Made by a program: the position numbers and the translations under genes
Part shown: in pieces, positions 1-64,000 of the stretch
Layout of the letters: every line of letters begins with the position of its first letter
Position numbering within the stretch: position 1 is the first letter of the stretch
Assembly (NCBI RefSeq): GCF_900450765.1
Contig: NZ_UGGU01000003.1
Span: 1,116,001-1,180,000, forward strand
Origin: Fusobacterium necrogenes
Lineage (GTDB): Bacteria; Fusobacteriota; Fusobacteriia; Fusobacteriales; Fusobacteriaceae
DNA length: 64,000 nucleotides
Reading direction: 5' to 3'
Notes under the pieces: generated by a model
The model's input: the letters and a program-made list of their open reading frames with translations, nothing else
Database searches by the model: none
What the model was told of the DNA's origin: nothing

Positions 1-80
1 TCTTGGTATTCAGTCATTTTAGAAAATGTAATAAGATTAAGTGTAAAAAATAATGCAGCAATAATTACTTTTGTTAACAT
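1..80 (-). CDS. Secreted or membrane protein, N-terminal fragment
   Basis: Only the first 26 codons lie in the window; the rest runs off the left edge. The ATG at 78-80 follows a good ribosome-binding site (AAGGAG on the minus strand, within 81-90). The peptide begins MLTKVIIAALFF and continues with a hydrophobic stretch to about residue 19, which looks like a Sec signal peptide. Nothing of the mature protein is visible, so no function can be given. It is divergent from the iron-uptake operon and shares a roughly 200-bp AT-rich intergenic region with it. Confidence 0.6.
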   Translation of the reverse strand, partial: MLTKVIIAALFFTLNLITFSKMTEYQ

Positions 81-208
81 ATTTCTCCTTAAAATTTCAT
101 AATATATTTTAAACTTTTATATTATATTATAATTAATATTTAAAGTCAATATTATTAGATAATAAATAATTTTAATTTGTAAATAATAATTTTTAAAATC
201 AAAATATA

Positions 209-237
209 TTGACATAGATATTTTTTTTGTATATAAT
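209..237 (+). promoter_or_regulatory. Consensus sigma-70 promoter of the iron-uptake operon
   Basis: TTGACA at 209-214 and TATAAT at 232-237 are separated by exactly 17 bp, a perfect consensus match. The TonB-dependent receptor gene starts 42 bp downstream. The remaining intergenic DNA (81-208) is AT-rich. It holds a 6-bp inverted repeat TTATTA-GA-TAATAA at 152-165, which is too simple in this base composition to call a Fur box. Confidence 0.75.
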
Positions 238-248
238 GAATTCTATGT
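212..248. promoter_or_regulatory. Inverted repeat spanning the promoter, possible operator
   Basis: ACATAGA (212-218) and TCTATGT (242-248) are perfect 7-bp inverted repeats with centres 30 bp apart, about three helical turns. One arm overlaps the -35 box and the other covers the expected transcription start. This arrangement would suit a dimeric or looping repressor. The arms do not resemble the classical Fur box. The role is inferred from position only. Confidence 0.3.
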
Positions 249-279
249 GAAAAGTATATGAAAAAAGGAGAAAATATTG

Positions 280-2298
280 ATGAAAAAATTAGCAATACTG
301 TCATTTTTAATTTGTGTTGGAGCAGTTGCCAGAGGAGAGGAAAGTATACACTTAGGAGAAACAGTTGTTACATCTATGGGATTTGAAACTACTCTACTAG
401 ATGAGCCAACTAATATCAGTGTTATAACAAAGGAGAAGATTGAGGAGAAAAATTATAAAAATGTAATAGAAGCCCTTGATGACAATCCTATGATAAATAT
501 AGTTAATTCAAGGAATGGAGCTGTAATCGATATGAGAGGTAGTGGAGATTCAGCTATGAACAATGTCAAGATTCTAGTAGATGGTGTGGCAATAAATCCA
601 TTTAATCCTACTAGAAAGGGGCTAGGGCTAGAAACTATCCCTATGAGTAATGTAGAGAGAATAGAGATATCTCCAGGTGGTGGAGCAGTTTTATATGGAA
701 ATGGAGTTTCTGGAGGAGTAGTTAATATCATAACAAAATCTGGAGGATATACAGGTGGTTATGTAGAGAGTGATATTGACTCTTTCAATAACAAAAAGTT
801 TTCAACAGGGGGGAACTATCAATTAAATGATAAAATCTCTTTTGGAATGAACTATGCTGGACAAAATAATGAAGAGTTCAGAGAGGGAGAGAAGGGAACT
901 AGTGACTATATTGATGGAAATATTCAATATAAACTTTCTGAAAAACATAAGTTTGGAATATCTGCCTCAAGATATGTAGAGAATGAAACTACATCTGGAA
1001 ATGCTCTACAAAGAGATATAAAATTAACAAATGGAAAAAACTTATCTGATTATGGATTAGAAACTTTAGAGCAAAATAGAAAGGCTAAGGGAGTTACTTC
1101 TACAGATAGAAATATCACAAAGGAAAATGTAACAGGAAAGTATGAGTACACTCCAAATAAAGATTTCACTTTAGGAGTTACAGCTTACAACACTAATATG
1201 TACAACAGAAGCAATACTAGCGGTTACTCTCTAAGTGAAGATAAGGATTCAAATAAAAAACCTTTAGGAACTTACACTTTAAACTCTACATCTAGTAGTG
1301 AGGATTTTAGAGAGGAAACAACAGGGGTACTATTAAAAGCCACTCAAAAATATGAGAGAGGAACTGTAATAGTAGGATTAGATGCTATATCTAGTAAATT
1401 TACAGGAAAGGGAGTATCAGATAAAGGGGTTACATCTATCTACGACTATCAAAAAGATATAGTGTCGCCATATATTTTAAACAAATATAATCTAACTGAA
1501 AACCTAGAGTTTATAGCTGGATATAGATATGAATGGGCAGAATTTAATATCAATAGAGATGATACTAGCAAAGGTACTACAACTCTTACTAGAAATGATT
1601 ATGACCTAACTAACAACTCATATGAAACAACTTTAAACTACAAGTATAGAGATACAGGAAGTGTATTTGTAAGATTTGAAAAGGGGTATATGACTCCTAC
1701 TCCTGGACAAAAAACAGAGAATAACTCTGTATTAAAACCAGAAACTTCTACTACTTATGAGTTAGGAATGAAAGACTATATATTACACAATACTTTTATC
1801 TCAGCGTCAATATTTAGATTGGAAAAGGAAGATGAGATAACTGGATATAAGATAGATGGAGATAACTCTAAATATTTTAGAAATGAAGCTGAAACTACTA
1901 GAAATGGTTTAGAGTTTACAATGGAAAACTACATTGGAGACTTAACTCTAACTTCTGGATTTGTATATATGGAAGCTGAAAATCAAGATGGAGAGAGATT
2001 AGAGGAGATACCAAGATTTAAGGCAAATGTAAGTGCAAATTACAAATTTACTCCTAAGTTTGATACTACTGTATCTTACACTTATATGGGAAGTAAAGAG
2101 GGGCAAGGGATAATGAACTCATCTCGTAGCCTAACAGATGTAGGAGTGAGATATAGAGTAACTGAATCACTTACAGTAAAAGCTGGAATAAACAACCTAT
2201 TTAATAAAGAGTACTATGAATCTCAAAACAATGGAGGGCTTACAGCTAACCCAGGGGAAGAGAGAAGTTACTATATGGGATTTAAGATGACATTTTAA
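280..2298 (+). CDS. TonB-dependent outer-membrane siderophore receptor
   Basis: A 672-residue TonB-dependent receptor with a signal peptide (MKKLAILSF..., cleavage near residue 20). A plug domain follows from about residue 28 to 155, with typical plug sequence ILVDGVAINP and the GNGVSGGVVNIITK stretch. A 22-strand-type barrel runs to the C-terminus and ends in the terminal Phe expected for outer-membrane insertion. The short mature N-terminus with a TVVTS-like segment may be the TonB box. The start is taken as the ATG at 280, which has AAGGAG 9 nt upstream, not the TTG at 277. It is the first gene of a five-gene operon whose other members are a FecCD/FatB-type ABC importer, so the ligand is probably a ferric siderophore, although heme or cobalamin is not excluded. 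No tonB or exbBD lies in the window. Confidence 0.93.
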   Translation: MKKLAILSFLICVGAVARGEESIHLGETVVTSMGFETTLLDEPTNISVITKEKIEEKNYKNVIEALDDNPMINIVNSRNGAVIDMRGSGDSAMNNVKILVDGVAINPFNPTRKGLGLETIPMSNVERIEISPGGGAVLYGNGVSGGVVNIITKSGGYTGGYVESDIDSFNNKKFSTGGNYQLNDKISFGMNYAGQNNEEFREGEKGTSDYIDGNIQYKLSEKHKFGISASRYVENETTSGNALQRDIKLTNGKNLSDYGLETLEQNRKAKGVTSTDRNITKENVTGKYEYTPNKDFTLGVTAYNTNMYNRSNTSGYSLSEDKDSNKKPLGTYTLNSTSSSEDFREETTGVLLKATQKYERGTVIVGLDAISSKFTGKGVSDKGVTSIYDYQKDIVSPYILNKYNLTENLEFIAGYRYEWAEFNINRDDTSKGTTTLTRNDYDLTNNSYETTLNYKYRDTGSVFVRFEKGYMTPTPGQKTENNSVLKPETSTTYELGMKDYILHNTFISASIFRLEKEDEITGYKIDGDNSKYFRNEAETTRNGLEFTMENYIGDLTLTSGFVYMEAENQDGERLEEIPRFKANVSANYKFTPKFDTTVSYTYMGSKEGQGIMNSSRSLTDVGVRYRVTESLTVKAGINNLFNKEYYESQNNGGLTANPGEERSYYMGFKMTF

Positions 2299-2326
2299 TT
2301 AATATAAAAGATTTAAGGAGAGTTTT

Positions 2327-3280
2327 ATGTACAATATAGTTGTAACTGTGGCTCTTCTACTCCTAGCAATGATTTCTACATTGTTAGGGGTAGCTTCCAC
2401 AGAGATAAATGAAATCTTTGTTCAAGGAAGTCATAGCTATAATATATTTATATTTAGTAGAATTCCAAGGACAATCAGTATAATAGTAGCAGGATTTGGA
2501 ATGAGTATTTGTGGACTTATTATGCAACAGCTCACTATGAATAAGTTTGTATCCCCTACTACTGCAGGAACATCAGAGGCTTCAAAGCTAGGAATATTAG
2601 TGGCGATGATATTCTTTCCTTATGAGAGCCTTATTTTAAAGATGATAATAGCTTCTATCTTTGCTATGGGAGGGACTTTTCTATTTTTAGGAATTATCAG
2701 AAAGATAAAATCTAAAGATAATGTATTAGTACCACTGATAGGAATTATGATAAGTGGGATAGTAAGCTCACTGACTATGTTTTTTGCTTATAAGGGAGAT
2801 ATGATACAAAATCTTAGTGCTTGGTTATTTGGAGATTTTTCAGGAGTAATAAAGGGAAATTATGAGTTACTTTATCTCACTATCCCATTGGTAATAGTAG
2901 CCTTCCTATACTCTAAAAAATTTACAATCTCAGGGTTAGGAGAGGAGTTTGCTACAAACTTGGGGCTGAACTATAAGCAAGTTGTAAATATTGGGCTTGG
3001 GCTTGTTTGTATTATTTCATCTCTAATAATCATAACAATAGGAGCTATCCCATTTTTAGGATTAATCATTCCAAATATTGTTTCTATGTTCAATGGAGAT
3101 AATCTTTCTAAAAATATCTATCTAAGTGGAATCTCAGGAAGTGCATTTTTACTTCTTTGTGATATTTTAGGAAGAGTTATAATCTATCCATATGAGATAC
3201 AAATAGGTTTAGTATCTGGTGTCATAGGAAGTGGAATTTTCTTAATACTTATTTTAAGGAGGTTAAAACTTGAATACTAA
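2327..3280 (+). CDS. Siderophore ABC transporter permease 1 (FecCD family, YclN/FatD-like)
   Basis: A 317-residue integral membrane protein of the FecCD/BtuC family with about nine hydrophobic helices. It carries the family's RIPRTISIIVAGFGMSICGLIMQ segment near residues 45-67 and the cytoplasmic coupling region with the GAIPFLGLIIPNI sequence near 237-250. AAGGAG lies 6 nt before the ATG. The order permease-permease-ATPase-binding protein is that of yclNOPQ in Bacillus and fatDC/vctDG in vibrios, which import catecholate siderophores. The end of this gene overlaps the start of the second permease by 11 nt, so the two subunits are probably translationally coupled and form a heterodimer. Confidence 0.9.
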   Translation: MYNIVVTVALLLLAMISTLLGVASTEINEIFVQGSHSYNIFIFSRIPRTISIIVAGFGMSICGLIMQQLTMNKFVSPTTAGTSEASKLGILVAMIFFPYESLILKMIIASIFAMGGTFLFLGIIRKIKSKDNVLVPLIGIMISGIVSSLTMFFAYKGDMIQNLSAWLFGDFSGVIKGNYELLYLTIPLVIVAFLYSKKFTISGLGEEFATNLGLNYKQVVNIGLGLVCIISSLIIITIGAIPFLGLIIPNIVSMFNGDNLSKNIYLSGISGSAFLLLCDILGRVIIYPYEIQIGLVSGVIGSGIFLILILRRLKLEY

Positions 3281-4238
3281 ACATAAACATATTGAGCATA
3301 AACTTTCAATACTCTTTTTAGTGATGCTTATTTTTATTGGGGTATTTCTAATGTTGGGAGTAAATTTTAGTAATTTTAGATTTCTTATAGGGCTACGTAT
3401 TCCAAAACTTTTTGGGATAATTCTAAGTGGAATCTGTATCTCTGTATCTACACTGATATTTCAGACTATTACCAACAGTAGAATTTTGACTCCTAGTGTG
3501 ATGGGATTAGATGCTATGTATGTGTTTTTACAGACAGCTATATTTTTTATCTTCCACAAATTTATACCAATTTTATCAGATGATATAGTTAAATTTTTTC
3601 TAACTATTGTAGCTATGGTTTTTATTACTAGTAGTCTGCAAAAGCTTTTCAGTGGAAATTCTAAGGGGAAGATACTCTATATGGTTTTGATAGGTATGGT
3701 AACAGGGACTTTTTTAGATAGTCTTTCTAACTCTATGCAGGTTATTATGGACCCCAATGAGTTTTTGATACTGCAATCTGGTCTTTTTGCTAGTTACAAT
3801 ACAATTAATATATATCTTTTAATAATTGCCTATATAATTTTAGGAGCAGTGATATATTTTATAATAGGAGAACACAACCAACTAGATGTATTGAGTCTTG
3901 GACACGACCAAGCTATAAACTTGGGATTAGATTACAATAGAATTTTGAAAAAGTATCTTGTGGTAATCTCAATTTTAGTTTCAATATCTACTGCCCTAGT
4001 AGGACCTATCACTTTTTTAGGACTACTTACTGTAAATATAGCCAAGGAGCTTTTTTCTACTTACAAACATATCTATCTGTCAATAGCAGGTATAGTCCTC
4101 AATATTATATTTTTAATATTTGGACAACTGCTAGTGGAAAAAGTTTTCAATAACTCTATCTCTATTGGTACAATAATCAATTTTGTAGGTGGAATATATC
4201 TTTTAAATATACTATTGAAGGAGAGAAAAATAGCATGA
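3270..4238 (+). CDS. Siderophore ABC transporter permease 2 (FecCD family, YclO/FatC-like)
   Basis: A 322-residue FecCD-family permease, partner of the preceding one. The start is a TTG at 3270, inside the last codons of the upstream gene. It is supported by a full AAGGAGG at 3256-3262, 7 nt away. Recognisable segments are GLRIPKLFGIILSG near residue 40 and the coupling helix sequence GPITFLGLLTVNI near 245. The stop overlaps the ATG of the ATPase gene (ATGA), again suggesting coupled translation. Both permeases differ enough that they are not a recent duplication. Confidence 0.9.
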   Translation: MNTKHKHIEHKLSILFLVMLIFIGVFLMLGVNFSNFRFLIGLRIPKLFGIILSGICISVSTLIFQTITNSRILTPSVMGLDAMYVFLQTAIFFIFHKFIPILSDDIVKFFLTIVAMVFITSSLQKLFSGNSKGKILYMVLIGMVTGTFLDSLSNSMQVIMDPNEFLILQSGLFASYNTINIYLLIIAYIILGAVIYFIIGEHNQLDVLSLGHDQAINLGLDYNRILKKYLVVISILVSISTALVGPITFLGLLTVNIAKELFSTYKHIYLSIAGIVLNIIFLIFGQLLVEKVFNNSISIGTIINFVGGIYLLNILLKERKIA

Positions 4239-4990
4239 TTGAGATAAAAGGTTTAAGTAAAAAGTATCGTTCAAAATATGTGGTAAAAGATGTAACAACA
4301 GAGTTTCCAGATGGAAAGATAACTTGTATAATAGGACCTAATGGAGCTGGAAAGAGTACTCTTCTATCTATGATGAGTAGACTATCTACCCCAGATGAGG
4401 GAGAGGTATTTATAGATGGAAAATCTATAAAGGAGTGGAATAAGCAGGAGCTATCTAAGACTTTGGCAATACTAAAGCAGGAGAACAACACAAATATCAG
4501 GCTTACAGTATATGAGCTAGTTTCCTTTGGAAGATTTCCCCACTCACAAGGGAAGCTTACTGTGGAGGATATAAGATATATTGATGAGGCTATTGAGTAT
4601 ATGAACTTAGAGGAGTTTAAGGATAAATACCTAGATGAGCTAAGTGGAGGGCAAAGACAGAGAGCCTACATAGCTATGGTTATTGCTCAAAATACTAAGT
4701 ATATCTTACTAGATGAGCCACTGAACAATCTGGATATGAAAAATGCTGTTCAGATGATGAGAACATTTGAAAAGATGGTAAAGGATTTAAATAAGACAAT
4801 AATAATAGTTATGCACGATATAAACTTTACATCAGTTTATTCAGACTATATTCTAGCTATGAAAAATGGTAGGCTAGAGCATATGGATAGCTGTGAAAAT
4901 ATCGTAGTGAAAGATAAGCTAGAAAATCTCTATGAGATGGAATTTGATATTACAAAAATAAATAATAAGAGTATCTGTGTATATTTTTAA
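4235..4990 (+). CDS. Siderophore ABC transporter ATP-binding protein (YclP/VctC-like)
   Basis: A 251-residue ABC ATPase with all motifs intact: Walker A GPNGAGKST at 34-42, signature LSGGQ at 136-140, Walker B ILLDE at 157-161 and the switch histidine in VMHD at 194. It energises import through the two FecCD permeases encoded immediately upstream. The start ATG overlaps the permease stop, with AAGGAG about 11 nt upstream. Sequence and operon position match the YclP/FecE group of iron-siderophore ATPases. Confidence 0.93.
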   Translation: MIEIKGLSKKYRSKYVVKDVTTEFPDGKITCIIGPNGAGKSTLLSMMSRLSTPDEGEVFIDGKSIKEWNKQELSKTLAILKQENNTNIRLTVYELVSFGRFPHSQGKLTVEDIRYIDEAIEYMNLEEFKDKYLDELSGGQRQRAYIAMVIAQNTKYILLDEPLNNLDMKNAVQMMRTFEKMVKDLNKTIIIVMHDINFTSVYSDYILAMKNGRLEHMDSCENIVVKDKLENLYEMEFDITKINNKSICVYF

Positions 4991-4999
4991 GGAGGAACA

Positions 5000-5926
5000 G
5001 TGAAAAAGATAATTGCAGGAATAATAGTTGTATTTATAGCTTTTATTGGATTTATGTATATAAAGAGCTCTGAAAATCAGGGAGCAGAGGTAGAAAAAGT
5101 GGTTATAGAACACTCTTTAGGAAGTGTAGAAGTTCCTAAAAATCCTAAAAGAGTAGTGGTGTTTGACTATGGAATCTTGGATATATTAGATACTTTGGGA
5201 GCTAATGTGATAGGGTTACCAAGAGATATGGTACCTGAGCATCTATCAAAATATAGTAGTGATAAATATGCAAATCTAGGAAGTCTAAAAGAGCCAAATT
5301 TAGAGAAAATCTACGAGGCTAAGCCAGACTTGATAATTATAGCAGGAAGACAGAGAGATTTCTACTCATCTCTATCAAAGATAGCCCCAACAATTTTTGT
5401 GGAGACTTCATCTGCTGACTATATGAAGGGATTAAAAACTAATATAGATATTTTAACAAAGGTATTTGATAACTCTCAAATGTTAAATGAAAAATATGTA
5501 GAGATAGAGAGCAGAGTTAAATCTATAAAAGCTAAGGTAGAGGAAAAGGGATATAATGCTATGGTATTACTATCTAATAATGGTAGAATAGCAGCATATG
5601 GAGAGAAGTCAAGATTTTCAATATTCTATGACTATCTAGGATTTAAAACAACTGGAGAGGTAGTAGCTAGTACTCACGGAAACAAGGTAACTTTTGAATA
5701 TCTATTGGAGAAAAATCCAGATTATATCTATATAGTAGATAAGGCAGCAGTTGTAGGAGATAATCTTCTAGCTAATAAGGCTTTTGATAATCCAATAGTG
5801 AAATCTACAAAGGCAGCTCAAAATGGAAATATAGTATTCTTAAACTCAATGGTATGGTATACAGCTAGTGGTGGATTAAAATCTACTGAGATAATGTTAG
5901 ATGAGGTAGAAAAATCAATCAATTAA
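5000..5926 (+). CDS. Siderophore-binding protein, membrane-anchored (YclQ/FatB/CeuE-like)
   Basis: A 308-residue class III periplasmic binding protein (helical-backbone fold). The family's opening VPKNPKRVVVFDYGILDILD is near residues 50-69 and the C-terminal lobe lies around 180-300. It starts with GTG at 5000 behind GGAGG. The N-terminus is a hydrophobic helix (about residues 4-22) and the whole protein contains no cysteine. It therefore cannot be a diacylglycerol lipoprotein like most Gram-positive relatives; it is either cleaved and free in the periplasm or held by an uncleaved anchor. It should deliver ferric siderophore from the TonB receptor to the FecCD permeases. It is the last gene of the operon; no clear terminator follows. 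Confidence 0.9.
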   Translation: MKKIIAGIIVVFIAFIGFMYIKSSENQGAEVEKVVIEHSLGSVEVPKNPKRVVVFDYGILDILDTLGANVIGLPRDMVPEHLSKYSSDKYANLGSLKEPNLEKIYEAKPDLIIIAGRQRDFYSSLSKIAPTIFVETSSADYMKGLKTNIDILTKVFDNSQMLNEKYVEIESRVKSIKAKVEEKGYNAMVLLSNNGRIAAYGEKSRFSIFYDYLGFKTTGEVVASTHGNKVTFEYLLEKNPDYIYIVDKAAVVGDNLLANKAFDNPIVKSTKAAQNGNIVFLNSMVWYTASGGLKSTEIMLDEVEKSIN

Positions 5927-5988
5927 GCAATATAATAGTATTTTATAACATTTCTTTAAAATCTTAAAAAATATATTTTATAAAAATA

Positions 5989-6017
5989 TTACATTTTATA
6001 AATAAAACTGATATAAT
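5989..6017 (+). promoter_or_regulatory. Promoter of the EamA transporter gene
   Basis: TTACAT (5989-5994), a 17-bp spacer and TATAAT (6012-6017) lie 42 bp before the EamA start codon. The -35 element has four of six consensus bases. Confidence 0.55.
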
Positions 6018-6058
6018 ATTGTATAGAAATTAAGTATTTTAAAGGAGAGAAATAGGAA

Positions 6059-6472
6059 ATGTGGTTTTTTTATGCAGTTTTATCGGCAATTTTTGCTGCA
6101 CTGACGTCTATATTGGCTAAAATAGGTATGGGTGAGATAAGCTCAAATCTAGCTACAGCTATAAGAACTAGTGTAGTCCTTTTTATGGCATGGGGAATGG
6201 TACTCTTTACTAAAACAGGAAATCAAATAGAAAGCATTACAGGAAAAGAATGGCTATTTTTAGTTTTATCTGGTCTAGCAACAGGTGCATCATGGCTTTG
6301 CTATTACAAGGCTCTTCAAATAGGAGAGGTATCTAAAGTAGTTCCAGTTGATAAATTTAGCATTGTTATAACTATTTTGTTTGCTTTTATTTTTTTAAAA
6401 GAAGTAGCAACTTTAAAAGTTATATTAGGAGCTATTTTTATAACTATAGGAACATTTATAATGATTTTATAA
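6059..6472 (+). CDS. Half-size EamA (drug/metabolite) transporter
   Basis: A 137-residue membrane protein with five predicted helices and one EamA domain, half the length of the usual ten-helix DMT exporters. It must act as a homodimer or with a partner. The C-terminal helix pair with FLKEVATLKVILGAIFITIG is the conserved EamA ending. AAAGGAG lies 11 nt upstream of the ATG and the gene has its own promoter. Single-domain EamA proteins of about 140 residues are a known natural class, so the short length is not taken as truncation. The substrate is unknown. Confidence 0.85.
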   Translation: MWFFYAVLSAIFAALTSILAKIGMGEISSNLATAIRTSVVLFMAWGMVLFTKTGNQIESITGKEWLFLVLSGLATGASWLCYYKALQIGEVSKVVPVDKFSIVITILFAFIFLKEVATLKVILGAIFITIGTFIMIL

Positions 6473-6488
6473 AAAATTTTTAAAGAAT

Positions 6489-6518
6489 TTGCTAAAAATG
6501 AAAAAAATATGATATAAT
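6489..6518 (+). promoter_or_regulatory. Promoter of fabG
   Basis: TTGCTA (6489-6494), an 18-bp spacer and TATAAT (6513-6518), 64 bp before the fabG start codon. It lies in an AT-rich gap after the EamA gene, which has no strong terminator. Confidence 0.5.
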
Positions 6519-6582
6519 AAAAAATATAATTAAAAATTACATATGTAAGATAAAATCATACTAGAAATAAGGAGGACTTAGT

Positions 6583-7308
6583 GTGGATAGATTAAAAGAT
6601 AAAGTTGCACTAGTTACAGGAAGTGCTAGAGGAATTGGAAGAGCAATAGTTGAGAAATTTGCTAGTGAAGGAGCTTTAATGGTTATATCTTGTGATATGG
6701 GGCCAGCTGAATACACTCAAAAAAATGTAAAACATGAAATTTTAAATGTTACTGACAGAGAAGCTATAAAAACATTTGTAAAAAATATAGCTACTGAGTA
6801 CGGAAAAATTGATATTCTAGTAAACAATGCTGGAATAACTAAAGATAATTTTTTAGTAAGAATGTCAGAAGATCAATGGGATGCAGTTATTGATGTTAAT
6901 TTAAAAGGTGTTTTTAATATGACTCAAGCAGTAGCTCCTGTTATGACAAAAAATAAAGCTGGTTCTATAATTACTCTTTCATCAGTAGTTGGAGTTTATG
7001 GAAATGCTTGTCAAACTAACTATGCAGCTACAAAAGGTGGAGTAATTTCTATGAGTAAAACTTGGGCTAGAGAGTTAGCTAGAAAAGGAGCTCAAGTAAG
7101 AGCTAACTGTATAGCTCCTGGATTTATTTCAAGTGCTATGACAGATGCACTATCTGAAGAATTAGTAGCAAAGATGTTAGAAAGAACGCCATTAGGAAGA
7201 TTAGGAACAGTTGATGATATTGCTAACGCAGCATTATTTCTAGCAAGTGATGAATCTTCTTATATCACTGGACAGGTTATAGAGGTAACCGGTGGATTAA
7301 CTTTATAA
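6583..7308 (+). CDS. fabG: 3-oxoacyl-[acyl-carrier-protein] reductase (SDR family)
   Basis: A 241-residue classical short-chain dehydrogenase/reductase. It has the NADP(H)-binding TGSARGIG at 12-19, NNAG at 81-84 and catalytic Asn106-Ser134-Tyr147-Lys151. The C-terminal half (GFISSAMTDAL, PLGRLGTVDDIANAALFLASD, GQVIEVTGG) is that of FabG, which reduces beta-ketoacyl-ACP in fatty acid elongation. It starts with GTG at 6583, 7 nt after AAGGAGG. It stands alone between its own promoter and a strong terminator and is not inside a fab cluster. Another SDR substrate is therefore possible, but the match to FabG is good throughout. Confidence 0.88.
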   Translation: MDRLKDKVALVTGSARGIGRAIVEKFASEGALMVISCDMGPAEYTQKNVKHEILNVTDREAIKTFVKNIATEYGKIDILVNNAGITKDNFLVRMSEDQWDAVIDVNLKGVFNMTQAVAPVMTKNKAGSIITLSSVVGVYGNACQTNYAATKGGVISMSKTWARELARKGAQVRANCIAPGFISSAMTDALSEELVAKMLERTPLGRLGTVDDIANAALFLASDESSYITGQVIEVTGGLTL

Positions 7309-7322
7309 TTAAAATTAAAAGA

Positions 7323-7358
7323 AGGTGTTGTAAAATTTTTATTACAACACCTCTTTTT
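7323..7358 (+). terminator. Rho-independent terminator after fabG
   Basis: Perfect 11-bp stem AGGTGTTGTAA (7323-7333) with TTACAACACCT (7342-7352), an 8-nt loop and then CTTTTT. Confidence 0.9.
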
Positions 7359-7412
7359 ACATATATAACTACTATATTTTAAATAATGAAAGAAAAAATT
7401 ATTACTTGTGAG

Positions 7413-7427
7413 TCCCCTAAAATTTAT
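7413..7427. repeat. Left arm of a 15-bp inverted repeat flanking the beta-barrel gene
   Basis: TCCCCTAAAATTTAT here is the exact reverse complement of 8224-8238. The two arms enclose the outer-membrane protein gene 7436-8122 almost tightly. They may be ends of a small mobile cassette. No target-site duplication was evident. Confidence 0.5.
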
Positions 7428-7435
7428 TCTAAAAA

Positions 7436-8122
7436 TTAAAATTTATAACCTAATACTAAGGATACTCTATCGTAACTAACATTATACTCTTGATTTTGAA
7501 CATTTATCTTTCCTGTATTTACTTGATAAAGTGTTTCTAAAGTAAATGACTTATATTCTACCCCTAAACCTACTGAATAGTATAACCCATCTTTTACACT
7601 TTTAGCAAGTGAATAACTTTGAAATACTTGCCCTCCTAAATCTACGTCAGTTTGTTCATTTTCATTTTCAACTTTATCTATATATCTAATATTATCTCCA
7701 TTAATATTAAATGAATAACCTACACTAGCTTTTATGTAAGGAGTAAATGGATAATTTTTAGTAAGTATGTATCTTCCTGTTATATATAAAGGAACACTAT
7801 CATATCCTGAAAAATCTTCATATCCTTTAAAATATTCACTTTTAATTACTCCATTCCATTGACTATATTCTGTCCCTTTACCTGAAATATCTGCATGTTT
7901 TTGATAAGCTATTCCAAATCCTAAATCTAATTTTTCAGTAATTGGTCTTAGATATTCCACTCCAAACTCATAACCAAAATCTTCTGTACTATTGCTCGAA
8001 TATATTCCGACTGAATCTACCTTCGTATATAGATCAGCTCCTGCTCTAATATTAAAGTATCCATTTGCTAACGCACCAGAACTTAAAGCTCCTAACAATA
8101 AAAATAATGTTACTTTTTTCAT
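7436..8122 (-). CDS. Small outer-membrane beta-barrel protein
   Basis: A 228-residue protein with a clear signal peptide (MKKVTLFLLLGALSSGALA, cleavage before NGYFN) and alternating amphipathic strands. It ends in the YKF pattern typical of outer-membrane barrels; the size suits an eight-stranded OmpA/OmpW-like or porin-family barrel. AAAGGAG stands 10 nt upstream of the ATG. No specific function can be assigned. It is alone on its strand, separated from neighbours by AT-rich DNA, and is bracketed by a 15-bp inverted repeat, which suggests it may be accessory DNA and not part of the core order. Confidence 0.75.
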   Translation of the reverse strand: MKKVTLFLLLGALSSGALANGYFNIRAGADLYTKVDSVGIYSSNSTEDFGYEFGVEYLRPITEKLDLGFGIAYQKHADISGKGTEYSQWNGVIKSEYFKGYEDFSGYDSVPLYITGRYILTKNYPFTPYIKASVGYSFNINGDNIRYIDKVENENEQTDVDLGGQVFQSYSLAKSVKDGLYYSVGLGVEYKSFTLETLYQVNTGKINVQNQEYNVSYDRVSLVLGYKF

Positions 8123-8223
8123 AATTTAAACTCTCCTTTCTAAAAATAATTATCAACTCATAATATATATTTTAATATGATATATTAGAAAGATTAAAAT
8201 AAAATTAAAATAAAAAATAATTG

Positions 8224-8238
8224 ATAAATTTTAGGGGA
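8224..8238. repeat. Right arm of the 15-bp inverted repeat
   Basis: ATAAATTTTAGGGGA, the exact reverse complement of 7413-7427, about 100 bp upstream of the beta-barrel gene's start. The surrounding DNA (8123-8300) is AT-rich and contains no gene that I can see. Confidence 0.5.
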
Positions 8239-8300
8239 ATAATCTGAATTAATATTACTTGCACTTCCTTTAGTCCTAGAATAATATAACGAATATAATA

Positions 8301-8718
8301 CTATATCAGGTCATATGGGTCTATATCTACCTCTCCTCTTTTTAAAGTATACTTGTCCCTATTTTTTCTCTCATTCTTTCTAGTGAAAAACAACACCATT
8401 CACACTTAATTTTACTCCATTATGAAATTTTATTCCTTTTTTACTGTAAATAAAATGGATGCTGATGTTTCAAACCTCCATTTTCCAGCTATCTCTGAAA
8501 TTAAATTTCCATTGTCATTAATGGCTAAAAGAATATTAATATCTACTTTGTCACCTTTATAGAATCTCCTTGATTCACTAATAGTGGATTTAAAATTTTA
8601 GATTTTGTAGCTTGCGCTACTATAACTTTTTTATCTTCTTTTGCAATATCTATACTTTTTTATTTCTACCACAAGGGATAAATAGAAAAGATAGAAAAAA
8701 TAAAACTAATTTTTCCAT
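8301..8718 (-). pseudogene. Decayed gene with several frameshifts, putative secreted protein
   Basis: Read on the minus strand, this stretch begins with AAGGA and an ATG at 8716-8718 coding for MEKLVLFFSIFSIYPLW, which looks like a signal peptide, and then hits stops. Protein-like sequence continues in other frames: SIDIAKEDKKVIVAQATKSK and ILNPLLVNQGDSI; then YKGDKVDINILLAINDNGN and LISEIAGKWRFET; then IKFHNGVKLSVNGVVF; and finally KYTLKRGEVDIDPYDLI before a stop at 8301-8303. At least three or four frameshifts separate these blocks. I do not recognise the family. The gene lies 19 nt beyond corA on the same strand, so it was probably once the last gene of that operon. Apart from this remnant the 615-bp gap 8123-8737 holds no gene. 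Confidence 0.6.
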
Positions 8719-8737
8719 ATATTTCCTTCATACTCAT

Positions 8738-9805
8738 TTATATCCATTTTTTCTTTTTAAAATATCCAAGCATCCCTAAAACTAGAATAAACATGATTGC
8801 CAAGATTATAAAATAGCCATACTTACTTTGAAGTTCTGGCATATATTCAAAATTCATACCATATAAGCTCGCTAAAAAACTAAGTGGCATAAATATTGTA
8901 GAAATTATAGCTAATATTTGCATAATCTCATTCATTCCATTACTGATAGTTGAATGATATAACTGTATTAACTCTGTCACTCTACCATTTAAAATATCTA
9001 GCGTATCATGTACTATTATACCATGATCAGATAAATCAGTTAAATATATCTTTATATCATCATTTAAATATTCTGCTACACTATTAGTTTGAAGCCTACT
9101 AATCAATTCTCTAATTGGTCCTATTGTTCTTTTTAATGTAGTTACCTTTTGCTTCAAATTAATTATAGCCTGCAAATCCTCTCTTTCAGAATTATTTATT
9201 ACTTTTGATTCAAGTCTATCTATTTCCATTTCAACTTCATCTAATATCATAAAATAATTATCAACTATATTATCTAATATTGCATATGTAAGATACCCTA
9301 CGCTTTTCTTTCTCATTCTTGAATTTGGTGCTTCTATTCTAGCTTTAATAGAATCAAAAATATCCCCAGGTGTTTCATGAAATGTAAGCAAATAATCCTC
9401 TCCTACTATAAATGAAACTTGCTCATAACTAATATCTTTAGAGATTAAATTGAGTTTTAACATCTTCATCACTATAAAAAGATATTCTCCTCTTTCCTCT
9501 ACCTTAGCACGTTGTGTACTATTTACTAAATCTTCCATAAGTAAACTATCTAGATTAAAAATTTTTCCTATCCTTTTCACTAATGATATATTATGTATTC
9601 CATCTACATTTATCCACGTTATTCCTTTAAACTCTTTTTTTATCTCTTCTAAATCACTATTTTCATCAAAAAGCTCTCTTTTTATAGTACTATCATTATA
9701 GGCAAGGATATCTATATGTATCTTGTGCTCTGGATTTTCTCCTGTGTATATTATACTCCCAGGTGGCAGTCCAATTTTTTTTATTCTATTTGATGAATCA
9801 TTCAT
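8738..9805 (-). CDS. corA: CorA-type magnesium/cobalt transporter
   Basis: A 355-residue CorA-family divalent cation channel. It has a cytoplasmic N-terminal domain (about 1-290), a long stalk helix, and two C-terminal membrane helices (about 296-314 and 331-348). The family signature YGMN is at 315-318, followed by the periplasmic loop MPEL. The C-terminus is the usual basic tail (KKKKW). The MPEL loop lets it transport Mg2+, Co2+ or Ni2+. It is the last intact gene of the polA-to-corA operon, 10 nt after the methyltransferase gene. Confidence 0.93.
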   Translation of the reverse strand: MNDSSNRIKKIGLPPGSIIYTGENPEHKIHIDILAYNDSTIKRELFDENSDLEEIKKEFKGITWINVDGIHNISLVKRIGKIFNLDSLLMEDLVNSTQRAKVEERGEYLFIVMKMLKLNLISKDISYEQVSFIVGEDYLLTFHETPGDIFDSIKARIEAPNSRMRKKSVGYLTYAILDNIVDNYFMILDEVEMEIDRLESKVINNSEREDLQAIINLKQKVTTLKRTIGPIRELISRLQTNSVAEYLNDDIKIYLTDLSDHGIIVHDTLDILNGRVTELIQLYHSTISNGMNEIMQILAIISTIFMPLSFLASLYGMNFEYMPELQSKYGYFIILAIMFILVLGMLGYFKKKKWI

Positions 9806-9815
9806 CTAATTCACC

Positions 9816-11339
9816 TCACTTATTAAAAATTTTTTCAAAATATCTATCTATCTCTTCCTGTACCTTTTTATCATAACTTTTTATTTGTTTTTTTACAAGA
9901 TTACCTATACATCGAATTTCATTTTTATCATCTGGATAATATATCGGTGTATCTTTAAGCGGTGTAGAATAAAATTCATAATTTTTCCCCTTTATCTTTC
10001 CATTATACTTAAACCATTGTAAAAAAGAAGTAGAGTTCATATAACCTAAAATATAAAAAATATCTACATCATTATTTTTAACAGTTATAAAATAAATATC
10101 AGCACTTCCATAAAACTCTCCTTCATCATATGAAAACTGGTTAGTTTTACATCTTTGACGAACTAATATCTTAGGTTTAGAAAATATTTCCTTATCTCTT
10201 GACCATTGAAGTTGCCACCATTTTATTCTTCCTGTTCCTACTTCTCTTCTATTATTTAATTTTTCATAATACTCCACCAGATGTTCTTTTAGATCCTCAT
10301 TAAGTTCGCTTTCTCTATCAAGATATAAAATCCAAAAGTTATTTTTTTTGTTAGTATATTTTCCTATATCTTTATTTTTATAAAAAGGTTTTAAATAATC
10401 TTTAAATTTTTCTTGATACTCGTTAAATATAAAAGCTTTATCATATCCCGAAACTATCCCTTGATTTATATTTACTAAGTCTCCCAATGTATAATTAGAA
10501 ATCATTTTTACTTTTCTATTATACTCTCTACTTTCTCTATCTGCCAAGACTATTTTTAAATTCTCATCATAGAGCTCACTATTTTTTAAATTAAAAATTT
10601 TCTCAGGTAACTCTATTTTTAAATTCTTATCTAATTTCTTTGTTTTTTCCCAACTAAAAATTATATTATGCTGTCCCTTAGCCTTACTAAAAAGAGAACT
10701 ATTATAAAAAACTATCTCGAGAAACTCTCCATTTTCTTTTAAAGCTTTTCGTAATTTTTTAGCACTATCAGCTTTAAGCCAATAGTTAGTTGTCAAATAT
10801 ACAAGAATTCCTCTATCTTCTAATAATTCTATAGCCTTCTCAACAAAAAAATATAAATAATCCATCTTTGCTTCATAATATTTCATACCAAAATCTGTAT
10901 TTTTTATTTTCTGAAATAACTCTTTATTATTTTTTTCTCCGAGATACGGTGGATTTCCTAAAATTATATTATATTTTCTCCCCTCTAACATCAGTCCATC
11001 TATTTTCTCTATAGCAATTTTTCCCTGTAAAGAGTATTTTTTTAGTAATTCTTCTCCCTTTCTTTTTATAATTTTTATAGCTCCCTCATCTATATCACAA
11101 CCTTTTATCCATTCTGGGTTATAATAATATCTACCCATAATATCTTTTGTAAGTAATATCAAATATTCTAAAAAGGGAAGTAAAAGATTTCCACTCCCAC
11201 ATGACAGATCACAGACTCTTACATCTAAAAGTTTCTTTTCTGTTATATCTCCTCTAAAATAATTAGTTAATGCTTTAATAGTGATCATCTCAGCTATCTT
11301 ATTTGGAGTATATACCTTATAATTATACCTTTTCTCCAT
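9816..11339 (-). CDS. Orphan adenine-N6 DNA methyltransferase with TaqI-like specificity domain
   Basis: A 507-residue gamma-type N6-adenine methyltransferase. The SAM-binding motif I DLSCGSG is at 44-50 and the catalytic motif IV NPPY at 129-132. A C-terminal TaqI/Eco57I-type target-recognition region follows from about residue 290, ending with the GYMNSTSFLQWF stretch and a short charged tail. No restriction endonuclease is encoded nearby and there is no nuclease domain in the chain, so it looks like an orphan or regulatory methylase, not a complete type IIG enzyme. Its ATG overlaps the murJ stop by one base and corA follows after 10 nt, so it is transcribed with core genes. Target sequence unknown. 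Confidence 0.85.
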   Translation of the reverse strand: MEKRYNYKVYTPNKIAEMITIKALTNYFRGDITEKKLLDVRVCDLSCGSGNLLLPFLEYLILLTKDIMGRYYYNPEWIKGCDIDEGAIKIIKRKGEELLKKYSLQGKIAIEKIDGLMLEGRKYNIILGNPPYLGEKNNKELFQKIKNTDFGMKYYEAKMDYLYFFVEKAIELLEDRGILVYLTTNYWLKADSAKKLRKALKENGEFLEIVFYNSSLFSKAKGQHNIIFSWEKTKKLDKNLKIELPEKIFNLKNSELYDENLKIVLADRESREYNRKVKMISNYTLGDLVNINQGIVSGYDKAFIFNEYQEKFKDYLKPFYKNKDIGKYTNKKNNFWILYLDRESELNEDLKEHLVEYYEKLNNRREVGTGRIKWWQLQWSRDKEIFSKPKILVRQRCKTNQFSYDEGEFYGSADIYFITVKNNDVDIFYILGYMNSTSFLQWFKYNGKIKGKNYEFYSTPLKDTPIYYPDDKNEIRCIGNLVKKQIKSYDKKVQEEIDRYFEKIFNK

Positions 11340-12799
11340 TAAAACACTTCCATTTTATTCTTTAATAAACTTCTAGTCCAAAATAGTATATATACAATAG
11401 AAAAAATTAAGAGTTTTAAAATTGTATCATCAATCTTATAACTTGCTAATAGAGCAAAAATAGTAGCTATAACTGTCTTTCCAAAAAATATATAACTTTT
11501 CTTTAAGCTAAAATTTATATATTTTTTTCTAAATACTACCAATAAAAGTAAAAAATTAACACCAGAGGCTATTGAAGTAGATAGAGCTAAACCTTTATAC
11601 TCCATGCTATCTATTAATAAAAAATTTAAAATTATATTTAATATAATTGAAACTATTGAAAATTTTACTGGATATTTACTATCTTTAACACTATAAAAGG
11701 CCCTAGTCATAAGATATATAGCAGTATAAAAATAAAGCCCTATTGAGTAATATAAAAGTGCCTGTGAAGTAACTCTTACAGCTTCTTCATCAAATTTTCC
11801 ATAAGAAAGTGTAAGCTTTATAACCTCTGGAGCATAAAAAGTAAGAACTGCCATTGATGGAAGTATTAAAAATAATAAAATATTCAATCCTTTTACAATA
11901 TTATCACTAGCTGCTCTAAAATTATTTTTTGACATAGCTTTTGAAAGTCCTGGAAATATAACTGTTGATATAGATACTCCAAAAACTCCTACCGGTAATA
12001 GATAAAGCCTTGTAGCATTTTCTAAAGCAGATACTCCACCTTCCACTAAATATGAGGCAAACATCTGGTCTACAATAGTATTTACCTGTCTTGCTACTAT
12101 TCCTATCAACATTGGACATATCATTATAAATATTTTTTTTAGATATGGATCCTTCCAATCTATTCTAAAAGAATATGATCTTACTATCTTGAAAAAAGCT
12201 GGCAATACTACTAAAAATTGAAATAAACCTCCAACTACAACTCCATAAGCTAATGCTTCTATCCCATAACTTTTACCAAAATATATAGAAGCTAATATTA
12301 TAGCTAAATTAAAAAAGATTGAAGTAGATGCTGGTACAACAAATTGTTTAAAATTATTCAAAATAGCGCATATCATTCCAGAGAGACTTATAAAAATAAA
12401 GTAAATAGACATTATACTTAAAAGCTTTGAAGCTATTAATTTAGTTTCATTTGGAAATCCACTCACTATTAAAGATATTATTCCATGTGAAAAAATTATC
12501 ATTAAGATAGTTATTATAGTACTAAATATAAAAAGTAAGTTCAAAATAGAATACATAAATTGCTTACTATTTTCCTCTCCTTCTAATTCAACTCTTTCAT
12601 TATATAGTGGAATAAAGGAACTCCCTAAAGCTCCTTCCCCTAATAATTGTCGAAAAAAATTACTTATTTTAAAAGCACTGAAAAAAGCATCTGTCATAGC
12701 AGATGCTCCAAAATAGTAAGCTATTATCCCCGCTCTAACAAGCCCTAATACTCTACTTATCATTGTAATTATCATAACTAGAAGTCCATTTTTTAGCAT
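11339..12799 (-). CDS. murJ: Lipid II flippase MurJ (MviN)
   Basis: A 486-residue membrane protein of the MOP superfamily with 12 to 14 hydrophobic helices. It opens with the MurJ hallmark SRVLGLVRAGIIAYYFGASA and carries the conserved FFRQLLGEGALGSSFIPLY near residues 49-67. It flips lipid-linked peptidoglycan precursor across the inner membrane. It lies 15 nt after scpA and is coupled to the methyltransferase gene by a one-base overlap. Confidence 0.95.
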   Translation of the reverse strand: MLKNGLLVMIITMISRVLGLVRAGIIAYYFGASAMTDAFFSAFKISNFFRQLLGEGALGSSFIPLYNERVELEGEENSKQFMYSILNLLFIFSTIITILMIIFSHGIISLIVSGFPNETKLIASKLLSIMSIYFIFISLSGMICAILNNFKQFVVPASTSIFFNLAIILASIYFGKSYGIEALAYGVVVGGLFQFLVVLPAFFKIVRSYSFRIDWKDPYLKKIFIMICPMLIGIVARQVNTIVDQMFASYLVEGGVSALENATRLYLLPVGVFGVSISTVIFPGLSKAMSKNNFRAASDNIVKGLNILLFLILPSMAVLTFYAPEVIKLTLSYGKFDEEAVRVTSQALLYYSIGLYFYTAIYLMTRAFYSVKDSKYPVKFSIVSIILNIILNFLLIDSMEYKGLALSTSIASGVNFLLLLVVFRKKYINFSLKKSYIFFGKTVIATIFALLASYKIDDTILKLLIFSIVYILFWTRSLLKNKMEVF

Positions 12800-12814
12800 A
12801 TTAACTCCTTATTT

Positions 12815-13486
12815 TTATTTTCTTTTTACCATTTCCCCATCAATTAAAATAACTCCTTCCTTATACAATTCAAGTATAGCTAAAAAAATATAAATTAAAT
12901 GCATTCTACTTTCAGCCTCTCCAAATATAGAATCAAAAGTTCTATTATGAGAGTAGAGCTTTAGATATAATCTATCCATTTCATCCTTTAGAGTATATTT
13001 TTTTTCTAACTCTAGCTCTAAATATTCATTTTCGTTTTTATCTAAATACCTCTTATAAACTGAGTATAAATCACTAGCTTGCAATTTTGAAATATCGTAC
13101 TCTTTAGGTGTCTTCTTAATAATTTTTCTACTCTCACCTCTAGTGTAAGAGATATTATATTCATTTTCCATTTCACTTATTTTTAAAGCTATCTCTTTGA
13201 ATATCTTGTAATCCTCTAATCTCCTTTTTAACTCTTTTTCTTTATTTTCTTCATCATTTATAGATAGGAGGGTCGAAGCTTTTATCTCTAAAAGTTCTGA
13301 AGCTATGAGTAAAAACTCTACTTTTATATATAAATTTTCCTCTTGAGCTTCTTTTAATATCCCTAAATATTCATCTATTATCTGTGAAATCTTTATCTCT
13401 GAAATCTTCAATTTTTTTTTATCTATGAGATGTAAAAGTAAATCAAGAGGTCCTTCAAAGTTATCTATCTTTAATACTATATCCAT
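12815..13486 (-). CDS. scpA: Segregation and condensation protein A
   Basis: A 223-residue kleisin with the typical ScpA start (IDNFEGPLDLLLHLIDKKKL), a charged middle, and a C-terminal winged-helix-like region ending in GVILIDGEM. With SMC and ScpB it forms the chromosome-condensing complex. The start lies 26 nt inside the end of ribF, an unusually long overlap. It fits the conserved N-terminus, so the start is not in doubt. scpB is not in this window. Confidence 0.93.
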   Translation of the reverse strand: MDIVLKIDNFEGPLDLLLHLIDKKKLKISEIKISQIIDEYLGILKEAQEENLYIKVEFLLIASELLEIKASTLLSINDEENKEKELKRRLEDYKIFKEIALKISEMENEYNISYTRGESRKIIKKTPKEYDISKLQASDLYSVYKRYLDKNENEYLELELEKKYTLKDEMDRLYLKLYSHNRTFDSIFGEAESRMHLIYIFLAILELYKEGVILIDGEMVKRK

Positions 13487-14417
13487 ATTTTCTCTCTTTT
13501 ACAACTTTAGTCCAAACTTTTACATCATTACCTATTACTTTTTTTAATTCCTCAATTGATGAGAATTTTTTTTCCTCCCTTAAATACTGTTCCAGTTCCA
13601 CAGAAATGACCTTTCCATAAATAAATTCATCAAAGTTTAAAATATTTACCTCTACACTTTTTTCTCCAGGCTTTAATGTTGGATTAACACCAATATTAAC
13701 CACACCATCACGATAAAAATCTTCTCCTTCTATCCTCACTCTAGCACCATAAATTCCATTTTTGGGATATAATCTTGTTGCTATTTTTATATTAGCAGTT
13801 GGAAATCCTAATTCCCTTGCTATCTTTCTTCCATGTACTACCTCTCCCATTATTAAAAATCTATGGCCTAAATATCTATTTATCTCCAAAATATCTGTAT
13901 GCAAAATTCTCTTTCTTAAAAAAGTTGAGCTTATTAAATTTCCATTCATATGTACAGCTGGCATCTCGTGAACAATCACTCCTCTTTTCTCTCCTAATTT
14001 TACCAAATCCTTTGCCTTAGCTTTTCCTCCTTCACCAAATGAAAAATTAAAGCCAATAAAAATTTCTTTGCTTCCAACTTTTTCTTTTAAAATATCAGTA
14101 AACTCATCTGCTGTTAAATTAGCAAACTCTGTAGTAAAAGACTGTAAAATTACGCAGTCTACTCCCATTTGTTCTAAAAGATATATTTTTTCCTCTATAG
14201 TATTTATGAGTTTGGGTGCTCTTAAGGCATCTATAAGTTCCATAGGATGACTCGAAAAAGTAAACACTACAGATTTTCCATTATTTAATTTTGCTTTTTC
14301 TATAGCTTCTTTTATTAATTTTTGATGCCCATAGTGTACCCCATCAAATGTCCCTATAGCTACATAACTATTTTTTAAACTTTCTTCTAACTTAAGTACA
14401 TTTTCAATTATTTTCAT
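13461..14417 (-). CDS. ribF: Bifunctional riboflavin kinase / FAD synthetase
   Basis: A 318-residue RibF. The N-terminal nucleotidyltransferase domain has AIGTFDGVHYGHQKLI near residues 21-36 and an SSTFLR motif near 166-171. The C-terminal flavokinase domain has HGRKIARELGFPTANI near 197-212 and GVNPT near 245-249. It converts riboflavin to FMN and FAD. It lies between whiA (2 nt gap) and scpA (overlap). No FMN riboswitch is present, as expected within an operon not dedicated to riboflavin. Confidence 0.95.
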   Translation of the reverse strand: MKIIENVLKLEESLKNSYVAIGTFDGVHYGHQKLIKEAIEKAKLNNGKSVVFTFSSHPMELIDALRAPKLINTIEEKIYLLEQMGVDCVILQSFTTEFANLTADEFTDILKEKVGSKEIFIGFNFSFGEGGKAKAKDLVKLGEKRGVIVHEMPAVHMNGNLISSTFLRKRILHTDILEINRYLGHRFLIMGEVVHGRKIARELGFPTANIKIATRLYPKNGIYGARVRIEGEDFYRDGVVNIGVNPTLKPGEKSVEVNILNFDEFIYGKVISVELEQYLREEKKFSSIEELKKVIGNDVKVWTKVVKERKYGYSIKDR

Positions 14418-14419
14418 AC

Positions 14420-15322
14420 CTATTCCTCAGTCTCTTTTTTTCTTAGATTATTATAAATCTCCTCTATTCTTCTAAATCTATTTCTTACACCAGATTTTGA
14501 TATTCCTACCATCTCTGCTATCTCTTGAAGGGTACTCTCAGGATTATTTAATCTCACATGAGCTATCTCTTCTAAAACAGGACTTAGAGAATTTAATCCC
14601 ATCTCTTTTTCTATATGTTTTATCATTTTAATCTGATTATTTCCCGTATTTAAGGTCTTAGTTTCATTAGCTACTTCCCAGTTCATCTCTCTGATAGTTT
14701 TATTCTTCAACTCTTTTATCATAATCGTTTCTTCATACTTAAAAAAAGATTGAATAGAACCTATCATAACCATTATATCCATAATATTTTCAGAATTTCT
14801 AAGGTAAACTAATGGCTTATTTCTTTTCATTGTCTTAAAAACCTTTTTATCTTTAGATAATAGCAAACTATATAACTTATCTGCTGCTTCTTCATTATCC
14901 ATAAAAAAGTCTAAGGCATACTCTTTTTTAGGATCCTTTATATACCCACAAGATAAAAAAATTCCACGTACAAATCCCTTTAATATATCTTCACTAGACA
15001 AAATCAGATTGACATCAAGCTTTCTAGTGCCTTGCAAAAACTCTATGTATCCTTTTTGTTTTGGGATAAGTATTATATATACATTATGTTCTCCTAATCT
15101 TTTTGAAATAGAATATTTTATTTCTATTTTTAGGTCTGTTATATCTTTCATAAATTTATATACCCTTTTTGCTAGAGTTAGATTCTCTAATCTTAACTCT
15201 ATCTTATTTTCAGAAAAAGCATTCTTACTGAGAAGAATAGCTGAAATTTCAGCTTTTTTCTCTATACTAGTTACCATCTCATTATTGAATATTTCTTCTT
15301 TTACATTATAGGTATAAGACAT
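14420..15322 (-). CDS. whiA: WhiA-family DNA-binding regulator
   Basis: A 300-residue WhiA homologue: an N-terminal degenerate LAGLIDADG-like domain (starting MSYTYNVKEEIFNNEM) and a C-terminal helix-turn-helix with the family signature STLQEIAEMVGISKSGVRNR near residues 258-277. In Gram-positives WhiA affects sporulation or chromosome segregation and division; its role in a non-sporulating fusobacterium is unknown. It sits between polA (8 nt) and ribF (2 nt). Confidence 0.92.
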   Translation of the reverse strand: MSYTYNVKEEIFNNEMVTSIEKKAEISAILLSKNAFSENKIELRLENLTLAKRVYKFMKDITDLKIEIKYSISKRLGEHNVYIILIPKQKGYIEFLQGTRKLDVNLILSSEDILKGFVRGIFLSCGYIKDPKKEYALDFFMDNEEAADKLYSLLLSKDKKVFKTMKRNKPLVYLRNSENIMDIMVMIGSIQSFFKYEETIMIKELKNKTIREMNWEVANETKTLNTGNNQIKMIKHIEKEMGLNSLSPVLEEIAHVRLNNPESTLQEIAEMVGISKSGVRNRFRRIEEIYNNLRKKETEE

Positions 15323-15330
15323 TTCTCCTC

Positions 15331-18048
15331 CTATTTTGTTTCAGCCCAATTCACTCCTATATTAGTATTTATCTCCAAAGGCACACTATCAAACTTTACG
15401 CTTTCTCTCATTATTTTTTCAATATCTTCTCTATATATCTCTAATTTTTCTTTTTCTATTTCAAAAATAAGCTCATCATGTACCTGCAATAGTAAAGATA
15501 TTCCATCTCTATCTTTTATATATCTATAAATCTCTATCATAACTTTTTTTATAATTTCAGCAGCTGTTCCTTGAATTACACTATTTACTGCCATTCTCTC
15601 AGCTTGACTTTTTATATTTTTATTCCTAGAGTTGATTCCCTCTATAAGTCTTCTTCTTCCAAAAAAAGTTTCTGTATAACCATATTTTTCTGTAAATTCT
15701 ACTATCTCTTTTTCAAACTCTCTAACTTTAGGATATTGATTAAAATATCTATCTATATATTCACTGGCTTCTTTTTGTGATATTCCAAGTTCTTTCGCTA
15801 GACCAAAAGCTGTTTTCCCATAGATTATACTAAAGTTTATTGTTTTAGCTATAATTCTTTGCTCTCTACTCACCTCTTCTTCATCTGTCAATTCAAATAT
15901 CTTCCTAGCTGTAAGACTGTGTAAGTCCATACTGTTTTGATAGGCCTCTCTTAAATTTTCATCCCCAGAAAGTTGTGCCAATACTCTTAACTCTATTTGA
16001 GAATAATCTATTCCCATAAGTACAAAGTTTTTTTCAGCAATAAAACCTTGTCTTATTTTTATTCCTTCATCAGTTTTTACAGGGATATTCTGTAAGTTAG
16101 GGTCAGATGAAGATAGTCTACCTGTTGTAGTCCCTATTTGATTAAATGTAGTATGAACTCTATCTTTTTCATCTCTCAATTTTGGTATAGCATCTACATA
16201 GGTATTTTTTAGTTTTGCTAATTTTCTATATTCTAATATAGCTTTAGCAATCTTTGCTCCATCAGCTTTTAACTTTTCTAATACCTCTTCATCAGTAGAT
16301 AATCCTGTCTTTGTCTTTTTCACAGGTGGTAAATTCAACTTAAAAAAAAGTATCTCTGCTAATTGCTTAGGAGAGTTTATATTGAACTCCTCTCCAGCCT
16401 CTTCATAAATTTTTTCCTGTAACTTTTCTATTAAATCTCCCAACTCTTTTTCATAGTTAGAAAAATACTCTGGGTCTATTTTTATTCCCTTTATCTCCAT
16501 AGAAGATAGTATCTCTATAAGTGGCATCTCTATCTCATTTAATACCTTAATCAAGTTTCTATCCTTTAGTTCCTCTTTTAAGATATCATAACACTCTAAA
16601 AGTCCCATTGTTCTTTGACATAGATATTTTCCGTACTCTTTGGCAGAAATATTTTCTGGTTTCTCTTTTCCAAATTTATCAGTATAGTTATCTAACTCTA
16701 GCTCAGTCAAATGTTCAATGGGTAATTCTACTTTTTCTTTAGTTTGTGAACTTATAAGATGATAAGCTATCATCATATCTAATTTACAATTTTTTACACT
16801 AATTCCTCTATTTAAAATATTTTTTAAATTATAAGTGATAATCTCCCCATCGCAATTATCAAAAAACTCCTGTATCTCTTTACAATTTAGTTCACAATCT
16901 TCTACTACTGAAATTGGATCAAACAAGGAAATATTAGTTCCTATCTTACTTTCACATTTTTTCTCAAAAGGAAAATAGTAATCCTTATCAAAAGAACTAA
17001 AAGCAATCCCATATTCAGTATAGTAACAACTTACCAAATCAACTTTCTTGAGATTTTTTACCATATCTTTTATATCTGCTTTTCCTTCTATTACTTTAAA
17101 AATTCTCTCTTTGGAAACTCTTTTTGGCTTCTCTATCTTCTGTGTTTTCTCATCTCCATTTTCAAGTCCCATCTTTTTAATTAAAGCTTTAAACTCTAAA
17201 ACTTTAAAAAGTTCTAAAAGTTTTATATTATCAATATTATAATTTAAATTTTCTAAATTAAACTCTAATGGAACATCTTGGCATATAATAGCTAACTTTC
17301 TACTCATAAAAGCGATATCTCTATCCTCTACTAAATTATTTACAAGAGATTTTCCTACTCCAGCAATCTCTGTAAGACTATCTATATTTTCATAAATTCC
17401 CTCTAATGTCTCATATTTTTCTAACATAGGAATAGCTTTTTTAGGTCCTATTTTTCTAACCCCTGGAATCCCATCACTTGAATCTCCAATTAAACCAAAT
17501 AAATCTGGAATTTTTTTAGAAGGAACACCTAGATACTCTACAACATCTTCATCTGTTCTTATTATTTTAAATCTATCTCCACCTTCTCCCTTTCCAAGTA
17601 AAGCTATATTAATATTTTCATCTAATATCTGAGCCAAATCTTTATCTCCAGTAATAACATAAACTTCTACATCTTGAGTTGAAAGCTTTTTAGCAAGTGT
17701 ACCTAAAATATCATCTGCTTCATAACCGTCCATTTTATATCTTTTTATTTGATAACAATCTAGCAACTCTTCTATTCTGGGAATCTGCAATATTAGATCT
17801 TCAGGTGCTGATTCCCTTTGAGCTTTATAGTCCTTATAAATTTCACTTCTTTTTAAAGAAGATCTTCTCACATCAAAAGCTGCTCCGATATAATCTGGAG
17901 AAAACTCTTTTATTATACTCATCAAAGTATTTACAAATCCATATACAGCTCCAGTTGGTTCCGTTTTTGTTCTAAAATTCATATTGGCAAAATATGCTCT
18001 ATACATCATCGCACTTACATCTAAAAGCACAGCTCTTTTTTTTCTCAT
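15331..18048 (-). CDS. polA: DNA polymerase I
   Basis: A 905-residue family A polymerase. The 5'-nuclease domain (about 1-290) has its acidic residues, for example MDGYEADDILG and ITGDKDLAQ. The middle domain (about 310-500) is a proofreading fold in which the DxE, Asp and YxxxD residues are not seen (VSCYYTE, ITYNLKN). The polymerase domain has motif A DYSQIELRVLAQLSGDEN, motif B with R-x3-K-x3-F in QRIIAKTINFSIIYG, and motif C VHDELIFE. The start is the ATG at 18048, 5 nt after GGGAGG; an upstream in-frame ATG at 18066 has no such site. It is the first gene of a seven-gene operon. Confidence 0.95.
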   Translation of the reverse strand: MRKKRAVLLDVSAMMYRAYFANMNFRTKTEPTGAVYGFVNTLMSIIKEFSPDYIGAAFDVRRSSLKRSEIYKDYKAQRESAPEDLILQIPRIEELLDCYQIKRYKMDGYEADDILGTLAKKLSTQDVEVYVITGDKDLAQILDENINIALLGKGEGGDRFKIIRTDEDVVEYLGVPSKKIPDLFGLIGDSSDGIPGVRKIGPKKAIPMLEKYETLEGIYENIDSLTEIAGVGKSLVNNLVEDRDIAFMSRKLAIICQDVPLEFNLENLNYNIDNIKLLELFKVLEFKALIKKMGLENGDEKTQKIEKPKRVSKERIFKVIEGKADIKDMVKNLKKVDLVSCYYTEYGIAFSSFDKDYYFPFEKKCESKIGTNISLFDPISVVEDCELNCKEIQEFFDNCDGEIITYNLKNILNRGISVKNCKLDMMIAYHLISSQTKEKVELPIEHLTELELDNYTDKFGKEKPENISAKEYGKYLCQRTMGLLECYDILKEELKDRNLIKVLNEIEMPLIEILSSMEIKGIKIDPEYFSNYEKELGDLIEKLQEKIYEEAGEEFNINSPKQLAEILFFKLNLPPVKKTKTGLSTDEEVLEKLKADGAKIAKAILEYRKLAKLKNTYVDAIPKLRDEKDRVHTTFNQIGTTTGRLSSSDPNLQNIPVKTDEGIKIRQGFIAEKNFVLMGIDYSQIELRVLAQLSGDENLREAYQNSMDLHSLTARKIFELTDEEEVSREQRIIAKTINFSIIYGKTAFGLAKELGISQKEASEYIDRYFNQYPKVREFEKEIVEFTEKYGYTETFFGRRRLIEGINSRNKNIKSQAERMAVNSVIQGTAAEIIKKVMIEIYRYIKDRDGISLLLQVHDELIFEIEKEKLEIYREDIEKIMRESVKFDSVPLEINTNIGVNWAETK

Positions 18049-18081
18049 TATTGCCTCCCATTTCATACATTTTACTGTATT

Positions 18082-18111
18082 ATTATATCATAAATACTGG
18101 ACTTTTGTTTA
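18082..18111 (-). promoter_or_regulatory. Promoter of the polA operon
   Basis: Minus-strand TATAAT (complement of 18082-18087) preceded by TGA gives an extended -10. TAAACA (complement of 18106-18111) is a weak -35 at 18 bp. It is divergent from the ssb promoter. Confidence 0.5.
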
Positions 18112-18142
18112 TACTTTTTTATTTCCTCTCAAATAAAAAATC

Positions 18143-18171
18143 TTGGACTTAATAAAAAAATATGCTATAAT
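18143..18171 (+). promoter_or_regulatory. Promoter of ssb
   Basis: TTGGAC (18143-18148), 17 bp, TATAAT (18166-18171) with the extended -10 TGC directly before it. It is 35 bp ahead of the ssb start codon. Confidence 0.75.
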
Positions 18172-18205
18172 TAGTCAGAGCTAGAATTTAATGGGAGGGA
18201 AAAAT

Positions 18206-18619
18206 ATGAATGTTGTTGTTTTAGTTGGTAGACTAACAAGAGACCCAGAATTAAAATTTGGACAAAGTGGAAAAGCGTATTCAAGATTTTCTTTAGCTGT
18301 AGATAGACCATTTTCTAAGGGGGAGACAGATTTTATCAATTGTGTAGCTTTTGGAAAAACTGCTGAACTTATTGGAGAATATCTTAGAAAAGGAAGAAAA
18401 GTTGGAGTAAATGGAAGACTTCAAATGAACAAATTTGAAATGAATGGAGAAAAAAGAACATCTTATGATGTGCTTGTAGAAGCTATTGAGTTTTTAGAGT
18501 CTAAAGGAACTTCTGATTCTTCTAGTTATGAACCAGAATACACTCCACCACTTTCAAAAGCTACCCCTAAAGAGATAGAAGAAATACCTTATGAAGATGA
18601 CGATGAATTTCCATTCTAA
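18206..18619 (+). CDS. ssb: Single-stranded DNA-binding protein
   Basis: A 137-residue SSB with an N-terminal OB fold (MNVVVLVGRLTRDPEL, then FINCVAFGKTAE near residues 47-58), a short variable linker, and the acidic C-terminal tip DDDEFPF that recruits repair and replication partners. The ATG at 18206 has GGGAGGG 6 nt upstream; the in-frame ATG at 18191 would place the ribosome-binding site inside the coding sequence. It has its own promoter and terminator. Genomic neighbours are polA (divergent) and a regulator gene. Confidence 0.95.
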   Translation: MNVVVLVGRLTRDPELKFGQSGKAYSRFSLAVDRPFSKGETDFINCVAFGKTAELIGEYLRKGRKVGVNGRLQMNKFEMNGEKRTSYDVLVEAIEFLESKGTSDSSSYEPEYTPPLSKATPKEIEEIPYEDDDEFPF

Positions 18620-18639
18620 ATATATAATAAAGTAAATTA

Positions 18640-18690
18640 AAGAAGAAATTTTTACTATATAATATAGTAAATTTTTTCTTCTTTATTTTT
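18640..18690 (+). terminator. Terminator after ssb
   Basis: A long AT-rich hairpin: AAGAAGAAATTTTTACTATA pairs with TATAGTAAATTTTTTCTTCTT around a short TAA loop, followed by a T-rich run. Confidence 0.75.
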
Positions 18691-18827
18691 TATTTTTTTA
18701 TTTTTTTATTTCAAAAAACTTTATATAAGATTATTTTATTTTAGTATTTACTTTTTCTTATTTTTGTTATACAATATACCTATATTTTAGCATATATCGT
18801 TACATATTTAGTTTTGGGGGTATCATC

Positions 18828-20264
18828 TTGAAAAAAACTACATTAAAATCACTTGATGTTGATGTAATTAATTTTATACTTCATAACAATAAAGCTAATA
18901 TTGATGAAATATGTAATTGTTTTGAAGTTTCTCAAGTGAATATTCGTACAGTTTTAGCAAAAATTGAAGAGTTTGTTTTTGAACAAAAAATGGGTAATCT
19001 TCTAAAAAAATCTGGTTACTATTATTTTGAAAATAATAGTGTAAACTTTAATTTGAACTTAAATTCAAATAATATTTCAATAGAACTTTTAGAAAAAAAA
19101 GAAAGAATTGTATACTTAATTTTAAAGCTTATATTAGAAAAATCTATCAATCTTACATCTATTTCAAAAGAATTAAATGTTTCAAGAATAACCCTCAACT
19201 CTGATATAGAAAGTATTAAAGAGCTAGTTGAAAAATTTGGACTCACCCTTGTTAGTATACAATGGAAGGGAGTATTTCTTAAAGGAGATCTACAAAATTT
19301 ACAAAAATTTTCTATTCTTTTCTTTTCAAAATTATATATAGAAAATTACTTTTCCTCTCCTTTAAAAAAAATTATTAATCCAGTTATTTATAGCTATTAT
19401 AGAAAATATATAGATGTAAACATAGAAACTAATATTTTTAGAATAACAGATAAAATTCATCAACACTTTGATATAAAACTCGGTAACTATCATTATTTTA
19501 TTCTTATTAGTTTATTGATATATATCCATTTAAATTACAATGAAGAAATTAAAATCTACAAAAATATAGACTCATTTTCAATTGGATTAAAAAATACATT
19601 AAGTGATATTCTAGAAACAGATGAAAAAGTATTACTCAACAATAATTTTGATTCGATTGCTATATATTTATCTCATTGTATAAATAATGTATATTCTATT
19701 CCTCTTCCTATAAAGACAAATGATATTATTGCTGAAATTTACTCAAGTTTTGCCTTGGAAAAAACTTCTTTAGCAACAGAACTTCTTGGTTTCTTTATAA
19801 GTGATATATACTATGAAAATACTCTTTTTATCCCTAATTATACAAAATTTGATAAAAAGGAAGAGAATCTATTAAATGAAAAAATTTCTCAAAGATTAAT
19901 TTCTATTTTTAATAAATATAAAATAACTTTTAGCAGAAAAAATATTATCTTTCTGTATTACTACTTAAATAATCTTATTATGGAAGCTAAGAAAAAAAAT
20001 ATTTTAATTATAGACCAGAGTATCACAATGTGGAAAGGAAATAAGTTAAAAGAGAAACTATGTCACCTTGAACAAGTAAAAAAAATTCAGATTCTTTCTT
20101 ATTTTAATTTTAAAGCTTTCCCTATTGAAACTTATAGTAAATATGATATTTTTGTATTCATTGATCTTCCAGAAGAAAAAAATACAATATATAGAAAAAA
20201 AGTTTATTTTATTAATGGATTTGAAATTTTAAAAAATTCAATTAATGTCTCTAAACTATTTTAA
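18828..20264 (+). CDS. PRD-domain transcriptional regulator (BglG/MtlR/Mga-like)
   Basis: A 478-residue regulator. Two N-terminal helix-turn-helix segments (about residues 5-50 and 90-150; the second includes ISKELNVSRITLNSDI) are followed by a helical region with scattered histidines that resembles PTS-regulation domains (about 170-390). A C-terminal EIIB-like alpha/beta part (KYDIFVFIDLPEE near 440) ends the protein. Such proteins are activators or antiterminators controlled by PTS phosphorylation. It starts with TTG at 18828, 7 nt after GGGGG. No PTS or sugar gene is adjacent, so the target is unknown. The base composition is even more AT-rich than its neighbours. Confidence 0.7.
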   Translation: MKKTTLKSLDVDVINFILHNNKANIDEICNCFEVSQVNIRTVLAKIEEFVFEQKMGNLLKKSGYYYFENNSVNFNLNLNSNNISIELLEKKERIVYLILKLILEKSINLTSISKELNVSRITLNSDIESIKELVEKFGLTLVSIQWKGVFLKGDLQNLQKFSILFFSKLYIENYFSSPLKKIINPVIYSYYRKYIDVNIETNIFRITDKIHQHFDIKLGNYHYFILISLLIYIHLNYNEEIKIYKNIDSFSIGLKNTLSDILETDEKVLLNNNFDSIAIYLSHCINNVYSIPLPIKTNDIIAEIYSSFALEKTSLATELLGFFISDIYYENTLFIPNYTKFDKKEENLLNEKISQRLISIFNKYKITFSRKNIIFLYYYLNNLIMEAKKKNILIIDQSITMWKGNKLKEKLCHLEQVKKIQILSYFNFKAFPIETYSKYDIFVFIDLPEEKNTIYRKKVYFINGFEILKNSINVSKLF

Positions 20265-20307
20265 TAATATAAAAGGAACCTTAAAAAGGTTCCTTTTATA
20301 TTATTAA
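20261..20307. terminator. Bidirectional terminator between the regulator and rpsO
   Basis: A perfect 22-bp stem (20261-20282 with 20286-20307) around an AAA loop, including AAAAGGAACCTT / AAGGTTCCTTTT. It begins at the regulator's stop codon and ends 3 nt from the rpsO stop, so it serves both converging genes. Confidence 0.9.
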
Positions 20308-20309
20308 AA

Positions 20310-20573
20310 TTATTTTCTAATTCCTAATTTAGCAATTAAACTTCTATATCCTTCTAGATCTTTCTTAGTTAGGTAAGCTAATAATCTTTTTCTTTGTCCT
20401 ACCATTTTTAATAATCCTAATCTTGAATGGAAATCTTTCTTATGAGTTCTTAAGTGCTCAGTTAGATGATTAATTTTTTCAGTTAACAAAGCGATTTGAA
20501 CTTCTGTAGAACCAGTATCTCCTTCAAACTTTCCAAATTCTTTAATTATTTCTGCTTTACTTCTCATAGCCAT
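20310..20573 (-). CDS. rpsO: 30S ribosomal protein S15
   Basis: An 87-residue S15 with the expected HTH-like RNA-binding core: [20 protein letters not shown] near residues 19-38, [22 protein letters not shown] near 43-64. It binds 16S rRNA and organises the central domain of the small subunit. GGAGGA lies 8 nt before the ATG. It is a single-gene transcript with a strong promoter, a roughly 75-nt leader and a shared terminator. Unlike many bacteria, pnp is not adjacent. Confidence 0.97.
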
Positions 20574-20589
20574 TTTAATTTCCTCCTAA

Positions 20590-20645
20590 TTATATATTAT
20601 CTAAGCTAAGTAATACGAGGCTAACCGTAAAACTGAGCCTAAATT
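20590..20645 (-). promoter_or_regulatory. rpsO mRNA leader with a short hairpin, possible S15 autoregulation site
   Basis: In the rpsO leader AGGCT (complement of 20636-20640) can pair with AGCCT (complement of 20618-20622) around a 13-nt loop, and the strand contains GGTTAGCCT. S15 is known to repress its own mRNA through leader structures that differ between phyla. The structure here is short and its role is an inference. Confidence 0.35.
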
Positions 20646-20653
20646 TCTTCGTT

Positions 20654-20682
20654 ATTATAACATAAATTATAAATTTTGTAAA
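20654..20682 (-). promoter_or_regulatory. Promoter of rpsO
   Basis: Minus-strand TTTACA (complement of 20677-20682), 17 bp, TATAAT (complement of 20654-20659) with extended TGT. It lies immediately after the ftsH stop codon. Confidence 0.75.
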
Positions 20683-20684
20683 GT

Positions 20685-22802
20685 TTATTCAGAAATTTTT
20701 TCTGTATTAGGCTCTATTAGATCTTTTTTAGTTGGAATAGTCTCCCCCTTCATTATAGCCTCAAATTCTTCTCTATTTAAATGCTCTCTTTCTAACAAAG
20801 CTTTTGCTACCGCATCTAATCTATCATAATATTTTGTTAAAGTATCTATTGTTTCTTTATACATTGTTTGAACAATTTTTAATATCTCTTCATCTACTTC
20901 TTTACCAGTTACATCACTGTAATACTTCTGTTGAAAATAATCTCCTTCTTTAGTATTATCCAATAATATCGGTCCAAATTTTTCATTCATACCAAACCTA
21001 GTTACAATAGCATGTGCAATTGCTGTAGCTCTTTCAATATCATTACTTGCTCCAGTTGTAATATCTCCAAAAACTATTTGCTCTGCTGCTCTCCCTCCAT
21101 AAAGTATTCTCATTTCATCTAAAAATTCACTCTTAGATTTATAACTTCTATCTTCTTCAGGTAATGCCATAGTATAACCACCAGCCATTCCTCTAGGAAC
21201 AATAGAAATTTTATGAACTGGATCTGTATTAGGGAGTGCATAATGCATCACGGCATGTCCAGCTTCATGATAAGCTGTTATTTTTCTTTCTTTTTCAATA
21301 ACTTTTTTAGATTTTCTTTCTGGCCCTATACTTACTTTTTCAGAAGCTTCTTCTAAATCTTCCATAGTAATCTCTTCTCTATTATCTCTTGCCGCTAGTA
21401 TAGCTGCCTCATTTAATAAATTAGCTAAATCTGCCCCTACAAATCCTGGAGTTTTCTTTGCTATTGTTCTGAGATCAACATCTTTAGAAAGTTTTTTACC
21501 TCTTACATGTACTTTTAAGATAGCTTCTCTTCCGTCAATATCTGGGCTATCTACAAATACTTGTCTATCAAATCTTCCAGGTCTCATAAGAGCTCTATCT
21601 AAAATTTCAGGCCTGTTCGTAGCTGCTAAAACTATAATAGTTTCATCAGTTCCAAATCCATCCATCTCAACAAGAAGTTGATTAAGAGTTTGCTCTCTTT
21701 CATCATTTCCTCCACCTTGTCCAGATCCTCTTTTTCTACCAACAGCATCTATTTCGTCTATAAATATTATACAAGGAGCATTTTTTCTAGCTTTATTAAA
21801 TAAGTCTCTAACTCTTGAGGCTCCTACCCCTACAAACATCTCTACAAATTCAGAACCAGACATACTAAAGAAAGGAACTTTTGCTTCTCCAGCCACTGCT
21901 TTTGCAAGTAAAGTTTTACCAGTTCCTGGTGCTCCTAATAATAATACACCTTTAGGAATTCTCGCTCCTATATTCTTAAATTTCTCTGGTTCTCTCAAGA
22001 ATTTTACAACCTCTTCTAATTCTACCTTTGCCTCTGTAATTCCAGCTACATCTGCAAAGGTGACTTTTGAAACATCTTCTCCATTTTCCTTGGCTTTAGA
22101 TTTTCCTACGTTGAATATTTGTGGGCCACCACCATTACCTTTTCCCATCTTATTCATCATGAATATCCATACACCAATTAATAATAACATTGGGAACCAT
22201 GATATTAAAATATTTAGAAGTAACGGCATCTGTTGAGGTGGAACAGATTTTATAGTTGCTCCATTAGCCTCTATAACTCCAATTAGTTTCTCATCTCCAC
22301 CCAATCTATCAGTTATCATCCTAGCACTGTATACTTCTTTTTCATTAGAAGTATATCCATAAACATACCCCTCTTTTTCATCTACTTTTTTTATTTTTCC
22401 ATCTTTTACAGATTGTAGAAATTCTGAATATGAAATTTCATTATTAGGAGTCTTTCTAGTATCAGATAACATAGCTGGAAGAGACATTACTAATGTTACT
22501 ATAAATAGTAGCATTATAAAACCTTTAAAATTAAACTTTCCTCCTAATTGCTTTAATTTATTCTCTTCATCTTTATTCTTACTATTCTTATCACTATTTT
22601 GAGCCATTCCCTCTTTTAATTTATTTCTTAGCTCTTCTTTTCTTTCTTTTACTTCATCTTCAAACTCTTTTTTTCTTTCATCCTCAACTTTTAATTCTTC
22701 TTTCTTTTGATCAAGTGGTTCTTTACTTTCTTGCTGAAGTTCTTTTTCTTTCTCTTCTATTTTTTGATTTTCATTTTCTTCAAATAAATTTTTATCGTTC
22801 AA
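20685..22802 (-). CDS. ftsH: ATP-dependent zinc metalloprotease FtsH
   Basis: A 705-residue membrane AAA+ protease. It has membrane helices at about 93-112 and 194-215 with a small periplasmic domain between them. The AAA module has Walker A GAPGTGKT at 290-297, Walker B FIDEID at 347-352, and the second region of homology with [20 protein letters not shown] near 394-413. The zinc site HEAGH is at 512-516. It degrades unstable membrane and cytosolic proteins. The first 92 residues are an extra, highly charged Glu/Lys-rich helix-forming extension, which most FtsH proteins lack. The start is one base after the tilS stop, so tilS and ftsH are co-transcribed, as in Firmicutes (there usually with hpt). 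Confidence 0.97.
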
Positions 22803-22803
22803 T

Positions 22804-24129
22804 TTACTTTATCCTCCTTACACTCAGTTTAACGCAAATTTTAGCTGTACTACTATACTTTTCATTTCCTCTAATCCCAGCTATCCATACAATATTTCCT
22901 TTATGGACTACAAGTGGGATAAAATTTCTGTCTCTTTTAGCTATTTTTTCATTTATAAATATATCTTTTAATTTTTTTTCCCCCTTCATACCTATTGGAT
23001 TGATCTTATCTCCCTCTTTTCTTCCTCTTATTATGAGAGTATCTCCTACTTTAAGATTTGTATAAAAGCAATCTCTATTTTGCTCAATTCTATCTGTATA
23101 CTCAGCTTCTATGATATAGTTTCCATACTCCACTCTATTTGGAATTACCATACAAATTTCTCTAATACTTTCTTTTATGAGATATTTCTTTTCTACTTTT
23201 AGTATATCATACTCCTTTTTTAAAATATATTCACTACTAAGGGTAACCTCTTGACTTCCACCTTTTTCTAAAATATTCTCTATCAAAGATATTTTTTTCC
23301 TATTTACATCTAGTCCATGCTTATAAAGAAACTTACTAAGAATTCTTCCTCTAATATTTTTTGGAAATCTTAAAATTTCAGAAACTTTCAGAATATCACT
23401 TTGTTGAAATCTTTTTATTTCTTCTTCTATAAAAAAATTTATCTCCCTAATCTCCTCTATTAATGAAAAAATTTTATCCTTGAATTTAGGGTTATATCTT
23501 TGTTCTATAAATGGTATTAAATCAAGCCTTATACTATTTCTTGTAAAATCATTTTTTAAATTTGTACTATCTATGCAATAAGCTATTTTATTTTTATTTA
23601 AATATTCTATAATTTCACTCTTATATATTTCAGAAATAGGACGAATATACACATCTCTTTTAGATAAAATTCCCTCTAATCCACAAAGTCCTGTTCCTCT
23701 TGAAAGTCTGAATATAAATGTCTCTATTTGATCATCTTTATTATGAGCTAAAACAATTTTATTACTTTTAGTTTTTTGCATAATTTTAGCATAGAAGCTA
23801 TATCTTGCTTCACGACCAGCTTCCTCTAAAGATATACCACTTTTTTTTGCTAAACTAATCACATCTATTTTTTTAGTAAAAACTTCCAACTTTTTTGATT
23901 TCCCATAGTTTATTGAAAAATCTTCATCTCTTTGGGCCTCTTCTCCTCTTAAAAGATGATTAATATGCACCAATACAATATTAAAATTAATTTTCTCTTT
24001 CAACTTAAGAAGCATCTCTACTAAGAAAACAGAATCTGGTCCACCTGAAAACCCTACAACAACCCTATCTCTACTCTCTATTAAAGCTTCCTTCTCATTC
24101 TTAATTACTATTCTCTCAAACACTCTCAT
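22804..24129 (-). CDS. tilS: tRNA(Ile)-lysidine synthetase
   Basis: A 441-residue PP-loop ATPase with SGGPDS at 28-33 and the HNKDDQIETFIFRLSRGTGL stretch near 128-147. A C-terminal TilS-specific substrate-binding domain ends with KLKDIFINEKIAKRDR and VWIAGIRG. It converts C34 of the CAU-anticodon tRNA-Ile to lysidine, allowing AUA to be read as isoleucine, a heavily used codon in this genome. The gene has its own promoter and is followed after one base by ftsH. Confidence 0.95.
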   Translation of the reverse strand: MRVFERIVIKNEKEALIESRDRVVVGFSGGPDSVFLVEMLLKLKEKINFNIVLVHINHLLRGEEAQRDEDFSINYGKSKKLEVFTKKIDVISLAKKSGISLEEAGREARYSFYAKIMQKTKSNKIVLAHNKDDQIETFIFRLSRGTGLCGLEGILSKRDVYIRPISEIYKSEIIEYLNKNKIAYCIDSTNLKNDFTRNSIRLDLIPFIEQRYNPKFKDKIFSLIEEIREINFFIEEEIKRFQQSDILKVSEILRFPKNIRGRILSKFLYKHGLDVNRKKISLIENILEKGGSQEVTLSSEYILKKEYDILKVEKKYLIKESIREICMVIPNRVEYGNYIIEAEYTDRIEQNRDCFYTNLKVGDTLIIRGRKEGDKINPIGMKGEKKLKDIFINEKIAKRDRNFIPLVVHKGNIVWIAGIRGNEKYSSTAKICVKLSVRRIK

Positions 24130-24149
24130 AAAATCACTCTTTTCATAGA

Positions 24150-24179
24150 ATTATAACATATATCAAATTATTTTTCCAA
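24150..24179 (-). promoter_or_regulatory. Promoter of tilS-ftsH
   Basis: Minus-strand TTGGAA (complement of 24174-24179), 18 bp, TATAAT (complement of 24150-24155) with extended TGT. It is about 20 bp ahead of the tilS start codon. Confidence 0.6.
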
Positions 24180-24211
24180 AGAATTTTATATATTTAATAA
24201 AGAATTTTAAT

Positions 24212-24241
24212 TTAAAAAGAAAACTAAAAATTATTTTAGTT
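24212..24241 (-). terminator. Terminator after the radical SAM gene
   Basis: On the minus strand AACTAAAA and TTTTAGTT (complements of 24234-24241 and 24222-24229) form an 8-bp stem with a 4-nt loop, followed by TTCTTTTT. The stem is weak but well placed. Confidence 0.5.
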
Positions 24242-24257
24242 TATTTCCTCTTTATTC

Positions 24258-25916
24258 TCAGTGCTTTTCTACTATTTTTGTAAGTTTAGTTCTATAATCA
24301 AAAAATATATAAATGTTTTCAAATTTTTTTGTAAAAATATTATAATTAAATTTTTCTAATTCACTATTCTTATGTCCATCTCTAATACTTTTATAATTTC
24401 CTTTTCTAATAATTTCATCATATAACTTTCCATCTTTTTCACTTTTAAACCACTCTGGATAAAATCCTGTTTTCCCTAACATCAAATAATCATATTTTAA
24501 ATATTCTATAAATATATCTCTATCTTTAAAGTTCTTCTCTATATAAAATTCATATAAAAAAGTAAAAAGTGTACTTTCTTTATGACTTACCTTTAAATAC
24601 CCCCTTTTGTCAAAGTAGTCAGCAATTTCTTCATAAAAAGAAAAAGCACTTTTATAATGACTTTCAATTATCCATTGTACACTTTCTGAAAATTTTTCAG
24701 AATTGTAATAAAAATCTAAAACTTTTTCTAAATTTTTTAATTTCACTATCTCAGCAAAACTTATAAATTCATTTGAAAAAACTTCATATGGCGGCTTAGA
24801 AAAATATTTATAATTATATTTTTCTCTCTCTTCATACATCTTTGTTCCTTTTAAAAGCTTTAAAAATCCAAGCTGTATCATTTCAGGTTTCATATTATAT
24901 ACATAATCAAAAGAGTATTTAAATTTTTCATAGGTTTCATATGGAAGTCCTACAATTAAATCTAAATGTAAATGAATATTTTTAGTTATTTTTCTAACAT
25001 TGTACTCTAATTTTTTTAAATCATTTACTCTTCTTATACTTTTCATAGCTTGAACATCTATTGTCTGAACTCCTATTTCAAATTGAAAATATCCTTTTGG
25101 CACAGTTTCTAAAAAAATTAATGTTTCATTATTGAATATATTAGCATTTATCTCAAAATGAAAGGTAATTCCCTCTCTATAATTTTCTAATAAAAATTTC
25201 CAAATAGCCATATATTTTTCTCTACTTAAATTAAAAGTTCGATCTACAAACTTTAAAAGTCTTATAGGTGAGTCGATAAATTTTTTTAAATCTTTCTTTA
25301 TCCTATCAATAGAATAGTATCTTACACTTTTATCTATTGAAGACATACAATATGAACAATTAAATGGACATCCTCTTGAAGATTCATAGTAAAATATCTT
25401 AGTCTTATCTTGTAATTCTTCATCATCATATGGAAATGGAATTATATCTAAATTTTCTATAAGTGGTTCTGCTCCATTATATTTTATTTCTAAATTTTCT
25501 CTATATACTACACCTTTTACTTGTGAAATTTCTTGAGTCAAAAAATTAAGTAAAACTTTCTCTCCTTCTCCAATAAAAATATAGTCTATCTCTTCATTTT
25601 CTTTCATAATTTTTTCCCATTCATAAGATACCTCTGGTCCGCCCAAAGCTATTTTCAAATTTGGAAGTATCTTTTTCAACTCTTTGGTTAAACTAAAAAC
25701 ATATTCCTTATTCCATATATAGGTCGAAAATATTATCACACTTGGTTGTAATTCAAACAAATCTTTAATTATATTTATTAATTGATTATTTATATTTGTT
25801 TCATAAATATCTAATCTCACATCGCTATTTTTTTCAACAAATTTCTTTAAATATCTAACTGCTACATTTAAATGTACATATTGACTATTTATAGCAGTTA
25901 AAACGATTTTTCCCAT
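24258..25916 (-). CDS. B12-binding-domain radical SAM protein
   Basis: A 552-residue protein. An N-terminal cobalamin-binding-type Rossmann domain (about 1-135: IVLTAINSQYVHLNVAVRYL, IIFSTYIWNKEY, IALGGPEVSYEW) is followed by a radical SAM barrel with the cluster motif CPFNCSYC near residues 182-189. The C-terminal part of about 180 residues resembles the DUF4080 domain. Such enzymes do methylations or other radical chemistry; the substrate of this subgroup is not known. The DxHxxG cobalamin-ligand motif is not evident, so B12 may bind base-off or not at all. It follows mltG after 3 nt. Confidence 0.85.
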   Translation of the reverse strand: MGKIVLTAINSQYVHLNVAVRYLKKFVEKNSDVRLDIYETNINNQLINIIKDLFELQPSVIIFSTYIWNKEYVFSLTKELKKILPNLKIALGGPEVSYEWEKIMKENEEIDYIFIGEGEKVLLNFLTQEISQVKGVVYRENLEIKYNGAEPLIENLDIIPFPYDDEELQDKTKIFYYESSRGCPFNCSYCMSSIDKSVRYYSIDRIKKDLKKFIDSPIRLLKFVDRTFNLSREKYMAIWKFLLENYREGITFHFEINANIFNNETLIFLETVPKGYFQFEIGVQTIDVQAMKSIRRVNDLKKLEYNVRKITKNIHLHLDLIVGLPYETYEKFKYSFDYVYNMKPEMIQLGFLKLLKGTKMYEEREKYNYKYFSKPPYEVFSNEFISFAEIVKLKNLEKVLDFYYNSEKFSESVQWIIESHYKSAFSFYEEIADYFDKRGYLKVSHKESTLFTFLYEFYIEKNFKDRDIFIEYLKYDYLMLGKTGFYPEWFKSEKDGKLYDEIIRKGNYKSIRDGHKNSELEKFNYNIFTKKFENIYIFFDYRTKLTKIVEKH

Positions 25917-25919
25917 TAT

Positions 25920-26882
25920 TTACTCCCTAATTTTATTATTTTTTTGAAAATTCAAATGTTCTTTATATGTTTTACTAAAAAAATGTCCTCCATCACCTCT
26001 AGCAACAAAAAAAAGGTAATCGGTTTCAGCTGGATTATAAGCTGCTAAGATTGAATCTATAGCTGGATTACATATAGGTGCAGGTGGTAATCCTTTATAC
26101 TTATATGTATTATATGGCGATTCTACATCTAAATCTTTATAATATATTCTTCTTTTTTTATAATCAAATACAAAATTTACTGTAGCATCAGATGATAATG
26201 TCATTCCCTTTTTCATTCTATTATAAAAAACAGAAGCCATTATTGGTTTTTCACTCTTTAACATAGCTTCTCTTTCTAATATTGAAGCCATTATTAACTT
26301 TTGATAAAATTCATCTTTATTGGGATATTTTTCACTTGGAAATTTTTTTAAAAACTCTTTTAACATGGTTTCTACCAACATTTTTTCATTGTATTTTTCT
26401 GGTAAAAAATATGTTTCTGGATAAAGATATCCTTCAAAATTTCCATTTGGTGTTGGATAAGGAAAACTCTGTGCTGCTTTATTCAACTCTTCATAAAATT
26501 CATAATTATTTATATGGCCCATTTTTTCTAAATGTTCAACTATCTGCTTTATACTAAAACCTTCTGGAATTGTAACTTTTACTATCCTTCCTTTTCCTGA
26601 TTCTAGTATGTCTATTATCTCTTTTAAAGAATATTTTCCTTCAATGTGATATTGTCCTGCTTTTATCCCTTTTCCTCCATCTCTAAACTTCAAATATAGC
26701 TTAAAAATAAAATTTTTTGAATTTGGAAGTGATATCAATGATTTCCTAAGAGCTTGATCTTTTTCTATTGTAAGTGATACATTATACTCCTTTTTTCCAT
26801 TTATTTGATAAAAAACGTGTCCACTAACTGCTAATATCAGTAAAACTAATATGCATAGTATGATATAATAATTTTTTTTCAT
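25920..26882 (-). CDS. mltG: Endolytic murein transglycosylase MltG
   Basis: A 320-residue YceG/MltG protein: one N-terminal membrane anchor (about 4-26), a LysM-like subdomain, and the catalytic domain with FEGYLYPETYFLP near 149-161. The proposed catalytic Glu203 is in ASILEREA, and SDATVNF follows near 231-237. It cuts nascent glycan strands in the periplasm and sets their length. It is the first gene of a two-gene operon with the radical SAM protein. Confidence 0.95.
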   Translation of the reverse strand: MKKNYYIILCILVLLILAVSGHVFYQINGKKEYNVSLTIEKDQALRKSLISLPNSKNFIFKLYLKFRDGGKGIKAGQYHIEGKYSLKEIIDILESGKGRIVKVTIPEGFSIKQIVEHLEKMGHINNYEFYEELNKAAQSFPYPTPNGNFEGYLYPETYFLPEKYNEKMLVETMLKEFLKKFPSEKYPNKDEFYQKLIMASILEREAMLKSEKPIMASVFYNRMKKGMTLSSDATVNFVFDYKKRRIYYKDLDVESPYNTYKYKGLPPAPICNPAIDSILAAYNPAETDYLFFVARGDGGHFFSKTYKEHLNFQKNNKIRE

Positions 26883-26918
26883 TTTTTCTCCTACTTTGAA
26901 TTATTTTGTTCCTTTACT

Positions 26919-26927
26919 ATTATATCA
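26919..26927 (-). promoter_or_regulatory. Extended -10 element before mltG
   Basis: Minus-strand TGATATAAT (complement of 26919-26927), 37 bp before the mltG start codon. No convincing -35 hexamer is visible. Confidence 0.4.
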
Positions 26928-26996
26928 TAGTTTCTATACTGTTAAAATAGGAAATTTAAAACTATTCTTTTATACAATAATTTTTTTAATTTTTTC

Positions 26997-27025
26997 TTGA
27001 CATATTTTTATTATTATGATAACAT
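26997..27025 (+). promoter_or_regulatory. Promoter of the tRNA operon
   Basis: TTGACA (26997-27002), 17 bp, TAACAT (27020-27025) with TGA just before it. The first tRNA begins 20 bp downstream. Confidence 0.65.
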
Positions 27026-27044
27026 AATTTTTGTAATGAGCAAT

Positions 27045-27120
<76 letters not shown>

Positions 27121-27127
27121 TTTTTTT

Positions 27128-27204
27128 GGGGATATAGCTCAGTTTGGGAGAGCGACGCACTTGCACTGCGTAGGTCAGCGGTTCGATCCCGCTTATCTCC
27201 ACCA
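27128..27204 (+). tRNA. tRNA-Ala (anticodon TGC)
   Basis: Acceptor GGGGATA/TATCTCC (one G-U pair), D arm GCTC/GAGC, anticodon stem ACGCA/TGCGT with loop CTTGCAC (anticodon TGC), T loop GTTCGAT, and encoded CCA at 27202-27204. Confidence 0.97.
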
Positions 27205-27205
27205 T

Positions 27206-27282
27206 GCCTAGATAGCTCAGTTGGCTAGAGCATACGGTTCATACCCGTACGGTCGATGGTTCGAATCCATTTCTAGGCACCA
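27206..27282 (+). tRNA. tRNA-Met (anticodon CAT), elongator type
   Basis: Acceptor GCCTAGA/TCTAGGC, anticodon stem TACGG/CCGTA with loop TTCATAC (anticodon CAT), and encoded CCA at 27280-27282. The paired G1-C72 rules out initiator tRNA. A lysidine-modified tRNA-Ile(CAT) also has this anticodon; the body looks more like elongator Met, but this is not certain. It begins one base after the tRNA-Ala. Confidence 0.93.
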
Positions 27283-27295
27283 TAACTTTATCAAT

Positions 27296-27329
27296 AACAC
27301 TTTTTCGGATGAAGGAGTGTTTTTTTTTA
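27296..27329 (+). terminator. Terminator of the tRNA operon
   Basis: AACACTTTTTC (27296-27306) pairs with GAAGGAGTGTT (27311-27321) with two G-U pairs and a GGAT loop, followed by a run of T. Confidence 0.85.
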
Positions 27330-27395
27330 TCCCTTTAATTTTTCATTACTTTATCTTTCTAACATACTTATAAAAAATAGAAAAATAATTTTTAG

Positions 27396-27424
27396 TTAAA
27401 ATATTAAAAAAAATAGAGTATAAT
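27396..27424 (+). promoter_or_regulatory. Probable promoter of the phosphoglucomutase operon
   Basis: TATAAT at 27419-27424 has a weak TTAAAA at 17 bp (27396-27401); a second TATAAT lies at 27435-27440. Both are within 41 bp of the start codon. Confidence 0.4.
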
Positions 27425-27459
27425 ATAATTAGCTTATAATAGAGAACGGAGGAAAAATT

Positions 27460-29190
27460 ATGGGAAAAAATTATTTAGATTATTACAAAATGTGGTTAGA
27501 ATCAAAAAATATAACTGAAAAAGATAGAAAAGAACTTTTAGAAATAAGAGATGATGATAAAGAGATTGAAAATAGATTTTATACAGATTTAAGTTTTGGA
27601 ACTGCTGGAATGAGAGGGGTAAGAGGAGTAGGAAGAAATAGAATCAATAACTACAATATCAGAAAAGCTACTCAAGGACTAGCTAACTATATTCTAGCAA
27701 CAACTGGAGAAGAGGGAGCAAAAAGAGGAGTAGCAATAGCTTATGATTGTAGAATAGGTTCTACTGAATACGCTTTAAATACAGCTCTTGTACTTGCAGG
27801 AAATGGAATAAAGGCATATCTATTTGAATCTCTAAGATCAACACCAGAGTTATCATTTGCAACTAGAGAGTTAAAAGCTCAAGCAGGGGTAATGGTAACA
27901 GCTTCTCACAATCCCCAAGAGTACAATGGATATAAAGTATATTGGGAAGATGGGGCTCAAATAGTTGAACCACAAGCTAGTGGAGTAGTAAATGCTGTAA
28001 ACTCAGTAGATATTTTCAATGATATAAAAATGATAAGTGAAGAGGAAGCAAAAGCTAAAGGACTATTAGAATATATAGGAAAAGCAGTAGATGATAGATT
28101 TATAGAAGAGGTAGAAAAACAAGCTATAAATACAGATTTACCAAATAAAAAAGATTTTAAAATAGTTTATTCTCCACTACATGGAACAGGAAGAGTAGCT
28201 GTTCAAAGAGTTTTAAAAGAGATGGGATATGAGTCTGTATACACAGTGCCTGAGCAAGAGATGCCAGATGGAATGTTCCCAACTTGTTCATATGCTAACC
28301 CTGAAGATAAATCAGTATTTAAATTAAGTACAGAGTTAGCTGATAAAATAGGAGCAAATATCTGTTTAGCTAATGACCCAGATGCTGATAGAACAGGTAT
28401 AGCTATAAAAGATGACAATGAAAATTGGTACTATCCTAATGGAAACCAATTGGGAATCTTATTGATGAACTATCTATTAGAGATGAATAAAAATCTTCCA
28501 GCTAATGGAGCAGTAATATCTACAATAGTTTCTACTCCTATGCTAGATGTAATAGCTAAAGATAAGAATGTAAAATTATATAGAACTTTAACAGGATTTA
28601 AATATATAGGAGAAAAGATTAGACAGTTTGAAAATAAAGAGTTAGATGGTACATATCTATTTGGATTTGAAGAGTCTATTGGATACCTAGTAGGAACACA
28701 TGTAAGAGATAAGGATGCTGTAGTATCTTCACTGTTAATTACAGAGATGGCATGTTACTATGACAGTATAGGTTCTACTCTTTATAAAGAGTTAAATAAA
28801 CTATATGAAAAATATGGTTGGTATAAGGAAGAGACAGTTTCTATAACTAAGACAGGAAAATCTGGATTGGAAGAGATTGGAAAAATAATGAAAAATATGA
28901 GAGAGAAAGAGCATACAGTAATCTGTGGTGAAAAAGTAGTAGTGTGTAGAGATTATAAATTACAAGTAGAAAAAGATTGTGTAACAGGGGAAACTAGAAA
29001 AATAGATTTACCAAAATCTGATGTTATCCAATTTGTATTAGAAGATAAAACTTATATTACTGTTAGACCATCAGGAACAGAACCAAAAATCAAATACTAT
29101 CTATGTGTAGTAGCTTCTGGAGATAAGGAAGCAGATGAAAAGCTAGCATATGTAAAAGCTGAGTTTTTAAAATATGTAGATGCTCTATAA
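27460..29190 (+). CDS. Phosphoglucomutase / phosphomannomutase (alpha-D-phosphohexomutase)
   Basis: A 576-residue four-domain phosphohexomutase. The phosphoserine loop TASHNP has Ser149, the magnesium loop is DPDADRTG near 306-313, the sugar-binding loop is GFEESIGY near 402-409, and the phosphate-binding RPSGTEPKIKYY is near 538-549. It interconverts glucose-1-phosphate and glucose-6-phosphate (the PgcA type of Firmicutes), which would link glycolysis to the glycogen genes at the right end of the window. The start has GGAGG 6 nt upstream. It leads an operon with hemW, yggS, sepF and a PP-loop gene. Confidence 0.93.
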   Translation: MGKNYLDYYKMWLESKNITEKDRKELLEIRDDDKEIENRFYTDLSFGTAGMRGVRGVGRNRINNYNIRKATQGLANYILATTGEEGAKRGVAIAYDCRIGSTEYALNTALVLAGNGIKAYLFESLRSTPELSFATRELKAQAGVMVTASHNPQEYNGYKVYWEDGAQIVEPQASGVVNAVNSVDIFNDIKMISEEEAKAKGLLEYIGKAVDDRFIEEVEKQAINTDLPNKKDFKIVYSPLHGTGRVAVQRVLKEMGYESVYTVPEQEMPDGMFPTCSYANPEDKSVFKLSTELADKIGANICLANDPDADRTGIAIKDDNENWYYPNGNQLGILLMNYLLEMNKNLPANGAVISTIVSTPMLDVIAKDKNVKLYRTLTGFKYIGEKIRQFENKELDGTYLFGFEESIGYLVGTHVRDKDAVVSSLLITEMACYYDSIGSTLYKELNKLYEKYGWYKEETVSITKTGKSGLEEIGKIMKNMREKEHTVICGEKVVVCRDYKLQVEKDCVTGETRKIDLPKSDVIQFVLEDKTYITVRPSGTEPKIKYYLCVVASGDKEADEKLAYVKAEFLKYVDAL

Positions 29191-29210
29191 GAGGTAATAC
29201 AGGAGGAAAA

Positions 29211-30287
29211 ATGGTAGATGGAATATATATACATATTCCTTTCTGCATGAATAAGTGTAACTACTGTGATTTTTTATCTTTTAAGTCTAATGAAGAAGAG
29301 AGAAAAAAATATGTAGATTACATTTTAAAAGAGATAGACTTATATCCTAAATATGAGTATGATACAGTTTATTTTGGAGGGGGAACTCCCTCCCTTTTAA
29401 ATTGTAAAGATGTAGAGAGGATAATAAAAAAATTAAATATAAAAGCTGGGGCAGAGATTACTTTAGAAGTAAATCCTAAAACTGTAAATTTAGAAAAGTT
29501 AAAAGGCTTTAAAAAAGCTGGAATAAATAGAGTGAGCATAGGAATGCAGACATTTGATGAAAAAATGTTACAAGTTTTGGGAAGAATGCATAACTCCAAT
29601 GAAGGTATTGAAACTTATTATCAAGCTAGAGAGGCTGGTTTTGATAATATTAGCTTAGATTTAATGTTTTCACTCCCTAATCAAAGCATAGAAAAAGTAA
29701 AACAGGATTTAGAAAGATTGTTAGAGTTAAGACCTGAACATTTTTCTATATACTCACTTATTTGGGAAGAGGGGACAGCTTTTTTTAAAAAATTAGAAGA
29801 GGGAGTATATAGAGAAACTGATAATGATTTAGAAGCTCAGATGTTTGAATATATAATAGATAGAGCTACTGAAGCTGGATATATTCACTATGAGATATCT
29901 AACTTTTGTTTACCTAGCAAAGAGGCAAGACATAATTCAAAATATTGGGAAAATAGAGAGTATTTAGGTATTGGATTGGGGGCTTCTGGTTATATTGGAG
30001 TAAAAAGATATAAAAATCAGGTGCAATTTTCTAAATATTATGATAATATAGAAAGAGGAATATTACCTATATTAGAAGAGGAGATAGTAACTGCTGAAAC
30101 TAAAGAGGAATATAAGTATATGTTAGGTTTTAGATTGCTCAATAAAGGTGTGATTCCTAGTGGAAAATATTTAGAAAAATGTATCTCATTAGAAGAGCAA
30201 GGTTTTCTAAAAAGGAGTGGAGAAGCTTATATTTTAACTAGAAAAGGAATAATGCTTGCTAATGATGTTTTAGATAAGTTTATTTAA
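29211..30287 (+). CDS. hemW: HemW-type radical SAM protein (heme chaperone family)
   Basis: A 358-residue radical SAM protein of the HemN/HemW family. The cluster motif is at Cys12, Cys16 and Cys19 (CMNKCNYC), followed by YFGGGTPSLL and SIGMQTFDEKML. The C-terminal winged region includes HYEISNFCLPSKEARHNSKYW. HemW proteins share HemN's fold but lack coproporphyrinogen oxidase activity; they bind heme and pass it to acceptors. The conserved Cys/His in the sequence fits HemW better than HemN. GGAGG precedes the ATG; the stop abuts the next gene. Confidence 0.88.
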   Translation: MVDGIYIHIPFCMNKCNYCDFLSFKSNEEERKKYVDYILKEIDLYPKYEYDTVYFGGGTPSLLNCKDVERIIKKLNIKAGAEITLEVNPKTVNLEKLKGFKKAGINRVSIGMQTFDEKMLQVLGRMHNSNEGIETYYQAREAGFDNISLDLMFSLPNQSIEKVKQDLERLLELRPEHFSIYSLIWEEGTAFFKKLEEGVYRETDNDLEAQMFEYIIDRATEAGYIHYEISNFCLPSKEARHNSKYWENREYLGIGLGASGYIGVKRYKNQVQFSKYYDNIERGILPILEEEIVTAETKEEYKYMLGFRLLNKGVIPSGKYLEKCISLEEQGFLKRSGEAYILTRKGIMLANDVLDKFI

Positions 30288-30302
30288 ATGGAGTTGAGAA
30301 GA

Positions 30303-30980
30303 ATGAGTAACATAAAAAATAATATTGAAGAGATTCAAAAAGATATAAAAGATTACTCTATTTATCCTGAAAAAGTAAAGTTTACAGCTGTAACAAAATA
30401 TGTAGATGCTGAAGTTATGAATAGTATATTAGATTGTGGAGTAAAAGTTTTTGGAGAGAACAAAGCCCAAGTTATCAAAGAGAAGTATGAAAAATATTTT
30501 TCTGAGGGAAGAAAAGATATAGAGTGGCATTTTATAGGTAATCTTCAAAAAAATAAGGTAAAATATATAGCTCCTTTTGTAAAGCTTATACACTCTGTAA
30601 ATAAACTATCTCTTGCTCAAGAAATAGATAAGAAAGCACTACAAAATAATAGAGTGATAGATGTACTTTTAGAAATAAATATTGCTGGAGAAGAGAGTAA
30701 AGAGGGGTATGAATTAGAAGAGTTATACAAAGAATTACCTCAACTTTTAGAATTAAAAAATATAAATATAATAGGCCTTATGACTATGGCTCCTTTTGTA
30801 GATGATGAGGCTCTTGTTAGAGGTGTATTTAGAAGGCTTAGAGAGATTAAAGATGAGTTAAATGAAAAGACTTTCAATGGGAAACTTACAGAGCTTTCAA
30901 TGGGAATGACAAATGATTATAAGATAGCATTAGAAGAGGGAGCTACTATTATAAGAGTAGGAAGAAAAATATATAAATAA
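30303..30980 (+). CDS. YggS-family PLP homeostasis protein
   Basis: A 225-residue PLP-binding protein of the YggS/YlmE/PLPBP family. Lys32 in AVTKY is the PLP Schiff-base lysine, followed by FGENKAQ, WHFIGNLQKNKVK, LGLMTMAP-like sequence and the C-terminal LSMGMTNDYKIALEEGATIIRVG. It buffers pyridoxal phosphate and has no enzyme activity. I prefer the ATG at 30303, which has GGAG 9 nt upstream, over the ATG at 30288, which abuts the hemW stop without a site. yggS next to sepF is the same order as ylmE-ylmF in Firmicutes. Confidence 0.93.
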   Translation: MSNIKNNIEEIQKDIKDYSIYPEKVKFTAVTKYVDAEVMNSILDCGVKVFGENKAQVIKEKYEKYFSEGRKDIEWHFIGNLQKNKVKYIAPFVKLIHSVNKLSLAQEIDKKALQNNRVIDVLLEINIAGEESKEGYELEELYKELPQLLELKNINIIGLMTMAPFVDDEALVRGVFRRLREIKDELNEKTFNGKLTELSMGMTNDYKIALEEGATIIRVGRKIYK

Positions 30981-30995
30981 TTAGGAGGAATAAAA

Positions 30996-31514
30996 ATGAA
31001 TAAAAACCCAATAGATAAGATAAAAGTATTATTTGGATTAGATAATCCAGATGGAGCTGGGACAGATACCGATATAGATTTTGAAGATACTGGAATCACT
31101 GATATCGAAATAATGGAAGAAAGAAAAGAACAAGATTCTATTCCAGCTAATTCACAGATACAAAATTCAAATAAACAAAATTCTAAAAAACAAATTTCGT
31201 CATTAGAAGCTGAATTGGGTGGAAGTAACTATCAAACTATATTCTTAGATCCCAAAACTTACTCTGACTGCAAAAAAATAGTAGATTATATAAGAGCCGA
31301 TAAAATGGTTACTCTTAATTTGGAATATTTAGATGAATTAACAGCAGTAAGACTTATGAACTTTATATCTGGAGCTATGACTGTAAAGGAAGCAACTTAT
31401 CTTATGATAAGCAAAAAAGTTTATACAGTTGTTCCAAAAAGTATGAAAGTATACTATGAAGACAAAAAAATAATAATTCCTAAAATCTTTAAAGGATTTG
31501 GAGAAGAGAGGTAA
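30996..31514 (+). CDS. sepF: Cell division protein SepF
   Basis: A 172-residue SepF: a short amphipathic N-terminus (MNKNPIDKIKVLFG), an acidic low-complexity linker (about 20-75), and the SepF core with FLDPKTYSDCKKIVDYI near 83-99 and FISGAMTVKEATYLMISKKV near 122-141. SepF tethers FtsZ rings to the membrane in bacteria and archaea lacking FtsA/ZipA or together with FtsA. GGAGG lies 7 nt before the ATG; it sits in the yggS-sepF cluster. Confidence 0.93.
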   Translation: MNKNPIDKIKVLFGLDNPDGAGTDTDIDFEDTGITDIEIMEERKEQDSIPANSQIQNSNKQNSKKQISSLEAELGGSNYQTIFLDPKTYSDCKKIVDYIRADKMVTLNLEYLDELTAVRLMNFISGAMTVKEATYLMISKKVYTVVPKSMKVYYEDKKIIIPKIFKGFGEER

Positions 31515-31516
31515 TT

Positions 31517-32518
31517 GTGAAAAAAAGAAAAAAAGCACTAGCACTATTTTCTGGTGGATTAGATAGCGCTTTAGCTATAAAACTTATGAAAGATCAAGGC
31601 GTGGAAGTAATTCCTTTAAATTTTGTATCCCATTTTTTTGGTGGAAAAAATGAAAAAGCTGAGAAAATGGCAGAGCAATTAGGAGTGAAAATAGAATATG
31701 TACATTTTGAAAAAAAACATACAGAGGTTGTAAAAAATCCAATATATGGTAGAGGAAAAAATATGAATCCATGTATAGATTGTCACTCTCTTATGTTTAA
31801 GGTTGCAGGAGAGCTATTAGAAAAATATGATGCAGACTTTGTAATTTCTGGAGAAGTGCTGGGGCAAAGACCTATGTCTCAAAACTCAGCTGCGTTAGAA
31901 AAAGTAAAAAAACTTTCTGGGATGGATGAATTAATAGTAAGACCTCTATCTGCTAGATTATTACCACCAAGTAAACCAGAGTTGGAAGGATGGATAGATA
32001 GAGAAAAACTTTTAGATATTCAAGGGAGAAGTAGACATATCCAAATGGAATTAATGAAAAAATATGGTTTAGTGGAATATCCTAGTCCAGGTGGAGGTTG
32101 TCTATTGACAGATCCAGCTTTTTCTGATAGACTATCTATATTGGAAAAAGATGGTTATCTTGAAGAGGAATACTCTTTTCTTTTCCATCTAATAAAGAAA
32201 AGTAGATTTTATAGATTAGAAAAAGGAAAATATTTATTTGTAGGAAGAGACCAAGAGGGAAATGAGAGAATAGCTAGCTATAAAGAGTTAGGAAGTTTTT
32301 ATCTGTGTGGACATAGGGTTCCAGGACCACATATGTTAGGTTTTGGAGAGTTTAATGATGAGGATATAAACTTAGTAAAAGAGCTATTTTCAAGATATTC
32401 TAAATGTAAAGGTAAAGAGGAGATAGAGGTAAGAATTAATGGACAGATCTCTAAAGTACCAGTAGTAGATGTAGAAAAAGTAGAAGAGTTTATGAAAAAA
32501 TATCAAATAGTAGGATAG
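31517..32518 (+). CDS. PP-loop ATPase, tRNA thiolation-like (ThiI/MnmA-related)
   Basis: A 333-residue protein with the ATP-pyrophosphatase motif SGGLDS at 12-17, a Cys pair NPCIDCH at 86 and 89, and a further GGGCLLTDPAF motif near 206. These features resemble the adenylation domain of tRNA thiouridine synthases. From about residue 245 the sequence (YLFVGRDQEGNERI, HRVPGPHMLGFGE, RYSKCKG) resembles the NFACT-R/DUF814 RNA-binding domain, which would give it RNA affinity. It lacks the THUMP and rhodanese domains of classical ThiI. Activity is inferred, not known. It starts with GTG at 31517, 2 nt after sepF, and ends its operon. Confidence 0.75.
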   Translation: MKKRKKALALFSGGLDSALAIKLMKDQGVEVIPLNFVSHFFGGKNEKAEKMAEQLGVKIEYVHFEKKHTEVVKNPIYGRGKNMNPCIDCHSLMFKVAGELLEKYDADFVISGEVLGQRPMSQNSAALEKVKKLSGMDELIVRPLSARLLPPSKPELEGWIDREKLLDIQGRSRHIQMELMKKYGLVEYPSPGGGCLLTDPAFSDRLSILEKDGYLEEEYSFLFHLIKKSRFYRLEKGKYLFVGRDQEGNERIASYKELGSFYLCGHRVPGPHMLGFGEFNDEDINLVKELFSRYSKCKGKEEIEVRINGQISKVPVVDVEKVEEFMKKYQIVG

Positions 32519-32548
32519 TAGAATTGTAGTAAAATATATAAAGTAAGG

Positions 32549-32623
32549 CGACTGAATTAATTTAATTTGGAGTTATTCTTTTTATAGGACAATTCTAAGA
32601 TTATTTATTTTAGTCGTTTTTTT
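32549..32623 (+). terminator. Structured terminator after the PP-loop gene
   Basis: CGACT (32549-32553) pairs with AGTCG (32612-32616) over a long AT-rich extension. An inner hairpin (TTGGAGTT with AATTCTAA, G-U pairs allowed) sits between them, and TTTTTTT follows. It could also act as an attenuator for the symporter gene 34 bp downstream. Confidence 0.5.
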
Positions 32624-32656
32624 ATTATAATAATATTTAGTAAGGAGAAAAATTTT

Positions 32657-33991
32657 ATGAATTGGTTTGAAAACTTAGTAAACATAATCAATGGAATTAT
32701 GTGGAACAAAAATTTATTAGTAATACTTTTAGTGGTAAGTGGAATTATTTTTACTATTAGAACAAGGGGAGTACAATTTAGATTATTTGCTCATATGTGC
32801 CAACTTTTAACTGAAAAATCTAAGGTGGGAAAAGATGATGTTTCTTCATTCCAAGCTTTCTGTATAAGTACAGCGTCGAGAGTAGGAGTAGGAAATCTTG
32901 CTGGAGTAGTAGCAGCTGTATCAGTAGGGGGACCTGGTTCTGTATTTTGGATGTGGGTAGTGGCTTTACTTAATTCAGCAACAGCTTTTATCGAGTCAAC
33001 TATAGCTATACTATATAGAGAAAAAGATCCAAAAGGAGGATATAGAGGAGGAGCACCATATTTTTTAACAAAAGGACTTAATCAAAAGTGGTTAGGAGTA
33101 CTGTTTGTAATTTTTGCTCTTATTTGCTGGGGAGGAGTTTTCCAAGTAATTTCAAACTCTGTTACAGAATCTTTTAATACAGCTTTTGGAATTAACACAA
33201 ATATGACTTCTTTGATTTTAGTAGTGTTGTCTGCTGGAGTACTTTTTGGAAATAGAAATAAAATAGTAAAAGTTTTAGATAAGATGGTTCCTTTTATGGC
33301 AGCTTTATATTTAATAGTTGTTTTTTATATAATTGTAAAAAATATAGGACTTATGGGTACAACTATGGTAGATATATTTGAACATGCATTTGGAGTTAAA
33401 CAATTTTTAGGAGGAACATTTGGTAGTGTTGTTATGGAAGGAGTAAAGAGAGGACTTTTCTCTAATGAAGCAGGGTCTGGTTCTGCTCCATGTGCAGCAG
33501 CAGCAGCAGAAGTGGAACATCCAGCCAAACAAGGATTAATTCAAGCTCTAGGAGTATTAGTAGATACAGTTGTAATTTGTAGTGCTACAGCTTTTGTTAT
33601 TTTATTATCTAATGGACACGTACAAGAGGGATTAGGTGGAATGACTTTATTACAAGAAGCTTTTAGATACCATGTAGGAGAGTGGGGAGTTGTTTTTACA
33701 GCGGTAATTTTATTCCTTTTCTCATTTAGTACAATTTTAGGTATTAGTTTCTATGCAAAACCTAATTTATATTTTCTCTGTGAAAAAGAATGGCCGCAAG
33801 AAGCTTTTAAAATATTTACACTGATTATGTTATACTGGGGAGGAGTTAGACAAAACTTCTTAGTATGGAGTTTAGCTGATTTAGGATTAGGACTTATGAC
33901 AATAGTAAATATGATTGGAGTATTTCCTCTAGTTTCAAAAGCTCTTGAGAGTTTAAAAGATTACGAAGTTAAATATTTTAAAAATAATTAA
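32657..33991 (+). CDS. Sodium:alanine/glycine symporter (AGCS family)
   Basis: A 444-residue AGCS transporter with about 11 membrane helices. It shows the family signatures RVGVGNLAGVVAAVSVGGPG near 75-94, NSATAFIESTIAILYREKD near 107-125 and GLFSNEAGSGSAPCAAAAA near 265-283. It imports alanine or glycine with Na+, fitting the amino-acid-fermenting lifestyle of fusobacteria. AAGGAG lies 10 nt before the ATG. The region before it contains no recognisable glycine riboswitch. A bidirectional terminator follows. Confidence 0.93.
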   Translation: MNWFENLVNIINGIMWNKNLLVILLVVSGIIFTIRTRGVQFRLFAHMCQLLTEKSKVGKDDVSSFQAFCISTASRVGVGNLAGVVAAVSVGGPGSVFWMWVVALLNSATAFIESTIAILYREKDPKGGYRGGAPYFLTKGLNQKWLGVLFVIFALICWGGVFQVISNSVTESFNTAFGINTNMTSLILVVLSAGVLFGNRNKIVKVLDKMVPFMAALYLIVVFYIIVKNIGLMGTTMVDIFEHAFGVKQFLGGTFGSVVMEGVKRGLFSNEAGSGSAPCAAAAAEVEHPAKQGLIQALGVLVDTVVICSATAFVILLSNGHVQEGLGGMTLLQEAFRYHVGEWGVVFTAVILFLFSFSTILGISFYAKPNLYFLCEKEWPQEAFKIFTLIMLYWGGVRQNFLVWSLADLGLGLMTIVNMIGVFPLVSKALESLKDYEVKYFKNN

Positions 33992-34001
33992 TTTAAAAAA
34001 A

Positions 34002-34046
34002 GGAACTATTACAATAAAAATTTTGTAATAGTTCCATTATTTTTTA
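34002..34046. terminator. Bidirectional terminator
   Basis: GGAACTATTACAA (34002-34014) pairs perfectly with TTGTAATAGTTCC (34023-34035). T-runs lie on both sides in the appropriate strands, so it ends both the symporter gene and the converging lipase-like gene. Confidence 0.85.
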
Positions 34047-34107
34047 TTAACCTCTCTAGTTATTTAAATATTAAATTAACTAAAAAAATTTAAAAATCAT
34101 ATAATTT

Positions 34108-35628
34108 TTAATTATTAAAGATAAAAATATCATAAATATCCAAATTTCTATATGGACTTGGTAACTTAATCTTTACTTTTTCCCATAGTCTACTAAACTC
34201 TACTCTCCCCATATTTCTTATTCTAGTTACTATTTGTTTTTTATACAAAAGATTAACTCCACTACTACTTAATCCATTTAAAATATCATTTTGTAGTTCT
34301 TTAAAATTATTCTCATCTACACTTATCAATGAATAATAGTTAGCTAACAATCTCTTTTCTAAACAATACTCCATAGTAAATAATTTTCTTATAGAACTAG
34401 CAACAAAATCTAAATTCAATCTTAAAGTAAAATTTCCTTCACGTTCTCCTTCAGTTGCAATAAAGGGTAAAAAAACATTTTCAAAATGGTGGTTCTGTAT
34501 AGATTTAGTAAAAATTTTAAAATTATTAAAAAAAGAATTTTTTAAAATAACTCGTTTATTAAAATTCTCATCAACTAAATATGAAACTCCCAAATGCCTA
34601 AATAAAGAAAATGTCAAATCTTGTGAGTGTCCAAAATTAAATATATATTCTTTATAAACCACATTATCATTCACTCTCTTTATAAAATTTTCTGCTTTTT
34701 CTAATAACTCTCCCATATTTTCTAATTGAAATATCCTATCAAAGAAATTTTGTTTTAATATAAGACTTTTTCTTCTTTCGAGAGGTAATTTCATCATACA
34801 TTTTTCTAAATTTGTAGTTTTCAACAATCTTTTTATAAATCCTTCATCTATATCGAAAAATATAATTTCATCTTTCTCTACTAAAATTGTTTGTGTATCT
34901 TTTATTGCCTTTACTCTTTTCAATTCTTTAGCTAAAAACTCTAAATATGATTGATTAAATAAGGAAAATATTTCTCTTTCCTCTTTTTTTAAATCTGTTC
35001 TCTCCTTTAGTATTTTATCCAAATTTATATAGTCTAATACTGAAACAATTCCTTCTCTATTTATTCCTATTGCATTCCAAGTATATGTATATGGAATTAC
35101 ATTATACTTTCTATCAATAGAAAGAGCTACATATTGTGCTATTCCTCCTCCTAATGAGTGACCAGTTAAAGTTATACTCCTATGTGGAATTTTATCTATT
35201 TTTATTAGCTTTTGATAAACTTCAACCCCTTCATAAAATTGTTGTGGGATCTTTCCAAGTCCAATAGCTAAATCTGTTTCTATGAAATCTTTATAAGCAT
35301 CTTCTAAAGGAAATTTTTCACTTCCTCTATAAGCTACAACATAAGTCTCATCTTTTTCAAAAACTACTGAATAAAAACCTGAAGCTTCCTTTCCTGAAGA
35401 AGCCGTTCTATTATCTACATAGTAAATTTTCCAACTTTTCAAAATTTTTTTATAGTATTCATAAAATATCTTTCTATTCTTAGACAAAAAAATAGAGAAT
35501 GTCTCAGTTATAGAAGGGTTATTTTCAAAACTCTCAAATACCTCTTTGAGTGTTTTTCCACACTGACTTTTAGTAAAGTTATAATATGATAAAACACTTA
35601 AAAGTATATATTCCCTAACTGTTGTCAT
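34108..35628 (-). CDS. Class 3 lipase-like protein (Mbeg1/DUF2974-like)
   Basis: A 506-residue protein with an alpha/beta-hydrolase core. It has the oxyanion-type AYRGSE at 99-104 and the nucleophile elbow GHSLGG at 156-161 with Ser158. The rest is mostly helical and unrecognised. There is no signal peptide or membrane segment, so it would act in the cytoplasm. It resembles the class 3 lipase/DUF2974 (Mbeg1-like) family; acid and histidine partners are not certain. It is the last gene of the helicase-pgpH-ybeY-dgkA operon, 13 nt behind the DagK-PAP2 gene, which hints at phospholipid or acyl turnover, but the substrate is unknown. Confidence 0.7.
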   Translation of the reverse strand: MTTVREYILLSVLSYYNFTKSQCGKTLKEVFESFENNPSITETFSIFLSKNRKIFYEYYKKILKSWKIYYVDNRTASSGKEASGFYSVVFEKDETYVVAYRGSEKFPLEDAYKDFIETDLAIGLGKIPQQFYEGVEVYQKLIKIDKIPHRSITLTGHSLGGGIAQYVALSIDRKYNVIPYTYTWNAIGINREGIVSVLDYINLDKILKERTDLKKEEREIFSLFNQSYLEFLAKELKRVKAIKDTQTILVEKDEIIFFDIDEGFIKRLLKTTNLEKCMMKLPLERRKSLILKQNFFDRIFQLENMGELLEKAENFIKRVNDNVVYKEYIFNFGHSQDLTFSLFRHLGVSYLVDENFNKRVILKNSFFNNFKIFTKSIQNHHFENVFLPFIATEGEREGNFTLRLNLDFVASSIRKLFTMEYCLEKRLLANYYSLISVDENNFKELQNDILNGLSSSGVNLLYKKQIVTRIRNMGRVEFSRLWEKVKIKLPSPYRNLDIYDIFIFNN

Positions 35629-35641
35629 CTTCGCCTCCCTA

Positions 35642-36370
35642 TCATATTGCCACTAAAATCAAAATTAAATAAGTAATTGCCCAACCTAAAAAAGCACCTA
35701 TTAAAGTTTCGAAAAATGTATGTATCTTTCCTTCAATTCTAGAATGAATAACAAGTACAGTTAAAATAAAAGTTAGAAAAAATATTTTAGGATTATCTGT
35801 AAGAGCAGTTACTAAAGTTAATATAGAAGTAGCTAATGCACTATGTCCACTAGGAAATCCTCCCCTCAAAGCTGTTCCTTTTCCAGTTATAGCTTTTATA
35901 CATATAACAACAACTACTATTAATACAAAAATAGATAAAACAGTATGTTGATATGAGGCCTTCAAAAAAGAAAAAGCTTCTTTCATATTCAATATTATTC
36001 TCTTTTCAAAGACTATATACCCTACAAAAAGTGCGTTAATAGCTGTTATTAATACTGCACCAGCTGCTATATCTTTTGCTCTTTTTGCTAGTGGATGATA
36101 TTTTTCTGTAACCATATCTACACAACTCTCAATAGCTGTATTAAAAAGTTCAGCTAACCATATTAATGCAACACTGATAATTATAGCTATAGCATCATAT
36201 TTCCCTATATCCAAAAAAAGAGAAAAAATAAATACTATAATTGTGCAAAAACAATGAAATTTCATGTGTCTTTCTGTTCGAATGGTTTCAAATATTCCTT
36301 CAAAAGCTACGTTAAATTTCTCAGTAATTCCAATATTTTTCCATTTATTTCTCTCTTCCATTATCATCAC
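35642..36370 (-). CDS. DagK-type lipid kinase fused to a PAP2 phosphatase
   Basis: A 242-residue membrane protein of two parts. Residues about 14-120 are a small diacylglycerol/undecaprenol kinase (three helices, with LAELFNTAIESCVDMV and HPLAKRAKDIAAGAVL). Residues about 130-242 carry PAP2 phosphatase motifs: KGTALRGGFPSGHSA near 165-179 and SRIEGKIHTFFETLIGA near 210-226. The two halves have opposite reactions (lipid phosphorylation and dephosphorylation), so the protein may cycle undecaprenol and its phosphates. Its start overlaps the ybeY stop by 4 nt; ybeY next to dgkA is conserved in Firmicutes. Confidence 0.88.
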   Translation of the reverse strand: MMIMEERNKWKNIGITEKFNVAFEGIFETIRTERHMKFHCFCTIIVFIFSLFLDIGKYDAIAIIISVALIWLAELFNTAIESCVDMVTEKYHPLAKRAKDIAAGAVLITAINALFVGYIVFEKRIILNMKEAFSFLKASYQHTVLSIFVLIVVVVICIKAITGKGTALRGGFPSGHSALATSILTLVTALTDNPKIFFLTFILTVLVIHSRIEGKIHTFFETLIGAFLGWAITYLILILVAI

Positions 36371-36834
36371 ATCTCTCTAGTAAAGCCAGAATTACCTAAT
36401 AATTCTTCTTCTTTAGCTCTCATTTCTTTTTTACTATTTTCATCAATATGATCATATCCCAATAGATGTAAAATTCCATGAGTTAATACATAAAAAAACT
36501 CTCTTTTACTAGAATGATTGTATTCTTTTGCTTGTTCTTCTACTTTTTCTAAAGAAATAACAATGTCACCTAAAGTATCATATGGACCTATATCAAAATC
36601 TTCTGTTTCATGATAAGCAAAAGATATCACATCAGTAGGTTCATTCTTATCTCTATATTCCCTATTTATTATTTGAATCTCTTCATTACCTGTTAATAGA
36701 AGAGATATATATACCATTCCTTTACTCTCATACTCTTTTTCTAACACTTTTTGGATATATCCTCTTATCTCCTCTTCATTTACTAAATTATCAAAACCTT
36801 CTATCTCCAAAGACATCTCTAATACTACTTCCAT
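36367..36834 (-). CDS. ybeY: Endoribonuclease YbeY
   Basis: A 155-residue zinc-dependent ribosome-maturation nuclease with the signature HGILHLLGYDH (H-x3-H-x5-H) near residues 116-126 and the strand TDVISFAYHE near 57-66. It matures the 3' end of 16S rRNA and takes part in ribosome quality control. AAAGGAG precedes the ATG. It lies between pgpH (21 nt) and the kinase-phosphatase fusion (overlap). Confidence 0.95.
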   Translation of the reverse strand: MEVVLEMSLEIEGFDNLVNEEEIRGYIQKVLEKEYESKGMVYISLLLTGNEEIQIINREYRDKNEPTDVISFAYHETEDFDIGPYDTLGDIVISLEKVEEQAKEYNHSSKREFFYVLTHGILHLLGYDHIDENSKKEMRAKEEELLGNSGFTREM

Positions 36835-36855
36835 CTTTTCTCCTTTATCTAAATT

Positions 36856-38928
36856 TTATTTTTGGCCCGGATATTTTATCCTTACATGATGTATACTCAC
36901 TAATGTTTTTATAAAAACTCTAATTATTATTTCTATCTCTTTAAATGTTAGATTAGCTTCTGATAGCTGATTATCTTCTATTTTACCATTGATAATCTTT
37001 CTTATCATATTCTCCATAGTTATTGGATTTTTTTCATCTAATGACCTTATAGCTGCTTCAATAGAATCCGCTAACATTATTATAGCAGACTCTTTTGTCT
37101 TAGGTTTAGGCCCACTATATCTAAATTCCTCTTTCTCAACATTTGGATCTAATTTTTTAGCTGCATTATAGAAATAGGCTAAAAAACTCGTTCCTTGATG
37201 CTCATACATTATATCCCTTATTTCTTTAGGAATTTGATAGTCTTTTGCCATCTCCGCTCCATCCTTAGTATGAGATGTAATTATTAATGTACTCATAAAT
37301 GGAGATATTCTATTATGTGGATTTTCTCCATTCTGCTGATTTTCTATATAAAATTTTGGTCGTTTAGTCTTTCCTAAATCATGATAATATGAAGCTACTC
37401 TACAAAATACTGCATTCGCTCCTATTGCAGCAGCAGCATTTTCTGAAAGAGTTGCTACCATTACAGAGTGTTGAAAAGTTCCTGGAGCTTCAACTGATAT
37501 CTTCTTTAACAAAGGATGAGATAAATCTCCTAACTCTAATAATCTAAATATTGTTAAAATATTAAAAGTTCTTTCAAAATATGGTAAAAATGCTATTGTT
37601 AACATTCCAGAAATAAGTCCTGACAGTAAAATAGAACCAGATGTTATAGCAGTTGTAAATCTTTCTATCTCTGAAAAATATGAAAATAATAAGTATATTC
37701 CTACTTTTAAAATTGATAACTGTACTCCAGCAGCTATGATACCAGAACGAGTATTTATTTTAGATACTATGTTAGCAGCAAAAGAAATAGCTATAAAATA
37801 CATAGTAAAAAATTTTAAATCAAAATTTAATATTGGCATCAAAAAAAATAACATAAATGAAAATAGTGAGGTTGCATAATTTTTTCCAACTAAGAGTATT
37901 AATAAGAAAAAAGCGGTATCTGCGGGTAAAAGATACATTAAATCATTGTTAAATACTCTAAAAGCTACAAGTGTTCCTACTAAAATTAAAAGAGAAGATC
38001 TATAATAATTCTTATTTAAAATTACTTTTCTATAATTATTAAAAAATAAGCCATAAAAAAGTGAAGAAATAATTCCTAAATATATTATATTAGCAAAGAT
38101 GAGAGCAAAACTTTTCTTATATGAATAAACTCCACTTGCTTCTAAAATCTTTATTCTTCTCTCGTTTAAAATCTCTCCAGTTTTAGCTAATAATGTTCCA
38201 GCTTTTATCTCTACATATTGATCTTTTATTTGAGAAACTTTCTCTTGAATATTTTTTTTAGTTTTTACTTCATCATATATAAAATTTGGTGTAGTAAATA
38301 TGTCAGCAATATTTTTTTCTAATAAGGTTAAATTTTCATATTCTCTTCTTATATCTTCTGGATAAAAAATTTCATTTTTCTCTTTAACAATCCCTTCTTT
38401 ATATGCTTTTTCTAAAAAAGATCTTATCTTTTTTTCTAAATTTTCTATTTCATACAACTCCAAAACCAGTATATTATTAACAAGTACAGTTGAAATTTTT
38501 TTATTAGTATTTCTCTCAATTTTTCCATACTCTATATCTTCTATATTGCTATTTTTTTTCAAATATATATTGCTGAAAAATTCATCAAAGTAATCTAAAT
38601 ATAACTTTTCTGCATCTGATGAAAATATATACTCTTTCCCGGATTCTCTTATCATATCTTCAATTATTTTCTCTTTTGCACTATCATCTTTAAAAATAAT
38701 AGTATTAGGGGCATAAATATCAGCCCTTACAATATCCCCTATTTTATAATTATTTTGATTTGAAATAAGAGATATCTTAGAAGAAAAAGCTATAATAAAC
38801 ATGATCAAAATCATATAAATTAACTTTTCTCTCAATGAATAATCACTTGAGTAAATATTTTCATCACTATACTTATTTCTTTTTATCTCAAACTGAAGTT
38901 TTAAGCCAAAGAGATTTATTGTTTTCAT
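36856..38928 (-). CDS. pgpH: 7TM-HD family cyclic-di-AMP phosphodiesterase (PgpH-like)
   Basis: A 690-residue protein: an N-terminal helix (about 36-54), a large extracytoplasmic 7TMR-HDED domain (about 55-270), seven helices (about 275-460), and a cytoplasmic HD domain. The HD domain has HSVMVATLSENAAAAIGA and YYHDLGKTKRP near 487-520 and a second HTKDGAEMAK segment. In Firmicutes PgpH hydrolyses c-di-AMP; the operon position before ybeY and dgkA is identical. Its ATG overlaps the stop of the helicase gene by one base. Confidence 0.93.
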   Translation of the reverse strand: MKTINLFGLKLQFEIKRNKYSDENIYSSDYSLREKLIYMILIMFIIAFSSKISLISNQNNYKIGDIVRADIYAPNTIIFKDDSAKEKIIEDMIRESGKEYIFSSDAEKLYLDYFDEFFSNIYLKKNSNIEDIEYGKIERNTNKKISTVLVNNILVLELYEIENLEKKIRSFLEKAYKEGIVKEKNEIFYPEDIRREYENLTLLEKNIADIFTTPNFIYDEVKTKKNIQEKVSQIKDQYVEIKAGTLLAKTGEILNERRIKILEASGVYSYKKSFALIFANIIYLGIISSLFYGLFFNNYRKVILNKNYYRSSLLILVGTLVAFRVFNNDLMYLLPADTAFFLLILLVGKNYATSLFSFMLFFLMPILNFDLKFFTMYFIAISFAANIVSKINTRSGIIAAGVQLSILKVGIYLLFSYFSEIERFTTAITSGSILLSGLISGMLTIAFLPYFERTFNILTIFRLLELGDLSHPLLKKISVEAPGTFQHSVMVATLSENAAAAIGANAVFCRVASYYHDLGKTKRPKFYIENQQNGENPHNRISPFMSTLIITSHTKDGAEMAKDYQIPKEIRDIMYEHQGTSFLAYFYNAAKKLDPNVEKEEFRYSGPKPKTKESAIIMLADSIEAAIRSLDEKNPITMENMIRKIINGKIEDNQLSEANLTFKEIEIIIRVFIKTLVSIHHVRIKYPGQK

Positions 38929-41399
38929 TATTCTCCTCCTTTCGTGCTCTTAGAGATATCCTCTAATATCTCACTCCTACTTAAAATTTTTATATTTTTA
39001 GTAGGTATGGAGTCTACAAAATATTTTCCATATTTCTTCATAATGACTCTATTGTCTAATATAGTTATTGTTCCTGAATCTGTCTTACTTCTAATGAGTC
39101 TTCCTATTCCCTGCTTAAATTTGATAACTGCCTCTGGAATTTGATATTCAGTAAAAGAGTTTTTCCCTTGAGCAGTTATATGCTCAATTATTGCCTCTGT
39201 AACTGGGTCACTAGGAACTTTGAAAGGTAGCTTTATTAAAATTACATTACTTAATTGATGTCCCTTAATATCTACTCCTTCCCAGAAAGAGTCTGTTCCA
39301 AATAATACAGGATTTTTTCCATTGATATACATATTTACAAGTTGACTACGAGGAGCCATTCCGTGAATAAATAACTCTATCCCATTAGCTTCTAACTCAT
39401 CTCTTATCATATAGTATACATAATTTAATGTTTGATAAGATGTAAAAAGCACAAAGGTTTTTCCTCTTGATACTATCAGCTGAGTTTTTAAATATTCTGA
39501 AATCTCATCTATAAAATTTTTATCTGATGGATTTGGAATATCATTTGGTATATATACTTTCATCTGATTATCATAATCAAATGGAGAGTGTATTACTTTG
39601 TCTAAAGTATTTTTATCTAAACCAATTGACTCTTTAAAATATGTAAAATCATTTCCTATTGCTATTGTAGCTGAAGTAAAAATTATCTGATTTAAATTTA
39701 GATAAAGATTCTTTTGTAACTCTCCATCTATTTTTAGAGGTGTTGCTACTAGTTTTGAATTACTTTTTCTGCTATTTACCTCTATCCAATAGATAAACTC
39801 CTCATCTGAAAAATCGTGTATAAATCTAAAATTATTTATAAATCCATCTAGTCTATCAATATATTTTGAAAAATCATTGATATGACCTAGCCTATCCTCT
39901 TCATCTTTTAACTCTTTTATTAGCTCTCTTACTTTTCTATTGTAGGAATTATACTCACTTAAAAATTTATCCTTAAAATCATTTAGAGTATTTAAAAATG
40001 GAGAGTTTTCCATCTCCTCTTTTCTAGCACGGAAAGTAAATGTTCCCATCTCCCCCTTAGAAAATACTTCAATAATATGGTTGAAATACTCTCTTCCTGC
40101 TATATAAAGAGATTTATGTTTAAGTTTTATCTCCTCTATCTCTCTTTCTAAAATTCCATGATTATCTAATTCTTCACTCTTTATATGTTTTAAAACAAAG
40201 TCTAAAGCTCCTGTATTTTTTTTCTTCCCCTCTGTTATAAAAATCTGGTTCATAGTTTTGGTAAAGCTATATTTAGAAGCTTCATAAGAAAAATAATCCC
40301 TAGCTACCTTTTCTATGTTGTGAGCCTCATCAAAAACAACTAATCCATATTCTGGTAGAATAGAGTATTCTGTATTAAATCCTATCTCTTTTCTAATAGC
40401 CAAATCTGAGAAATACATATGATGATTTGTTATTAAAATATCAGCTTTCTTTTTCTCATCTCTTGACTTTAAAAAGAAACACTCATTTTTATATGGACAC
40501 TTATTTCCAGAACACATATCTGTTTCACTTTGAAATAACTCCCATATAGTATTATCAGCTTCAAATGTAAGTTCAGCCTTATCTCCAGTTTCTGTTTGAT
40601 TACCCCATTTTATAATCTCAGCAAACTGATTTTTTTGAGAAGTAGTAAAATCTTCTAAAAGAGATTTATCTCCCATAACTACATTGTGATATTTTCTATT
40701 ACAGAGATAGTTTCCTCTACCTTTTACAAGAATATATTTAAAATCTCCCTGTATAACTCTTTTTGCTATTGGAATATCTTTATTTAAAAGTTGCTCCTGT
40801 AAATTTATAGTATTAGTAGAGATTACAACTCTTTTTTTATTTTTTATTGCCCACTCAATACTTGGAATAAGATAAGCTAATGTTTTTCCTGTTCCTGTCC
40901 CTGCTTCTACTATAACAGAAGTTTCCTCATTCAATCCTTTTTCTATATGAAGTGCCATATCTAATTGCTCATTTCTATATTCATAACCTTTAAATACCTG
41001 GGAAAGCAGTCCTGTTTTTTCAAAATATGACCCTGTATCAATTTTTATATTTTCATCTTTAAAAAGTTCTACTATCACATATATATCATTTAAATCATTA
41101 TTGACTATATATGAAGCTCCATCCATCTTATTTGAATAAATAGAAGCTATCTCAACATCAGCATCTGATGGATATAAAAATCCTGAAGGATGATTGTGTA
41201 TTATTACCTCTCCTTTTCTCATAATTTTTAAAATAGCTGGAACTGAATACTCATTTCCCCTAGCTAGAACCTGTACCTGTGTAACTACTCCATTTTTATC
41301 TGGAATTCCTCTAAAAAAAATTTCATTTCCTTGAGCTTTTTTTATCTCATCATACATAACTTGTCTAGCTTCTAAAGAGATTTTCTCTTTTATATCCAT
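38928..41399 (-). CDS. JAMM (JAB) domain fused to a DinG-family FeS helicase
   Basis: An 823-residue chain. Residues about 1-118 form a JAB/MPN metalloprotease-like domain with all JAMM residues in place: Glu26, His68 and His70 in HNHPSG, Ser78 and Asp81. From about 130 onward it is a DinG/XPD-type superfamily 2 helicase. The helicase has Walker A EAGTGTGKT at 165-173, four FeS cysteines (NYLC, then MCSGNKC and NEC), the DEAH box FDEAHN, and C-terminal motifs such as GTDSFWEGVDI and QGIGRLIRS. DinG unwinds forked or R-loop DNA. The JAMM part resembles RadC more than deubiquitinases. DinG proteins usually carry an exonuclease here (Firmicutes) or nothing. It is the first gene of its operon. 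Confidence 0.88.
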   Translation of the reverse strand: MDIKEKISLEARQVMYDEIKKAQGNEIFFRGIPDKNGVVTQVQVLARGNEYSVPAILKIMRKGEVIIHNHPSGFLYPSDADVEIASIYSNKMDGASYIVNNDLNDIYVIVELFKDENIKIDTGSYFEKTGLLSQVFKGYEYRNEQLDMALHIEKGLNEETSVIVEAGTGTGKTLAYLIPSIEWAIKNKKRVVISTNTINLQEQLLNKDIPIAKRVIQGDFKYILVKGRGNYLCNRKYHNVVMGDKSLLEDFTTSQKNQFAEIIKWGNQTETGDKAELTFEADNTIWELFQSETDMCSGNKCPYKNECFFLKSRDEKKKADILITNHHMYFSDLAIRKEIGFNTEYSILPEYGLVVFDEAHNIEKVARDYFSYEASKYSFTKTMNQIFITEGKKKNTGALDFVLKHIKSEELDNHGILEREIEEIKLKHKSLYIAGREYFNHIIEVFSKGEMGTFTFRARKEEMENSPFLNTLNDFKDKFLSEYNSYNRKVRELIKELKDEEDRLGHINDFSKYIDRLDGFINNFRFIHDFSDEEFIYWIEVNSRKSNSKLVATPLKIDGELQKNLYLNLNQIIFTSATIAIGNDFTYFKESIGLDKNTLDKVIHSPFDYDNQMKVYIPNDIPNPSDKNFIDEISEYLKTQLIVSRGKTFVLFTSYQTLNYVYYMIRDELEANGIELFIHGMAPRSQLVNMYINGKNPVLFGTDSFWEGVDIKGHQLSNVILIKLPFKVPSDPVTEAIIEHITAQGKNSFTEYQIPEAVIKFKQGIGRLIRSKTDSGTITILDNRVIMKKYGKYFVDSIPTKNIKILSRSEILEDISKSTKGGE

Positions 41400-41518
41400 A
41401 GTTATCCTTTCATAAAAATTATAATTTTCGATATTATATAATACATCTTTTTTTAAAAAATAGCAAGTTCGAACTAAAGATTGATTTCAAAAAAATACTT
41501 TATTTTTTCTGAGAAATA

Positions 41519-41527
41519 TGCTATAAT
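41519..41527 (+). promoter_or_regulatory. Upstream extended -10 element before rpsT
   Basis: TGCTATAAT at 41519-41527 with only a weak -35. It would give rpsT a second, longer leader of about 155 nt. The intergenic region 41400-41691 contains no gene beyond this and the proximal promoter. Confidence 0.4.
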
Positions 41528-41611
41528 AATACTGGTCCATTGTACAAGAAAAGGTGTCTCTTTTGTAGCTTAACTTAAACAAATTAAAAAAAACTTCTGT
41601 CATTTTTATAA

Positions 41612-41640
41612 TTGACATTTTGTTTAAATTATGTTATCAT
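41612..41640 (+). promoter_or_regulatory. Proximal promoter of rpsT
   Basis: TTGACA (41612-41617), 17 bp, TATCAT (41635-41640) with extended TGT directly before it. It is 51 bp ahead of the start codon. Confidence 0.75.
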
Positions 41641-41691
41641 CTTATGGAAAAAATAAAAAAATTCTTTTTTAAAACTTAGGAGGTTTTTAAT

Positions 41692-41952
41692 TTGGCACAT
41701 TCAAGATCAGCTAAAAAGAGAGTATTAATAGCAGAAAGAAACAGAGAGAGAAATCAAGCAGTAAAATCTAGAGTTAAAACTATGGTTAAAAAAGTTTTAG
41801 CAGCTGTAGAGGTTAAAGAAGTAGAGGCAGCTAACGCAGCTTTATCAGTAGCTTACAAAGAGTTAGACAAAGCAGTTACTAAAGGAATCATCAAGAAAAA
41901 TACAGCATCTAGAAAGAAAGCTAGATTAGCAGCTAAAGTAAACGCACTTTAA
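41692..41952 (+). CDS. rpsT: 30S ribosomal protein S20
   Basis: An 86-residue, Lys/Arg/Ala-rich three-helix protein (MAHSRSAKKRVLIAERNRER start; GIIKKNTASRKKARLAAKVN end) that binds 16S rRNA. The initiation codon is TTG at 41692, 8 nt after AGGAGG; no ATG is available in frame before the conserved AHSRSAKKR. E. coli rpsT also starts with UUG, which there is needed for autoregulation. It is a single-gene unit ended by a strong terminator. Confidence 0.97.
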   Translation: MAHSRSAKKRVLIAERNRERNQAVKSRVKTMVKKVLAAVEVKEVEAANAALSVAYKELDKAVTKGIIKKNTASRKKARLAAKVNAL

Positions 41953-41962
41953 TTTGTACTTC

Positions 41963-41990
41963 AAGGGTATCCGAAAGGATACCCTTTTTT
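41963..41990 (+). terminator. Terminator after rpsT
   Basis: AAGGGTATCC and GGATACCCTT form a perfect 10-bp stem with a GAAA tetraloop, followed by TTTTTT. Confidence 0.95.
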
Positions 41991-42016
41991 CTTACAAAGA
42001 CTTAAGGAGGAAAATT

Positions 42017-42520
42017 ATGATAAAATTAATAGTATTAGATGTAGATGGAACTTTAACTGATGGTAGATTATATATGGATGATAAAGATAACTGTCTCAAA
42101 GCTTTTGATGTAAAAGATGGATTTGCAATAGCTCAATGGATAAAATTAGGAGGGATAGTTGCTATTATCACTGGTAAGACTTCTAAAATTGTAAAAAGAA
42201 GAAAAGAAGAGTTAGGTATCCAAGAACTAGCTCAAGGAATTAGTAATAAAGTTAAAGAATTAAATAAGCTTCTTAATAAATATTCACTTTTACCAAATGA
42301 AGTAGCATACATTGGAGATGATATTAATGACTTAGGAATAATAAATAAAGTTGGATTTTCTGCCTGTCCTAAAGATGCTGCACCTGAAGTCGTAGAAAGA
42401 GTAACATATGTCGCTAATAAAAATGGTGGAAAAGGTGCAGTTAGAGAAATTTTTGAAAAATTGATGAAAGAAAATAATATGTGGGATGAAGTTTTAAAAA
42501 GATATATTAATGAAAATTAA
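42017..42520 (+). CDS. kdsC: KDO-8-phosphate phosphatase (KdsC-type HAD)
   Basis: A 167-residue capless HAD phosphatase with LDVDGTLTDG near residues 6-15 (nucleophile and acid aspartates), IITGKTSKIVKRR near 52-64, and GDDINDLGIINKVG with Lys-containing loop III near 100-113. It removes phosphate from KDO-8-phosphate in the inner-core LPS pathway, which is evidence for a Gram-negative envelope. The ATG at 42017 has AAGGAGG 6 nt upstream; an in-frame ATG at 41954 would run through the rpsT terminator and is rejected. Other kds genes are not adjacent. Confidence 0.88.
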   Translation: MIKLIVLDVDGTLTDGRLYMDDKDNCLKAFDVKDGFAIAQWIKLGGIVAIITGKTSKIVKRRKEELGIQELAQGISNKVKELNKLLNKYSLLPNEVAYIGDDINDLGIINKVGFSACPKDAAPEVVERVTYVANKNGGKGAVREIFEKLMKENNMWDEVLKRYINEN

Positions 42521-42527
42521 AAATTCT

Positions 42528-42552
42528 ATCTAATTTTTTACTAGATTTTTTT
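42528..42552 (+). terminator. Weak terminator after kdsC
   Basis: ATCTA (42528-42532) can pair with TAGAT (42542-42546) before TTTTTT. Only five AT-rich pairs, so uncertain. Confidence 0.35.
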
Positions 42553-42564
42553 AGTATAAATCAC

Positions 42565-42593
42565 TTGAAAATTTCTATTTTTTATGTCATAAT
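42565..42593 (+). promoter_or_regulatory. Promoter of the ribonucleotide reductase operon
   Basis: TTGAAA (42565-42570), 17 bp, CATAAT (42588-42593) with TGT directly before it. Confidence 0.6.
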
Positions 42594-42637
42594 ACTATAT
42601 GTAGTAAATTGTTATTTTTTTTTAATATATATTGTGT
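42592..42637. promoter_or_regulatory. Putative tandem NrdR boxes
   Basis: Two 16-bp sites, 42592-42607 (ATACTATATGTAGTAA) and 42622-42637 (TTAATATATATTGTGT), each match about 12 of 16 bases of the NrdR consensus ACACTATATATAGTGT. Their starts are 30 bp apart, close to the three-turn spacing known for NrdR box pairs. The first covers the transcription start. The operon's function supports the assignment; AT-richness weakens it. Confidence 0.55.
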
Positions 42638-42652
42638 TAGAAGGAGAGTATT

Positions 42653-42856
42653 ATGATTAAAGTATATGCTAAAAGTGATTGTAGTAAATGTAAAGTATTA
42701 AAAAATATTTTAGACGAAAAAAAAGTTGATTATGAATATGTGGAAGATTTAAAAACTCTTATGATAATAGCTAGTCGATCAAGAATAATGTCTGCTCCTG
42801 TCATTGAAAAAGATGGTAAGGCTTACTCTATGGAGCAGTTTTTAGAGGTTTTATAA
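42653..42856 (+). CDS. NrdH/glutaredoxin-like redox protein
   Basis: A 67-residue thioredoxin-fold mini-protein with the redox motif CSKC (Cys9 and Cys12), cis-proline region SAPVIEKDGKAY, and nothing else. It probably reduces the C-terminal cysteines of the ribonucleotide reductase encoded next. AAGGAG precedes the ATG at 42653. The stop overlaps the nrdA start by one base. The motif differs from the usual NrdH C-x-Q-C, so glutaredoxin-like is the safer name. Confidence 0.85.
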   Translation: MIKVYAKSDCSKCKVLKNILDEKKVDYEYVEDLKTLMIIASRSRIMSAPVIEKDGKAYSMEQFLEVL

Positions 42857-45102
42857 TGAAGTGGATAGTAAATAGAGCTGGAGTAAAAGAGGAATTAGAC
42901 ATAAAAAAAATAAGAGAAAAATTAATTAAAGCTTGTGAAAATTTAGATGTGAATATGGTAGAATTAGAAAGTTATATTGATGCTATTTATCAAGAAGGAA
43001 TAACTACAAAAAAGATTCAAGAATCTCTTATAACGCAAGCTGTTGCTATGGTAAGTTTTGAAGAATCAGATTGGACATATGTAGCTGGAAGACTTCTTAT
43101 GATGGAAACAGAGAGAGAAGTTTTTCATAAAAGAGGTTTCTCTTATGGAAAGTTTTTACAAACAGTAAGAGAACTAGTCGATAAAAAAATATATGACTCT
43201 AGACTTGGAGATTATAGTGATAAAGATATTGAAGAGTTAGGAAAATATATTGTTCCTGATAGAGATATGATGTATGACTATGCTGGTGCTAATATGTTGG
43301 TGAATAGATATCTTATAAAATATCTTGGAAATACCTATGAATTACCTCAAGAGGTTTTTATGTGTATAGCTATGCTTTTAGCTATAAATGAAAAAAATAG
43401 AGTAGAGATAGCAAAAAAATTCTACGATGCCCTCTCTCTTAAAAAAATCTCTTTAGCTACACCTATTCTTGCTAATTTAAGAATTCCTAAAGGTAATCTT
43501 TCATCTTGTTTTATTACAGCTATTGATGATAATATAGAGTCTATCTTCTATAACATAGATACAATAGCAAAGATTAGCAAAAATGGTGGAGGAGTCGGAG
43601 TAAATATCTCTCGTATCAGAGCTAAAAACTCTATGGTAAATGGATATTATAATGCCAGTGGGGGAGTTGTTCCTTGGATAAGAATAATAAATGACACAGC
43701 TGTAGCTGTAAACCAACAGGGAAGGCGTGCTGGAGCTGTTACAGTAGCACTTGATACTTGGCACTTAGACATTGAAAAGTTTTTAGAGTTACAGACAGAA
43801 AATGGAGACCAAAGAACAAAAGCTTATGATATCTATCCTCAAGTAGTGGTATCTGATATCTTTATGAAAAGAGTAGAAAAAGATGAGATGTGGACTTTAG
43901 TTGACCCATATGAGATTAGAATGAAGTATAATCTCGAGCTTTGTGAACTCTATGGTGTAGAGTTTGAAAAGATATATCTACAGATAGAAAATGATGAAAC
44001 TCTTACTCTAAAGAAAAGAATCAGAGCTAGAGAGCTATTTAAAGAGATAATGAAAGTACAGATTGAAACAGGTATGCCATATATTTTCTTTAAAGATAGT
44101 GCTAATGGAATGAATCATAATAATCATATTGGGATGATAGGAAATGGAAATCTTTGTATGGAGAGTTTTTCTAACTTTGCTCCTAGTAAAAACTATACTG
44201 AAGAGGAAAATAATGGTAGTGGAGTTAGAAAAGTAGATTTAGGTATGGTACATACTTGTAACCTTGTATCTATGAATCTAGCTGAAATAGAAAGAGATGA
44301 GCTAGAAGATATCACTGGCATAGCAGTAAGAATACTAGATAATACCATAGATTTAACTGAAACTCCTATTCTTGAATCTGATAGACATAATTCTAATTAT
44401 AGAACTATAGGAGTAGGAACTATGGGACTTGCTGATTTTATGGCTAAAGAGTTTATGATATATGAAGAGTCTTTAGATGAGATAGATAGACTATATGAAG
44501 AGATTGCTCTTTATACAATTAAAGCTTCTGCCTTACTTGCTAAAGAAAGAGGAGCTTACCCATACTTTAAAAACTCTATGTGGGATAGAGGAATATTCTT
44601 TCAAAAAGATAGAGTTTGGTATGAAAAAAACTCTCAATTTGCTGATAAGTGGAGCGAGGTATTTGATTTAGTTAAAGAGTATGGGCTTCGTAATGGAGAG
44701 CTTTCTGCTGTTGCTCCTAATACTTCTACATCATTACTTATGGGAGCTACTGCTTCTGTAAATCCAACCTTCTCTAGATTTTTTATAGAAAAAAATCAAA
44801 AGGGAGCTGTCCCTAGAGTTGTAAAATATTTAAAAGATAGAGCTTGGTTCTATCCAGAATTTAAAAATGTAGATGCTCAAACCTATGTAAAGATGATGAG
44901 TAGAATTGGTAAATGGGTTACTCAAGGAGTTTCTATGGAGCTTCTATTTGATTTGAATAAAAATATTCGTGCAAAGGATATATATGATACATTTCTTACA
45001 GCTTGGAAAGAGGGATGTAAATCTGTTTACTATATTAGAACTATTCAGAAAAATACAAATATAGCTAAGGATAAAGAGGAGTGTGAAAGTTGTAGTGGAT
45101 AG
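42856..45102 (+). CDS. nrdA: Class I ribonucleotide reductase, alpha subunit
   Basis: A 748-residue large subunit. An N-terminal ATP-cone (about 1-90) gives allosteric activity control. The catalytic barrel has the active-site pair Cys218 and Cys468, and the radical site NLCME with Asn432, Cys434 and Glu436. The C-terminal tail has the swinging thiols CESC at 743 and 746. It reduces ribonucleotides to deoxyribonucleotides using the Tyr radical made by NrdB. The start overlaps the small redox gene, and nrdB overlaps its end, so the three are co-translated. The presence of class I (oxygen-dependent or manganese) enzyme in an anaerobe is notable. Confidence 0.95.
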   Translation: MKWIVNRAGVKEELDIKKIREKLIKACENLDVNMVELESYIDAIYQEGITTKKIQESLITQAVAMVSFEESDWTYVAGRLLMMETEREVFHKRGFSYGKFLQTVRELVDKKIYDSRLGDYSDKDIEELGKYIVPDRDMMYDYAGANMLVNRYLIKYLGNTYELPQEVFMCIAMLLAINEKNRVEIAKKFYDALSLKKISLATPILANLRIPKGNLSSCFITAIDDNIESIFYNIDTIAKISKNGGGVGVNISRIRAKNSMVNGYYNASGGVVPWIRIINDTAVAVNQQGRRAGAVTVALDTWHLDIEKFLELQTENGDQRTKAYDIYPQVVVSDIFMKRVEKDEMWTLVDPYEIRMKYNLELCELYGVEFEKIYLQIENDETLTLKKRIRARELFKEIMKVQIETGMPYIFFKDSANGMNHNNHIGMIGNGNLCMESFSNFAPSKNYTEEENNGSGVRKVDLGMVHTCNLVSMNLAEIERDELEDITGIAVRILDNTIDLTETPILESDRHNSNYRTIGVGTMGLADFMAKEFMIYEESLDEIDRLYEEIALYTIKASALLAKERGAYPYFKNSMWDRGIFFQKDRVWYEKNSQFADKWSEVFDLVKEYGLRNGELSAVAPNTSTSLLMGATASVNPTFSRFFIEKNQKGAVPRVVKYLKDRAWFYPEFKNVDAQTYVKMMSRIGKWVTQGVSMELLFDLNKNIRAKDIYDTFLTAWKEGCKSVYYIRTIQKNTNIAKDKEECESCSG

Positions 45103-46129
45103 AAAAAAACTTTTTAATCCATCAGGTATCGACTCACTTAATGAGCGAAAGATTATCAAAGGAAATAGTACAAATATTTTTAATCTTAACAATGTAAAAT
45201 ATGGTTGGGCTAACCACCTTTATAGAACTATGATGGGAAATTTCTGGATACCAGAAAAAATCGATTTAACTCAAGATAGAGTTGATTACAACAATCTTAC
45301 TAATTATGAAAAGGAAGCTTATGATGGAATACTATCTTTTCTAATCTTCTTAGATAGTATCCAAACAAATAATATTCCTAATATCTCTGACTACATTACA
45401 GCTCCAGAGATAAATCTTATACTATCTATACAAACTTTCCAAGAGGCTATACACTCACAATCTTATCAATATATTATAGAGTCTATTCTCCCTAAGGAAA
45501 CTAGAAACTATATTTATGATAAGTGGAGAGAGGATAAGATTTTATTTGAAAGAAACAGATATATAGCTGAAATTTATCAAAACTTTTTAGATAATCCAGA
45601 TGACAAAAATTTTGCTAGAGTAATAGTAGCTGACTATCTATTAGAATCTATCTACTTTTACAATGGATTTAATTTTTTCTACCTTTTAGCTAGTAGAAAT
45701 AGAATGATGGGAACTTCTGATATAATCAGACTTATCAATAGAGATGAGTTATCTCACGTTGTTATCTTTCAACAGATGATAAAAGAGGTACAAAATGAAA
45801 ATCCTAATTTCTTTGATGAAAATATTATTTATGAGATGTTTGAAAAAGCTGTTGAACAGGAGATATCTTGGACTAATCATATAATCGGTGGAAATATTTT
45901 AGGAATTACTGAAAAAACTACTGAAAGTTACACTAAGTGGCTTGCTAATGAAAGATTAAAAAGTATAGGATTACAACCTCTATATGAAGGATATGAAAAA
46001 AATCCTTATAAACATTTAGAGAGATTTGCTGATACAGAAGGAGAGGGGAATGTAAAAGCTAACTTCTTTGAAGGAACTGTTACAAGTTATAATATGAGCT
46101 CTTCAGTTGAAGGTTGGGATGAATTCTAG
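45083..46129 (+). CDS. nrdB: Class I ribonucleotide reductase, beta subunit
   Basis: A 348-residue diiron/dimanganese-type subunit. Counting from the GTG at 45083, metal ligands are Asp91, Glu121 and His124, with radical Tyr128 in EAIHSQSY, then Glu in LLESIYFY and Glu/His in RDELSH. All are present, so it is a tyrosyl-radical enzyme and not a Tyr-less variant. The start is uncertain: the GTG at 45083 is only 1 nt after GAGGAG, while the GTG at 45095 gives the conserved MDRKKLFNP beginning with 13 nt spacing. It overlaps the end of nrdA either way. No nrdI is seen, which favours class Ia-like use. Confidence 0.93.
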   Translation: MKVVVDRKKLFNPSGIDSLNERKIIKGNSTNIFNLNNVKYGWANHLYRTMMGNFWIPEKIDLTQDRVDYNNLTNYEKEAYDGILSFLIFLDSIQTNNIPNISDYITAPEINLILSIQTFQEAIHSQSYQYIIESILPKETRNYIYDKWREDKILFERNRYIAEIYQNFLDNPDDKNFARVIVADYLLESIYFYNGFNFFYLLASRNRMMGTSDIIRLINRDELSHVVIFQQMIKEVQNENPNFFDENIIYEMFEKAVEQEISWTNHIIGGNILGITEKTTESYTKWLANERLKSIGLQPLYEGYEKNPYKHLERFADTEGEGNVKANFFEGTVTSYNMSSSVEGWDEF

Positions 46130-46141
46130 TTATTACCTTTC

Positions 46142-46170
46142 TTGACTTTTTAAAAAATTTAATATATAAT
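46142..46170 (+). promoter_or_regulatory. Promoter downstream of nrdB
   Basis: TTGACT (46142-46147), 17 bp, TATAAT (46165-46170): near-perfect consensus. It drives the short RNA at 46177-46242 and possibly the DUF218 gene behind it. Confidence 0.75.
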
Positions 46171-46176
46171 TAGGGC

Positions 46177-46242
46177 ATTACTTTGGAATTTTTCCAATAA
46201 TACCTAAAAATTAATAGCTACCTTTTATGGTAGCTTTTTTTC
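46177..46242 (+). ncRNA. Candidate short RNA or attenuator leader
   Basis: Between a consensus promoter and a terminator lies about 66 nt without an open reading frame. It contains a first hairpin, TTGGAA (46183-46188) with TTCCAA (46192-46197), extendable by ATTA/TAAT, then a single-stranded AT-rich linker, and then the terminator hairpin. It could be an independent small RNA or a transcription attenuator for the DUF218 gene that starts 21 nt later. No known RNA family is recognised. Confidence 0.5.
46216..46242 (+). terminator. Terminator before the DUF218 gene
   Basis: AGCTACC (46216-46222) pairs with GGTAGCT (46229-46235), loop TTTTAT, then TTTTTTT. It also ends any read-through from nrdB. 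Confidence 0.9.
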
Positions 46243-46263
46243 TAAATAGAAGGAGTTGACTCT

Positions 46264-47022
46264 ATGTTTTTAATCGAAAAATTTATATCACTTTCTCTAC
46301 TCTCTCCTCTTCCTATAATTATTATCTTACTGTTTATAGGTATAGGAAATCTCTTTAAAAAAAGAAAAAAATCAGGATTAGTTCTAATTCTCATTAGTAT
46401 ATTTTTATATTTTGCATCTAGTGAAGTGTTTATTGATAAAAAACTTTATGATCTTGAAAATAGTTATTCTGTTATTTCAGAAGAGAATCTTGAAAAAGGA
46501 GAAGTCTATGTTTTACTTGGTGGTGGAATAATCACTACTACTGGAGAGGGAAATATTCCTGGTATTATGCCAGCTGTAAGAATTATGAAGACTGCTGAAT
46601 ATTATAAAAAATATCCTAAAAAAATCTATATCTCTGGTGGAAGTCCACTACAAAATCAAGAGAGTGAAAGCTCTGTCTATGCTAGAGAATTAATCTCATT
46701 AGGAGTTAATTCTGAAGATATTATTGTTGAAGAAAATAGTAAAAATACAAATGAAAATGCTCTTTTTATAAAGCAAGAATTGGAAAAGAACGGGATAAAA
46801 AATATTATTCTAATTACTTCAGCTTTTCATATGAAAAGAAGTATGTTTATCTTTAAAAAAAATTTAGATGGAGTAGAAATTATTCCTGCTCCTTGTAATT
46901 TTTTAGCTTCTAAAGAAAAAGAGAATTTTTTCTACTACATGCCAAAATATTATAATCTTCTAAAATTTCAACTTTGGCTTTGGGAAACTATTGGAAATGT
47001 TTATTATAAAATTAGATATTAA
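46264..47022 (+). CDS. YdcF/ElyC-like DUF218 membrane protein
   Basis: A 252-residue protein with two N-terminal membrane helices (about 13-32 and 38-52) and a DUF218 domain: VYVLLGGGI near 76-84, KIYISGGSP near 120-128, ENSKNTNENA near 158-167, and LITSAFHMKRSMFIF near 183-197. ElyC, SanA and YdcF of this family influence envelope integrity and peptidoglycan or enterobacterial common antigen supply; the biochemical activity is unknown. GAAGGAG precedes the ATG. Expression may depend on read-through of the terminator just upstream. Confidence 0.85.
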   Translation: MFLIEKFISLSLLSPLPIIIILLFIGIGNLFKKRKKSGLVLILISIFLYFASSEVFIDKKLYDLENSYSVISEENLEKGEVYVLLGGGIITTTGEGNIPGIMPAVRIMKTAEYYKKYPKKIYISGGSPLQNQESESSVYARELISLGVNSEDIIVEENSKNTNENALFIKQELEKNGIKNIILITSAFHMKRSMFIFKKNLDGVEIIPAPCNFLASKEKENFFYYMPKYYNLLKFQLWLWETIGNVYYKIRY

Positions 47023-47043
47023 AAATTAAATTATTTAAATATA

Positions 47044-47111
47044 AAAGGAAAAAAGTTTACTTCCAATCGCTGGTGCTTACGCAATGCTCATTTCAGTAAA
47101 TTTTTTCCTTT
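47044..47111. repeat. 17-bp inverted repeat forming a large hairpin at the nuclease 3' end
   Basis: Left arm AAAGGAAAAAA-TTTACT (47044-47061, one bulged G) and right arm AGTAAATTTTTTCCTTT (47095-47111) are otherwise perfectly complementary. The 33-nt loop contains a less AT-rich segment (CAATCGCTGGTGCTTACGC). The right arm encodes the last codons of the nuclease. It may be a bidirectional terminator for the converging genes or one end of a mobile element. Confidence 0.55.
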
Positions 47112-47909
47112 CTTTTCTAAAGAATTATTCAATCTCTCCTCTAATTTCTCCCAAAATTTTAATTGTAATTCTACTTTTATATTATCTAATACATCTGGTA
47201 GTTTATATAAAATATCTAAATACTCCTTATTTGATAAAATCATCTCTTTCAATTCTTCACTCAAATTTCTCTCCTCTTTACCTGTTAATTTTAATAATAA
47301 GCTTCTATATTGAACAAGTGTTTCTCTTATTATTGGAACTTCTGCAGTTTCTTTAATAGAATTTTCAATCCAATTTATAATATCATCTTTATATGAAATT
47401 ATTTTTATTTCATCAATTTTTTCTTTTGATAATCCTTTTATACTATATTCACTTGGTTCTTCTCCATAAAGAGTTAGATAAACTAATTCTATTTCATCAT
47501 CTTGATACCCTTCTAATCTCATAGAATCATAGTATCTTTTTAATTGTTCATATTGGTCTCCAGCATATATTTTATTTTCAATTATAATTATTTTTCTCTT
47601 TTCATCTGAATATAATTTGAATAAAATATCTATTCTTCCATTTTGTTTAACTGAATACTCTGAAAAAACTTGATATTTTTTGACTTTAATTCCCTCTACT
47701 CCTAATTTTTCTAAAAATAATTCAAGAATTTTCTTCCCATAATTTTTATTTTTTAATAATTCCACTAAAAATCTTGAATGAAGATTCACTTCATCATATT
47801 CATTTCTTAAAATAGAAAATATATTAAAATCTTCTTGATTTGAATTTAATAACTTGTATTTTTTATTTATCAAATTTAAATTTTCAAAAAATATTCTATA
47901 ATTCCACAT
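47088..47909 (-). CDS. PD-(D/E)XK nuclease superfamily protein
   Basis: A 273-residue protein of the PDDEXK_4 type. It has an N-terminal acidic helix with EVNLHSRFLVELL near 39-51, the catalytic Asp in GRIDILFK near 91-98, the E-x-K pair in IIIENKIYAGDQYEQLKRY near 109-127, and a following helical part. The catalytic set Asp, Glu, Lys plus Gln is complete, so it should be an active nuclease. The C-terminus (NSLEKKGKNLLK) runs into an inverted repeat. It is a lone gene between ydcF and the hydrogenase, with AAGGAAG before the ATG. Relatives are found in defence and mobile contexts, but no partner gene is visible here. Confidence 0.8.
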   Translation of the reverse strand: MWNYRIFFENLNLINKKYKLLNSNQEDFNIFSILRNEYDEVNLHSRFLVELLKNKNYGKKILELFLEKLGVEGIKVKKYQVFSEYSVKQNGRIDILFKLYSDEKRKIIIIENKIYAGDQYEQLKRYYDSMRLEGYQDDEIELVYLTLYGEEPSEYSIKGLSKEKIDEIKIISYKDDIINWIENSIKETAEVPIIRETLVQYRSLLLKLTGKEERNLSEELKEMILSNKEYLDILYKLPDVLDNIKVELQLKFWEKLEERLNNSLEKKGKNLLK

Positions 47910-47994
47910 ATTTTCTTCCTTATTATTTTATAATAAATTTCTTTATTTTTATTATATAATAATCAGATTATTTTTTTCAAGTTTCTAATAATAG

Positions 47995-48046
47995 AAAAAG
48001 AGAAAATCTCTTTTCTCTTAATAGATTAAAGTAATTTTCTCTTTTT
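47995..48046 (-). terminator. Terminator after the hydrogenase-rubrerythrin gene
   Basis: A perfect 13-bp AT-rich stem, AAAAAGAGAAAAT (47995-48007) with ATTTTCTCTTTTT (48034-48046) and a 26-nt loop, 12 nt beyond the stop codon on the minus strand. The second arm provides the T-run. Confidence 0.55.
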
Positions 48047-48057
48047 AAATTCAAATA

Positions 48058-50094
48058 TTAGTAGTTTTCTTTTCTAATTTCAAAATAGCTTTGTGAGTAA
48101 TTACATACTGGACAAACTTCTGGAGCCTTAGGTCCTACTACTAAGTGTCCACAAATACGGCATTCCCACATTACTTGTACACCTTTTTCAAATACTTTTT
48201 GCATCTCTACATTCTTTAATAGAGCCAGATAACGCTCTTCATGAGTTTTTTCTATAGCAGCTACTTGACGGAATTTTTCTGCCAATTCATGGAATCCTTC
48301 CTCATCAGCATCCTTAGCAAATCTATCATACATATCTGTCCACTCATAGTTTTCTCCTTCTGCGGCAGATAATAAATTCTCAGCTGTATTTCCAATATGT
48401 CCTAAAGCATCAAACCAAAGTCTTGCATGCTCTTGTTCATTTCTAGCTGTTGATAAGAAAATTTCTGCTAATTGCTCATATCCTTCTCTTTTAGCTATTT
48501 CAGCAAAGTAAGTATATTTATTTCTAGCTTGGCTTTCTCCAGCAAAAGCTTCCATTAGATTTTTTTCAGTTTTTGTTCCAGCATATTTATTTTCAGATTT
48601 TTTTCCTTCTTTTACCTCTTCAAATACAGAAGCTGGCTGCTTACAAATAGGACATTTAAAATCCTCTGTCAATTCTCCTTCATGAACATATCCACATACT
48701 GTACAACGATATTTTTTCATATTATTACCTCCTAAATCCTTTCTTCTATCTATATAATCTGTATGTAACATAGTTTTTGCCAATTCACTTAATGGCTCTC
48801 CATAAAATTTCTCATAAAGTTCCATTAACTCTTCATTTTCATCACTTCTTCTTTTTTCTAACTCTCTATCTCTTGAATACAAACCTTCTATTCTCTTTTC
48901 ACGAAGAGCATCTCCCTTTTCTAATGTTCCCTTAGGTTGACCTCCTCCACCTATACATCCACCAGGACAAGTCATTACTTCTATAAAATGATATTCATTA
49001 TTTTCTTTTTTTATTCTTTCTATAAACTCTTTTGCTGATTTTGTTCCATAGATTACAGCTACTTTTAATTCTAAGTCTTTAACTTTTAAACTAGCTGTTT
49101 TAACATCTTTCATTCCACGTACAGGTTCAAAATTTAATAGTACCTCTGGGGCATCTTCACCAGTTATATATTTATAAGCTGTTCTTAGAGCTGCCTCCAT
49201 AACTCCACCAGTATTTCCAAATATCACTCCAGCTCCAGAAGCTTCTCCCATAAAAGAATCATACTTGCTATCTTCTAATGAAGAAAAATCAATTCCTTCT
49301 TCCTTTGCCCATTTAGCTAACTCTCTTGTGGTTATAACATAATCCATATCTCTCATATCTGGTATATCCAAATATCTTCCAGCCGCATTCATTTCTTCTC
49401 TACGAATCTCAAACTTTTTTGCTGTACATGGAGTTACAGCAACATTTACTATTCTTTTTGGATCAAGATTTGTCATCTTAGCAAAATAAGTTTTTATCGT
49501 TGGCCCTTGCATGCCTATTGGACTTTTAGCTGAAGACAAATTACTTCTCATATCTGGTAAGTATGTTTCTAGATACTTTACCCACGCTGGGCAACAGCTT
49601 GTAAATTGTGGCAGAGGAGCAGTTTTTTTTGTAACTCTTTCTATCAATTCTGAAGCCTCTTCTAATATTGTTAAATCAGCCCCAAAATTAGTATCTAATA
49701 TATAATTTCCTCCTAATTTTCTAAGCAAAGATACCATCTTTCCTTCTAAAAATTTTCCATCTTCTTCTCCAAATTCCTCTCCTAAAGCTACTCTTACAGA
49801 TGGAGATGTAGAGAATATTACAATTTTATCTGAATCTAAAATAGCTTTCTTTACATCTTGATATTCATATTTCTCTGTTATACTAGACGTTGGACAAACA
49901 TTAGCACATTGACCACAGTTTATACATACAGCAATATTATTTGTATCTACTAACTTATATGTATTATGTACTCCAATATATTTTTCACATATCTCTTTAC
50001 ATTGACCACACTTAATACATAGAGACTCATTTCTCATAATAGAAGGATTATCCAATTCTATTGGAACCCTTATGTTCTCAGATAAATGTTTCAT
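48058..50094 (-). CDS. [FeFe] hydrogenase - rubredoxin - rubrerythrin - rubredoxin fusion
   Basis: A 678-residue four-part protein. Residues 1-70 are a two-cluster ferredoxin (Cys26/29/32/36 and Cys57/60/63/67). Residues about 90-450 are the hydrogenase H-cluster domain with FTSCCPAW (Cys167, 168), TPCTAKKFE (Cys223) and [14 protein letters not shown] (Cys376, 380). Residues 462-490 are a rubredoxin (Cys464/467/481/484). Residues about 510-630 are a rubrerythrin diiron bundle ([29 protein letters not shown]). Residues 643-672 are a second rubredoxin (Cys645/648/661/664). Together this could pass electrons from H2 to peroxide. The hydrogenase L2 motif has Thr where Met is common. The fusion point coincides with an internal ribosome-binding site (see next entry). 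Confidence 0.9.
48718..48733 (-). promoter_or_regulatory. Internal ribosome-binding site and ATG at the fusion point
   Basis: On the minus strand AGGAGG (complement of 48728-48733) lies 7 nt before an in-frame ATG (48718-48720) at codon 459, exactly where the rubredoxin begins ([11 protein letters not shown]). The signal is as good as any gene start in the window. It would produce a separate 220-residue rubredoxin-rubrerythrin-rubredoxin from the same mRNA. Confidence 0.7.
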
Positions 50095-50289
50095 ATTTTC
50101 TCCTTTTTTTCTAAAAATATCCTTTACTTAATTTATAACAACTTTGTAATTAATACAATTATATACCTTTAATCTTATTTTTGCAAGTTTTTTATTAAAA
50201 AATTTTATATTTTTTATTAATAAAAAAAGTGAATTTATTTAACAAATTTTATATGAGATAAATTACTATTATAGTATAATATTATTCCT

Positions 50290-50841
50290 CTAAAATTTTA
50301 CCTTTGATGCCTCTCTAACTTCACTTTCTACCTTAAATAATGGCTCCTCTTTAAAATTAAACATTCCTGCAAAAATATTTCCAGGTATCATTCTGATAGC
50401 CTGATTATAAGCAGTTACAGTGTCATTATAAAATTGACGAGCAAACCCTATTTTATTTTCTATATCTTTTAATTGATTTTGTAAATCTAAAAAATTTGTA
50501 TTAGCTTTCAACTCTGGATAACTTTCTGATACCATCATAAGTCTACTCAATACACTTCCTAACTCTCCACTTGCTTTTATTTTTTCATCAACTGTTCCAG
50601 CAGTAGTATAATGAGTTCTAGCAGCTACTACTCTTTCTAAAGTTTCCTTTTCATGAGTTGCATATCCCTTTACAACCTCTACAAGATTAGGTATCAAATC
50701 AAATCTTTTTTGAAGTTGTACATCTATTTGACTCCAAGAATTTTTTACTCTCTCTTGTAATTTTACAAATTTATTTTGATATCCTATTCCTATTAAAACT
50801 AATAAAATAACTAATCCCAAAATTACTAATAATACTATCAT
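50290..50841 (-). CDS. lemA: LemA family protein
   Basis: A 183-residue LemA protein: one N-terminal membrane helix (about 2-20) and a four-helix coiled domain with VKNSWSQIDVQLQKRFDLIPNLV near 37-59, IENKIGFARQFYNDTVTAYN near 131-150, and a C-terminal FxEEPLFK stretch. The function is unknown; the family is often paired with DUF2207 or TPM-domain membrane proteins, as here (the DUF2207 gene is 23 nt upstream on the same strand). The AT-rich gap 50095-50289 between it and the hydrogenase gene contains no gene. Confidence 0.92.
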   Translation of the reverse strand: MIVLLVILGLVILLVLIGIGYQNKFVKLQERVKNSWSQIDVQLQKRFDLIPNLVEVVKGYATHEKETLERVVAARTHYTTAGTVDEKIKASGELGSVLSRLMMVSESYPELKANTNFLDLQNQLKDIENKIGFARQFYNDTVTAYNQAIRMIPGNIFAGMFNFKEEPLFKVESEVREASKVKF

Positions 50842-50864
50842 TTTTTTCCTCCTAACTACAATTT

Positions 50865-52679
50865 TTAGAAAGCTCCTCCACCACTACGGCCTCCACCGCC
50901 ACCAGATGAGCCTCCACTAAATCCTCCCCCACTTCCTCTTGCTGAAGAACGAGAAGACTTAGCTACACTTTCCATAGCTCTTTGAGCTACAAAACTTGTA
51001 TTTCTTTCCATACTTCTAAAGGCATGACTATATAGATACATATTCATAAGAGAATTATTTCTATAACCTCTTCCACCTATAATAGTAGATTCTTCTCCTT
51101 TTTTAGACATAATCTTACTATATCCTTTTGCTACTTTTTCAGCTACTCCAAGGGCAACAGCATAGACAAAATAGTGCTCCCATAACTCAATAGAAGCTAA
51201 CTTTGCCTCTTCTAAGTTACTGTAATCTACTAAAAACTTTTTAAAAGCTTCCCATCTTGAAATAGCTTTCTCTTTTTCTAAACTAGCTCTTTTTCTAGAA
51301 AAAGTATATGGCAGTAATATAAATCCTAATAAAATCATTAATATAAAAAGTTCACTTTGAAAATATACTACTAACATTCCTCCACCTATAAAATAAGCTA
51401 TCCCTGTAAATATTCCTAAAGATGTAGAAAATTTATCTCTCTTATCCATCTTTAGATTTTTCTCTAGCATATCTGAGTAGACAATAGTTCTCCATCTCTC
51501 ATAGTTTCTATTGAACTCCTTTGCTCCACCTCTTCCTTTTATTAAGGCTTCTACACTTTCTAAAACTATTTTCTCTCCATCTCCTAGTTCTCTAATATAC
51601 CAATTCAATATAAACTTTTCCTCTTCACTTAGGGGTTTACCACTCTCTTGTAATATCAATGTAGTTGTTTTTTCTCCCTCTTCTAGTTTTAAATGTCCCT
51701 TTCTTACCAAGTCCAATAACATAGCAAAAAGCTCTCTACCACTTGGATATAGATTTCTAGATACCAAAGTTCCTGCTATTGATGGAGAATAATCATCTGG
51801 TAACTCTCTAAAATACTCTCCATACTCATTTTCTACTTTATATCTCTTGCTATTTTTTAGATAGATAAATACTACTAAGAATAGCCACCAAGCCACAGCT
51901 AGAACTAAAACTACTCTCCCTAGATAAAAACCTATAATAGCTCTTTTTCTAGCATCATTAGCCTCTTTAGCCAATTTTCCTTCCATATCCAATATCTCTT
52001 TTAAAGCACTTTTATTTTTCATAAGAAGTGGATTAAAACTTGTTAAAATATTTTTAGGAAAAAGTAGATTTACCTCTAAAAACTCCCCTGGACGATAATC
52101 ATTTAATGTATATCTTACACTTTTTCCATCTAATATCTCTATATTTCCAGTGAGAGGTCCATGTCCAAAGGCATATATATCATCTTTTTTTACATTTTCA
52201 GGAAGATTTACAGTTACACTTATATTTCCTATTGAGTTTTGCCACTCTTTTCCTACCATTTTTCTATTGAGTTGAGCAATATCTCTATATACAGTAACTC
52301 CTCTTGTCAAGTTATATCTAAAGATAAACTCTTTTCTCTCATTTTGACTAGGTGCACAAAGCTTTATCTTATACAACCCATCATCTACACTTACAGTAAA
52401 ATTTCCTTCACTTGGAGCTGTATTATTTCTAGCTTGCTTAAACTCCCCATCATCTTCATAAAATATTTGTAAATCAGTGAATTTTCCATATCCCAAAGCA
52501 TCTATATTGTATAAAATTCCATTTATTTCCCCTATATCATAGATAACTCTTTCCTCTACTTCAAGACTTCCATCTCTTTCAATATTAGCCACTATATCCA
52601 AGCTTTCTATCTCATAAGCTGTACGACCAAATATAGTAGTAAAGAGTAGTAATGATAACACTAAAATTTTCTTAACCAT
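50865..52679 (-). CDS. DUF2207 membrane protein
   Basis: A roughly 604-residue protein. It has a signal peptide (MVKKILVLSLLLFTTIFG), an extracytoplasmic domain of about 210 residues (YEIESLDIVANIERDGSLEV start), and a membrane helix near 255-275. A cytoplasmic segment with two more helices near 425-460 follows, and the tail is glycine/serine-rich ending GGGGRSGGGAF. This Gly-rich ending is characteristic of DUF2207 proteins associated with LemA. The start is taken as the ATG at 52679 with GAGG 6 nt upstream; a GTG at 52691 lies inside the previous gene's stop. Function unknown. Confidence 0.85.
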   Translation of the reverse strand: MVKKILVLSLLLFTTIFGRTAYEIESLDIVANIERDGSLEVEERVIYDIGEINGILYNIDALGYGKFTDLQIFYEDDGEFKQARNNTAPSEGNFTVSVDDGLYKIKLCAPSQNERKEFIFRYNLTRGVTVYRDIAQLNRKMVGKEWQNSIGNISVTVNLPENVKKDDIYAFGHGPLTGNIEILDGKSVRYTLNDYRPGEFLEVNLLFPKNILTSFNPLLMKNKSALKEILDMEGKLAKEANDARKRAIIGFYLGRVVLVLAVAWWLFLVVFIYLKNSKRYKVENEYGEYFRELPDDYSPSIAGTLVSRNLYPSGRELFAMLLDLVRKGHLKLEEGEKTTTLILQESGKPLSEEEKFILNWYIRELGDGEKIVLESVEALIKGRGGAKEFNRNYERWRTIVYSDMLEKNLKMDKRDKFSTSLGIFTGIAYFIGGGMLVVYFQSELFILMILLGFILLPYTFSRKRASLEKEKAISRWEAFKKFLVDYSNLEEAKLASIELWEHYFVYAVALGVAEKVAKGYSKIMSKKGEESTIIGGRGYRNNSLMNMYLYSHAFRSMERNTSFVAQRAMESVAKSSRSSARGSGGGFSGGSSGGGGGRSGGGAF

Positions 52680-52690
52680 ATCCCACCTCA

Positions 52691-54181
52691 CTAAATATTA
52701 TATATTTTGCTGTATTTATCTCTTAAATACTCTATATAGTATTTAGGATTTAAATCCTCTCCTGTTACCTCTTTTATTATCTCTGGAGTCTCTTTTAATT
52801 TTCCATATTTATGAATTTTTTCTCCTAACCATTCTCTTATCTTATACATCTCTCCACTCTCTAAAATCTCATCTACATTTAGCTCTTTTTTCATAGTATT
52901 ATATATTTGAGCTGAGTAAGCACTACCCAAAGCATAAGATGGAAAATATCCTACAAGTCCAGCTGACCAATGTACATCTTGCATAACTCCTTCACTATCT
53001 GTAGATGGTACTACTCCTAAGTACTCCTCCATCTTCTCCTTCCAAACTTTTGGTAAATCCTCTACATCTATACTTCCATCTATTATACCTTTTTCTATCT
53101 CATATCTTACCATAATGTGTAGTGAATAAGTTAACTCATCTGCATCAACTCTAATAAGTGATGGTTCAACTAAATTTATCTCTCTATAAAAATCTTCAAG
53201 GGATATATCTTTTAAGAAAGTAAACTCCTCTTTTGCTTTTTCACAAAGTCCCTTCCAAAAATGTAAATCTCTACCTATAATATTCTCATAAAATCTTGAT
53301 TGAGATTCATGTATTCCCATAGAACCACCACTTCCTAAGATAGTTCCCTGCAAGTTATCTCCTATCTGTTGTTCATATATTCCATGTCCTGTCTCATGTA
53401 TTGTACTAAATACCGCTGACATAGGATTATCCTCTATATATTTAGTAGTAAGCCTTACATCATTTTTGGTAATATTCATAGTAAATGGATGTTCACTCTC
53501 TGCTCCTACTCCTCTATCAAAATCAAATCCCAAATACTCTCCTATAAATCTATTAAATTTTTTCTGTTTCTCTATTTCTATTTTTTGAAGAAGTTTTTTC
53601 TCTGGATTTCCTACTTCTTTTATTTTTTTAAGAAGTGGTACTATCTCCCCTTTTAATAATGAGAAAAATTCATCTAATTTTTCACTTGTCATTCCTTTCT
53701 CATAATCTTGTAAAATTACGTCATAGAGATTTTTTTCATCTTTTCTATGATAATTAGCAAATTTTATAGTATATTCAAAAATCTTAGCTAAATTTCCTTT
53801 ATATTTATTGTAATTATTTTCTGCCTTTGCCTCTTCCCAAACACCTTGAGTTCTAGCTACTAATTCTGAATATTCTTGGTACTCTTGAGGAGGTATCTTT
53901 TTCATCTTCTCAATATCCTCTTTTAACTCCTCTATCTCTTTTCTCTCCACCTCATTTAATTTTTCAATATTATTTCCTAAGTACTCTACACAATCTTCAA
54001 ACTCCTGTGAAGTTGTTAGATTATACTCTTTCATACTCAAATATCCTACTATCTCAGCTATATAATCCTTTCCTTTTTTGGGAGTAGTAGTCTCTAAATC
54101 CCATTGTAATACCTCTAATGCTCCCTCTATCATTTTCTTCTCTTTTATCTTTTCTCTAAATTCCTGTAACTTTTTCTCCAT
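52691..54181 (-). CDS. Carboxypeptidase Taq (M32 family)
   Basis: A 496-residue M32 zinc carboxypeptidase with the HETGHGIYEQQ motif (HExxH) near residue 262, followed by GSGGSMGIHESQSRFYENIIGRD near 281-303, and the conserved VRVDADELTYSLHIMVRYEIE region near 337-357. It is a cytoplasmic enzyme releasing C-terminal amino acids, which fits peptide fermentation. The ATG at 54181 lies 18 nt behind the nuclease gene. Its stop is adjacent to the DUF2207 start region. Confidence 0.95.
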   Translation of the reverse strand: MEKKLQEFREKIKEKKMIEGALEVLQWDLETTTPKKGKDYIAEIVGYLSMKEYNLTTSQEFEDCVEYLGNNIEKLNEVERKEIEELKEDIEKMKKIPPQEYQEYSELVARTQGVWEEAKAENNYNKYKGNLAKIFEYTIKFANYHRKDEKNLYDVILQDYEKGMTSEKLDEFFSLLKGEIVPLLKKIKEVGNPEKKLLQKIEIEKQKKFNRFIGEYLGFDFDRGVGAESEHPFTMNITKNDVRLTTKYIEDNPMSAVFSTIHETGHGIYEQQIGDNLQGTILGSGGSMGIHESQSRFYENIIGRDLHFWKGLCEKAKEEFTFLKDISLEDFYREINLVEPSLIRVDADELTYSLHIMVRYEIEKGIIDGSIDVEDLPKVWKEKMEEYLGVVPSTDSEGVMQDVHWSAGLVGYFPSYALGSAYSAQIYNTMKKELNVDEILESGEMYKIREWLGEKIHKYGKLKETPEIIKEVTGEDLNPKYYIEYLRDKYSKIYNI

Positions 54182-54198
54182 ATCTCTGCTCCTTCAAT

Positions 54199-54666
54199 CT
54201 ATCTTCTTTTATTCCTCAATCTAAAATCCCTTGGATTTTCTGGATTTATATCTTTCCAAATTCCTTTTTTCTCTTTTCTAGCTTCCTCATAAGCTCTTCT
54301 ATACTCTTTTTCCTTTTTAGCATGATACTCATAAAACCATACATTTCCACTTCTTAGCATCTCTAAGTTTATCTCTTTATTCTTATAGTAAACCCTCGCT
54401 ATCTTTCTTTTATACTTATCTTCATATAATACTTTTAATTCTACTTTTTTCCCAAGAATCAGATTTTCAAGATACTCCTTCGACTCTTTACCATGCTTTT
54501 GCTTAAGTTCTGGAGCATCTACACCATACATTCTAACTCTTATTTTTTTTCCATTATATTTTGCTACAAAGCTATCTCCATCAGATACCTTTTCTACAAA
54601 GACATCTAAAGCATAGGAAAATATTGAAAGAATTAAGCTCAATATTATTGTAAAAATTTTCTTCAT
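54199..54666 (-). CDS. Secreted thermonuclease (SNase family)
   Basis: A 155-residue staphylococcal-nuclease-like protein with a signal peptide (about 1-19, SYA before LD). The catalytic residues are all in place: Asp31 in SDGDSF, Arg45, Asp50 and Glu53 in VRMYGVDAPE, and Arg87. It degrades DNA and RNA with Ca2+ outside the cytoplasm, so it may serve in nutrient scavenging or biofilm remodelling. A short basic C-terminal tail (RLRNKRR) follows the domain. AAGGAG-like AGGAGA precedes the ATG. Confidence 0.92.
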   Translation of the reverse strand: MKKIFTIILSLILSIFSYALDVFVEKVSDGDSFVAKYNGKKIRVRMYGVDAPELKQKHGKESKEYLENLILGKKVELKVLYEDKYKRKIARVYYKNKEINLEMLRSGNVWFYEYHAKKEKEYRRAYEEARKEKKGIWKDINPENPRDFRLRNKRR

Positions 54667-54675
54667 TTTTCTCTC

Positions 54676-55551
54676 CTAATCCTTATTCAAATTAATATCC
54701 ATCTTAGGATTTTTTATACTAATATCCATTTGTGGAAATGGAATCTCTACATTTACATTATCTAAAGCTTTCTTTATTCCATTCATTGTCTCTTTATATA
54801 CTGTCCAATAATTCTCATTTGATGTCCAACCTTTTAAAGCTATATTTATTGAACTATCTCCATATGAATCTACATGGGAATATACTGCTGGCTCCTTTAG
54901 TACCAAAGGATTTTCTCTCAATAAATCCTCTAATGCTTTTCTAGCTACATCTATATCAGCATCATAAGCTATACCTATTATAAATTTTAATCTTCTAATT
55001 GGTGTCTTAGTATAGTTTATTACTTTATTAGAGATTATCATTCCATTAGGTATCATTACCAAATCGTTGTTATGAGTCTTTATTGTTGTCGAAAATATAT
55101 CTATATCATCTATATATCCCATCTCATCACTTATATTTACCTCATCTCCTACTTTATAAGTTTTAAATAATAGAATGATTATCCCTCCTGCAAAGTTAGA
55201 AAGGTTATCCTTTAGTGCTAAACCTACACCTATTCCTAAAGTTCCAAAGAAAGCAAGTAAACTACTCTCCTTTACCCCCATTATAAGTAAACATATGGTT
55301 ATTAAAATAGCATGTATACCTACATTTAGTATTGATTTGATAAAACTCTTTAAAGATTTATCTACTACTAAATCCTCTTTCTTTTTTAGATTAAATAGTG
55401 GTGTCATTTTTTTTAATACCTTTATAGCTACATAATATATAAAGATACAAAATGCCAATTTTAAAATAAAAAATATTAATTCTACAGTAAAATTAACTAA
55501 GATTTTTTTATCTGCTAATTTTGAAAATACCTCATTTATAAATTTATTCAT
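54676..55551 (-). CDS. Small-conductance mechanosensitive channel (MscS family)
   Basis: A 291-residue MscS protein: three N-terminal helices (about 17-40, 70-90, 95-125). The pore helix and beta-domain segment includes LLAFFGTLGIGVGLALKDNLSNFAGGI near 98-124, and VGDEVNISDEMGYIDDIDIFSTTI follows near 138-161 with ndLVMIPNGMII. The C-terminal domain (about 180-291) is typical. It releases solutes under hypo-osmotic shock. It is the first gene of a run with the nuclease, peptidase, DUF2207 and lemA genes. Confidence 0.93.
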   Translation of the reverse strand: MNKFINEVFSKLADKKILVNFTVELIFFILKLAFCIFIYYVAIKVLKKMTPLFNLKKKEDLVVDKSLKSFIKSILNVGIHAILITICLLIMGVKESSLLAFFGTLGIGVGLALKDNLSNFAGGIIILLFKTYKVGDEVNISDEMGYIDDIDIFSTTIKTHNNDLVMIPNGMIISNKVINYTKTPIRRLKFIIGIAYDADIDVARKALEDLLRENPLVLKEPAVYSHVDSYGDSSINIALKGWTSNENYWTVYKETMNGIKKALDNVNVEIPFPQMDISIKNPKMDINLNKD

Positions 55552-55576
55552 AGCTCTCCTCTCGCTTTTTCTTTAT

Positions 55577-55585
55577 ATTATAGCA
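55577..55585 (-). promoter_or_regulatory. Extended -10 before the MscS gene
   Basis: Minus-strand TGCTATAAT (complement of 55577-55585), 26 bp ahead of the start codon. The -35 region overlaps the terminator of the glycogen operon. Confidence 0.5.
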
Positions 55586-55601
55586 CATTTAAAGAAAGAA
55601 A

Positions 55602-55642
55602 ATAAAAAATGCCGATAAAAGATTTTACTCTCTTACCAACAT
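55602..55642 (-). terminator. Terminator of the glycogen operon
   Basis: On the minus strand ATGTTGGTAAGAG (complement of 55630-55642) can form 13 pairs including G-U with CTTTTATCGGCAT (complement of 55609-55621), followed by TTTTTTATT. Confidence 0.7.
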
Positions 55643-55653
55643 TTTTTTTAATT

Positions 55654-57033
55654 TTATTTAGTAATCTTTTTATAAACCTCTATATACTTATCAGCTGAGA
55701 TATCCCAACTATTATCTCTAGCCTTAGCATGTTTTATAATATTATCCCATTGCTTTTTATCTTTATAGATAGATATAGCATAAGAAAGCATCTTTAATAA
55801 TACCTCTCCATTAGGCTCTTGAAAACCAAATCCATCTCCTTCACCAGTAACTTCATTGTATGGAGTAACAGTATCTTTTAATCCTCCTGTTTCTCTAACT
55901 AGAGGTATTGTCCCATATCTCATAGCTATCATTTGAGAAAGTCCACAAGGCTCAAATAGTGATGGCATTAGAAATATATCAGCACCTTCATATACATCTA
56001 TTGATAGTGATTGGTTAAATCCTATATAAGCACAAACTTTTTTAGAATATTGACTCTCTTTCCATCTAAAGAAGTTTTCATAATGAGCTTCTCCACTTCC
56101 AAGTAAAACAAATTGAATTCCTAAATTCATCATTCTATCAAAAGTTTGAGTTAACATATCAATACCTTTTTGTCTATCAAGTCTTGATACTATTGCTACT
56201 AATGGCACATCTGGGTCCACTTCTAATCCTAACTCTTTTTGTAGTTTAGCTTTCATCTCTTTTTTAGATTTGTTACTTAACTTAAATACATTTCCATCTA
56301 TTCCATTTACTATTCCAGCTAGTTTGTAATCAAATTTTCTAAATAGTCCATCTATTCCCTCTCCATACTCTGGAGTTTTTATCTCTTGAGCATAAGTTTC
56401 ACTAACTGTTGTTATATAGTCAGAGTAAACTACTCCACCTTTTAAGAAAGATATCATATCATAATATTTAAGTCCATCTTCTTGGTAATATTTATTTCTA
56501 TCTATCTCTAGTGTTTCCTCAATCTCTTGATTAGGGAAAAATCCTTGGAATCTTAAGTTATGGATAGTGAAGACTGTTTTTATATTAGTGAGTCCTCTTT
56601 CTAATAGATATATTGGAGTAAGAGCTGTATGCCAATCATTACAATGGATAATATCTGGAGTAAATCCTGTAATATCAAAAGTCTCTACTACTGCCTTAGC
56701 GAAAAAAGTAAATCTTTCACAATCATCTAGCTCTCCATATACTTTGGTTCTTGTAAAGTATTGCATATTATCTACAAAATAGTAAGTAATTCCTTCAAGT
56801 TCATAACTCTCTATTCCTACATAAGCATCATAGTGTGATGCCCAAATTTTTTTATGTCCTAAATGCTTCATATTATATCTATACTTTTCAGGAATTTGTC
56901 CATACTTTGGTAGTATAACTCTAGCATCTATCCCTTTTTCTTTTAGAGCCTTTGGTAGTGAGTATGCTACATCTCCTAGTCCACCTGTTTTTATAAATGG
57001 CCAAGCTTCTCCAGTAGCAAAAAGTACCTTCAT
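55654..57033 (-). CDS. glgA: Glycogen synthase
   Basis: A 459-residue GT5 glycosyltransferase with the ADP-glucose-binding KTGGLGDV at 15-22, HCNDWHTAL near 133-141, TIHNL near 159-163, and the C-terminal SLFEPCGLSQMIAMRYGT region with the catalytic glutamates near 373-390. It extends alpha-1,4-glucan chains from ADP-glucose. AAGGAGG precedes the ATG. It is the last gene of the operon and lies 14 nt after glgD. Confidence 0.96.
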   Translation of the reverse strand: MKVLFATGEAWPFIKTGGLGDVAYSLPKALKEKGIDARVILPKYGQIPEKYRYNMKHLGHKKIWASHYDAYVGIESYELEGITYYFVDNMQYFTRTKVYGELDDCERFTFFAKAVVETFDITGFTPDIIHCNDWHTALTPIYLLERGLTNIKTVFTIHNLRFQGFFPNQEIEETLEIDRNKYYQEDGLKYYDMISFLKGGVVYSDYITTVSETYAQEIKTPEYGEGIDGLFRKFDYKLAGIVNGIDGNVFKLSNKSKKEMKAKLQKELGLEVDPDVPLVAIVSRLDRQKGIDMLTQTFDRMMNLGIQFVLLGSGEAHYENFFRWKESQYSKKVCAYIGFNQSLSIDVYEGADIFLMPSLFEPCGLSQMIAMRYGTIPLVRETGGLKDTVTPYNEVTGEGDGFGFQEPNGEVLLKMLSYAISIYKDKKQWDNIIKHAKARDNSWDISADKYIEVYKKITK

Positions 57034-57047
57034 ATCTTTCCTCCTTA

Positions 57048-58211
57048 TTATTTATTAGCGCCCTCCAAGTAAGCTAGTAAATTCTTATAGTGCTTATCAT
57101 CCCATTTTATACTTTTTTCCAGTACTAATGGATAATTTCTCGAAGCACTTAATTTTTCATTTGATTTTATCACATTATTCTTATCTACAATTATATTTTT
57201 TAACACAGCTCCAGATTTTACAACAGAGTCTTGTAATAAAATACAATCCTCAACAACTGCTCCAACTTCTACTATCGCACCTCTCGCTAGTATGGAGTTT
57301 TTAACTATTCCGCCTAAGATACAACCATTTGCCACAAGACTATTATTAACTTCTGCACCCTCTTTAAATAATGATGGCGGTGTATCTTTAGTCTTTGTAT
57401 AAATACTTCTTTCAGGATTAAAAAGGTCTTCTCGAACCTCTTTTTTCAATAAATCCATATTAAAATCAAAATATTCTTTAGTAGAGTTTATACAAGCTAA
57501 ATATCCTTTAAACTCATATCCATTTATACTAACTCTTCCCATATTTCTAGTTACTAAGTCTCTAACTGTATAATAAACTCCCTCTTGGATTCCATCACAA
57601 ATCATTTTAATTAAAAGCTCTTTACTCATTACGAAAGCTTCTAATGAAATATTTTCATCTTTTTTAAAGAAAAGATTTTGTCCAATTCCTAAAATTTCCT
57701 TATTTTTTCCTACTCTTACACTATCACAATTATCAAATCTTTCATTTGCATTGTGAACATTTTTATATACTAGAGTTATATCTTTTCCACTAGCTTCATG
57801 CTGTCTTACTACATCTTTTACATCTAAATTACACACCATATGAGAGCTTAATACTACTACATTTTCTTGCTTACTACGGAAAAAATACTCCATATTTTTT
57901 TTAACTCTCTTTATTTTAGTACTATAGGCTGAATCTGCCATCTGCTTAAATATAAAAATTCCATCTTTTTTTCTAGCTAAGTCCCACTCTGCTCCCCTTC
58001 CTATGTGGTCAGTAAGTGAATTTAAATCTTCATTTCCAGCAAAAATTCCTACATTTCTTATCCCTGCATTTACTAAATTTGAAAGAGAAAAATCAATTAT
58101 TCTATAAGTTCCACCTACCGGTACCGAAGCAAGTGGTCTCATTTTAGTAAGTGCTCTTATATTATCTAATGTTTCATCTAAAAATATTATAGCCATATAA
58201 TTATTAAGCAT
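57048..58211 (-). CDS. glgD: ADP-glucose pyrophosphorylase-like subunit GlgD
   Basis: A 387-residue GlgC paralogue. The sugar-binding core (YRIIDFSLSNLVNAGIRNVGIF) and a C-terminal left-handed beta-helix of hexapeptide repeats are present. The glycine-rich nucleotide loop of GlgC is degraded here (FLDETLDNIRALTKMRP). This fits a regulatory or non-catalytic partner that forms a mixed tetramer with GlgC, as in Bacillus. It lies between glgC and glgA with short gaps. AGGAGG-like site before ATG. Confidence 0.94.
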   Translation of the reverse strand: MLNNYMAIIFLDETLDNIRALTKMRPLASVPVGGTYRIIDFSLSNLVNAGIRNVGIFAGNEDLNSLTDHIGRGAEWDLARKKDGIFIFKQMADSAYSTKIKRVKKNMEYFFRSKQENVVVLSSHMVCNLDVKDVVRQHEASGKDITLVYKNVHNANERFDNCDSVRVGKNKEILGIGQNLFFKKDENISLEAFVMSKELLIKMICDGIQEGVYYTVRDLVTRNMGRVSINGYEFKGYLACINSTKEYFDFNMDLLKKEVREDLFNPERSIYTKTKDTPPSLFKEGAEVNNSLVANGCILGGIVKNSILARGAIVEVGAVVEDCILLQDSVVKSGAVLKNIIVDKNNVIKSNEKLSASRNYPLVLEKSIKWDDKHYKNLLAYLEGANK

Positions 58212-58230
58212 ATTTCCTCCCCTTATGAGC

Positions 58231-59388
58231 TTATTTTTCAGTATTTTTTATAGCTGTACTCCTTACTATTTCACCTTTTCCTATTACTACAATTTCTTCA
58301 TTATCACCTATTACTGTATTTTTTTCTACTAATACATTTTCAGCTAAAATAGATTTATTAATTATCACATTCTCTTCTATTATTGCATCAGGCATTATTA
58401 CAGAATTAAAAATTTTACTATTTTTTCCTATTTTTACACCTGGAAAAATAACTGAATTTTTAACTTCTCCCTCTATTTCACATCCTTTTTCAATTAAAGA
58501 ATTAATAACCTTTCCATCATCACTTATATAAAGAGGAGGATATACTCCTTGACGTGTATTTATTTTCCAATTTTTATCAAATAAATTTAACTCATTATCT
58601 ACCTTTAACAAATCCATATGAGCTTCCCAGAAACTTTCAATTGTTCCAACATCTTTCCAATATCCTTCAAATGGATAAGCAAATAACTTCATATTATCTT
58701 TTAATAGATTTGGAATAATATTTTTACCAAAGTCATTACTTGAATTAGGGTCTTTTTCATCTTCTATTAGATATTTTTTTAACACACTCCATTTAAAGAT
58801 ATATATCCCCATAGAAGCTAAAGTACTTTTTGGTTCTTTTGGTTTTTCTTCAAATTCATAGATTGAAAAATCCTCGTTAGTATTCATTATCCCAAAACTT
58901 GGTGCATCTTTTAAAGGAACGTTAAACACTCCTATAGTAGCATCTGCATTTTTTTCTACATGGAATTTTAACATCTTGTCATAGTCCATTTTATAGATAT
59001 GGTCTCCAGATAGTATTAACACATGCTCAGGATTATATTTATCGACAAATGATATATTTTGATAGATAGCATTTGCAGTCCCTTTGTACCATCCACCTTC
59101 ATCATTTTTTTTAGTATGAGGTTGCAATACTGTAACCCCACCATTCATTCTATCCAAATCCCAAGGTGAACCATTTCCAATATGTTCATTTAATACATGT
59201 GGTTCATATTGAGTAAGTACTCCTACTGTATCTATTCCAGAATTTAAACAATTGCTCAATGTAAAATCAATTATTCTATATTTTCCTCCAAAAGATACAG
59301 CTGGTTTCGCTATTTTTTCTGTAAGTTTTTTTAGACGACTCCCTTGCCCTCCAGCTAGTAACATAGCTATTATATATTTTTTCTTCAT
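58231..59388 (-). CDS. glgC: Glucose-1-phosphate adenylyltransferase
   Basis: A 385-residue ADP-glucose pyrophosphorylase with the intact ATP loop [19 protein letters not shown] near 13-31, [17 protein letters not shown] near 35-51, [13 protein letters not shown] near 127-139, and [19 protein letters not shown] near 183-201. A C-terminal hexapeptide beta-helix follows. It makes ADP-glucose, the committed step of glycogen synthesis. GGGAGG precedes the ATG. It probably forms a complex with GlgD. Confidence 0.96.
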
Positions 59389-59435
59389 ACTATCCTCCCA
59401 ATATTTTTCCTTATACCTTTTCTTTTTGTTATCAA

Positions 59436-61328
59436 CTATTCTTTTTTACTCTTCTTTTCTTCTTTATTCCCCTCCTTCACTTTTCTCTCCTCAGCTTTCA
59501 AAAAAATAACAGAATTACTAGCTATATCAAGCTCAAGGTGCTGTGGTCTTCCATTCCAATTCTCAGCCATCGTTTTATACCTCTTTCTTTTACTAAAACT
59601 ACTTCCTCCATATTTCTCATCATCACTGTTGAGTATAACTCTATATGTTTTACTTTCTGGAACTCCTACTTTATACGCTACTTTATTTTCACCAGAAAAA
59701 TTGAATACACCAATTATCTTCTCTTTTCCATCTCTAGTTTTTCGTAAAAATGATATCATATTTCCATTATGGTTTTCATGTTCTATCCATTCAAATGTAT
59801 CCCAACTATCTTCCCAAAGAGCTTCCTCTTTTAGATATAATTTATTTAATATCCTACAATAATTTTGTAGTTTTTTATTTTCTTCTCTTTCTAAAAGTTG
59901 CCATTCCAACTGTTCATAAAATCTCCATTCAAGTCCATGTGCAAAGTCATTCCCCATAAAATTAAGTTTTTTCCCTGGGTGTAGCATTTGATAAGAATAT
60001 AGAACTCTTACATTAGCTAACTGTGCTCCAAAAAAACCTGGCATCTTATTTACAATAGATTTTTTTCCATGTACTACTTCATCATGTGATAATGGTAAAA
60101 CATAGTTTTCTGAAAAAGCATACATAAATGAAAATGTAAGTTTTCCATGATGATCTTTCCTATATAACGGGTCCTCTTCAAAATATTTTAAAGTATCATT
60201 CATCCAACCCATATTCCATTTATTATCAAATCCAAGTCCTCCATCAACTGCATGTTTTGTTACATTTGGCCAAGCTGTTGAATCTTCAGCCATAACTATA
60301 CAATTAGGAAAATCATCATGTATAGCACTGTTAAATTTTTTGAAAAAATCTACAGCTCCTAAATTTTCTTTTCCACCATAACGATTTGTAAGTCCATCTA
60401 CATTAGGAAGATATAACATATTTGCTACAGCATCTATTCTTACGCCATCTATATGAAACTCTTTAAACCAAAAATTTACGTTAGATATTAAAAAGCTTTG
60501 AACTTCATATCTAGTTAAATCAAAATTACAAGTTCCCCATTCTCTATTTTCACCAATTCTCTCATCGGCATACTCATAAGTAGCTGTTCCATCAAATCTA
60601 TACAATCCATGAGCATCTTTACAAAAATGTCCTGGCACCCAATCTAAGATTACCCCTATATTATGTCTATGCATATAGTTAACAAAGTACATAAAATCTT
60701 CTGGTAAACCATATCTACTAGTTACAGAATAATATCCTGTACCTTGATACCCCCAAGAAGCATCTAATGGGTACTCATTTATTGGCATTACTTCTATATG
60801 AGTATAGTTCATATCCTTTACATATTCACATAACTCTTCTGCTATCTCTCTATAATTTAAAAAAGCTCCGTTTTCTTTCTTCTTCCATGAACCTAAATGC
60901 ACTTCATAGATATTCATAGGCTTATTAAGCCCTGTTATTCTTTTATTCATCCATTTAGTATCAGTCCATTTAAACTTTGGTATATCGTAAAGTACTGATG
61001 CTGTATTTGGTCTTAATTCAGAATAAAAAGCATAAGGATCAGCTTTAAAAACTACATTGCCATCTGCTTGTTCCACTCTAAATTTATATAAATCCATCTT
61101 TTTTAATCCAGGTATTTTTAATTCCCAAATTCCCTCTGGGTTTATCTTATTCATAAAATGATTATCTCCATTCCAGCCATTAAAATCTCCAACTACTGAA
61201 ATGGCTCTAGCATTAGGAGCCCATACTCTGAAGATGACACCGTCATCTTCAAAATGTGCTCCCATATATCTATATGCTTCTCTATGTTCTCCTTTATGAA
61301 AAAGGTATCTGTCTAATTCTTTTTCCAA
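59436..61328 (-). CDS. glgB: 1,4-alpha-glucan branching enzyme
   Basis: A 630-residue GH13 enzyme: an N-terminal CBM48 ([22 protein letters not shown] near 31-52), the catalytic barrel with nucleophile Asp in [10 protein letters not shown], acid Glu in MAEDSTAWP and the [10 protein letters not shown] motif, and a C-terminal beta domain. A Lys/Glu-rich tail of about 18 residues ends the protein. It starts with TTG at 61328, supported by GGAGGGGG 5 nt upstream. It introduces alpha-1,6 branches into glycogen. It lies between glgP and glgC. Confidence 0.95.
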
Positions 61329-61350
61329 TCTTACCCCCTCCTATGTTTTA

Positions 61351-63732
61351 TTATAATTTTATTGGAGTAATATTCCAAATCTCCTCAGCATACTCTTTTA
61401 TAGTTCTATCAGATGAAAATTTTCCTGCATTAGCTATATTTTTTAATTGCTTTCTAGCCCAATCTATTCTAAAAGTATACTCTTTATTTATCTTTTGCTG
61501 AGTTTTTTTATAATCATTATAATCTTCTAACACAAAATATTGATCCGCTTGTTGCCAAGGAGCATTTTCCATTAGCAATCTATGAATAGTTCCATAAACT
61601 CCATTCCCTAGATCACTAAAAGTTCCATCTACTAAAGAATCTACAACTTTCTTAAGACCTTCTACTGTATTATATGGTACATGTGGATCATATCCACTTA
61701 TTCTCATCTCCTCTACCTCTTTTACTGTTAATCCAAAAATATAATTATTTTCTTTTCCAGCTTCCTCTACAATTTCAACATTTGCTCCATCCATAGTCCC
61801 TATAGTTAATGCCCCATTTAGCATAAACTTCATATTTCCTGTTCCCGAAGCCTCTTTTCCAGCAGTTGAAATTTGTTCAGAAATATCTGCTGCCGGAAAT
61901 AATTTTTCTGCTACAGAAACTCTATAATTCTCTACAAATACTACCTTTAATTTTGAATTTATATCTGAATCTTTATTTATCATCTGAGCTACTTCATTTA
62001 TAAGTCTGATTATCCCCTTAGCTACAAAATATCCTGGGGCAGCCTTAGCTCCAAATATATAAGTAACTGGTGTAAAATTCATATTAGGGTTCATTTTTAA
62101 TTTATGATATAATCCTATTATCTGGAAAATATTTAATAATTGTCTTTTATATTCATGTAATCTTTTTATTTGTATATCAAATATAGAATCTGGATTTATC
62201 TCTACTCCTTGTGTTCTCTTTAAAAATTCTGCAAGTTCTACTTTCTTTTCATGTTTTACATCTAAAATTTTTTTTAAAACCTTTTCATCGTCTAAATAAG
62301 CCTCTAATTTCTTCAATTCACTTAAATCAGTTATCCAAGTATCTCCAATTAATTCAGTAATCAAATTAGCTAATTGTGGATTTGATTGTAGTAACCACCT
62401 TCTTTGAGTTATTCCATTTGTTTTATTTAAAAATCTTTCTGGATATAGTTCATACCAATCTTTTAATTCTTTATTTTTTAGTATCTCTGTATGTAAAGCT
62501 GCAACTCCATTCACTTTATGACTTCCATAGATAGCAAGCCAAGCCATATGAATCATATTCCCATTTATTATTCTCATCCTATCTTGTCTAACTTTATCTC
62601 CAGGGAATTTTTGCTCTAATAACTCTCTTAATTGGTTATCTATTCCTTGAGTTATTTGATAAACTCTAGGTACAACTTGCTCATATAGTCCTACCCACCA
62701 TTTTTCAAGAGCTTCTGCTAATATTGTATGGTTAGTATAAGCAAAAGTTTTTTCTACTATACTCCAAGCTTTTTCCCAAGATATTCCTTCAATATCTATA
62801 AATATTCTCATCAATTCTGGAATAGCTATAACTGGGTGTGTATCATTTAATTGAATAGCTGTAAACTCTGCAAATTTATCAAAATCATTTCCATGAACTT
62901 TTTTATATCTTTTCACTATATCTTGTAATGATGCTGATACGAAGAAATATTGTTGTTTTAATCTCAGTTTTTTACCTTCATCAGTTGAATCATTTGGATA
63001 TAGCACTCTTGAGATATCCTCAGATAAAGTTTTTTGCTGTGTAGCATGCAAATAATCTTGTTGATTAAATTTTTCTAAATCTAAATCCAGTATAGAATGT
63101 GCTTCCCATAATCTTAAAGTATTTATATTATTAGTTCCATAACCTATAATGGGCATATCATAAGGAACAGCTCTTACATTTCCATCTCCAAATGTAACTA
63201 TTACTTCATCATCAGGTCTCATTACAGACCACACATCTCCATATTTCAACCAAGTTTCTGGCTTTTCTATTTGATATCCATCTCTAAACTCCTGATTAAA
63301 TATTCCATTTCTATACCTTATACCATATCCTTTTCCTGGTAGATTAAGTGTTGCTAACGAATCTAGAAAACATGCTGCAAGTCTTCCTAAACCACCATTT
63401 CCTAATGCTGAATCTTCTTCTGCATCCTCTACCTTATTATAATCTATTCCTAATTCATCAAACAATTCTTTTACTTCACTTAACATTCCTAAATTGATTA
63501 AATTGTTTCCTAATGCTCTTCCCATTAAAAACTCTGCAGATAGATAAAAAGCTTGCTTTTGCTTTTCATAAAGCTTTCCCGTATTATACCAGTTATCTGC
63601 AATATTTTCCATTACAGCTTGTCCTAAAGCTCTATATATTTCAAACTCTTTAGCCTCTTTAAGTTCTTTCCCAAAACTTACTTTTAAATTTTTTTCAATC
63701 TGTTTTCTTAATACCTCTTTTTCTACTTTCAT
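61351..63732 (-). CDS. glgP: Glycogen / alpha-glucan phosphorylase
   Basis: A 793-residue GT35 phosphorylase. It has the N-terminal LSAEFLMGRALGNNLINLG stretch near 44-62, GNGGLGRLAACFLDSLATL near 87-105, the C-terminal PLP-lysine loop EASGTGNMKFMLNGALTIGT near 645-664, and the following DGANVEI. It degrades glycogen to glucose-1-phosphate, which the phosphoglucomutase in this window would use. The ATG at 63732 has GAGG about 8 nt upstream and comes 22 nt after malQ. Confidence 0.96.
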   Translation of the reverse strand: MKVEKEVLRKQIEKNLKVSFGKELKEAKEFEIYRALGQAVMENIADNWYNTGKLYEKQKQAFYLSAEFLMGRALGNNLINLGMLSEVKELFDELGIDYNKVEDAEEDSALGNGGLGRLAACFLDSLATLNLPGKGYGIRYRNGIFNQEFRDGYQIEKPETWLKYGDVWSVMRPDDEVIVTFGDGNVRAVPYDMPIIGYGTNNINTLRLWEAHSILDLDLEKFNQQDYLHATQQKTLSEDISRVLYPNDSTDEGKKLRLKQQYFFVSASLQDIVKRYKKVHGNDFDKFAEFTAIQLNDTHPVIAIPELMRIFIDIEGISWEKAWSIVEKTFAYTNHTILAEALEKWWVGLYEQVVPRVYQITQGIDNQLRELLEQKFPGDKVRQDRMRIINGNMIHMAWLAIYGSHKVNGVAALHTEILKNKELKDWYELYPERFLNKTNGITQRRWLLQSNPQLANLITELIGDTWITDLSELKKLEAYLDDEKVLKKILDVKHEKKVELAEFLKRTQGVEINPDSIFDIQIKRLHEYKRQLLNIFQIIGLYHKLKMNPNMNFTPVTYIFGAKAAPGYFVAKGIIRLINEVAQMINKDSDINSKLKVVFVENYRVSVAEKLFPAADISEQISTAGKEASGTGNMKFMLNGALTIGTMDGANVEIVEEAGKENNYIFGLTVKEVEEMRISGYDPHVPYNTVEGLKKVVDSLVDGTFSDLGNGVYGTIHRLLMENAPWQQADQYFVLEDYNDYKKTQQKINKEYTFRIDWARKQLKNIANAGKFSSDRTIKEYAEEIWNITPIKL

Positions 63733-63754
63733 TTTTCTTACCTCATTATATTTT

Positions 63755-64000
63755 TTATCTATTGAATATTATAGTTACTTCCTTTAATTTCTTTTTGACT
63801 TCAAATGTTAAATCTTTTTCTTTCATTCTCCACTTCCAGTTAACACCTACTGTAGATGGGATGTTCATTCTTGCAAAACTTCCAAGCCCCAATAAGTCTT
63901 GCATCTGTATTATTACTATTTGAGATGCTGAACTCCAAAGAGTCTCTATACATCTCCATTCTATCGGACTCCAATAATTTCTTTCTAATTTTAGTAACCA
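63755..64000 (-). CDS. malQ: 4-alpha-glucanotransferase, C-terminal fragment
   Basis: Only the last 81 codons are in the window; the gene continues beyond the right edge. The sequence has the MalQ ending QMQDLLGLGSFARMNIPSTV followed by GVNWKWRM, and then the terminal KKLKEVTIIFNR. MalQ (GH77) disproportionates maltodextrins. It would be upstream of glgP in the same operon, so the operon covers both synthesis and breakdown of glycogen. The operon promoter is outside the window. Confidence 0.9.
   Translation of the reverse strand, partial: WLLKLERNYWSPIEWRCIETLWSSASQIVIIQMQDLLGLGSFARMNIPSTVGVNWKWRMKEKDLTFEVKKKLKEVTIIFNR

Follow-up and report, generated by a model that had tools for sequence, protein, structure and literature searches.

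A gene in the window (the whole stretch of DNA analysed, 64 000 nucleotides from Fusobacterium necrogenes, contig NZ_UGGU01000003.1) encodes a member of RadC-like DinG, a known, unstudied subgroup of FeS helicases with a JAMM-type domain ahead of the motor. What is new here is the behaviour of the presumed metal site of this domain, whose five residues are invariant in 114 intact domains, and which has repeatedly decayed in lineages where the domain and the helicase were kept.

The fusion itself was already known. A sequence-only reading of the same DNA, which stated that DinG proteins normally carry an N-terminal exonuclease or no domain there at all, was outdated on this point, and the idea of the fusion as new is corrected here, since the available text of a recent review (Cheng, 2025; PMC11981726) distinguishes ten DinG subgroups, including endonuclease, pseudo-exonuclease and 'RadC-like DinG' forms. 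Fusions of RadC to DinG/RAD3-like helicases had also been noted by Iyer et al. (2017; PMC5512222). The model protein of the subgroup in section 3.8 of the review is from Desulfuromonas soudanensis and was modelled with zinc, and the review itself states that no research has been done on RadC-like DinG. As described in that part of the review, the subgroup shares with the present protein an N-terminal RadC-like domain with an E, H, H, D centre followed by a YoaA-like FeS helicase, a complete DinG/YoaA helicase with its FeS cysteines, fold relatives that include the metalloproteases PfJAMM1 and CsRpn11, and a genome without HolC. The review also reports a YoaA-type C-terminal alpha7 helix in MD2; a C-terminal helix (residues 808-820) is predicted in our full-length model. 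In contrast, the available text does not include Fusobacteria, and it describes high conservation. Section 3.8 contains no description of pseudo-JAMM or domain-less forms, and a text search of the openly accessible literature did not turn up pseudo-JAMM forms either.

Gene, neighbourhood and helicase

The open reading frame proposed from the sequence is real and its coordinates are exact (Table 1); it lies on the minus strand (41399..38928), which the earlier reading had left unstated. The nearest named relative retrieved is a protein of Fusobacterium mortiferum An814, with 91.5% identity over the full protein.

Table 1. Features of the RadC-like DinG gene and of its operon partners (positions in the window).
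Feature	Position	Strand	Basis or remark
RadC-like DinG/YoaA helicase gene	38928..41399	-	823 aa; ATG start codon at 41399-41397
N-terminal RadC-like JAMM domain (predicted), residues 1-112	41064..41399	-	AlphaFold2, Foldseek, VIA (aligned about 4-114)
Glu26, presumed general acid-base of the JAMM site	41322..41324	-	Conservation; analogy with AfJAMM E22 (PMC300881)
His68-Asn69-His70, presumed zinc ligands	41190..41198	-	Conservation; analogy with AfJAMM H67/H69 (PMC300881)
Ser78-x-x-Asp81, presumed oxyanion stabiliser and third zinc ligand	41157..41168	-	Conservation; analogy with AfJAMM S77/D80 (PMC300881)
Linker between JAMM domain and helicase, residues 113-136	40992..41063	-	pLDDT dip at 111-140 of the domain model
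YoaA/DinG-type superfamily 2 FeS helicase, residues 137-803	38991..40991	-	NCBIfam, PDB sequence comparison, Foldseek
Walker A GTGTGKT, residues 167-173	40881..40901	-	T168 and K172 invariant in 61/61 homologues
FeS-cluster cysteine stretch: C233, C296, C301, C307	40479..40703	-	Sequence and homologue alignment
DEAH box, residues 357-360	40320..40331	-	Sequence and homologue alignment
pgpH-like 7TMR-HD gene	36856..38928	-	1-base overlap with helicase stop; Pfam, neighbourhood comparison
ybeY	36367..36834	-	Next gene in the same apparent operon

The order helicase gene, pgpH, ybeY is usual in Fusobacteriota, and rpsT often flanks the helicase gene on its opposite side; outside this phylum, neither these genes nor other neighbours in the window were found to recur beside the fusion gene. 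Downstream of the operon lies a 506-aa gene (34108-35628, minus strand) with a weak Lipase_3 match only, which stands beside ybeY in some relatives. An origin from a mobile element or a defence system was rejected on account of the housekeeping neighbours pgpH, ybeY and rpsT in Fusobacteriota. A search of a viral collection retrieved RadC-type JABs, none of them with a fused helicase, and among plasmid records the one full-length match lay on a Fusobacterium vincentii record of chromosome size. This record (NZ_CP084075.1, 2.1 Mb, listed as plasmid pSB055A) carries both the helicase gene and pgpH, so it seems to be a chromosome deposited under a plasmid label. LexA-dependent SOS control was also rejected: the genome gave no PF01726 match, and the only promoter-like site seen was weak.

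All the elements of a full FeS helicase that had been read from the sequence, namely the four cysteines, the Walker A motif and the DEAH box, were found. The cysteines are conserved among 61 homologues (C233 in 54, C296 in 60, C301 and C307 in all 61), and the Pfam matches in the protein are Helicase_C_2, DEAD_2 and a borderline RadC. The designation of the helicase as DinG-type stands as far as the FeS DinG family is concerned, but the YoaA model NF053712 scores higher (583 bits, under its 680-bit cut-off) than the DinG models (432-507 bits), and on these profile scores the helicase is nearer to YoaA than to DinG. The full-length model (pLDDT 90.5, pTM 0.86) had E. coli DinG (6fwr) as its best Foldseek match (E 4.6e-40). 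E. coli YoaA and DinG share the FeS helicase core with the present protein but have no JAMM domain; moreover, HolC (PF04364), the partner of YoaA, was absent from the F. necrogenes genome. Identification as CasDinG of type IV CRISPR systems was rejected, considering the TIGR03117 score (122 of 400 bits), the presence of the FeS cysteines and the housekeeping neighbours; the PADLOC typeIV_DinG models match the helicase generically.

The N-terminal JAMM domain

As had been claimed from the sequence, the domain carries a complete JAMM set (E26, H68, H70, S78 and D81) with the proper spacing (H-x-H-x7-S-x2-D), which is that of AfJAMM. The sequence follows the JAMM/MPN+ pattern E-xn-H-(S/T)-H-x7-S-x-x-D with Asn69 as the middle residue, and the Ser between the two His may be Asn in distant JAMM relatives (PMC300881).

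With the RadC family PF04002, whose cut-off is 22.1 bits, the match reached 19.5 bits with the full-length protein and 22.4 bits in the genome search, and the PRK00024 score was 18.0 against a cut-off of 180. In an alignment of 13 Fusobacteriota sequences, each one matched PF04002 at E <= 1 (lowest value 3.9e-8), and the profile-profile probability was 98.7% over 85 columns. The AlphaFold2 model of residues 1-140, built with 68 related sequences (mean pLDDT 92.2), predicts a JAMM/RadC fold, i.e. the JAB fold of JAMM/MPN+ metallopeptidases. For this model Foldseek ranked RadC first (2QLC, E 1.4e-4), and the next matches were JAMM proteins, Rpn11 and AMSH-like ones among them. Structural realignment gave Z values of 11.0 for BubCD, 10.5 for CsRpn11, 10.4 for PfJAMM1, 9.0 for AF2198 and 8.9 for RadC, differences under 1 being ties.

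The likeness to RadC that had been noticed thus holds for the fold and for the HNHPSG motif, which continues as HNHPSG-x-x-x-PS-x-x-D in both. It does not extend further: the RadC consensus runs on with L-D-H-x-I where the fused domain has I-x-x-N, the fused domain has an ARGN motif at 46-49, and genomes with the fused gene have separate RadC genes as well. Judged from these sequence features, the fused domain would be a sister of RadC, not RadC itself. Separate RadC genes are near-universal in Fusobacteriota, and since this holds for every state of the fused domain, a trade-off between the two was rejected. With the JAMM/MPN+ peptidases (AfJAMM, PfJAMM1, CsRpn11, Rpn11, BubCD) the domain shares the fold and the five motif residues, but identity is 13-23%, Asn replaces Ser/Thr between the two His, and no ubiquitin-like partner of the fused domain is known. 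Another RadC-type JAB of the same genome is found on a 34-kb contig (451-2481, minus strand), in a 676-aa protein where it is followed by the metallopeptidase motif HEIAHSTGH; it resembles the polyvalent proteins of conjugative elements.

Nine positions (E26, G48, H68, N69, H70, P71, S78, D81 and I98) are 100% conserved in the 114 intact domains. It should be noted that many of these were retrieved with a pattern requiring HNHPSG, so that the two His are partly selected, while S78 and D81 are not; the motif was not required in the searches of Fusobacteriota, Spirochaetota, Desulfuromonadia and Gemmatimonadota. The identity of E, H, H, S and D in 114/114 intact homologues places the motif beyond chance.

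Distribution of the fusion and decay of its metal site

A domain search showed the fusion to be widespread in Fusobacteriota, where it was counted from the search listing in 82 of 98 genomes, with 11 more having the helicase without the fused domain. Among whole genomes sampled from other groups, and counted likewise, it was present in about 104 of 247 Spirochaetota, 90 of 121 Gemmatimonadota and 115 of 117 Desulfuromonadia, two of the last being weak or truncated matches. A scan of the whole collection located it in Geobacter-type Desulfuromonadia, Treponema and other Spirochaetota, Gemmatimonadota, KSB1, Dadabacteria, Halanaerobiaceae and others.

That two separate genes had been joined through a sequencing error, an objection already foreseen in the sequence-only reading, can be regarded as refuted, because the fusion is a single open frame in dozens of independent assemblies from several phyla; nothing speaks for it beyond one broken frame in each of two genomes. 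In these, G027 and G077, the helicase frame is split into three and two pieces respectively, through sequencing error or real decay. In one Gemmatimonadota genome (G480) the fused domain occurs twice, on separate contigs. Several Gemmatimonadota and Geobacter-type loci (L169, L200, L207, L208, L213 and others) have open frames of 1000-1360 aa, in which the JAMM domain is preceded by as many as some 400 residues; these may be an extra N-terminal domain or just open frame in GC-rich DNA.

Decay of the presumed zinc site is seen in five or more lineages, spread over four phyla, in which the domain, the reading frame and the helicase motifs are kept. In the F. vincentii type and three relatives (lineage 1), E26 is replaced by S, H68 by R or K, and H70 by A or T; in three genomes of one other Fusobacteriota genus (lineage 2), E26 is replaced by D, H68 by R and H70 by Y. 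Lineages 3 to 5 are represented by one genome each, and came from several hundred fusions, among which the lowest-scoring ones of Spirochaetota, Desulfuromonadia and Gemmatimonadota were deliberately read for site residues. The Spirochaetota genome has S for H68, its Glu being gone; the Gemmatimonadota genome has R for E26, L for H68 and Q for H70; and the Desulfuromonadia genome keeps the His but has A for E26, T for S78 and E for D81. Since the phyla differ and, within Fusobacteriota, the tree requires two changes to the decayed state, these are five separate events. The tree also requires two losses of the whole domain with retention of the helicase, both in Fusobacteriota; one such genus is the sister of lineage 1.

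The Glu is lost in all five lineages, and further positions that are otherwise invariant (G48, N69 and largely N101) are also changed, while L75, P77 and I98 are mostly retained. The helicase motifs are intact in the decayed and the domain-less forms, apart from single cysteine changes. Pairwise dN/dS values are 0.12-0.27 for the decayed domains of lineages 1 and 2 and 0.12-0.35 for intact ones; with dS near saturation in several pairs these are rough values, which indicate continuing constraint but not its exact strength. In the two lineages that could be tested, the decayed domain is still under purifying selection.

Because the site decays with the domain kept, and the domain is lost with the helicase kept, the metal site and the remaining domain are under separate selection; and because several lineages live without the site, its activity is not essential. 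These data provide new evidence that the site matters, being invariant in intact forms, and yet is dispensable, being repeatedly lost elsewhere. The closest precedent for such pseudo-JAMM forms is pExoDinG beside ExoDinG, an inactive-looking version of an accessory N-terminal domain ahead of the same helicase, although the domain in that case is of the DnaQ or DEDDy type. A search for a DnaQ-type domain elsewhere gave one PF00929 match, within a 1476-aa frame.

Alternatively, the domain could serve chiefly for structure or protein docking, as inactive MPN subunits do, with the zinc site stabilising the fold or having a minor activity. The five or more losses of the site from a domain that is kept, and is under purifying selection where tested, would fit this explanation, as would the two losses of the whole domain in Fusobacteriota. 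We consider it unlikely, considering that E26 and S78, which are not zinc ligands in the AfJAMM model, are nonetheless invariant in intact domains, and that the site residues decay together, as expected for loss of a site function and not of a stabiliser.

Putative function

Our preferred reading, held tentatively and with somewhat less than even confidence, is that of a bifunctional chromosomal genome-maintenance enzyme, in which an FeS helicase is combined with a single-zinc JAMM hydrolase, an amide-type bond being the likeliest target, and in which the domain has a second, non-catalytic role. DinG/YoaA-family FeS helicases act 5'-3' on single-stranded DNA and open forks, D-loops or R-loops, and the helicase part would be expected to do the same. 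The zinc would be held by H68, H70 and D81, water would be activated by E26, and the tetrahedral intermediate would be stabilised by S78; the bond attacked might be, for example, in a protein on or near the DNA exposed by the motor. The rest of the domain would dock, stabilise or regulate the helicase, and it is its retention after loss of the site that suggests a role of this kind. In AfJAMM, two His and an Asp hold the zinc, the Glu is the presumed acid-base and the Ser flanks the oxyanion hole (PMC300881). Glu and Ser would be unnecessary for a structural zinc, so the invariance of both points to catalysis on an amide-type bond. Counting against a hydrolase, AfJAMM itself showed no activity towards the substrates assayed (PMC300881). 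No substrate, ubiquitin-like partner or linked gene for the JAMM domain was found, and a literature search for RadC activity gave nothing useful. To our knowledge, no activity or function has been established for any RadC-type JAB/JAMM domain, which also counts against the hydrolase.

A different role in the processing of nucleic acids, as a nuclease or in end-cleaning, was proposed by Iyer et al. (2017; PMC5512222), who stated that RadC JABs are without the groove for a ubiquitin tail. The JAMM domain occupies the position of the exonuclease of ExoDinG, whose pseudo-exonuclease relatives (pExoDinG) parallel the pseudo-JAMM forms described here. Yet a single zinc with a Glu base and a Ser at the oxyanion would be peptidase- or deaminase-type, not typical phosphodiesterase, chemistry, and no nuclease was among the listed structural matches, an absence that proves nothing; all considered, a nucleic-acid role seems to us rather unlikely, if worth keeping in mind. 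Between this role and action on a protein or adduct at stalled forks, which the sequence-only reading had suggested, the computed evidence does not discriminate. Zinc-dependent deamination or hydrolysis of nucleotides or bases is very improbable: the JAMM and cytidine deaminase folds are indeed alike, but their zinc ligands are wholly different (His, His and Asp versus three Cys; PMC300881), and no deaminase motif was seen.

The hydrolase reading can be sharpened into a more specific and quite doubtful proposal, namely that RadC-like DinG is a helicase-coupled metallopeptidase which, at damaged forks or R-loops, cuts a protein that unwinding has exposed, and which in the F. vincentii group and elsewhere has turned into a pseudo-enzyme scaffold. 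If true, this would be the first function for RadC-type JAMM domains. Such a domain is here tied to a helicase of known family role, and because a single phylum holds close relatives with an intact site, with a decayed site and with no domain, the role of RadC-type JAMM domains is open to direct comparison.
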